From contig JAAENB010000767.1 in assembly GCA_024224995.1 (NCBI GenBank), forward strand, positions 1-29,830: 29,830 bases of DNA. Direction: 5' to 3'. Both the position numbers and the translations under genes were made by a program. The stretch comes from a bacterium (GTDB lineage Bacteria; Spirochaetota; UBA4802; UBA5550). Shown piece after piece: positions 1 to 29,830 of this stretch. The notes under the pieces were generated by a model. That model did not search any database and was not told the DNA's origin. It worked only from the letters and a program-made list of their open reading frames with translations. The stretch's first letter is position 1, and each line of letters opens with the position of its first letter.

Positions 1-518
1 TCTTCAAAGATGGTCGGGGCAAAGGGATTATCGAACTGCATAATTTTTGAAGGCCGCAGGGCGTGACAACCGTAATGAGCCGCGACTTTTAAACCTGTTT
101 GCGGCTGCTGAACACGGGCTTTGATTGTGTCAAGTCCCACGTCATGAGCAAGAACACTAAAAATGTGCTTTATTTCCGTAGTACCGCTCCAGGTCAGTTT
201 TTCTTTTCCCAGCTCACTGTTTATCTCTGTTCGTAATGATTCATTTTCTTTAAGCCAGTGATTGGCGTGTTTCAGGCTTCCGAAGCAGCATTTACAAGGG
301 GTAACAATATCCAGGCCCTGTTTTTCAGCCAGGGCCATATTCCTGGCTGCTGAAAGAATATATGATTCAAAATGAAAATCACGATTGGGATATCCACAGC
401 AATTAAAATCAAGAGCTGCCAGGTCAACTCCAAAGGTCTTGAAAATAGCTTTGGTTGATTCTCCGTACTGTTCAAGATAATAAGGGATCTTGCATCCCAT
501 GAATATTGCAAATTTCAT
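1..518 (-). CDS. hdrB: HdrB-like heterodisulfide reductase subunit B, CCG domain protein (3' end cut by window)
   Basis: The frame opens at ATG 518 behind AGGAG and runs off the window edge, giving 172 visible residues. It starts MKFAIFMGCKIPYYLEQYG. The first cysteine-rich CCG domain is clear: C9, CCG at about residues 41-43, and a later CKCCFGSL at about 75. A second CCG domain begins with HYGCHALRP near the edge. In the HdrB/GlpC/LutA family these domains hold a non-cubane [4Fe-4S] cluster or act in disulfide or quinone-linked electron transfer. It lies 23 bp after the cytochrome b/HdrC gene and closes the glpAB operon as seen here. It probably supplies the CCG module that a classical GlpC carries itself. 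The family call is firm; the partner role is inferred from gene order. Confidence 0.87.
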   Translation of the reverse strand, partial: MKFAIFMGCKIPYYLEQYGESTKAIFKTFGVDLAALDFNCCGYPNRDFHFESYILSAARNMALAEKQGLDIVTPCKCCFGSLKHANHWLKENESLRTEINSELGKEKLTWSGTTEIKHIFSVLAHDVGLDTIKARVQQPQTGLKVAAHYGCHALRPSKIMQFDNPFAPTIFE

Positions 519-541
519 AATATATGGCTCCTGTTTACTTA

Positions 542-2212
542 TTAGCTCTTTTTTCTCAAGTGTTCATAGGCGAGATTTTTTAATTCATACATAATATCTG
601 CCACTGGTATGCCCTGGGGACAGTTTTCCTGGCACTGGTAACAGGTGGTGCAGTCCCATGCCATCCTGGTGTTTGCCGCTATGTCTTTGAGCCCCATACG
701 AAGCAGGTTCATGACTTTTTGAGGAGCAACATCAACTCCCTTGTCCGAGGTGCAGGCTGCTACGGGACACACATTTGAACAGGTCTGGCACTGAATACAT
801 ACCGAAAAGGTATCGGCTCTGTCCGTAAGGTTAAGGTGACCGGGACCGGAAAATCGTGGGGATATTTTATCTTTTATTTCATCGGCCCATTCTGCCGCGT
901 TCTTTTCTTTCATCCATACATGAGGAAGCGGGTGGCCTTTGCTTTCCAGTTCTTTTTTGGACACGAGCCATTGATCCTGCAGGTTTATGGCTGTTGGACA
1001 AAATTCAGTACACTTATAACAGCTGGTACAAATAAAAGCTCCTTCCGAAATAGCCTTGAGATCTGCCTCGCTGAATTCTTTTCCCCTGGTCATTGCGTTG
1101 ATTGTAGCGAGTTTTTTCGCCGGGAGTATCTCTTCATTGCCCAGCATCCGGTAAACCGGGGCTACGGAACAGCGGCTGTTGCAGGTGCCGCAGTTAACAC
1201 AGGCATCAAGCTCAAGAGCCCGTCGTGTTGCCGCGTTCGCGGGATTTATTTTTTGAGGATCTATCATCTCATTGGCAATAATGTTTATTGGATCTGAAAT
1301 GAGATGAAAGAATTTGCTAAAAGGAAGCCATGCCAGCCCAATGAAACAGGCAATAACATGGACCCAATAGATCCAGATGTCGGCCCGGGCTTCATTTGAA
1401 TAGCCAGCCAGTGGTTTTAACACCGATGCCACGGGGTGTGAAATAAAGGCCGCGCCAGGCCTGGTGTGGCAAACCGCGCAGTTGTCTTCATGGCTTACTT
1501 TTCCTTCATCAAGAAGGGTTTTATTTGCAAGATCCTGTTTTGTTATATCGGAAAAGACCACATCAAATTCTTTTGCCCAGTGTACTTTGAGGGGTTTTAT
1601 TTCTTCCGGTTCCTTTAGAATGGAATAATCCTGTATCATCCTGTCGAAAACGGGAGCCGAAGTGATCTTGGATGCCTCAAGAAGAAATCCGCTGAGCATA
1701 ATCACAGCGACTATGAACATAATGAATTTATCGTTAAGGGTATTGCGTAAAAATCCTTTTTGAGCTCTTGCTCGTCGAAAAATAGCAAGTGCGACACCAA
1801 CAATGACCATTAGACCAAAAAGGTTCCGCAGGAACATAAAAGGATTTAAAGTAGAAGAATAGTCAGCGAATAATTTTACCGTGATAATTCCATCCAGCGC
1901 ATGCATAAGGAGAAGAAGCATGAATCCGACAAAGATAAAAACATGTGTAATCCAGCGCAGAAAGTTATGTTTTAATATCCGGGTCTGGAAAATAACATCA
2001 AAAATAAGCGCTTTAAAGAAAAGGAGAATTTTTGGGCTAAAAATAAGTACAATAGATCCTTTCAGAGCGGAAAAAAATCTTTTACCCGGGGAATATTCCG
2101 CGTCTTCCGATCCGGTCTTGATTATAAACCACCGCCCAATACGGTATAGTAGTCCAATAAGGCAGATTATAAGTGATATATACAGCATGATTCTAAAGAG
2201 CGATGGATTCAT
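542..2212 (-). CDS. Membrane cytochrome b (NarI/HdrE-like) fused to two tandem HdrC-type 2x[4Fe-4S] modules
   Basis: This 556-residue protein has about five membrane segments in its first 310 residues. Four histidines sit in or beside them (H90, H103, H285, H303) and look like bis-histidyl heme b ligands of the NarI/HdrE type. Between segments 4 and 5 lies a CAVCH motif (C245, C248, H249), a possible single heme c site. The cytoplasmic half holds four CxxCxxCxxxC clusters: C338-C348, C395-C405, C472-C482 and C521-C531, that is two HdrC-like ferredoxin domains in series. There is no CCG domain; the next gene provides it. The ATG at 2212 lies 5 bp after the glpB stop, so translation is probably coupled. 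The likely role is passing electrons from GlpAB to menaquinone. The protein replaces GlpC in this operon. Confidence 0.85.
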   Translation of the reverse strand: MNPSLFRIMLYISLIICLIGLLYRIGRWFIIKTGSEDAEYSPGKRFFSALKGSIVLIFSPKILLFFKALIFDVIFQTRILKHNFLRWITHVFIFVGFMLLLLMHALDGIITVKLFADYSSTLNPFMFLRNLFGLMVIVGVALAIFRRARAQKGFLRNTLNDKFIMFIVAVIMLSGFLLEASKITSAPVFDRMIQDYSILKEPEEIKPLKVHWAKEFDVVFSDITKQDLANKTLLDEGKVSHEDNCAVCHTRPGAAFISHPVASVLKPLAGYSNEARADIWIYWVHVIACFIGLAWLPFSKFFHLISDPINIIANEMIDPQKINPANAATRRALELDACVNCGTCNSRCSVAPVYRMLGNEEILPAKKLATINAMTRGKEFSEADLKAISEGAFICTSCYKCTEFCPTAINLQDQWLVSKKELESKGHPLPHVWMKEKNAAEWADEIKDKISPRFSGPGHLNLTDRADTFSVCIQCQTCSNVCPVAACTSDKGVDVAPQKVMNLLRMGLKDIAANTRMAWDCTTCYQCQENCPQGIPVADIMYELKNLAYEHLRKKS

Positions 2213-2217
2213 GGTTA

Positions 2218-3513
2218 TTATTTATTCTCCTTTTTGATACCGTTTACTGCTGCGTACGCGGTGGCGATTGCCAGCCCGGCTCCGCATTTCATACGCTTCC
2301 AATCCTGGTGTGCCAGGATTGATCCGGCTGCGTAAAGATTTTCAAATGCCGGTTTTCCTGACGCGTTCAGGGGACGGAAATTATTGTCAATTTCCAACCC
2401 GGCTTTATCTACCGGGTGTCCCGACGGATCAAGGAATTTAACCGTATGCCAGTCATTCCGGTGTCCCGGCTGAGTTACGGGCAGGTCAAAGATCGCTTCC
2501 CTGATCCGGACCCTGTCCGCGATGAGTCCTTTTCCAAGGAACCGGCCGCTGGCAAGAATAATTGCTTTTGCTTTTATGGACCGGCCGGTATCGCCAACCT
2601 CTATAATAAAACTGCCCCCTTCTTCGGTAACACTGGTAACCGTACCGGGAAAGACCTGTTTAACACCGGTTCCGGGCAGGTTCGCTTCGAATACTTCTTT
2701 TAACCGAAGGCCCGGCACTGATGTCGGCATGGTTGGTATCTCAAAAACCGGGACTCCAATCTCTTTTTCCAGGTGATCAATTATTATTTTAGTCCGGTTT
2801 ATTCCCAGCATTGCAGGCAGGCCAATGTATTTTTCGTCTTTAAGATTCGCTTTGATCTGCTCAGCAAGCTTTATCCTGGCTCCGGGTAATTCCAGAGCCC
2901 TGGCAAGATGGGCAATATAAAGATCTTTTTTATTTTCAGAACCGGGAAAGGGGATGGTCAGGGCACGGAGAGAAGGCCACCGGGAGCCTGCGGTTTCCGT
3001 TACCTGGAGCGCGCTGAATTCTTTTAGCCCCTGAAATCCCACTATGAGGCAGGGAGCCTTTTCTGCCAGGGCCGTAACTCCGGGTTTCATGGTGTAGGGA
3101 ACGCAGTACGTATGTTTGATCGTGCCCTGGGCCGTTAGCAGTTCAAGATTTTTATCTTTTTCATAATAGTATGAATAGCCCGCATCCGTAAAAAAGCCCA
3201 GCATTTCCTCTATCGATTTTTGAATATCTTCTTTTGATATCCTGGCATATGGATGTTCCGGACTATCCTTAACCAGGGCGTCTATGGCTTCCCAGGGATT
3301 TTCCCATATCTTTTTATCCTGAATGGGATGAACCGCCATGAGGTCTATCAGGCTGCTGGAGAAGATGAGACCACCGTCGATATTTCCAACTTGAACAGTA
3401 GAGATGCCTCGTTTGGCCGCGAATACTGAAGCAGCCATACCTGTCATACCGGCGCCAATAACAGCCAGATCGCAGTCGATTCTTCCTTGTTGTGCATTTT
3501 TGAGTTCGGACAT
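2218..3513 (-). CDS. glpB: Anaerobic glycerol-3-phosphate dehydrogenase subunit B
   Basis: This is a flavoprotein with an N-terminal Rossmann motif (CDLAVIGAGMTGMAASVFAA) and a C-terminal FAD-closing segment (LYAAGSILAHQDW, then CGAGLAIATAYAA). Length and layout fit GlpB, which is about 420 residues in E. coli; here it is 431. I start it at ATG 3513, one base after the glpA stop and behind GGGGAA. An in-frame TTG at 3540 and ATG at 3525 would overlap glpA and lack a better ribosome site. In known systems GlpB carries FMN or FAD and links GlpA to the iron-sulfur subunit. The glpA-glpB-cytochrome/HdrC-hdrB order supports one membrane-associated complex. Confidence 0.88.
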   Translation of the reverse strand: MSELKNAQQGRIDCDLAVIGAGMTGMAASVFAAKRGISTVQVGNIDGGLIFSSSLIDLMAVHPIQDKKIWENPWEAIDALVKDSPEHPYARISKEDIQKSIEEMLGFFTDAGYSYYYEKDKNLELLTAQGTIKHTYCVPYTMKPGVTALAEKAPCLIVGFQGLKEFSALQVTETAGSRWPSLRALTIPFPGSENKKDLYIAHLARALELPGARIKLAEQIKANLKDEKYIGLPAMLGINRTKIIIDHLEKEIGVPVFEIPTMPTSVPGLRLKEVFEANLPGTGVKQVFPGTVTSVTEEGGSFIIEVGDTGRSIKAKAIILASGRFLGKGLIADRVRIREAIFDLPVTQPGHRNDWHTVKFLDPSGHPVDKAGLEIDNNFRPLNASGKPAFENLYAAGSILAHQDWKRMKCGAGLAIATAYAAVNGIKKENK

Positions 3514-3514
3514 A

Positions 3515-5077
3515 TTATTCCCCATATAGATCGTGGCCAAAGAGCCCGCAGTGCATAGCTTCCATTAATTCCGCCTGGACCATTTGATCGCCCCAGAGAA
3601 TTGAGTCTATTCCTTTCCAGCGCTCACGGAAAAAGAGAACAAGATCCTTAAGCCCTTGCTCATCTTTCATGTGCTTCCGTTCGTATAAATAGGCCGCAAT
3701 CCTGGCTCCACAAAACGCTCCCTGGCAGGAACCTCTTCCCACCCGGCTTCGGAATCCAATATCTACAATCTTTGGCTCTTCGTTATTTTTATATAATGAT
3801 TCTATAATTTCATCAATAGCTTTTTTAGAAACCATTTCACAGTCACAAAAAAGAACATCATCGGGATCATGCTTTCTCATCCATTGACGGGGAGAAAGTG
3901 CCGGTTCTGTCCACTCACAGTCATCAATCATAGGAAGCGGTTCAACAGCAGTTAAACAGGGCCTGGTATTGCCGAGACGCTTGCATACCATGTCTGCTGT
4001 TCGTTCCGCCATCATCCGGTAAGTCGTAAGTTTTCCGCCTGTTATGGTAATAAAATTATCCAGGTCGTCTTCGTCATGGTCGAGCAGAGAAAATCCCCGG
4101 CTTAAAGAACGCGCGTCCCCGGAACGGGAGCCAACCAGCGGCCGCACCCCGGAAAAGGCCCGGATGTAACGGATCTGTTCCAACATGGGTATCATGGCGG
4201 CGCTTTCACTTACGATTTCATCGGCCTCTTCAATAGTCGGGTACACATTGTTCAGATCCTTGATGGTGGTAGAGGTGGTCCCCAGAACAGAGACCGTGCC
4301 CCCGGGTACCAGGATATCGGCATTGGAGGGCGGCCGTAATCGGTTTACTATTCGTGTAGTTATTCTGTCATTTGATATTAGAAGGGTGCCTTTTGAATAA
4401 ACAACATTTATTTCTGCTTTCGCAAGGGCTGCCACTTCCGCTGCCCAGGCTCCTGCCGCGTTAACAATTTGTTCAGCCTCAATCAGAACCTCTTCCCCGG
4501 TTTCGGTATTCTGCAAACGGGCAAGGGTTATTTCTCTATTGCTGATCTCAAAACCAACAACTTTCGTTCTTCGCAAAAGAGTCGATCCCAGGCTCCGGGC
4601 CTGGCTTACGTTTTCAAGTGCCAGTTTAAAAGGATCAATTGAAGCATCCTCTACCAGGTACGCGGCAATAGCCTTTTCCGATATTACCGGCTCAAGCTCC
4701 CTGGCTTCAGCAACGCTTATTTTTTTACAGGGAACGCCGCTCTGTTCACAGTATGTTGGATAATCGGCTACAAATTTTTCATCATCGCCCTCAACAGCCA
4801 CGAAGATCCCGCCTGTATTATCAATCAATTGAGGGGCCAGTTTTTTTAGAATATCGCCCTCTTCTTTACATTCCCGCGCGGAAGACTGGTCATTTGAGAC
4901 GTATCTGCCTCCACTATGGAGTAATCCGTGGTTGCCGCCCGAGGCTCCGGCATTGAGATCATCTTGTTCTACCAGGATACAGTTAACTCCGCGCAACGCC
5001 AGGTCACGAAAAATTCCCGTACCTGTTGCTCCGCCGCCAATTATCAATACCTGGGTTTTTAATGCCTGGTTTCCCAA
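3515..5077 (-). CDS. glpA: Anaerobic glycerol-3-phosphate dehydrogenase subunit A, with C-terminal BFD-like [2Fe-2S] domain
   Basis: This 520-residue protein oxidises sn-glycerol-3-phosphate to dihydroxyacetone phosphate. An FAD-binding motif opens it (VLIIGGGATGTGIFRDLALR). The family signature GNHGLLHSGGRYV follows at about residues 48-60, and ITGGKLTTYRMMAE at about 345-358. The C-terminus is a BFD-like domain with C411, C413, C451 and C456. The start is unusual: a TTG at 5077, supported by a perfect AGGAGG seven bases upstream and by the FAD motif beginning directly after. It is the first gene of the operon and has a putative promoter at 5209-5236. Confidence 0.93.
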   Translation of the reverse strand: MGNQALKTQVLIIGGGATGTGIFRDLALRGVNCILVEQDDLNAGASGGNHGLLHSGGRYVSNDQSSARECKEEGDILKKLAPQLIDNTGGIFVAVEGDDEKFVADYPTYCEQSGVPCKKISVAEARELEPVISEKAIAAYLVEDASIDPFKLALENVSQARSLGSTLLRRTKVVGFEISNREITLARLQNTETGEEVLIEAEQIVNAAGAWAAEVAALAKAEINVVYSKGTLLISNDRITTRIVNRLRPPSNADILVPGGTVSVLGTTSTTIKDLNNVYPTIEEADEIVSESAAMIPMLEQIRYIRAFSGVRPLVGSRSGDARSLSRGFSLLDHDEDDLDNFITITGGKLTTYRMMAERTADMVCKRLGNTRPCLTAVEPLPMIDDCEWTEPALSPRQWMRKHDPDDVLFCDCEMVSKKAIDEIIESLYKNNEEPKIVDIGFRSRVGRGSCQGAFCGARIAAYLYERKHMKDEQGLKDLVLFFRERWKGIDSILWGDQMVQAELMEAMHCGLFGHDLYGE

Positions 5078-5208
5078 AAGAGGCCTCCTTTAAAGACAGT
5101 TCAAAGTATATGTACACTTTTTGCGTCAATACGTATAAAAAATTACGTAATCATTTTTTTAAGAAGTGTTTTTGCTGTCAATATAAAAAATCACAATTCA
5201 GGTATATT

Positions 5209-5236
5209 ATTTTACATATTTGAAATATTTTGTCAA
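5209..5236 (-). promoter_or_regulatory. Putative sigma-70 promoter of the glpAB-hdr operon
   Basis: On the minus strand, TTGACA (5236-5231), a 16-base spacer and TAAAAT (5214-5209) precede glpA, giving a leader of about 130 bases. Two further TTGAC-type boxes lie closer to the gene with poor -10 partners. The leader also holds an ACGTAT/ATTACGT dyad at about 5132-5148 that could be an operator. The rest of 5078-5360 shows nothing I can call a gene. Confidence 0.5.
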
Positions 5237-5360
5237 GTTAATTCGAGGCAGGTAAAAGGGATATTACCGGCATAATGCTGTCCCCTGTACCATTGGAAAG
5301 ATTGCGCGGTCAGAATCGGCTATTACTATCGTTGGGTTGTACATTTGCAGAGTCACGGCA

Positions 5361-7109
5361 CTAGTGCTTCATGTCGATCAGTATACATTTCTCCACATCC
5401 GGCTGAGTACAGAAAAAAGTCTTGTATTTTGGTGTGGATTCAACTTCAAGTTCTTTTAATTTTTTGAGTCGATTCTCATTGAAGTCTTTTATCTCAGTGA
5501 GATTCTTGAGACTATCTTTTAGCGATCCCCCGTTTTTTAAGACGGTTGCTGTGACGCGAAAATCGGGGAACGTTTGTTTTTTGAGTATTTTATTTTTCAT
5601 TGTAGCTATAGAACTTTTGTAACTACCTAAACAAGAGTTCTGCTGTGGCAACGGCATTATCATCCAGATATCATCTCCAGTGGAATAGATGGAAAAGTCA
5701 GGTTTATTTGCTGACTTATTGCATTTGACAAGTAACTTAGCAAACTTGCCGGTAACTTTTTTTAGACCACTGTAAAATTGTTTAGCTACCAGTTTTTCCT
5801 TTGCGTTTGCTTTTTGAAAATAGTCGTGTGCTATCTTTTCCGGAAGATCCTTTTTGTTGAAGTCTTCTTTTTGAAAGTACTCCAGCCATATTTTGAAGGG
5901 TTCAAAGCCGAGTCCTCCAGCATTCTTGAGATCGATTGAAATGACCAATGATTGTTTTGCTCTTCGGAGTATTTCTATTGTTTGAGAATTAGATATTATT
6001 TCGGACAAAAAACCGGGTAAGAACTTATCATTTTCGTAAAGTTTCAGTAGACCAGGGGGTTTTTTAAGAAATTGTATTTTTTTATTCTTCGGTAGTATTT
6101 TGATAAGATTTCCAGGTTGATTGCCGAGCCATTCAAGTATTAAGCTGCTATCTTCTATTAATTCATTGCGTTCGTCGGTTTTCCAGTGCATCCCGAAACG
6201 TAAGGGACCTTTCAGAGAGGCAGCCAGCCGATATTTGTCTTTAAGGGCTTGCGTACTGCTCATATTTACACCATGCTTCTCTTCGAGCCACGATAGTAAT
6301 TCCTTATCATCTTTTTTCCTTAAAGCTTTGAAGGTCTCACCGGTAATGCCGGTAAAATTTATCAACTCTTCTATTGGTAAATTTTTGATATCAATTTTCC
6401 TATACCGTTCCCGCATTTTAACCAGGCGATTCCACATTGAGTCCTCCAGGTCGCCGTAATCGGAAGTACTGGCTAAGAGTTTCGAGCTTCTGTAGTGATA
6501 TCCCTGGCTAGCCTTAACAAGCTTCGCCAATTTTGTATAGTCCAAGATATTGTTTTTCTTAAGCCATTCACCGCCGGGCGGGTACTTCTTGAAGCTCTGT
6601 TTTATAAATTCCAGTGCTTCATTGGGCATGTCCACTGTCTGGACCTTATCGGCATCAGGTAAAACGACAAAAGTTCTGTAATTGGTCCGGTAGGTCTTAG
6701 GAAATTTTTGTTTTAGATGAAAAAAACTGTCTGAAATAATTCTTTCTGTATGTTGAGGTGAAACTATATTATTCAGTTTTTTCAGAAACTGTAGATCGAT
6801 GAGAACTTTTTTTATTTTTTGATTCTTGTAAAGATGATGGTGTGCTGCCAGTAACATCAGTTCAGATTCAAGCCTGATGCGAACATAGTTCTGGAAATTT
6901 TGACGATATTCCGGGCAGGACTGATCATCCCATGGAGCAGACCCTTGTATAACCTGATTGATTTTATAATCCAGGTAGATCCTTTGTTCTGCTGTTGGTG
7001 GTGTATTTTTTTCCCAGTTCTGGAAGATCTCGCATATTTCAGATCCATAGATGGTGCCGCACATAATAAAATATATAATTACACAGTATGAATATTTAGA
7101 AATTTTCAT
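5361..7109 (-). CDS. Exported protein of unknown function with a possible degenerate palm/GGDEF-like C-terminal domain
   Basis: I do not recognise this 582-residue protein as a family. It starts with a signal peptide-like segment (MKISKYSYCVIIYFIMCG, likely cut after IYGS) and is lysine-rich. Residues 387-560 resemble the core of a nucleotidyl-cyclase palm fold: a hydrophobic strand with aspartate, LVISIDLKNAGG (D393); a helix-rich stretch; the turn FSIYSTGDDIWMIMP (GDD at 478-480), in the place of GGDEF or Cas10 GGDD; then a strand VTATVLKNGGS and a helix rich in Lys and Glu. This is an eye-read analogy, not a proven homology. Catalysis outside the cytoplasm would lack nucleotide substrate, so a structural or binding role is more likely if the fold is right. 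It has its own leader and is transcribed away from the GH16 gene. Confidence 0.6.
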   Translation of the reverse strand: MKISKYSYCVIIYFIMCGTIYGSEICEIFQNWEKNTPPTAEQRIYLDYKINQVIQGSAPWDDQSCPEYRQNFQNYVRIRLESELMLLAAHHHLYKNQKIKKVLIDLQFLKKLNNIVSPQHTERIISDSFFHLKQKFPKTYRTNYRTFVVLPDADKVQTVDMPNEALEFIKQSFKKYPPGGEWLKKNNILDYTKLAKLVKASQGYHYRSSKLLASTSDYGDLEDSMWNRLVKMRERYRKIDIKNLPIEELINFTGITGETFKALRKKDDKELLSWLEEKHGVNMSSTQALKDKYRLAASLKGPLRFGMHWKTDERNELIEDSSLILEWLGNQPGNLIKILPKNKKIQFLKKPPGLLKLYENDKFLPGFLSEIISNSQTIEILRRAKQSLVISIDLKNAGGLGFEPFKIWLEYFQKEDFNKKDLPEKIAHDYFQKANAKEKLVAKQFYSGLKKVTGKFAKLLVKCNKSANKPDFSIYSTGDDIWMIMPLPQQNSCLGSYKSSIATMKNKILKKQTFPDFRVTATVLKNGGSLKDSLKNLTEIKDFNENRLKKLKELEVESTPKYKTFFCTQPDVEKCILIDMKH

Positions 7110-7170
7110 ATGATTGCCTTTTTTTTAAAATGGATTTATTTTTTAGAAAAATTTATCTACAATATATAAA

Positions 7171-7200
7171 TATATATGTATATATATTTAAAATAGTCAA
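7171..7200 (-). promoter_or_regulatory. Weak putative promoter for the 5361-7109 gene
   Basis: On the minus strand, TTGACT (7200-7195) is followed after 18 bases by TATATA in a very AT-rich tract. The AT-richness makes chance matches likely. Confidence 0.3.
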
Positions 7201-7269
7201 GTTTTTTTCCCCTTAAATTGCTATTCCGGAAAGTGATGACAATTCTTTAAATTACAGCCATATTATTTA

Positions 7270-7298
7270 TTGACAAAAGCATCATTTTTGAGTATATT
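7270..7298 (+). promoter_or_regulatory. Sigma-70 promoter of the GH16 gene
   Basis: TTGACA (7270-7275), exactly 17 bases, then TATATT (7293-7298), a near-consensus promoter. Transcription should begin near 7305, about 35 bases before the GH16 start codon. Confidence 0.75.
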
Positions 7299-7339
7299 AA
7301 ATTAAAAAAGGACCAACGAGAGACGCGGAGCGTGGAATA

Positions 7340-8257
7340 ATGCGAGTGGCCAGGCAATTTAATATCAAACATATTCTTATCTTTTCTTTGCTTATAACAT
7401 ATATCGGTACTACCTGTGCCGACAAGAGCAGTTCTTCGGGAAATACCCTGTCCGGCAGTGATATACCGTACCCGGTAAAACCGGAAGAAACAAAACTGGC
7501 TTTTTTCTATTCCGATTCGGATATTACTGTAGATTTCGCGTCCGATAACTTTGAAATTATTCCCTATATGGACCGGAAACCCCGGTTGGATTACGATTTT
7601 ATTGGAACGCGATGGCACAAAAAATTTTCAATGGACAGGATCTGGATCAGGTCAAAGCGGCGTGGCCCCTGGAGGAACCGGTTCCAATACGCGAACCTGG
7701 AATGTACTGAGGAATATAAAGGAATTCCCGGTGGATTTATTCATTTAAAAATTAAGGCGGGAAAAAGATCTGCGGCTGAGTTTCTTTCCCGGCAAAATGA
7801 TTATTTCTACGGACGGTATGAAGCCCGGCTCAAACCTTCGTCAGTTCCTGATTGCGTAAACGCCTTTTTTATTATGGACCCCAACAATAAAGGAGAGGAG
7901 ATCGATATAGAATTTCTCACCAATGAATTTGGCAAGTATACCGGAAAGGTTCACTTCGTTCTCCATCCGCATAAAAATTTACCGCCTAACCTGTATCACC
8001 GGATTGTTGATTTGAATTTTAACCCGGCAGCAGATTTTCATACCTATGGCTTTACCTGGTCAAAAGAAAAAATTGAATTTTATGTTGATGATAAAATTAC
8101 GGCAGAGTTTTTAGCGTCCCAGGGGGCTCCGGTAAAAAAAAGCCCCGGAAGTATTTATCTTAACGTCTGGTCCGGAAATTCTCAATGGGGCGGCGGCCCG
8201 CCAAAGAAAAACGCCGTAATGGTGGTAGACCGGGTACGGTATTGGCCCGAAGAATAA
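7340..8257 (+). CDS. Exported glycoside hydrolase family 16 (beta-glucanase-like)
   Basis: This 305-residue protein has a hydrophobic leader (ILIFSLLITYIGTTC) ending in a cysteine at residue 26 that could be lipidated, although the lipobox is loose. The GH16 active-site motif EIDIEF is intact: E187 (nucleophile), D189 and E191 (acid/base). Downstream are the family strands FHTYGFTWSKEKIEFYVDD and a C-terminal aromatic strand (YLNVWSGNSQWGGG). GH16 enzymes cut beta-1,3, beta-1,4 or mixed beta-glucans and galactans; the substrate here cannot be read from sequence. The start at 7340 has GTGGAA upstream and fits the promoter at 7270. It converges on the ABC permease with only 6 bp between stop codons and no visible terminator. 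Confidence 0.9.
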   Translation: MRVARQFNIKHILIFSLLITYIGTTCADKSSSSGNTLSGSDIPYPVKPEETKLAFFYSDSDITVDFASDNFEIIPYMDRKPRLDYDFIGTRWHKKFSMDRIWIRSKRRGPWRNRFQYANLECTEEYKGIPGGFIHLKIKAGKRSAAEFLSRQNDYFYGRYEARLKPSSVPDCVNAFFIMDPNNKGEEIDIEFLTNEFGKYTGKVHFVLHPHKNLPPNLYHRIVDLNFNPAADFHTYGFTWSKEKIEFYVDDKITAEFLASQGAPVKKSPGSIYLNVWSGNSQWGGGPPKKNAVMVVDRVRYWPEE

Positions 8258-8263
8258 GCCTGT

Positions 8264-9319
8264 TTACGCATCCTTTTGCCATTTGAACATCATGGAGCCT
8301 ATTGCAAGAAAAACAAAAGTCATTGTTATAAGGGTTATTACATTATATTTGATATCCATAAGCCCGGCTCCGTCATTCATTATCTTACGGGTTCCTTCTA
8401 TCATATGAGTCAGGGGAAATATTTGCGTAAATTTTTGTACCCAGGGATTGGCTCCCTCAAGTGAGAACCATACTTCCGACAGGAACATCATAGGCCAGGT
8501 TATGAGGTTTAAAATACCGCCCGCAAACTCTTCACTGCTGCTCCGTGAAGCCACCAGTAAACCAAGGGATATCATGCTAAAACCTCCCAGGGCAAAAACA
8601 AAAATAAGACTGATGTATGAGCCCCGGCATTCAAAATTAAACATTAAATAACAACCGATGTACACCACAACCGTAGTGAGCAGGATGATAAACATCCTGG
8701 AAAGGATCTGTGCCGAAAGGAATTCATATGGTTTTAGCGGGGTTACACTCATTCTTTTTAAGACGCCGTTTTTCCGGTACCGGACCACTACATACCCCAC
8801 GCCAAACAGGGCACTAAACATAATATTCATTCCCAGTATTCCGGGAAAAAGCCATTCAATATAGATTATTTCCTTGCCCGAAATACTTTGACGGCTTAAA
8901 AAGGTCTCCTCCCGTGATGAAGATGCCATTAGCAGTTTTTCTACAATATATCCTTTTGGCGAGGAGTCGCTTATCCAATAATGACCTGTTTTTGGATGTA
9001 TCAGCAAATCGAGCCGGTGATGCCCCAGCTTGTTTATAGCGATTTCTTCCGATTCAAACGATACAAAATCGATAAATTTGGTCTCCATGAATTTTTTTAC
9101 CAGTGGATTTTCAGCGGTTCCTTTTGTCTGCTGCTGTATGGTATGCTCACTGCTGCTGATCATACCGACTTTATACAAAATCTGCTCGTCTTGATTAAAC
9201 ACCAGGCTGAATCCGAATATAATAAGAAATGGAAAAAGAATATTCCATCCAAGAGCCGACCGGTCCCTGACAAATTCTTTATTTCTCGCTTTAAACAATG
9301 TCCATATTCTAAACCACAT
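8264..9319 (-). CDS. ABC-2 type exporter permease
   Basis: This 351-residue membrane protein has the ABC-2 plan: one N-terminal segment (LGWNILFPFLIIFGFSLVF), a large extracytoplasmic loop at about 43-155, then five segments from LFPGILGMNIMFSALFGVGY to ITMTFVFLAIGSMMF. The motif RYRKNGVLKRMSVTPLKPYE after segment 2 is typical of the family. ATG 9319 has AAGGAA upstream. The partner ATPase lies upstream at 9490-10371, but the 170 bp between them holds palindromic and direct repeats. The substrate is unknown; such pairs export drugs, lipids or polysaccharides. Confidence 0.88.
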   Translation of the reverse strand: MWFRIWTLFKARNKEFVRDRSALGWNILFPFLIIFGFSLVFNQDEQILYKVGMISSSEHTIQQQTKGTAENPLVKKFMETKFIDFVSFESEEIAINKLGHHRLDLLIHPKTGHYWISDSSPKGYIVEKLLMASSSREETFLSRQSISGKEIIYIEWLFPGILGMNIMFSALFGVGYVVVRYRKNGVLKRMSVTPLKPYEFLSAQILSRMFIILLTTVVVYIGCYLMFNFECRGSYISLIFVFALGGFSMISLGLLVASRSSSEEFAGGILNLITWPMMFLSEVWFSLEGANPWVQKFTQIFPLTHMIEGTRKIMNDGAGLMDIKYNVITLITMTFVFLAIGSMMFKWQKDA

Positions 9320-9388
9320 ATTATTTTCCTTAAGAAACTAAATTGTAAAAGAGCCCGTTTGGGAGAGCCGCAGCAAGGGCTTGTTTCT

Positions 9389-9413
9389 GAGACGTCGCAT
9401 GCAACGCCTCTAC
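9389..9413. repeat. Intergenic palindrome, GAGGCGTTGCATGC type
   Basis: Read on the minus strand this is GTAGAGGCGTTGCATGC followed by GACGTCTC, a near-palindrome. From memory it resembles the widely dispersed bacterial repeat GTAGAGACGTTGCATGC and its mirror. It lies between the ABC ATPase and permease genes. AGCCCGT/ACGGGCT arms further out (about 9353 and 9413) and a following T-rich run could make it a partial terminator on the plus strand. A close relative sits at 18792-18821. Confidence 0.6.
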
Positions 9414-9445
9414 GGGCTTTTTCTTTCACCTCTTTCTTTACCGAT

Positions 9446-9480
9446 CACCGATTACCCGGCCCTCCGGGCCACCGATTACC
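9446..9480. repeat. Direct repeat CACCGATTACC x2 flanking a GC hairpin
   Basis: CACCGATTACC occurs at 9446-9456 and 9470-9480, 24 bp apart. Between the copies lies a small hairpin, GGCCC-TCC-GGGCC. With the palindrome at 9389 it fills the gap between the ABC genes and looks like repeat debris rather than coding sequence. Confidence 0.5.
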
Positions 9481-9489
9481 TTCTTCCCT

Positions 9490-10371
9490 CTACGACCGAA
9501 GCTTATGCCCGGTTAACTGTAAAAACAGGTCTTCAAGATTGAATGATCTTACATTCATGGATGAAAGATCTATTCCTTTTTTTATTAATGCTTCAACGCA
9601 GGTGTTGATTGATTCTGTCTGTATCTCAATCCGGTCATCAGTCCGGAATGCCGAACAGGGAAGATCTTTTAACTGTTCAATATCAATATCAGTCTGAAGG
9701 CTGATTGTGGCGCCTTTACAATGCTGGTCTAACAGCTCCTTTGGAGAACCGGTTGCTATAATTTTTCCGTAATCCATGATCGCGATGGTATCGCACAGGT
9801 TTTCCGCTTCTTCCATGTAATGGGTCGTGAGTACAAGGGTCTTGTTTTCGGCTTTGATATTTCTCACTATTTCCCAGAGATGGCGCCGTGCTTGCGGATC
9901 AAGACCCGTTGTTGGCTCATCCAGGAAGACCAGTTCCGGGTCATTTGCCAGGGCCATTGCCAGGAGAAGCCGCTGTTTTTGCCCGCCTGAGATTTTTTTG
10001 TTATCTCTTTTTAAGAGATCTTCCAGGCGGCAGATCTCTATCAGTTTATCCATATCGGCTCTTCTGCCATAGAGATTACGAAAGGTTTCCAGAGTCTCTT
10101 TTACCGTTAAATATTGCGGTAATTCCGTATTCTGGAACTGGATTCCCACTTCTTCCCGAAAGGAATGACCTCTTTTTTTCCCTTTGTAAAAAACTTCACC
10201 CGATTTTAACGGCAATATGTTTTCAATTACTTCAATTGTGGTAGTTTTTCCCGCGCCATTTGGTCCCAGCAAACCAAAACAGGTTCCCTGCTCAATTGAA
10301 AAACTGATGCCGTCAACGGCCTTAACTTCGTTAAAATGCTTAACCAGATCTTTTACTTCAAGTATCTTCAT
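9490..10371 (-). CDS. ABC transporter ATPase (ABC-2 exporter partner)
   Basis: This 293-residue ATPase has all motifs: Walker A GPNGAGKT (36-43), Q-loop near Q79, signature SGGQK (128-132), Walker B VFLDE (148-152), D-loop and switch histidine H184 (TTHYMEEAE). A C-terminal regulatory extension of about 80 residues is typical of DrrA/CcmA-type drug or lipid exporters. It should power the permease encoded downstream. The gene follows the GNAT-YoaP gene after 63 bp on the same strand and shares its likely promoter at 11368. Confidence 0.92.
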   Translation of the reverse strand: MKILEVKDLVKHFNEVKAVDGISFSIEQGTCFGLLGPNGAGKTTTIEVIENILPLKSGEVFYKGKKRGHSFREEVGIQFQNTELPQYLTVKETLETFRNLYGRRADMDKLIEICRLEDLLKRDNKKISGGQKQRLLLAMALANDPELVFLDEPTTGLDPQARRHLWEIVRNIKAENKTLVLTTHYMEEAENLCDTIAIMDYGKIIATGSPKELLDQHCKGATISLQTDIDIEQLKDLPCSAFRTDDRIEIQTESINTCVEALIKKGIDLSSMNVRSFNLEDLFLQLTGHKLRS

Positions 10372-10434
10372 TATAGTAAATGCTCCTGAATTCGAATATC
10401 TTCATAGGAGGTATTATTGAATTTGTCCAGTTAT

Positions 10435-11205
10435 TTATTTTTTTAAACCGCTCCATATTTTATCGAACTTTTTTTTCGATAATATCTCATGGGTTAAAAA
10501 TTCCCCATTATAAAATACATTGTATATGCTGTTTGCAGTGGGAATTTTTTGCGCTTCTTTTTGAGAAGTAATTTTAACTATATTCAGGGGCAGCTTGTAT
10601 GAATCGGCAATTTCCTGTAATTCCGTATTGACATAATACTCGGTAAAGGGACACCTGTTTGAATATAGTACGGTTAAACCTTTTGAATAAACAGCATCAT
10701 CTGCGAAAGAATTTTTTTTCGCGGATTTTTTAAACTCCGGCATGGGCGCGTCGGGCTTATTCTTTTTTACCAGGAGCTCATAATAGGGCGGTGCAGTGTC
10801 GCAGATCTCAAACCCCTGTTTTGTAAAAAATTTTTTATCGGCCAGGAAGGGCCGCTTTTTATCGCTGGAAACAATAACAATTCCATTCAGGTCTTTTGAG
10901 TCCTTGAGGCATTCCTGCAGGAGCTTTTTCCCGTATCCGCCGCCTTTATATTGCCCCGCAACCCAGAAACAGTTTATGAGCAAATATCCCGGAGCTTTCA
11001 GCGGCATCCAGGCGTGTTCGGCCGGGCCGTATTCAATGAACACTTTGTGTTTTACGTCATATCTCTTAAACACAAATCCTTTATGGAACTGTTTTTTGAG
11101 CCATTCTTTTTTTTGATTGTATCCGTCAGTGCATTTTTTATCGGAAAAAGCACAGCAAATGTGCTCGGTTTCGATATTTTCTTTGTTTAGCGTTACGATT
11201 TTCAT
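10435..11205 (-). CDS. GNAT acetyltransferase with C-terminal YoaP-like domain
   Basis: This 256-residue protein has a GNAT core in the first 160 residues, with the acetyl-CoA loop GQYKGGGYGKKLLQECL at about 83-99. Its last 85 residues match the YoaP-type extension (LTVLYSNRCPFTEYYVNTEL, then KITSQKEAQKIPT), a thioredoxin-like region with a lone CPF. GGAGGAATACT directly precedes ATG 11205. Family members are annotated only as acetyltransferases; the acceptor is unknown. Its place before the ABC exporter genes might link it to antibiotic self-protection or export, but that is a guess from position. Confidence 0.82.
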   Translation of the reverse strand: MKIVTLNKENIETEHICCAFSDKKCTDGYNQKKEWLKKQFHKGFVFKRYDVKHKVFIEYGPAEHAWMPLKAPGYLLINCFWVAGQYKGGGYGKKLLQECLKDSKDLNGIVIVSSDKKRPFLADKKFFTKQGFEICDTAPPYYELLVKKNKPDAPMPEFKKSAKKNSFADDAVYSKGLTVLYSNRCPFTEYYVNTELQEIADSYKLPLNIVKITSQKEAQKIPTANSIYNVFYNGEFLTHEILSKKKFDKIWSGLKK

Positions 11206-11271
11206 AGTATTCCTCCATTATAATACTAATATACACAAGAGCTGTGACAGCAGTATGTCAGGTTTGATAAG

Positions 11272-11349
11272 TTAATCCAGCAGGGAAACCAGTTTTTTGA
11301 TTCTTTTCTGAGTGCCTTTGTTGCTTTCCAGTTGTTGAAAAATGCTCAT
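11272..11349 (-). CDS. 25-residue ORF with strong promoter and AGGAGG, possible leader peptide or gene remnant
   Basis: ATG 11349 lies six bases after AGGAGG and 12 bases after the expected transcription start of a near-consensus promoter (11368-11396). The peptide starts MSIFQQLESNKGTQKRIKK and ends after LVSLLD. Its ESNKGTQKRIKKLVSLL segment vaguely recalls the C-terminal helix of YdeI/OmpD-associated proteins, so it could be the tail of a decayed gene. Alternatively it is a leader ORF for the GNAT/ABC operon, which begins 66 bp downstream. Expression signals are good; function is unknown. Confidence 0.45.
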   Translation of the reverse strand: MSIFQQLESNKGTQKRIKKLVSLLD

Positions 11350-11367
11350 AGGGCCTCCTGTGAAAAT

Positions 11368-11396
11368 TTTATAGAACAATATTTGAGAAATGTCAA
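11368..11396 (-). promoter_or_regulatory. Sigma-70 promoter of the 25-aa ORF and GNAT-ABC operon
   Basis: Minus strand TTGACA (11396-11391), exactly 17 bases, then TATAAA (11373-11368). It should start RNA near 11361 and serve the small ORF and the genes down to 8264. Confidence 0.75.
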
Positions 11397-11539
11397 CTTG
11401 TATTCATATTTTCTCATATTTTTGAATTTTTTTCAAAAAAACACAAAAAAATTAAGTTTTTTTTTAATGAAACGGCCTTCCCGTTCGTCTTAATAGTAAG
11501 GGGTAAAAAAAGTTTCAAATTCAAAAACCCGGAGGCCTT

Positions 11540-12007
11540 ATGTATATAAATACTACGATTCATATCAACATCGAACTTTTAGGAAAACTTGAAGCTGCTT
11601 CAGAGCAGCTAAAAATGTCCCGGAGCGATATTATTATTCTGCTCCTGAACCGCGTTATGGATAAAAAAGAGATTCCCATTGAGATGTTTAAGCAGATAAA
11701 GTACCAGTTTAGAGATCTTGCTTCGAACTGGAAACGGATTCATGTTTATCCGGAAGCCCATGATTATGAAATGTGGCTCGATCTGCGGAAGATTTTAAAA
11801 CGATCTGTTTCGCTGGTTCTCGCCATTGCCATTAATGAGCATCTGGACCAGCTGGTAAATGAGCTTTCCGCTGCCGAAGTCCCGGAAAATCCGGATAGTT
11901 ATCCAAACCGATATCTCTTTTTAGCAAGGGATTCATGCGGAATACAGAAATTTGTTATATACTGGGGGTTTCCGGAGGTGACTCATCTGGAAGAGTACTT
12001 TACGTAG
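11540..12007 (+). CDS. Ribbon-helix-helix-like DNA-binding protein, conserved hypothetical
   Basis: This 155-residue protein begins with a strand and two helices that look like a ribbon-helix-helix fold (INTTIHINIELLGKLEAASE, then LKMSRSDIIILLLNRVM). The middle block, WKRIHVYPEAHDYEMWLDLR followed by KILKRSVSLVLAIAINEHLD, resembles a conserved block I recall from uncharacterised spirochaete proteins. The final FVIYWGFPE also fits that pattern. It is likely a transcriptional regulator; no target is visible. ATG 11540 follows GGAGGCCTT. No clear promoter is seen in the AT-rich 11400-11539. It converges on the LamG-transglutaminase gene. Confidence 0.7.
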   Translation: MYINTTIHINIELLGKLEAASEQLKMSRSDIIILLLNRVMDKKEIPIEMFKQIKYQFRDLASNWKRIHVYPEAHDYEMWLDLRKILKRSVSLVLAIAINEHLDQLVNELSAAEVPENPDSYPNRYLFLARDSCGIQKFVIYWGFPEVTHLEEYFT

Positions 12008-12065
12008 AAGCAGGTACAACCAAAAAACAAAATAAACCAAAAAAAAACGAACCCCACAGAAAGGG

Positions 12066-12093
12066 GCAGGGTAGAGGCATGCCTCTACCCTGC
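12066..12093. repeat. 28-bp perfect palindrome, possible bidirectional terminator
   Basis: A perfect self-complementary sequence, GCAGGGTAGAGGC followed by AT and its mirror image, sits between convergent genes. On the minus strand it comes just after the LamG gene stop and is followed by CCCC..GGGG and a run of nine T, so it may help end that transcript. Its GTAGAGGC...GCCTCTAC core links it to the palindromes at 9389 and 18792. Confidence 0.7.
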
Positions 12094-12100
12094 ACAAATT

Positions 12101-13924
12101 CTATTTTCTATACAAACCCCAGGGAAGAATAATCGTATAAGCGCGCATCACCGCGAATTTGGAAAACTCAGTGGTTTCGCCATAGATAGTATTGTTGAAC
12201 GTATCAACGGTTTTGGTAATATTCACCCAGGAGCCGGAAGAAGAATCCCACCCCATAAGCTTAAGCGAAGATTCCGAACCGCTCACTGCGGATTCATCAT
12301 AGGTAATACTCACCGTAGCTGAACCATTAAAAGAGGTCGTGGAGTCGATATCATAATATTTGCCGCTAATAACCTCGTACATAAACGGAGCAGTTCCCGA
12401 AGTAAGAGAAACCGAAGTATCGCCATCAACAACAACATCATCAAAATGAACCGTCACCCCTTCACCGGGATAAACAGAAGCAATGAAATCATTGGTAAAG
12501 GTAACAAAGGGAACCGGCTCAATCTCATCAGGAGAATAATAGAGCAGTGGAACCGTGGAAAGAGTATTTTGAGCCGAGAATACGGAATTGGGATGAGTAT
12601 AATCGGCAGATCCGCTAGCCGGAATAGACAGAGTCGCGGTAGTGGAAAACGGAAGATGAATATACGAAGGGTCGAGATAGAGCCACCTGTCATAAACAAA
12701 GATACCCGCGTACATATGCTGGCTGTAAGCAACTTTCCATTTCGATTCCATAATACCGCAGCGGTCAGCCGGAATACCAACCCGGTAGAGAAGAGTGGTA
12801 AAGAGCTGCGCCCTGCTCATACAGGTACCCCAATAAAAACCGCCATAATTAAGATACATCTGAGCGATACCTTCAATAGAAATCCACCCATGAGCGGAGA
12901 GCCAGTTTTGATAAAAGGTTTTAGCGGCATTGTAGTTCGCATCACTGCTGGTTAACTGATTGTCCTGCAGCCAGTTCCAGACCTGCCCGGCACGGCTCCA
13001 TATTTCAGCATCGACATTAGTGTAAGAAGTTGAAGCCCCAATATCATCCAGGAGCAGGGTGATGTTTGAAGAACTGGCGTATAGGTCAGAGAAAAAGGAT
13101 TCCCAGCCGGAGCTGCCCTCGCCATCCAGACGGAACCAGAATTCACCGTTATGCTGATATTCTTTTTTGCCTTCGAATTTAGTAGGAACGAGCAAGGGAT
13201 CGATATAAAACTGCCGTTCATAATTATACCGCCATAGTACCTGGTAATCGTACAGCCCCCAATCGTAAATAAAGACATTGTCGATATGACCGTAGAAGTA
13301 GCGGCTTCCGTAGCGGCCAATGAGAACTTCAGCGCTGCTGGTAGAAAGAGTACCTGAAAAAGCCTCAGACCCGTCGAGCTGGCCGTTAAGATAAACTTTA
13401 ATAGTAGAACCGTTCCAGGAAACAGCAATATGCTGCCAGGTATCAGCTTCAATGGGAGTACTGCCGTAGACAACATGGGTATTGCTGCCGGAATCGGTAA
13501 GGACCGATCTAATAGTGCCGGGATAAATATCAAGGGAATAGACCCCGCCGATACCGGTCTGGCCGGCATTCCAGCCCTTATGAACAATATACCTGCCGTT
13601 GGCAGTTCTGGGATTGATCCATGCCATGATAGTAATGCCGTTTGTAACATCCAGGGAAGAGTCATCGTAGACTTTGACGTAATCGCCCCAGCCGTCAAAG
13701 AAAAGAGAAGAGCCTTGAAAACCGGCATCCCAGGAGGCATTATAAATAGTCCCGGTATTGCTGTTGCTTGAAGAGTCATAGGCAGAAGTGCCGCTGCCTT
13801 CGTTAAAGTACCATAATCCCTCAAGACCCGCGAAAGCAGTGGAATTGAGCGGAAAAATAGCCAGAACACAAAGGGCAAAAACAAAAATTTTACGCCCCGC
13901 AAAACTACTAAATTTTTTTTTCAT
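12101..13924 (-). CDS. Secreted LamG-transglutaminase-like multidomain protein
   Basis: This 607-residue protein has a signal peptide (KIFVFALCVLAIFPLNSTAFA). Residues 34-225 form a concanavalin/LamG-like domain (LWYFNEGSGTSAYDSS, ITIMAWINP, WQHIAVSWNG, VLIGRYG). Residues 300-425 form a transglutaminase-like cysteine peptidase fold with a complete triad: C368 (WGTCMSRAQ), H403 (QHMYAGIFV) and D418 (LYLDPSY). The C-terminus (about 470-600) is a beta-rich domain ending TTEFSKFAVM, like those found near the end of secreted adhesive or ZU5-like proteins. It probably binds a surface glycan or protein and cuts or cross-links peptide substrates. ATG 13924 follows CCGGAGG. It stands alone with its own promoter. 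Confidence 0.85.
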   Translation of the reverse strand: MKKKFSSFAGRKIFVFALCVLAIFPLNSTAFAGLEGLWYFNEGSGTSAYDSSSNSNTGTIYNASWDAGFQGSSLFFDGWGDYVKVYDDSSLDVTNGITIMAWINPRTANGRYIVHKGWNAGQTGIGGVYSLDIYPGTIRSVLTDSGSNTHVVYGSTPIEADTWQHIAVSWNGSTIKVYLNGQLDGSEAFSGTLSTSSAEVLIGRYGSRYFYGHIDNVFIYDWGLYDYQVLWRYNYERQFYIDPLLVPTKFEGKKEYQHNGEFWFRLDGEGSSGWESFFSDLYASSSNITLLLDDIGASTSYTNVDAEIWSRAGQVWNWLQDNQLTSSDANYNAAKTFYQNWLSAHGWISIEGIAQMYLNYGGFYWGTCMSRAQLFTTLLYRVGIPADRCGIMESKWKVAYSQHMYAGIFVYDRWLYLDPSYIHLPFSTTATLSIPASGSADYTHPNSVFSAQNTLSTVPLLYYSPDEIEPVPFVTFTNDFIASVYPGEGVTVHFDDVVVDGDTSVSLTSGTAPFMYEVISGKYYDIDSTTSFNGSATVSITYDESAVSGSESSLKLMGWDSSSGSWVNITKTVDTFNNTIYGETTEFSKFAVMRAYTIILPWGLYRK

Positions 13925-13949
13925 GTAAATCCTCCGGTTTATAATTTTA

Positions 13950-13977
13950 ATTATATACGTGTTGGATAGCTTGTAAA
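13950..13977 (-). promoter_or_regulatory. Putative promoter of the LamG-transglutaminase gene
   Basis: Minus strand TTTACA (13977-13972), 16 bases, TATAAT (13955-13950). It would give a short leader of about 20 bases that carries the GGAGG site. Confidence 0.55.
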
Positions 13978-14091
13978 AAAGAGTTTAACCTAATACTTAG
14001 TAGGAAAAAAGAGCTAAAATTGCCCAAAAAAATCGAAGGATTTGGTTTTTTTATTAATAAGTTCTCGGTGGGTAATTAACAATCAGTATTC

Positions 14092-14168
14092 GGCAAGTAA
14101 ACAGCACTGCTTCCAGGGGGTGAAACAAGAATATTTTTACCCCCTGGAAGCAGTGCTGTTTACTTGCC
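14092..14168. repeat. 77-bp long inverted repeat, 30-bp perfect arms
   Basis: The left arm 14092-14121 begins GGCAAGTAAACAGCACTGCT. The right arm 14139-14168 is its exact complement, with a 17-base loop between them. It lies downstream of the DUF4180 gene and upstream of the LamG promoter. Neither side has the U-run of an ordinary intrinsic terminator, and the arms are far longer than a terminator needs. It could be a miniature mobile element, a recombination or regulator site, or a small RNA hairpin. No second copy is in the window. Confidence 0.9.
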
Positions 14169-14187
14169 AGGCGCAATAACAAAATAA

Positions 14188-14550
14188 TTAAGCATTAATC
14201 AGCCATCCTTCGGCCTCATCCCTGTTAAAAAAAACACGAAAGTGGTTCCCCTTATTCGATTCAAGGGCCATTTCTCTGAAGCGCGGGCTTTCCAGGTGAG
14301 CCGGGCTAATAACGGCAGCGATCCGGATGCTGTAATTGACGAATTTTTGCATAATGGTCCCGGCCACACGGGATTTAATATCAAAAAAGCTATCCGTAAG
14401 ATTGTCGGTAAAGAGCAAAAGATCCTGGGTGTCGTTTTCACCGCAAAGGCCAACAACATCAACAGCATCCGACTCGTTCTCGATCAGCTTCAAGCCGTCG
14501 ATCCCGGCAATATAGGTTTTTCCAAATTTTTTAACAACAGTAGCGTTCAT
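14188..14550 (-). CDS. DUF4180 family protein
   Basis: This 120-residue protein carries the family pattern: DLLLFTDNLTDSFFDIKS, AGTIMQKFVNYSIRIAAV, then ESNKGNHFRVFFNRDEAEGW. This matches what I recall of DUF4180 (FFDLKTGLAGEILQKFVNY type). Its biochemical role is unknown. I start it at ATG 14550 behind CCGGAGGAAATT; an upstream in-frame start at 14610 would overlap the HTH gene. It lies 25 bp after the HTH gene, so the two form an operon. Confidence 0.8.
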   Translation of the reverse strand: MNATVVKKFGKTYIAGIDGLKLIENESDAVDVVGLCGENDTQDLLLFTDNLTDSFFDIKSRVAGTIMQKFVNYSIRIAAVISPAHLESPRFREMALESNKGNHFRVFFNRDEAEGWLINA

Positions 14551-14575
14551 AGAATTTCCTCCGGAAATAAGTTTT

Positions 14576-15040
14576 TTAAGAAATATGAGAAAAACATTCA
14601 AGAATGGCACTAATAAATTGGGGAGTGCCCCAGAGGATGAACCGGGCTTTTAATTCATCATCATAAAAGATGTAGTCGCAGCGGGCCTTGCCGAACGCCG
14701 GATCTTTGCAGTTAAGGATCGCGAAAATAGAGTTTGATATTCGCATAGCCTCGTCACTGTCCTCAACAAAGACATCCACAATGGAAGAGACCTGGATCTT
14801 TTCTTTGCGGGAAGGAGCCGGAGACTCAGGAGACTGATAAATCTCTTGCGAGCCGGCAGCTTCGGGAGCACTGTTTTTATCAACCCCCATAAAACTTTTT
14901 AAGTCAGCGTCCATGATGCGCCATTGGCCCCCCACTTTATGAGCCTTAAGTTTTTCTTCACGAATAAACCGGCGAATGGTTTTGGGGTGCAGGCCAAGGG
15001 TATCAGCAGCCTCATCAACAGTATACATATCGTTTTTCAT
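14576..15040 (-). CDS. Excisionase/MerR-type helix-turn-helix protein with C-terminal sensor-like domain
   Basis: This 154-residue protein has an N-terminal winged HTH of the excisionase/MerR type (YTVDEAADTLGLHPKTIRRF, then KAHKVGGQWRI). A Pro/Ser/Glu-rich linker (about 55-82) leads to a C-terminal domain, VSSIVDVFVEDSDEAMRISN through FILWGTPQFISAILE, which resembles no named domain I know. It probably regulates its own operon: a GTATATATAC palindrome lies at 15062-15071, between promoter and gene. ATG 15040 follows AGGAATTT. Confidence 0.8.
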   Translation of the reverse strand: MKNDMYTVDEAADTLGLHPKTIRRFIREEKLKAHKVGGQWRIMDADLKSFMGVDKNSAPEAAGSQEIYQSPESPAPSRKEKIQVSSIVDVFVEDSDEAMRISNSIFAILNCKDPAFGKARCDYIFYDDELKARFILWGTPQFISAILECFSHIS

Positions 15041-15072
15041 ACAAATTCCTATTGTTTGTAAGTATATATACT

Positions 15073-15101
15073 AAAATATATAAAAATGTTACATTCGTCA
15101 A
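15073..15101 (-). promoter_or_regulatory. Promoter and possible operator of the HTH-DUF4180 operon
   Basis: Minus strand TTGACG (15101-15096), 17 bases, TATTTT (15078-15073). The GTATATATAC palindrome at 15062-15071 overlaps the expected start of transcription and would be a natural autorepression site. Confidence 0.55.
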
Positions 15102-15147
15102 GTCGTTTTATGAAAAAAATGTAATAAAAGGGAATAAAAGGTAATAT

Positions 15148-15181
15148 AAAAGGACTGCCTTAAAGTAAAGGCAGTCCTTTT
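15148..15181 (-). terminator. Rho-independent terminator of the RCC1 lipoprotein gene
   Basis: A 14-bp perfect stem AAAAGGACTGCCTT / AAGGCAGTCCTTTT with a 6-base loop ends in TTTTAT on the minus strand, 24 bp after the lipoprotein stop codon. Confidence 0.85.
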
Positions 15182-15204
15182 ATTTGTTGCCAATATATCA
15201 AATA

Positions 15205-18200
15205 TTAGTAGGCAACAAGTATTGGAGCTCTTTTTAGAGTTGTAGTTCCGTCACCTAACTGACCATAATAATTATAGCCCCATACCCAGGCTGTACCGTC
15301 AGATTTTATGGCAGCGGACAAATATTCTCCTGCACTTATTTTTGTGACGCCGGAAAGAGTAGGAATAACAGTAGGAGTTGGTAAGGTTGTTGAGCCATTG
15401 TTGCCTAATTGTCCCTGGCTGTTACTGCCCCAAGCCCAGACCGTACCATCGGACTTGATAGCTAAGGAGTGATCGCGGTATCCAGCTGCTATTGCAGTAA
15501 TATCGGAAAGGGTTGATGCCTGGACAACGCCTTCTATGGACGATGTTATGCCGGTGCCTAATTGTCCCTGGCTGTTATATCCCCATGCCCAAACAGTTCC
15601 GTCTGATTTTAAGGCTATACAATGATACTGGCCAACTGACACGGATGTTATATCTGAAAGAGCAGTCAGTTGGGTGGGGGTTGAATTGTTTGTTCTCGTT
15701 CCATCACCCAGCTGTCCGTAATAATTATATCCCCATGCCCACACAGTACCATCGGATTTAATGGCAATGGAAAATGAAGAGCTGGCATAGATCATTTTTA
15801 TATCAGTAATGGCAGTAACCCTCACAGGAAAGTGCTGTGTACTGGTGGTGCCGTCTCCAAGCTCGCCATAGTTATTGTCTCCCCATGCCCACACAGTGCC
15901 ATCGGATTGTATGGCAAAGGAATGATTATTGCCTGCCTCAATGTGTATTATATTGGAAAGACTGGTAATCTGGACAGGGGTTTTCTCTAGTGAAGATGAA
16001 CCAGTACCTAATTGACCATAATTATATCCCCAGGCCCAGACTGTTCCATCCGATTTTAATGCTAAGGAATGATAGGAGCCTGTTTGAACAGCAATCACAT
16101 CAGTAAGACCGCTCACTGGAATCGGGGTTGAACTGTTGGTTGTAGTACCGTTACCAAGCTGGCCATAATAGTTATATCCCCACGCTAATACTGTCCCATC
16201 GGATTTGAGAAGCAGCATGTGTTTCGTTTCGGCGGAGACCTCCATACTTTCTTTTATAACATTTACATTAATAGAATTGGAGCCGGAAATGGTGCCAACT
16301 GTTGCCGTAACGCTAAGAGAATGAATACCCGTGTCAAGGGTGGAACCATAAACAATAGAAGAGCCGGTTTCACCGTTAATGAGAGTTCCATTTAAAAACC
16401 ATTCATAGCTGTCGACAGGGATGCTGGTGGTGGCGGTTGCCGTAAAAGTTTGCCCTTCAACAATAGCGGCAGGGGATACGCTTATTTCAACCAGTTCATT
16501 GATGGTCACCGTGAACAAGGCCGAACTTTCAACAAGGTCTTTTGTTACCGTAACGGCAAGCGTATATTCTCCTGTTTCAAGACCGGAACCAAATTCAATA
16601 GAAGAACCGGTTTCACCATCAATAAGAGAATTGTCCAGGTACCATCTATAATTGTCAACAGCGACATTTGCTGCGGCCGTTACAGTGAGGGTCTGCCCTT
16701 CTAGAATGGAGGTGGCCGGAGCCTGTAATTCAACATGGTAGGGATTAACGGTAAAAGTGAATGTCCCTGATTTATTGACCGAATTTTTTGTTACACTAAC
16801 GGAAAGTGAATATTCCCCGGCAGCAAGGTCATTGCCCAGCGTAATTGAGGAACCGGTCTCACCCGAAATGGGACTATTGTTTAAAGACCATTCATAGCTG
16901 TCCACACCGGAATTTAAAACAGAAGTAACCGTAATAGACCCTCCTTTCAGGATTGAATTAACCGGAGCCTGTAATTCAACGGTAAGCGGCAGAATGGTAA
17001 TAACAGCAGAGCTCGACCGGGCAGCAGAACCGTTTGTAATTGATGAGGTAAGTGTATATTCCCCGGCAGCAAGCCCGTCACCAATTGTTGCTGAAGAGCC
17101 TGTTTCTTCCGTAAGAACATTTCCGTTCAAGGACCAGGAATAACTATCTACGGAAAAATTGGCTGTTGCCGTAGCGGTAGCGGTTTCCCCTTCAATTATT
17201 GAATCTGTTGAGAACTGTGTCTCAAGAGTAAGTGGGCTAATGGTAAAAGTATCTGTATCAGACCGGGTAACAATCCCTTTGTTAATACGGACTTCCAGCG
17301 TATATGAGCCTGGGGCAAGCGCGGAGCTTTGATTAAGCACAAGACTTGAACCGGTTTCACCATCAAGAAGGGAACCGTTTAAGTACCACTCATAGGAGTC
17401 GGCCTCAAGAGAAGCATTCGTGGAGACTGTAACCGGAGTTCCTTCCAGTATCTCGTCCGCGAAATCATCGATGGAGACGGCCAGGGGAACCGTGTTCAGG
17501 TCAAACAGAACCTTTTCGGAACTCACAACCGCGTCTTTCCATATAATAACTTCCAGTTGATGAGTACCGGGGAGTAAATCCCTGCCGTATATGGTAAGGG
17601 AACTGGTGTTTTCACCGTCAAGAATTTCGTTGTTCAGTCTCCATTCAAAGCGGTCTATCATATCTACAGAGGTGTTAAGAGGAATAGCAGATACGATCAT
17701 ACCACTCGACAGTACCAATTCATCAATAATACCACTGATGGCGATTTTTATCGGTCTATTAATTTCATCTTCAATTATAATGGAGCCGCCGCCGTTGGAA
17801 ATTTGACTGAGAATAAATTCTTTTTCAATGGGAATACCCGCGTAAAAGCAAATAGTATTATGATAATTTGCAACCGGGGCGTAACTATTGCTGACTATGT
17901 CCTTGAGAACCAGCTCCAGTTCAAAAAAACCGGCTGGGACTTGCCCGTTAAATGACGCGTTGGTTTTAGTATTGTTAAGAGAAAAAGAAAGATCTGTTGT
18001 GCCGGTAATAACACCGCCGCTGTCTTTTTCAATTAAGGTGCCGGAAACAACAGGATCAACCAGTTCCATAGCGCTGAGATTAACGGAAAAATTAGCGCTT
18101 GAGTACCCCTGGATGTTCCGAATGGTAACGGCAGTGCTGGAATGCCGACCCGGGTTAATGACAAAAGAAGAGATCCCCAGGCCAATAACCGCGCCGCTGC

Positions 18201-18588
18201 TGTTCTTTGCGTTTACGGAAACGTTCCACGTACCCGGTTTTAATATAACAGGACCGGAACTGGTCTCCGTACCTGAAACATCGTTTAACGCAACCTCCGG
18301 ATATGGATACAGGTTATGATTAAACGAAATATCATAAGCGGCAATAGCCAGGTCTTCATCGGCCGGTGATATTGTTTTGCCGGACTTCCCCTGCTGCCCG
18401 CCTAAAGAAGCGTCCGGGCTTAAGGATAAAGAAATGGAACCGGTTTGCTCCGAGGAACCGGAACCGGTCAGGTTATCCGTACCGCAGCTAACAAACGCGA
18501 AGGATAATAAAAAGAATAGAGAGAAAAGAATTGTACCGGGGTACAAAAAGTTTTTTTTGAGAATTTTTGTAAAAGAGATGGGTGTCAT
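15205..18588 (-). CDS. Large lipoprotein: six Ig/PKD-like repeats and a seven-blade RCC1 propeller
   Basis: This 1127-residue protein starts at ATG 18588 behind CCGGAGG; an open frame to 18708 lies at or before the promoter start and is not coding. A signal with a lipobox-like FVSC (C35) anchors it as a lipoprotein. After a Ser/Thr-rich N-terminus come six repeats of about 85 residues, each with W-x-LN-x(4)-GETGSS (for example WYLNGSLLDGETGSS), Ig or PKD-like. The last 340 residues hold seven RCC1 repeats, each with KSDGTVWAWG and GQLGxG, enough for one closed seven-blade beta-propeller. The likely role is surface adhesion or protein binding; no ligand can be named. The repeats are also similar at DNA level, so repeat number may vary between strains. 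Confidence 0.9.
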   Translation of the reverse strand: MTPISFTKILKKNFLYPGTILFSLFFLLSFAFVSCGTDNLTGSGSSEQTGSISLSLSPDASLGGQQGKSGKTISPADEDLAIAAYDISFNHNLYPYPEVALNDVSGTETSSGPVILKPGTWNVSVNAKNSSGAVIGLGISSFVINPGRHSSTAVTIRNIQGYSSANFSVNLSAMELVDPVVSGTLIEKDSGGVITGTTDLSFSLNNTKTNASFNGQVPAGFFELELVLKDIVSNSYAPVANYHNTICFYAGIPIEKEFILSQISNGGGSIIIEDEINRPIKIAISGIIDELVLSSGMIVSAIPLNTSVDMIDRFEWRLNNEILDGENTSSLTIYGRDLLPGTHQLEVIIWKDAVVSSEKVLFDLNTVPLAVSIDDFADEILEGTPVTVSTNASLEADSYEWYLNGSLLDGETGSSLVLNQSSALAPGSYTLEVRINKGIVTRSDTDTFTISPLTLETQFSTDSIIEGETATATATANFSVDSYSWSLNGNVLTEETGSSATIGDGLAAGEYTLTSSITNGSAARSSSAVITILPLTVELQAPVNSILKGGSITVTSVLNSGVDSYEWSLNNSPISGETGSSITLGNDLAAGEYSLSVSVTKNSVNKSGTFTFTVNPYHVELQAPATSILEGQTLTVTAAANVAVDNYRWYLDNSLIDGETGSSIEFGSGLETGEYTLAVTVTKDLVESSALFTVTINELVEISVSPAAIVEGQTFTATATTSIPVDSYEWFLNGTLINGETGSSIVYGSTLDTGIHSLSVTATVGTISGSNSINVNVIKESMEVSAETKHMLLLKSDGTVLAWGYNYYGQLGNGTTTNSSTPIPVSGLTDVIAVQTGSYHSLALKSDGTVWAWGYNYGQLGTGSSSLEKTPVQITSLSNIIHIEAGNNHSFAIQSDGTVWAWGDNNYGELGDGTTSTQHFPVRVTAITDIKMIYASSSFSIAIKSDGTVWAWGYNYYGQLGDGTRTNNSTPTQLTALSDITSVSVGQYHCIALKSDGTVWAWGYNSQGQLGTGITSSIEGVVQASTLSDITAIAAGYRDHSLAIKSDGTVWAWGSNSQGQLGNNGSTTLPTPTVIPTLSGVTKISAGEYLSAAIKSDGTAWVWGYNYYGQLGDGTTTLKRAPILVAY

Positions 18589-18713
18589 TTGAGCCTCCGG
18601 AAATAATATATAAACACAGCTATAGCGCTGTATTGAGCAAAAGTAAAAACATGTATGAATAATCTTTCCGTGGGTAAACAGGCTTAAAATGTATTGTTGG
18701 GTTATCAATAATA

Positions 18714-18742
18714 AATATATTTAATAATTGGCCTCATGTCAA
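18714..18742 (-). promoter_or_regulatory. Sigma-70 promoter of the RCC1 lipoprotein gene
   Basis: Minus strand TTGACA (18742-18737), exactly 17 bases, TATATT (18719-18714). The predicted start near 18707 leaves a leader of about 120 bases to ATG 18588. Confidence 0.75.
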
Positions 18743-18764
18743 TGTTTCCCAAAAAAAAACGCAT

Positions 18765-18831
18765 GACAGATCTGTCTTGTGTTTCTGTGAAGGAGGAGGC
18801 GTTGCGCGCAGCGTCTCCTCCTCGCAGAAAC
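18765..18831. repeat. Composite intergenic palindromes: GACAGATCTGTC and a 51-bp GAGGCGTTGC hairpin
   Basis: GACAGATCTGTC (18765-18776) is followed by a hairpin framed by GTTTCTG (18781-18787) and CAGAAAC (18825-18831). The inner 30-bp stem at 18792-18821 reads GGAGGAGGCGTTGCGC then GCAGCGTCTCCTCC, near-palindromic with two mispairs that become G-U in RNA. The core closely matches the 9389 element. It follows the PcfJ-like gene (minus) and precedes the lipoprotein promoter, so it may act as a terminator or REP-like site. Confidence 0.7.
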
Positions 18832-18851
18832 CAATCCCCCGGCCCCACTCT

Positions 18852-20159
18852 TTAGATCTGCACGGAACAATAATTTTCCGAAGCCCATCTTTTGAGCATC
18901 AGCAGTTCTTTATCCGAAGGCCACCGGTTGTGCTTACCCCTTGCCTGGACTATTTTTTTTGATCGAATATTGACTTCAATGGTCAAAACCCGCTCCGAAT
19001 TCTTTTTAAGCGACCAGATCGCGGTAGAACCGGAAGAGATATGGGAGGCGTAACTGAACACGCAGTGTCCCATAGATCTACCTTCGGCAGCAAGATCTTT
19101 CGACGTAAGGATCTCTACCATAGACCAGGACGTAACCAGGAAGTTTCCTTCTTTTGTACGTCGTTTAAATTCCCAGCTTTTTTCCTCAAACCCCGAAGGC
19201 GTAAAAAAAGTGCTTCTGAGTTTTTTGATTAAAGCCAGTTCCCGGTGCCACTCTTCCATGCCCCGGGTCATTGCGGAAACAGTCCTTCCCGTAACGGAAA
19301 AGGCGCTGTTTTCTTCTTTGCAATGACGAAAATAATCAATCAAGGGACCGGCCATGGCCCTGTCGATATCCGGGTTATTGCAAAACCATTGAATCACCGT
19401 GAGCCAGAACGGCTCGTCATTCATAAAGCTCCGGCCAAGGCGAGTGGCAGTGATGGCCTGAGCCAGGCTGTGCTCGCCCTGGAACGCTTTAACCTGTGCG
19501 AAACGCAGCGCTTCAAAGAATTCCATTTTACCCGGAGACCGGAGAAACTGGTGGCACATGCGCCGTGTCAGGGGAACCGGGATTATTCCGGATGAAACAG
19601 CTTTGTAAACGCTGCCGCCTTCAGCAGCGTATTTAAAAAATTTAATCAGCTTATCCGTAGTATCACCCGGTTCCAGGAAAAAGAGAGAATAAAAGAACCG
19701 GGGAACCGGGAATTTCACCAGGAGATAATCAACCAGGGACCGGAATTGAGTTTCAATAGACCGGCCTTTGGCCTGCCATGTCTTAAGCTCCCCGGACCAT
19801 TGAACAGATGCCAGCATCCAGTAGGCGCCCAGGTATCGTTCATCGATAAGTTTGGGAGCATTGTTTGCCAGGAATTTAAGCAGGTTTTTTAACCTGAGTT
19901 TCCTCGCGTGCTCATAACAATCTTCCAGTAAGGGAATAAGCGAGTTAAACCGTTCTTTAACCGCGGGAGAAAGATGCGTATAGCGCTGCTGGAATAAGAG
20001 GTCAATCATTTCCCCGGAGATTTCTTTTGGTCTGGAAAAGGCTTCCCGCATCGCGGCATTCCGGGCATATTCTTTTCTCCTGTCATGCTCGTGAACCATC
20101 CACTGAGAGCCTCGCGCTTCCACACCTTTTTGCTTTTTCTTGTTTTTATTTTTAGCCAT
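18852..20159 (-). CDS. PcfJ-like domain protein
   Basis: This 435-residue basic protein starts MAKNKNKKKQKG and is helical through most of its length. The C-terminal 100 residues carry the PcfJ-like core, EGRSMGHCVFSYASHISSG (H365, C366), followed by a strand pair ending in ARGKHNRWPSD. PcfJ-like proteins are common in plasmids, phages and chromosomes and have no settled function. The N-terminal part matches no domain I know. ATG 20159 is preceded by a weak ribosome site and a leader of about 310 bases from a promoter at 20476-20504, suggesting post-transcriptional control. Confidence 0.8.
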   Translation of the reverse strand: MAKNKNKKKQKGVEARGSQWMVHEHDRRKEYARNAAMREAFSRPKEISGEMIDLLFQQRYTHLSPAVKERFNSLIPLLEDCYEHARKLRLKNLLKFLANNAPKLIDERYLGAYWMLASVQWSGELKTWQAKGRSIETQFRSLVDYLLVKFPVPRFFYSLFFLEPGDTTDKLIKFFKYAAEGGSVYKAVSSGIIPVPLTRRMCHQFLRSPGKMEFFEALRFAQVKAFQGEHSLAQAITATRLGRSFMNDEPFWLTVIQWFCNNPDIDRAMAGPLIDYFRHCKEENSAFSVTGRTVSAMTRGMEEWHRELALIKKLRSTFFTPSGFEEKSWEFKRRTKEGNFLVTSWSMVEILTSKDLAAEGRSMGHCVFSYASHISSGSTAIWSLKKNSERVLTIEVNIRSKKIVQARGKHNRWPSDKELLMLKRWASENYCSVQI

Positions 20160-20325
20160 TATTGCTTATCCTGTTTTTTCGACTCAAAATATTTGCCTTT
20201 TTTCGTGAAGACAAACCAATATCCGCAGCAGTAAGGCAGTCAGTACCTCCAGCCATATAGCAGAGCATATACAATAAACGATAGTATGCTTGCGGTTAGA
20301 TAGATTCTATGTAATTGATTTGTGT

Positions 20326-20408
20326 GAGGGAGAGAACAGTCGAGAGGAAAGAAGAAAAGCGTAAAAACAGGATGATCGTATTTTTAGACTCTCTTATTTC
20401 TCTCCCTC
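20326..20408. other. Inverted repeat in the leader of the PcfJ-like gene
   Basis: GAGGGAGAGAA (20326-20336) and its exact complement TTCTCTCCCTC (20398-20408) frame a 61-base loop that contains smaller arms (TAAAAA/TTTTTA). The 3' arm overlaps the last codons of the 13-codon ORF, so ribosomes on that ORF would open or close the stem. The rest of 20160-20325 shows no feature. Confidence 0.55.
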
Positions 20409-20435
20409 GGCGTTTTGTTGACTTCTATAAAGCAT
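20394..20435 (-). CDS. 13-codon leader ORF upstream of the PcfJ-like gene
   Basis: ATG 20435 lies behind GGAGG (spaced GTAGTACC is a little long but good). It encodes MLYRSQQNAEGEK and a TAA stop. It is the first ORF after the promoter at 20476-20504 and overlaps one arm of the leader inverted repeat. It has no obvious run of one amino acid, so it is not a classic amino-acid attenuator. Confidence 0.4.
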   Translation of the reverse strand: MLYRSQQNAEGEK

Positions 20436-20475
20436 GGTACTACCTCCATGAAAATTAGCTTCGATCATTTTATAT

Positions 20476-20504
20476 AATATAATAAAAATACGCTTACGCG
20501 TCAA
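20476..20504 (-). promoter_or_regulatory. Promoter of the PcfJ-like gene leader
   Basis: Minus strand TTGACG (20504-20499), 17 bases, TATATT (20481-20476). Transcription would start near 20469. It is back-to-back with the ankyrin gene promoter 36 bp away. Confidence 0.65.
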
Positions 20505-20539
20505 GTCTTTTTGCGAAGTTTTTATCATGGTATCTTTTC

Positions 20540-20568
20540 TTGACAAATAAGTTTTTTTCATATATTCT
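20540..20568 (+). promoter_or_regulatory. Sigma-70 promoter of the ankyrin gene
   Basis: TTGACA (20540-20545), 17 bases, TATTCT (20563-20568). It overlaps the longest open frame, which shows that the true start must be downstream, at 20591. Confidence 0.65.
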
Positions 20569-20590
20569 AAAAGTTAAAGGGGAAGGAATT

Positions 20591-22693
20591 ATGAAAAAAA
20601 TACTGTTTATAACTGCTATCATCCTGATCTCGGTATCGGTATACGCGAACAATGACCGGAGCCTGTATTACGCGGCCGGGAAGGGGGATCTGAAATATGT
20701 GAAAAAATATTTAAAAAAAGGGGCGGATATAAACTACCGGCATGGCCGTCAAAAGATGACTCCGCTGCATTACGCGATCTATAAATCGAATGGAGAGGTA
20801 GTGAAGTATCTTCTCCGTAAGGGAGCAAAGGTGGATATCGTTGATAAAAACGGAAATACACCGCTTCATGAAGCAGCCAAAAAAGCGGATCTAGCCATGA
20901 TTAAACTCCTGGTAAGTAAGGGAGCCAATGTCAACGCGCGGAACGTAATCAGGTACCTCCCAATAGGATACGCCTACTCCAAAAACAGTCTCCCCGTAAT
21001 GCGATACCTGCTGGAAAAAGGCTCATCGGTAAATTCAAATTGTTCAAGCTGTTCCGGCACAATCCTGCACCGGGCGTTAAAAAAAGATCAAATTGGTATT
21101 GTAAAACTCTTACTGGCAAATGCCACCAAAAAAGAAATAAACATGCGAAAGAAATACCGGTACTCGCCCCTGGTAGTGATGGCAGTAGAAAAAGGAAACC
21201 TGGACCTGGTGAAGCTGTTAAAAAAGAAGGGTGCCCATATGACGGTCAAAAGTGATATGAAATGGACCCTGCAGCAGGTGGCGCAAAACAGGGGACACAT
21301 CGACATTCTGCAGTTTTTACGGGGAGGGAAATCCGGACCCAACGTGAGGGACCACCTGGGAAGAACTATTCTCCACCTGGCCGCGGGTAAGGGCAGTCTT
21401 AAAAAGGTAAAAGAGCTGGTAAACCAGGGAGCCGATATCCACGCGAAGGATAAGCTGTGGAGTACACCGCTCCATAGCGCCGCAGGAAGCGGCTCTCTTG
21501 AAACAGTGAAGTACCTGGTAGAGAAGGGAGCGAACGTTAACGCGAAAACCAAACTGTCAAAAACAATGCCCCTGTATCACGCGGTTGCAGGCAGTTCCCG
21601 GCCCGGGCTAAGCAGTGAATATGCGGCAGTGGTGAAGTATATGGTTAGCAAAGGAGCGACGTTGCAGTCTAAATATAATTATATACACGCGGCAGCGTCT
21701 CATGGCTCTCTTGAAATGTTCAAGTACCTGCTCAGTAAAGGGCTCGACATGCGGGCAAAGGACAGGCTGGGAAACAGTCCCATTCATATAGCAGCGAGAG
21801 TTAGACGAAAAGATATATTGGAATACCTGCTTAAAAATAAGGTTGATATAAATACACAGGGACATGCGGGAGAAACACCGCTAATGCAGGTGGTAAAAAG
21901 AAATTATGTAAAAACAGTAGAGTACCTTCTGGAGCGGGGAGCATCTGTCGATTTGAGGGATACATGGTCATTTCCAAATACACCGCTCATGAAAGCTTGT
22001 GAAAAGGGATATCTTAAGACAGTAAAAGTCTTGATCGCGAAAAAGGCGGATATCAACGCGATTAATGATTACCAGTCACCGCTGGTCCTTGCGGCAAGAA
22101 AAAAACACCTGGCAATAGTTCAATACCTGGTGAAAAGCGGCGCCGATGTGAATAAAAGCACCGGGCATGGGTATACGCCGCTGCTGGCAGCCTTGACAAA
22201 GAAAAAAGGAGAGTGGAAAAAACCAACGAAAAATTATTTTCCAATAATAAAACTCCTGGTATCGAAGGGAGCAGCGGTATCGAAATTGAAACTGGACCGG
22301 AAAAATACACCGGGATGGAAAACATATATCCATGCGGCAGCAGGAAAGCGGGCACCGCTAAAGGTGATAAAATATCTTGTTTCCGGAGGGGCTTTGATTC
22401 AAAAAAAGGGATGGACGCCGCTGCACCAGGCACTGATGAGTGTCGCGGATATGCGGACAATCAAATACCTTGTGGGGCAGGGAATAAGCGTGAATACTCG
22501 AGATAAAACCGGGAGTACCCCATTACATGTTGCGGCAAAAAAATATCCCGATTACGCGGTTATTCATTACCTGGTGAGCAAGGGAGCAAACGTACACGCG
22601 GTTGATTCGAGCAGGAAAAAGCCTTTGTTTTATTACACGCGAAATCCGGACGGAGGAAACCGCCGGGTAATCCGAATGCTGAAAGGAAAATAA
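20591..22693 (+). CDS. Exported ankyrin-repeat protein
   Basis: This 700-residue protein starts at ATG 20591 behind GGGGAAGGAATT. The upstream in-frame codons overlap the promoter and are excluded. A signal peptide (MKKILFITAIILISVSVYA) is followed almost to the end by about 20 ankyrin repeats of the TPLHxAA...VxYLLxKGAxVN type. Some are degenerate (residues about 110-240). There is no enzymatic domain. Exported ankyrin proteins usually bind partner proteins in the periplasm or at the surface; the partner is unknown. It converges on the STAS gene with 9 bp between stops and no visible terminator. Confidence 0.92.
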   Translation: MKKILFITAIILISVSVYANNDRSLYYAAGKGDLKYVKKYLKKGADINYRHGRQKMTPLHYAIYKSNGEVVKYLLRKGAKVDIVDKNGNTPLHEAAKKADLAMIKLLVSKGANVNARNVIRYLPIGYAYSKNSLPVMRYLLEKGSSVNSNCSSCSGTILHRALKKDQIGIVKLLLANATKKEINMRKKYRYSPLVVMAVEKGNLDLVKLLKKKGAHMTVKSDMKWTLQQVAQNRGHIDILQFLRGGKSGPNVRDHLGRTILHLAAGKGSLKKVKELVNQGADIHAKDKLWSTPLHSAAGSGSLETVKYLVEKGANVNAKTKLSKTMPLYHAVAGSSRPGLSSEYAAVVKYMVSKGATLQSKYNYIHAAASHGSLEMFKYLLSKGLDMRAKDRLGNSPIHIAARVRRKDILEYLLKNKVDINTQGHAGETPLMQVVKRNYVKTVEYLLERGASVDLRDTWSFPNTPLMKACEKGYLKTVKVLIAKKADINAINDYQSPLVLAARKKHLAIVQYLVKSGADVNKSTGHGYTPLLAALTKKKGEWKKPTKNYFPIIKLLVSKGAAVSKLKLDRKNTPGWKTYIHAAAGKRAPLKVIKYLVSGGALIQKKGWTPLHQALMSVADMRTIKYLVGQGISVNTRDKTGSTPLHVAAKKYPDYAVIHYLVSKGANVHAVDSSRKKPLFYYTRNPDGGNRRVIRMLKGK

Positions 22694-22702
22694 GGAAGCC
22701 TT

Positions 22703-23083
22703 TTAGCGCCTGCTTTTACCGTAATACTGAGAACTTTGCGCGGGCCCCTTTGCGTTTCCCGGAGGGGTGCCAAGCATCTTATCGCTTCTGGTAGCGCGGA
22801 CCATTCTTCGCATGGTGTCGCTCATATCCAGGAAATAAAGATCCACTTTATTCTTCCGGGCGTTTTTAGCAACCAGTGCTAATGAGCCAAGAGCGGAAGA
22901 GTCGAGCATTACAATATTTTTACAGCACAGCCCAATGGCTTTTGGCTTTTTCTTTACCAGGTCCCGGCATGCTTCTTCAAACTGCCAGGCAGTATTAAAA
23001 ACAAAAAGCCCGCTTAAAATAATAGTAGCAATTTCGCCATGTTTTTCAATGGCAATGTCAAAAATAGTATCCTGTTCATTCAT
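22703..23083 (-). CDS. STAS-domain protein (anti-sigma factor antagonist-like)
   Basis: This 126-residue protein has a STAS fold: GEIATIILSGLFVFNTAWQF, then MLDSSALGSLALVAKNARK and a final strand and helix (LYFLDMSDTMRRMVRATRSD). In anti-anti-sigma proteins the serine in the DSS turn (S62 or S63 here) is phosphorylated by an anti-sigma kinase. The tail of about 20 residues after the domain is basic and likely disordered. No anti-sigma kinase, phosphatase or sigma factor lies nearby. It may have a structured leader (23177-23257). Confidence 0.82.
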   Translation of the reverse strand: MNEQDTIFDIAIEKHGEIATIILSGLFVFNTAWQFEEACRDLVKKKPKAIGLCCKNIVMLDSSALGSLALVAKNARKNKVDLYFLDMSDTMRRMVRATRSDKMLGTPPGNAKGPAQSSQYYGKSRR

Positions 23084-23176
23084 CTAGATTGCAGCTCCAG
23101 GTTTTGTTCGACGATTGACAGGTAAGTCAACCTTCAAAACAAGAAGTTTTTTTATTTAATAGGTCCGTTTCACACC

Positions 23177-23257
23177 TGATCAAATGTTTATATGTACCGA
23201 GAGCCCAGGGTAATATATATATTTTGAGGCACCCCTGCCTTTTTCGGTTTTTGATCA
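23177..23257. other. Nested stem structure in the leader of the STAS gene
   Basis: Outer arms TGATCAAA (23177-23184) and TTTGATCA (23250-23257), middle arms ACCGA (23196-23200) and TCGGT (23244-23248), and an inner hairpin AGGCA-CCCC-TGCCT (23227-23240) are nested. On the plus strand the inner hairpin is followed by TTTTT, like a weak terminator. On the minus strand the whole element lies in the predicted STAS leader. I cannot match it to a known riboswitch. The remaining sequence from 23311 to 23510 shows only a small CGCGC-TCA-GCGCG hairpin near 23459. Confidence 0.4.
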
Positions 23258-23281
23258 TAAGTTAATGTACTGAATCTAATA

Positions 23282-23310
23282 AATGTAAGACATTTTTGGT
23301 ATAACGTCAA
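23282..23310 (-). promoter_or_regulatory. Putative promoter of the STAS gene
   Basis: Minus strand TTGACG (23310-23305), 17 bases, TACATT (23287-23282). It predicts a leader of about 190 bases containing the nested stems at 23177-23257. Confidence 0.5.
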
Positions 23311-23510
23311 CTTGCATTAGTCTTTTTTAGTCTTTTTTTTGATTTTTTTTGAAAATTTTAGAATATTTTTAATATATGACAGATTGTTGCTCTGCTGTAG
23401 AGCTTTTTCTCTGTAAGTTGATTTTCCTCTGTTACTCCGAAACAGTGATCCAAATAGGCGCGCTCAGCGCGATCTGTTATTTTGTTTGGACTTCCAACAG
23501 GAGGAAATCC

Positions 23511-23539
23511 TTGACAATGACGCCCCTTCTGATTATACT
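23511..23539 (+). promoter_or_regulatory. Sigma-70 promoter of gltD
   Basis: TTGACA (23511-23516), exactly 17 bases, TATACT (23534-23539): nearly perfect. Transcription should start near 23546, with a leader of about 77 bases. Confidence 0.8.
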
Positions 23540-23622
23540 GATAAATTCCAAAGAAATTAATGGTCAGAACGAAGATTATTTGACTTGAAAGATATAATGG
23601 AGATTCAAACGGAGGAAGCAAT

Positions 23623-25047
23623 ATGGGAAATCCAAAAGGGTTTTTAAATATAAAAAGAGAAGAGCCGGGTTATAGACCGGTAGAAGAACGGATACAGGAT
23701 TATAGCGAAGTAGAAAAGCAGCTGCCCGAAGACGCGCGCAGACAGCAGGCTTCGCGCTGTATGGATTGCGGAGTGCCTTTCTGTCACTGGGCATGCCCGG
23801 TGGGAAATGTCATGCCGGAATGGCAGGATAAGCTGTACCGGGGAGACTGGAAAGGAGCCTATGATATTTTGCAGGAAACGAATAATTTTCCCGAATTTAC
23901 CGGCAGAGTTTGCCCGGCACTGTGTGAGGCAGCCTGCGTTCTCTCTATAGAAGAGGATTCCGTAACAATACGGCAGAATGAGCTGGATCTAATAGAAAAG
24001 GCATTTAACGAAGGGTATGTAAAACCACAGCCCCCAAAGGTGAGGACCGGTAAAAAGGTGGCGGTAATTGGCGGCGGCCCGGCCGGACTGGCATGCGCTG
24101 ATATATTAAATAAAAAAGGCCATACCACAGTAATTTATGAGGCCGATGAAAACGTAGGCGGATATTTACGCTATGGAATTCCCGATTTTAAGCTGGATAA
24201 ATCCTTCCTCGATCGCCGGATGAACATCCTGGAAGAAGAGGGACTTATTATAAAAACAAATGTAACCGCAGGAAAAGATATTTCAATTAAGGAATTACAG
24301 GATGAATACGATGCCATTTGTATAACAATCGGGGCCAGGGAGGCACGGGACCTGCCAATCGAAGGAAGAGACCTGGATGGGGTGCATTTCGCGCTGGAAT
24401 ACTTACTACAGCAAAACAAAATAGTTCAAAAAGACGACATTCCTGAAGATGATCTTATTAAGGCCCTGAATAAGAATGTGATAGTTATCGGCGGCGGAGA
24501 TACAGGCTCGGACTGTGTGGGAACCGCCAACAGGCAGGGAGCGCATAGAATAACCCAGCTGGAACTGCTGCCGCAGCCGCCCGAGCACAGAAGTGAAACC
24601 GACCCATGGCCTCTCTGGCCAAAACTGTATAAGACTTCCAGTTCTCATGAAGAAGGGTGTGAGAGGATGTGGAATGTTTCAACAAAGAAGTTTATTGGTG
24701 AGAACGGCAAAATAAAGAAGATAAGCGCTGTGAAAGTGGAATGGAAAAAGGATGATAGCGGGAAATATACAATGGCAGAGGTCCCGGGATCGGAATTTGA
24801 GTTAAAAGCCGACCTGGTCTTGCTTGCAATGGGATTTGTCCATGTTCCTCACGAAGGACTGGTTAAAGACCTGGGCCTGGAGCTCGATCCCAGGGGAAAT
24901 ATCGGCATAGATGAAAATTGTATGACAAGTATAGAGGGTGTATTCGCCGGAGGAGATACAACACGGGGAGCATCCCTGGTTGTGTGGGCAATACAGGACG
25001 GAAGAGAAGCTGCCCGGGGCATTGACCGGTATTTGTCTGAGGAATAG
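23623..25047 (+). CDS. gltD: Glutamate synthase small-subunit-type NAD(P)H:acceptor oxidoreductase
   Basis: This 474-residue protein has two N-terminal [4Fe-4S] cysteine sets (C46, C49, C54, C58; C97, C101, C105), an FAD motif KVAVIGGGPAGLACA (about 145-159) and an NADPH motif VIVIGGGDTGSDCVG (about 287-301). Size and order fit GltD, which feeds electrons from NADPH to the large subunit GltB for glutamate formation. No gltB is next to it, and its strong promoter shows it is transcribed from its own start. It could serve a GltB encoded elsewhere or another partner, as GltD homologues also do in other oxidoreductases. ATG 23623 follows GGAGGAAGCAAT. Confidence 0.92.
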   Translation: MGNPKGFLNIKREEPGYRPVEERIQDYSEVEKQLPEDARRQQASRCMDCGVPFCHWACPVGNVMPEWQDKLYRGDWKGAYDILQETNNFPEFTGRVCPALCEAACVLSIEEDSVTIRQNELDLIEKAFNEGYVKPQPPKVRTGKKVAVIGGGPAGLACADILNKKGHTTVIYEADENVGGYLRYGIPDFKLDKSFLDRRMNILEEEGLIIKTNVTAGKDISIKELQDEYDAICITIGAREARDLPIEGRDLDGVHFALEYLLQQNKIVQKDDIPEDDLIKALNKNVIVIGGGDTGSDCVGTANRQGAHRITQLELLPQPPEHRSETDPWPLWPKLYKTSSSHEEGCERMWNVSTKKFIGENGKIKKISAVKVEWKKDDSGKYTMAEVPGSEFELKADLVLLAMGFVHVPHEGLVKDLGLELDPRGNIGIDENCMTSIEGVFAGGDTTRGASLVVWAIQDGREAARGIDRYLSEE

Positions 25048-25184
25048 GGGGGGCGTCAAAAAAAAATGATGACATTCGGTCAAAAAATATATATATTATA
25101 CATAGTACCGTAAATTTTGGAATCCGGCTCTGTGCATGAAAATTTGAATAAGGGTTATTGGAGAGAAAGGAAAAAACTAAAAAA

Positions 25185-25895
25185 ATGTTTGATATCAGAG
25201 AATACTACCAGAATAGCAAAAATAACCCGCCCGATGTAGAATATAATATGGCTGAAATTGAAAGTGATATATCATATGATATAGATAGCCTTTTAAATGA
25301 CCGTTTCGATAAGCTTTATATGCGGGATTCCTATAGACATGAAGAAGGAACGATTGAAATAATTTCGCCAAAGCTGATGTATCCAAATAATAAGTCTTTG
25401 CTGCTGGCTCCGGACAGGATCCGGTTTCTCCTCTCTTTTTATCCAAAAAGAACAGGGCTCAAAAATATCGAAAGAATTGTTCTGCGGCCGCGCTACATTG
25501 AAGTGGGGAATATCGAACTGCTTTCTCTGTATATGAAACAGAAAAAGATCCTTGTTCTATATTTATATCACCCTCACAGCTATACTATACAGGCTGAAAA
25601 GTTCCGGAATAATGATAAAAGTGATGAATTTGTTCCCATAGATATTGAACAGATTATGGATAAGAAACTTCCTACGCGTCTGCATGAGCAGGAAGAGAGT
25701 CCTGAAGTAGAAGAAACAGGCGAAAAAAAACCAAAAAAGGTAGAAGTTCCCCCACTCTGGTATATACTCTCCACAATATCACCGGCAGAAGATGATCAGA
25801 TCGATAAATTTTTTATCAAAAAAAGCCTTGTAAATAATGAGGTGTATGAGATCTTGAATGATATATCTTTTTATTATTCAAGGCATGGTTATTAA
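25185..25895 (+). CDS. Conserved-looking cytoplasmic protein of unknown function
   Basis: I do not recognise this protein of 236 residues from ATG 25185 (MFDIREYYQNSKNN). It has no signal peptide or membrane segment. It is mixed alpha/beta, with an acidic, Lys-rich linker at about 165-190 (EQEESPEVEETGEKKPKK) separating two parts. GGAGAGAAAGG lies 13 or more bases upstream; a TTG at 25158 is an alternative start but has worse spacing. Its stop overlaps the start of the PHP phosphatase gene (TAATG), so the two are translationally coupled. It may share the gltD transcript, 137 bp upstream. Confidence 0.7.
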   Translation: MFDIREYYQNSKNNPPDVEYNMAEIESDISYDIDSLLNDRFDKLYMRDSYRHEEGTIEIISPKLMYPNNKSLLLAPDRIRFLLSFYPKRTGLKNIERIVLRPRYIEVGNIELLSLYMKQKKILVLYLYHPHSYTIQAEKFRNNDKSDEFVPIDIEQIMDKKLPTRLHEQEESPEVEETGEKKPKKVEVPPLWYILSTISPAEDDQIDKFFIKKSLVNNEVYEILNDISFYYSRHGY

Positions 25896-26707
25896 TGGGA
25901 TTGATGGAAATAGCGGATCTGCCGAATTATCATAATCACACAACCCTTTGCGGGCACGCGACCGGGACTATTGATGAATATATAGAAGCAGCAATAGAGA
26001 AAGGATTCGCTAAAATCGGGTTTTCCGATCACGCGCCAATCCCCCTGCCCATGAGAGAAGGAATCTCCATGGCACCGGAGGAAGCGGAATTTTATATAAC
26101 AGAAATTGAAAATAGAAAAGAGATTTATAAAGACAGGATACAGGTAAAAACCGGTTTTGAAATAGATTTCCCTTTATTTCCTACCTTTGACAAAAAATAT
26201 TTCACCGATCCCCGCATAGATTTCCTTATCGGATCCTGCCATTTTATAGGAGACTGGCCTTTTGATATGGCAGAACGTGCGGACGAATTCGACAAAAGAG
26301 GCATAGACAGGGCCTATACCGAATATTATACGCTCCTGGAAGAACTGGTCGATTCAAAGCTCTTCGACATTGTAGGACATTTCGACCTCATAAAAAAATT
26401 CGGGCACCGGCCAACAAAGGATTTTACCCCAACAATAGAAAGAATATGTAAAAAAATGAGTTCCTGCGGAGCTGTAGCAGAAATAAACACCTCGGGCCTC
26501 ATTAAACCCGTAAAAGAAGTTTACCCCTCAGATGCTATCATGCAAATATTTTTCGAAACCAATGTCCCCGTGACCCTGGGATCGGATTCACACGCCCCTA
26601 AATATGTGGGATATATGCTCCCTGAAATGGTAGAAAAACTCAAAAAGATCGGCTACCGCAAAATAAGCGGCTTCTCAAAAAGAAAACGCTGCGATATCGC
26701 AATTTAG
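25895..26707 (+). CDS. PHP-domain histidinol-phosphatase-like phosphoesterase (HisJ/HisK family)
   Basis: This 270-residue protein has the PHP metal ligands in order: NYHNHTTLCGH (H13, H15, H21), FSDHAP (D45, H46), GFEIDF, GSCHFI, VGHFDL and LGSDSHAP near the C-terminus. HisJ-type enzymes remove phosphate from L-histidinol phosphate in histidine synthesis. No other his gene is present, and other PHP phosphoesterases look similar, so the substrate is not certain. The ATG at 25895 overlaps the stop of the preceding gene by one base. Confidence 0.85.
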   Translation: MGLMEIADLPNYHNHTTLCGHATGTIDEYIEAAIEKGFAKIGFSDHAPIPLPMREGISMAPEEAEFYITEIENRKEIYKDRIQVKTGFEIDFPLFPTFDKKYFTDPRIDFLIGSCHFIGDWPFDMAERADEFDKRGIDRAYTEYYTLLEELVDSKLFDIVGHFDLIKKFGHRPTKDFTPTIERICKKMSSCGAVAEINTSGLIKPVKEVYPSDAIMQIFFETNVPVTLGSDSHAPKYVGYMLPEMVEKLKKIGYRKISGFSKRKRCDIAI

Positions 26708-26754
26708 AAAAAATTTATTCGTAAAACCCCTTCTTTTTTAAAATTCCTCTTGAC

Positions 26755-26785
26755 TTGTAATTATAATATAATTGCATTATAATTA
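26755..26785 (+). promoter_or_regulatory. Putative promoter and BrnA operator
   Basis: TTGTAA (26755-26760), 17 bases, TATAAT (26778-26783). A perfect 10-bp dyad overlaps it: TAATTATAAT (26758-26767) and ATTATAATTA (26776-26785), 8 bp apart. In known brnTA loci, BrnA binds a dyad at the promoter, which fits here. The region is very AT-rich, so the dyad could be chance. Confidence 0.5.
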
Positions 26786-26787
26786 TT

Positions 26788-26841
26788 ATGAGTGTTGAAT
26801 TTACCTGGAGCGAAAAGAAAAACAATATACGGGTTACTTAA
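26788..26841 (+). pseudogene. brnT: brnT toxin remnant (internal deletion)
   Basis: ATG 26788 reads MSVEFTWSEKKNNIRVT and stops after 17 residues. The start matches the BrnT N-terminus (FxWDExKNxxNxxKH type). In another frame just after it, KRKTIYGLLK resembles the typical BrnT end that runs into brnA. The 70 or so residues between are missing, including the ribonuclease active-site region. The deletion fuses start and end of the toxin gene and leaves the antitoxin intact. Confidence 0.7.
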
Positions 26842-26842
26842 A

Positions 26843-27052
26843 ATGAGAGAAGAATATGATTTTTCAAATTCAAAAAAGAATCCACATGCAAAAAGATTTA
26901 AAAAACAAATTACTATAAGACTTGATGTGGATACAGTTGAGTATTTCAAAAGTCAAGCAGATGAAACAGGAATACCTTATCAAAGCTTAATTAATTTGTA
27001 TTTAAGAGATTGTGCTATCCAACAAAGAAAACTGGAAATGAGTTGGAAATAA
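26843..27052 (+). CDS. brnA: BrnA family antitoxin (orphan)
   Basis: This 69-residue protein has the complete BrnA pattern: EEYDFSNSKKNPHAKRFKKQ, then TIRLDVDTVEYFKSQADETG and IPYQSLINLYLRDCA. The C-terminal part is a ribbon-helix-helix DNA-binding domain. BrnA neutralises the BrnT ribonuclease and represses its own promoter. Here the toxin is a remnant, so BrnA may survive as a repressor, or as an anti-addiction antitoxin against another BrnT. I start it at ATG 26843; an in-frame GTG at 26792 lies within the toxin remnant. It ends 7 bp before pgeF. Confidence 0.85.
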   Translation: MREEYDFSNSKKNPHAKRFKKQITIRLDVDTVEYFKSQADETGIPYQSLINLYLRDCAIQQRKLEMSWK

Positions 27053-27059
27053 ACCGGAA

Positions 27060-27791
27060 ATGAACAGTACTGTTGAATTAAAAGAAAACAAAAATATTTT
27101 TACAATAGCAACTCCCTACCCGGAACTGACTCTGGGAATCGTTGCCAGGTTCGGGAACGATATTAATTATTCACGGGAACTCCCTCCTATTCGGAACGAT
27201 GAAAAAAACCTGCTGCAATCGCTTACGCGGCTGGAAGAAAAAGACATACTCTTTCTCAACCAGGTCCATGAAGATACTATCATGACTTTAAATTCGCCTC
27301 CCGAAACAAGCGAGATCTATGTGGGTGACGCGGATGCCGTAATTACGGCAGTACCGGGACTGTGCCTGGTAATTCGAACTGCCGACTGCGTGCCGGTTTT
27401 TGTGTACGACACTGCCGGGAAAATCCTTGGCGCGGCTCATTCCGGGTGGAAGGGAACCATGCTTGAGATCACCCGCAAAATGGTAGTAAAAATGAACCGG
27501 GAGTTTGGCTCGGAATACAACAATATGCGGGTCTTTATTTTTCCTTCAATTGGCCCCGAATCCTACGAAGTAAGCCATGATGTGGCCCGCTATTTTAAAA
27601 ATGACGCAGTTCCCCGGGGAGAGAAATTCATGTTAAATCTCTGGCAAAATATTGAAAATTCTTTAATAAAAGAAGGGATCCCTGAAGAGAATATCTACAA
27701 TCCAAAGATCTGTAACCTGGCAAATAAAGAACGGTTTTTCTCGCACCGGCACGGAGACCTGGGCAGGAATTTGAACTTCGCGTATATTTAA
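27060..27791 (+). CDS. pgeF: Peptidoglycan editing factor PgeF (YfiH/laccase-domain family)
   Basis: This 243-residue protein has the family zinc-site residues: H70 (LNQVHED), C110 (RTADCVPVF) and H127 (GAAHSGWKGT). It also has SIGPESYEV and the C-terminal ERFFSHRHGDLGRNL. Family members edit muropeptides by removing wrong residues, or have purine-nucleoside phosphorylase/adenosine deaminase activity; which applies here cannot be read from sequence. It lies 7 bp after brnA without a strong ribosome site and may be coupled to it. It converges on the zinc-finger microprotein gene 50 bp away. Confidence 0.9.
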   Translation: MNSTVELKENKNIFTIATPYPELTLGIVARFGNDINYSRELPPIRNDEKNLLQSLTRLEEKDILFLNQVHEDTIMTLNSPPETSEIYVGDADAVITAVPGLCLVIRTADCVPVFVYDTAGKILGAAHSGWKGTMLEITRKMVVKMNREFGSEYNNMRVFIFPSIGPESYEVSHDVARYFKNDAVPRGEKFMLNLWQNIENSLIKEGIPEENIYNPKICNLANKERFFSHRHGDLGRNLNFAYI

Positions 27792-27841
27792 AGTGTCATA
27801 AAAAGCAGCTTCTCAAAATTTTTTTTATTTATGGGTACAGT

Positions 27842-28012
27842 TTAAACCTTAATAACAACCATATCTTCCTGAAGTGCGATCATCTCACCATAGCCGTTGC
27901 AATATTTACATTCAAAATGTGCCTTTTTTGGCATGCCGTTTTTACCATATAGAAACCTGGTGTGTTCACCTCTGCCCTCACAATGCTCGCAAGTAATGAG
28001 TTTAATCTTCAT
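27842..28012 (-). CDS. 56-aa DnaJ-type zinc-finger microprotein (copy 2)
   Basis: A 56-residue ORF from ATG 28012 behind GAGGT. It holds two CxxCxGxG motifs, CEHCEGRG (C8, C11) and CKYCNGYG (C35, C38), which together make one zinc site as in half of a DnaJ central domain. The C-terminus is EDMVVIKV. It is about 61% identical (34 of 56, by hand) to the ORF at 28148-28318. Equal length, conserved cysteines and conserved ends show it is a real gene and a tandem duplicate. Likely third gene of the sigma-54 operon. Confidence 0.85.
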   Translation of the reverse strand: MKIKLITCEHCEGRGEHTRFLYGKNGMPKKAHFECKYCNGYGEMIALQEDMVVIKV

Positions 28013-28147
28013 ATTTTATACCTCGCATTATTTAATTTGCAGGCCGCATCAAGAGCAGCCGGTTGACTCTATAATTGAACATTTTATGTAAATAAATCGT
28101 TAAGTAAAGAATAATTATAAAAAACTTTGGGGACAGATTTGTCTTGC

Positions 28148-28318
28148 TTAAACCTTGACCACAACCATATCCTCAGGCAGCGACAGCATCTCCCCATACC
28201 CATTACAATGATGGCACTTGACATTTTTCTTTTCCGGCATACCGTCGTTACCATACTGAAACTTTTTCAGTTCACCTCGGCCTTCGCAGTAATCACATAA
28301 GACAAGTTTAACTTTCAT
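28148..28318 (-). CDS. 56-aa DnaJ-type zinc-finger microprotein (copy 1)
   Basis: A 56-residue ORF from ATG 28318 behind AAGGAG. Motifs CDYCEGRG (C8, C11) and CHHCNGYG (C35, C38) should bind one zinc ion; the C-terminus is EDMVVVKV. There is no J-domain or other DnaJ part. Such a fold could bind unfolded protein, RNA or another protein. It starts 25 bp after the 122-aa gene, so the two share a transcript. The 135 bp to copy 2 hold a GACAGATTTGTCTTG element at 28132-28146. Confidence 0.85.
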   Translation of the reverse strand: MKVKLVLCDYCEGRGELKKFQYGNDGMPEKKNVKCHHCNGYGEMLSLPEDMVVVKV

Positions 28319-28343
28319 AAGAAATACTCCTTTTATGTTTTTA

Positions 28344-28712
28344 TTAGCCTGCTTCCCGGAAGTTTAATATTTTATCATATATAAACTCCCGGACTTCAGG
28401 GTCTATTTCCGAGCTTGCGTATTCAAATCTCCTTGCCAGTTCCAGCATGGGGAATTCTCCATTCGTCACCAGGATAGGGGACATTTTCCGCCGCCCGTGA
28501 ATCTCCCCGTCGTCAACTCTTGAATGAAGAAAACCTTTTTCATTATGCCATGTTAGCGCGTGGCTGTTATGAAGTTTATCATACGTAAGTTGAAAAATAG
28601 CAATAGAATCATTTTCATCGAACCAGACCGAGATGCTAAAATATTCATCGGAAAAACATCGAATGCGGTAATTTTTTTCCGAATTTCGTGCGTTCTTGAT
28701 CTCGTAAAGCAT
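28344..28712 (-). CDS. Conserved 122-aa protein of unknown function, first gene of sigma-54 operon
   Basis: The protein contains SDEYFSISVWFDENDSIAIF, QLTYDKLHNSHALTWHNEKG and SRVDDGE, then SPILVTNGEFP. I recall a widespread uncharacterised family with the same WYDE...FQLCYDK..ALTW...VDDGE pattern, but can name no function. It is cytoplasmic and beta-rich. A -24/-12 promoter lies 126 bp upstream, and the zinc-finger microprotein gene follows after 25 bp. The ribosome site is poor (AGGAGATTATTTTAATATG is spaced too far). Confidence 0.75.
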   Translation of the reverse strand: MLYEIKNARNSEKNYRIRCFSDEYFSISVWFDENDSIAIFQLTYDKLHNSHALTWHNEKGFLHSRVDDGEIHGRRKMSPILVTNGEFPMLELARRFEYASSEIDPEVREFIYDKILNFREAG

Positions 28713-28837
28713 ATTAAAATAATCTCCTGATTTCCTGATTAAGAAGCCTTTTTACTGTTATGCTACCCGGTTTATAAAAAAAATTCAAGATAAAAACAAT
28801 CTCTATTTCTATCATATTGTTGCTATACTTATATTAT

Positions 28838-28852
28838 GCAGATTTTGTGCCA
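28838..28852 (-). promoter_or_regulatory. Sigma-54 (-24/-12) promoter
   Basis: Minus strand TGGCAC-AAAAT-CTGC matches TGGCAC-N5-TTGC with one mismatch and correct GG-to-GC spacing. RNA would start near 28827, about 115 bases before the 122-aa gene. An activator gene and paired upstream sites lie just upstream, which raises confidence. Confidence 0.75.
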
Positions 28853-28932
28853 GATGATAAAAATAATGAAAAATAATCTGTTTTTTTGATATTTTAATGG
28901 TTTTCATTACTTATGAATAAATATCAATGAAT

Positions 28933-28945
28933 AATCAACGATTTA
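28933..28945. promoter_or_regulatory. IHF-type bending site
   Basis: AATCAACGATTTA fits the IHF consensus WATCAANNNNTTR at every position. It lies between the -24 element and the TGTCA sites, where IHF normally bends sigma-54 promoter DNA. A 10-bp dyad TAAATATCAA/TTGATATTTA (28918-28927, 28950-28959) surrounds it. The tract is AT-rich, so a chance match is possible. Confidence 0.5.
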
Positions 28946-29010
28946 TTTGTTGATATTTAACCGGGGCACGCTGGCGGGGAGTTAACTTTACTGTAAAGGC
29001 GTTTTATAAG

Positions 29011-29045
29011 TGTCAGAAACTGACAGCAGGTGTCAATTCCTGACA
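29011..29045. promoter_or_regulatory. Paired activator sites TGTCA-N5-TGACA
   Basis: TGTCA-GAAAC-TGACA (29011-29025) and TGTCA-ATTCC-TGACA (29031-29045) are two identical-format dyads, both preceded by G, with centres 20 bp apart (two helical turns). They lie about 160-190 bp upstream of the -24/-12 promoter, a normal distance for enhancer sites. They are also just after the activator gene and could double as a weak terminator hairpin for it, although no U-run follows. Confidence 0.7.
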
Positions 29046-29049
29046 CCTA

Positions 29050-29830
29050 TTAATCATCTATATCATCGTATTCATCAAGAACATGAGTGTTCCTTTCCAG
29101 GACCTTTCGTACTTTTTCCCGGTGATTTTTCGTATCTTCGGTAGATTCTTTATATACTTTTTGGGCTATTTTGGATATATTTCCAGTGTATTCTTTGAAC
29201 ATTCCAAGAACAGCCGCGTCTTCAAAGTCCTTTAACATTGCGGGAACATTTCCTCCGTAATAATCGACCAGGTCTCCAAGAGTATCTTTTATCTGGTCCC
29301 TGTCTTTATATTTTCTAAAACCCTCTTTTACAATTTCAAAGGTGATAATATTGTCATTGGTCCTGGCAATGATCTCGAATTTTTTGAGAAGATTTTTCAG
29401 TTCCCTGGCATTACCGGGCCAGGTATATTTTTTTAAGAGTTCAAGCGCGTCTTTTTCAATAGTTACGCTCCGGTCATTAATATAATGATCAATAATAAGA
29501 TAAATATCTTCCTCACCGCGCTCTCGAAGCGGCGGCAGCTCAACCTGGTAAACATGAATACGAAAGAAAAGGTCTTCCCGGAATTTTCCTTCCTCTACCA
29601 GTTTCTGGAGATTGATATTTGTGGCTAATATGAGCCTGAAATCGACGATTTTCGGGGCATTGCTTCCCAGGGGATTAATCTTTTTTTCTTCAAGAACTTT
29701 CAGTAATTTTGATTGTTGATCAAGAGAAAGATTTTCTATTTCATCAAGGAAAAGGGTTCCGTTATGCGCCTGTTCCATCTTCCCTTTTCGCGAACCCACA
29801 GCCCCGGTAAAGGCTCCTTTCGTATAACCA
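29050..29830 (-). CDS. Sigma-54-dependent transcriptional activator, AAA+ domain (5' end cut by window)
   Basis: The open frame runs to the window edge, so the N-terminal sensor domain and Walker A are missing. Visible parts in order: GYTKGAFTGAVGSRKG with the GAFTGA loop that contacts sigma-54; Walker B GTLFLDEIENL; sensor I ILATNINL; arginine finger FREDLFFRI and LPPLRERGEEDI; sensor II WPGNARELKN. The C-terminus GNISKIAQKV...REKVRKVLERN looks like a Fis-type helix-turn-helix with an insertion. The gene ends 4 bp from the paired TGTCA sites and probably activates the downstream three-gene operon. The inducing signal cannot be read here. Confidence 0.93.
   Translation of the reverse strand, partial: GYTKGAFTGAVGSRKGKMEQAHNGTLFLDEIENLSLDQQSKLLKVLEEKKINPLGSNAPKIVDFRLILATNINLQKLVEEGKFREDLFFRIHVYQVELPPLRERGEEDIYLIIDHYINDRSVTIEKDALELLKKYTWPGNARELKNLLKKFEIIARTNDNIITFEIVKEGFRKYKDRDQIKDTLGDLVDYYGGNVPAMLKDFEDAAVLGMFKEYTGNISKIAQKVYKESTEDTKNHREKVRKVLERNTHVLDEYDDIDD

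Follow-up and report, generated by a model that had tools for sequence, protein, structure and literature searches.

The closest described systems are the NtrC-family sigma-54 circuits of Desulfovibrio vulgaris. In the portion of the source that was available (PMC4641369), TGT/ACA half-sites 9 bp apart form one motif group of sigma-54 activators, many activator genes are adjacent to their promoters, and the commonest class of distance between site and promoter is 100 nt or less. A second point of comparison is anti-TRAP, a zinc protein of 53 residues with two CXXCXGXG motifs, as described in the accessible part of another report (PMC2896485).

The locus considered here belongs to a DNA stretch of 29,830 nucleotides, which was analysed as a whole and is hereafter called the window (features in Table 1). 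With the D. vulgaris circuits, as far as the available portion of that source describes them (PMC4641369), it shares an AAA+ activator with GAFTGA, TGT-N9-ACA dyads, a -24/-12 promoter and a target located beside the regulator. The likeness extends to the ortholog of the activator in another genome (G152), which displays receivers and an overlapping kinase gene (see below). The locus differs in three respects: the C-terminal segment of its activator matches no Pfam DNA-binding domain above cut-off, its targets are uncharacterised small genes, and 159 nt separate the end of its nearer dyad from the promoter, which is outside the commonest D. vulgaris distance class in the same partial source (PMC4641369). 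Our preferred reading, to which we attribute a probability of about 0.7, is that of a local and ordinary sigma-54 unit, in which the neighbouring activator, the dyads and the promoter together bring about induction of the small genes. The activator is probably of NtrC-family kind, and the whole a two-component sigma-54 circuit of known type.

Table 1. Positions of the regulatory elements and genes discussed in the text, numbered along the window.
Feature	Position	Strand	Remarks
Sigma-54 activator fragment, C-terminal 259 aa	29050..29829	-	AAA+ with GAFTGA, AAA lid, conserved C-terminal segment
Dyad 1, TGTCA-N5-TGACA, TGTCAGGAATTGACA	29031..29045	strandless	Candidate enhancer site, centre about -212
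Dyad 2, TGTCA-N5-TGACA, TGTCAGTTTCTGACA	29011..29025	strandless	Candidate enhancer site, centre about -192
IHF consensus match	28933..28945	+	Chance level
Sigma-70-like sites	28860-28833, 28108-28081	-	
-24/-12 promoter, TGGCACAAAATCTGCA	28837..28852	-	Predicted transcription start about 28826
122-aa gene, unnamed widespread family	28344..28712	-	
Microprotein 1, 56 aa, zinc knuckle, Cys 8, 11, 35, 38	28148..28318	-	25 nt after 122-aa gene
Microprotein 2, 56 aa, zinc knuckle, tandem copy	27842..28012	-	135 nt past microprotein 1
BrnA/CopG-type antitoxin gene	26788-27052, including preceding ORF	+	Pfam BrnA_antitoxin 40 bits

Both dyads were exact and were spaced by 20 bp, i.e. about two helical turns. 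They were the sole matches in the whole window with one mismatch allowed; the corresponding shuffle control gave a mean of 0.60 matches, and two or more in 8 of 100 shuffles. Chance was further assessed by simulating the intergenic region (337 nt) 200,000 times under a first-order Markov model. At least one exact dyad was obtained with P = 1.7e-4 and two dyads in 0/200,000 simulations, which bears out the pair that an earlier note on this DNA had placed after the activator: it is exact and above chance. Among 1,628,070 bases of other loci (overlapping loci included), no tandem dyad was recorded at up to four mismatches.

The promoter was likewise the sole match of the searched pattern in the window at one mismatch or fewer, the GG-N10-GC core within TGGCAC-N5-TTGC being found at 28852-28838 with one mismatch. 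Since this loose pattern was present in 47 of 100 whole-window shuffles, the weight rests on the strict form being matched exactly and at an appropriate position, for which P was 3.5e-5 in the 337-nt intergenic region (first-order Markov). At this level above chance, the -24/-12 promoter described previously is indeed present. IHF sites between enhancer and sigma-54 promoter are frequent, though not universal. The consensus site mentioned in the earlier note exists as a match, but three such sites were counted in the window for 2.77 expected and a match in the intergenic region had a P of about 0.07 (Markov); number and P being at chance level, it is not taken as evidence.

This region also bears on an alternative in which the 122-aa operon would depend on an ordinary sigma-70 promoter, while the dyads would be RNA hairpins, or an attenuator or terminator ending the activator gene. 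Judged from sequence, the dyads are able to form hairpins directly after the activator stop codon, and there are two minus-strand sigma-70-like sites (Table 1), of which the first, a 9-of-12 match, overlaps the sigma-54 promoter. Yet sigma-70-like sites occurred in the window at chance number (5 versus 5.1), a terminator-like site was searched for at the dyads and not found, and both the helical spacing of the dyads and the strict sigma-54 promoter argue against this explanation, which we hold to be very unlikely.

That the minus strand encodes an AAA+ activator with an intact GAFTGA loop, as read initially, was confirmed by translation of the fragment and by its Pfam scores (Sigma54_activat, PF00158, 127.4 bits; AAA lid, 47.4 bits). 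Its N-terminus lies past the window edge. The last 96 aa matched no family above cut-off among Pfam, NCBIfam and PADLOC profiles, and the search for a C-terminal Pfam DNA-binding domain above cut-off was negative in these residues as well as in the G152 ortholog. This C-terminal segment is conserved between the two proteins.

Profile libraries attributed a tempting RtcR/CARF label to the fragment, which our analysis corrects. RtcR was its best NCBIfam model (202.0 bits for a curated score of 650, the fragment covering half of the model), 22 bits ahead of PrdR (180.3 bits), and its three best PADLOC models were RtcR/CARF ones (205.4, 138.9 and 113.1 bits). If taken at face value, these scores would point to an RtcR-type sensor with a CARF domain and to an operon functioning as a variant RNA-repair or defence unit. 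Three other activators, trimmed at the same point, served as controls; a receiver domain is present in P0060 and P0063 and absent from P0064. On the best PADLOC model their fragments reached 271.7, 258.1 and 228.7 bits, and on NCBIfam RtcR 208.7, 258.8 and 215.1 bits, in each case above the window fragment. Their top NCBIfam model was PrdR, RtcR leading for none of the three; its lead for the window fragment speaks for the label. Because the controls scored higher and the domains of the ortholog are different (receivers, with no CARF-like match), the label was considered unspecific and the RtcR/CARF identity was set aside; similarity to this type of activator is that of the AAA+ core. The small genes, for their part, displayed no PADLOC match above noise. 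An RtcR-type, CARF-domain activator with a variant RNA-repair or defence operon is extremely improbable here.

A search of 392 sampled Spirochaetota genomes (threshold 1e-44, six candidates scored per genome) retrieved matches to the activator fragment in 14 of them. A clear ortholog was limited to G152, where residues 1-253 aligned with 344 bits; the 13 others displayed 153-164 bits with partial coverage. Further orthologs may have been missed since six candidates were scored per genome; in the class of G152, for which every candidate was scored, the ortholog was present in 1/46. Correspondence between this ortholog and the window activator amounted to 66%, including the unusual C-terminus (65% over 258 positions). 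The G152 protein is 611 aa long with two Response_reg stretches, and its gene overlaps another one coding for a GAF-HisKA-HATPase-receiver protein. From these two receivers and the overlapping kinase gene, the missing N-terminus of the window activator is probably a response-regulator part, a receiver-type domain being most likely on the basis of this one ortholog. None of the three small genes (122-aa and two 56-aa) occurred at the G152 activator locus, where dyads were found with two mismatches and none with fewer.

Tandem dyads with the spacing of the window were searched throughout G152 (4.3 Mb). A single place was found, with three mismatches and the same spacing, the reversed-pattern control giving 0. 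It is intergenic, and 189 nt after the end of the dyads starts TGGCACAATAGATGCAT, a promoter near-identical to that of the window, which reads TGGCACAAAATCTGCAT; it is followed by a ribosome-binding-like stretch and then by an ATG. For comparison, control loci contained 0.006 sigma-54 sites at one mismatch or fewer per 300 nt of each strand. The target gene, which reads MVTKDFK before the contig ends, differs from the 122-aa gene. G152 also carries two exact single dyads, neither of which displayed a sigma-54 site at up to two mismatches within 1 kb (none for L181; for L182, a 2-mismatch site lies at about 1.05 kb). This second genome suggests that tandem dyad and promoter would form the target unit of one activator, the link between dyads and activator coming from a single genome with an ortholog and a single, imperfect tandem match. 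Of the single regulon drawn in the earlier note, the sigma-54 enhancer/promoter unit is probably real and probably served by the adjacent activator, as the G152 unit indicates; no relative showed it tied to the three genes.

As a side observation, the G152 unit (L183 and L184) is flanked on one side by a divergently oriented, lipoprotein-like gene of 474 aa that contains repeated segments, and on the other by the target gene truncated at the contig end.

These data also bear on another explanation, namely that the promoter is sigma-54 dependent, but that either some other regulator owns the dyads or an activator encoded elsewhere fires the promoter, the neighbouring activator controlling other targets. 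Consistent with it, the G152 unit is located on contig C40 and the activator gene on contig C38, and the dyads at the activator locus itself have at least two mismatches. Spirochaetota genomes moreover carry several sigma-54 activators each, and exact tandem dyads were recorded in virus contigs that showed no match to the activator fragment. On the other hand, the unit recurs in the sole sampled genome possessing an ortholog, the C-terminal segment is conserved, and activators and their promoters are often found together according to the available part of the D. vulgaris source (PMC4641369). We consider control by a different regulator rather unlikely and retain the local sigma-54 unit.

Of the five virus contigs with an exact tandem dyad, L187 (IMGVR_UViG_3300044500_000058) displayed it at 1931-1965, together with a sigma-54 promoter with one mismatch at 2020-2034, which begins 89 nt past the first dyad base. 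This unit is possibly a phage promoter using host sigma-54. A sigma-54 site at two mismatches or fewer was absent within 500 nt of the tandem dyad in three of the five contigs, and another one had its single site, with two mismatches, on the opposite side of the dyads; tandem dyads alone are thus no proof of sigma-54 control. By reading, a terminase-like ORF was noticed near the dyad and promoter of L187. Contigs L186 (5551-5585) and L188 (328-362), from different samples, shared an identical 35-bp tandem TGTCA dyad, and neither displayed a sigma-54 site at up to two mismatches within 500 nt.

The 122-aa protein retrieved 57 database hits, its own entry counted, and residues E4, W30, D67 and G85 were invariant in these 57 sequences. 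Members occurred in contigs titled Spirochaetes, Elusimicrobia, Desulfobacteraceae, Gammaproteobacteria, Verrucomicrobia and others. Comparison of the protein with Pfam, NCBIfam and PADLOC gave no match above noise or cut-off. Its predicted model (pLDDT 83.3) consists of seven strands followed by two helices and revealed no convincing fold match; as a guess, the protein could be a soluble partner or an accessory protein. Genomes were scanned with a pattern derived from 23 of the 57 homologs, which provided 92 stretches and 84 relatives, the best 80 being kept; nearer relatives may have been missed, since the window's own protein does not match this pattern. The family was matched in 56 of the 392 Spirochaetota genomes, and G152 was not among these 56. 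Tandem copies of the family, 23-72 nt apart, were observed in the Spirochaetota genomes G111 (C21), G145 (C43) and G088 (C3).

Upstream regions of the family were examined from 114 matches in 110 loci, ten of the matches being dropped as duplicates or for lying less than 60 nt from a contig edge. A sigma-54 site with up to two mismatches preceded 3 of 104 homologs, which is no excess, since shuffles gave about 3.2 and the reverse strand gave 2. Likewise, no exact dyad was present within 600 nt of the homologs among the 104 upstream regions. With tblastn, the activator fragment matched 2 of the best 80 of 84 loci (L005 and L013), at 8-9 kb from the 122-aa gene, many of these 80 loci being short contigs or having cut flanks. 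As for recurring neighbours, no cluster was common to more than ten loci, mostly of Elusimicrobia, the family itself and opposite-strand frames being excluded.

The two microproteins were 61% identical. Among the 53 nucleotide differences between their genes, 30 were in third codon positions, dN was 0.23 and dS was saturated; this bias and these values indicate that both genes are coding and under purifying selection. The 122-aa ORF and the two 56-aa ORFs announced in the earlier note are in place, and the microproteins are coding. The compact operon proposed there would include microprotein 1, close behind the 122-aa gene; microprotein 2 would share the common transcript by presumption, since its ORF starts 135 nt after the previous end.

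Each microprotein displays two CXXCXGXG motifs (CDYCEGRG/CHHCNGYG and CEHCEGRG/CKYCNGYG), and resembles anti-TRAP (RtpA) by these two knuckles and by its similar size. Scores were nevertheless below the curated cut-offs, with 14.6 and 11.9 for a cut-off of 32 with anti-TRAP, and 14.4 and 13.6 for 65 with RtpA. The two knuckles are also those of the DnaJ cysteine-rich domain: DnaJ_CXXCXGXG (PF00684) gave 28.4 and 27.9 bits versus a cut-off of 32.7, and the protein database lists a precomputed PF00684 for microprotein 1. From cysteine pattern and size, our guess is that they may be small modulators of anti-TRAP type that carry zinc and bind proteins. The microproteins were not found outside the window in the databases and loci searched, which included the loci of the 122-aa family (0/80, tblastn). 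A scan of the collected loci for two CXXCXGXG motifs retrieved two DnaJ-like ORFs, with stop-to-stop lengths of 376 and 380 aa.

These observations weigh on a more ambitious proposal, in which the 122-aa family and the microproteins would constitute an undescribed signal-induced module, with a two-component sigma-54 switch and anti-TRAP-like modulators acting on the 122-aa protein or on a shared partner. The earlier note had seen here a self-contained module driving three genes. This is not supported: all three are missing from the locus of the G152 ortholog, and elsewhere the 122-aa family displayed neither promoter excess, nor dyads, nor a close activator. Conserved synteny, suggested there as a check, pointed the same way, the G152 ortholog not being adjacent to the 122-aa or microprotein genes; coming from one ortholog, this result counts against the module and leaves the circuit unaffected. 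As to the supposed role in stress response, nothing was found linking the switch to stress. The undescribed module is quite unlikely, and the link of the local sigma-54 unit to the three small genes is apparently specific to this lineage, as far as seen.

Other genes were noted in the window. The antitoxin gene (Table 1) is preceded by a 17-codon ORF at 26788-26841, which resembles the start of a BrnT-type toxin; this toxin partner appears to have been lost or truncated. Reading of translations revealed a 717-aa ankyrin-repeat-like protein (20540-22693, plus strand) and, at 15205-18708 on the minus strand, a protein of 1167 aa in which Ig-like and RCC1-like segments are repeated. The minus strand further encodes a PcfJ-like protein (18852-20159, 54 bits) and, at 12101-13924, a product carrying a Laminin_G_3 domain (78 bits). 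An oxidoreductase at 23623-25047, GltD-like by reading, has counterparts that are at most 72% identical in the G001 group (37/120 genomes at 1e-150) and at most 56% identical in the G016 group (12/118); by this comparison the window resembles Spirochaetota DNA.

In the local sigma-54 unit that we favour, the activator would be a response regulator, the receiver or receivers of which would accept phosphate from a GAF-containing histidine kinase whose gene would lie just upstream, past the window edge. It would then bind the two helically phased TGTCA-N5-TGACA sites right behind its own gene and, at the -24/-12 promoter (28852-28837), remodel sigma-54 RNA polymerase. This promoter would induce the 122-aa gene together with the first, and probably both, zinc-knuckle microproteins. 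Binding, the pairing of receiver and kinase at this locus, the extent of the operon and the action of the activator at the promoter are what we infer from sequence.

The tandem dyad and promoter of G152 turn what was a guess from sequence into a testable regulon. The 122-aa family, widespread and without a Pfam, NCBIfam or PADLOC name, is the more lasting lead.
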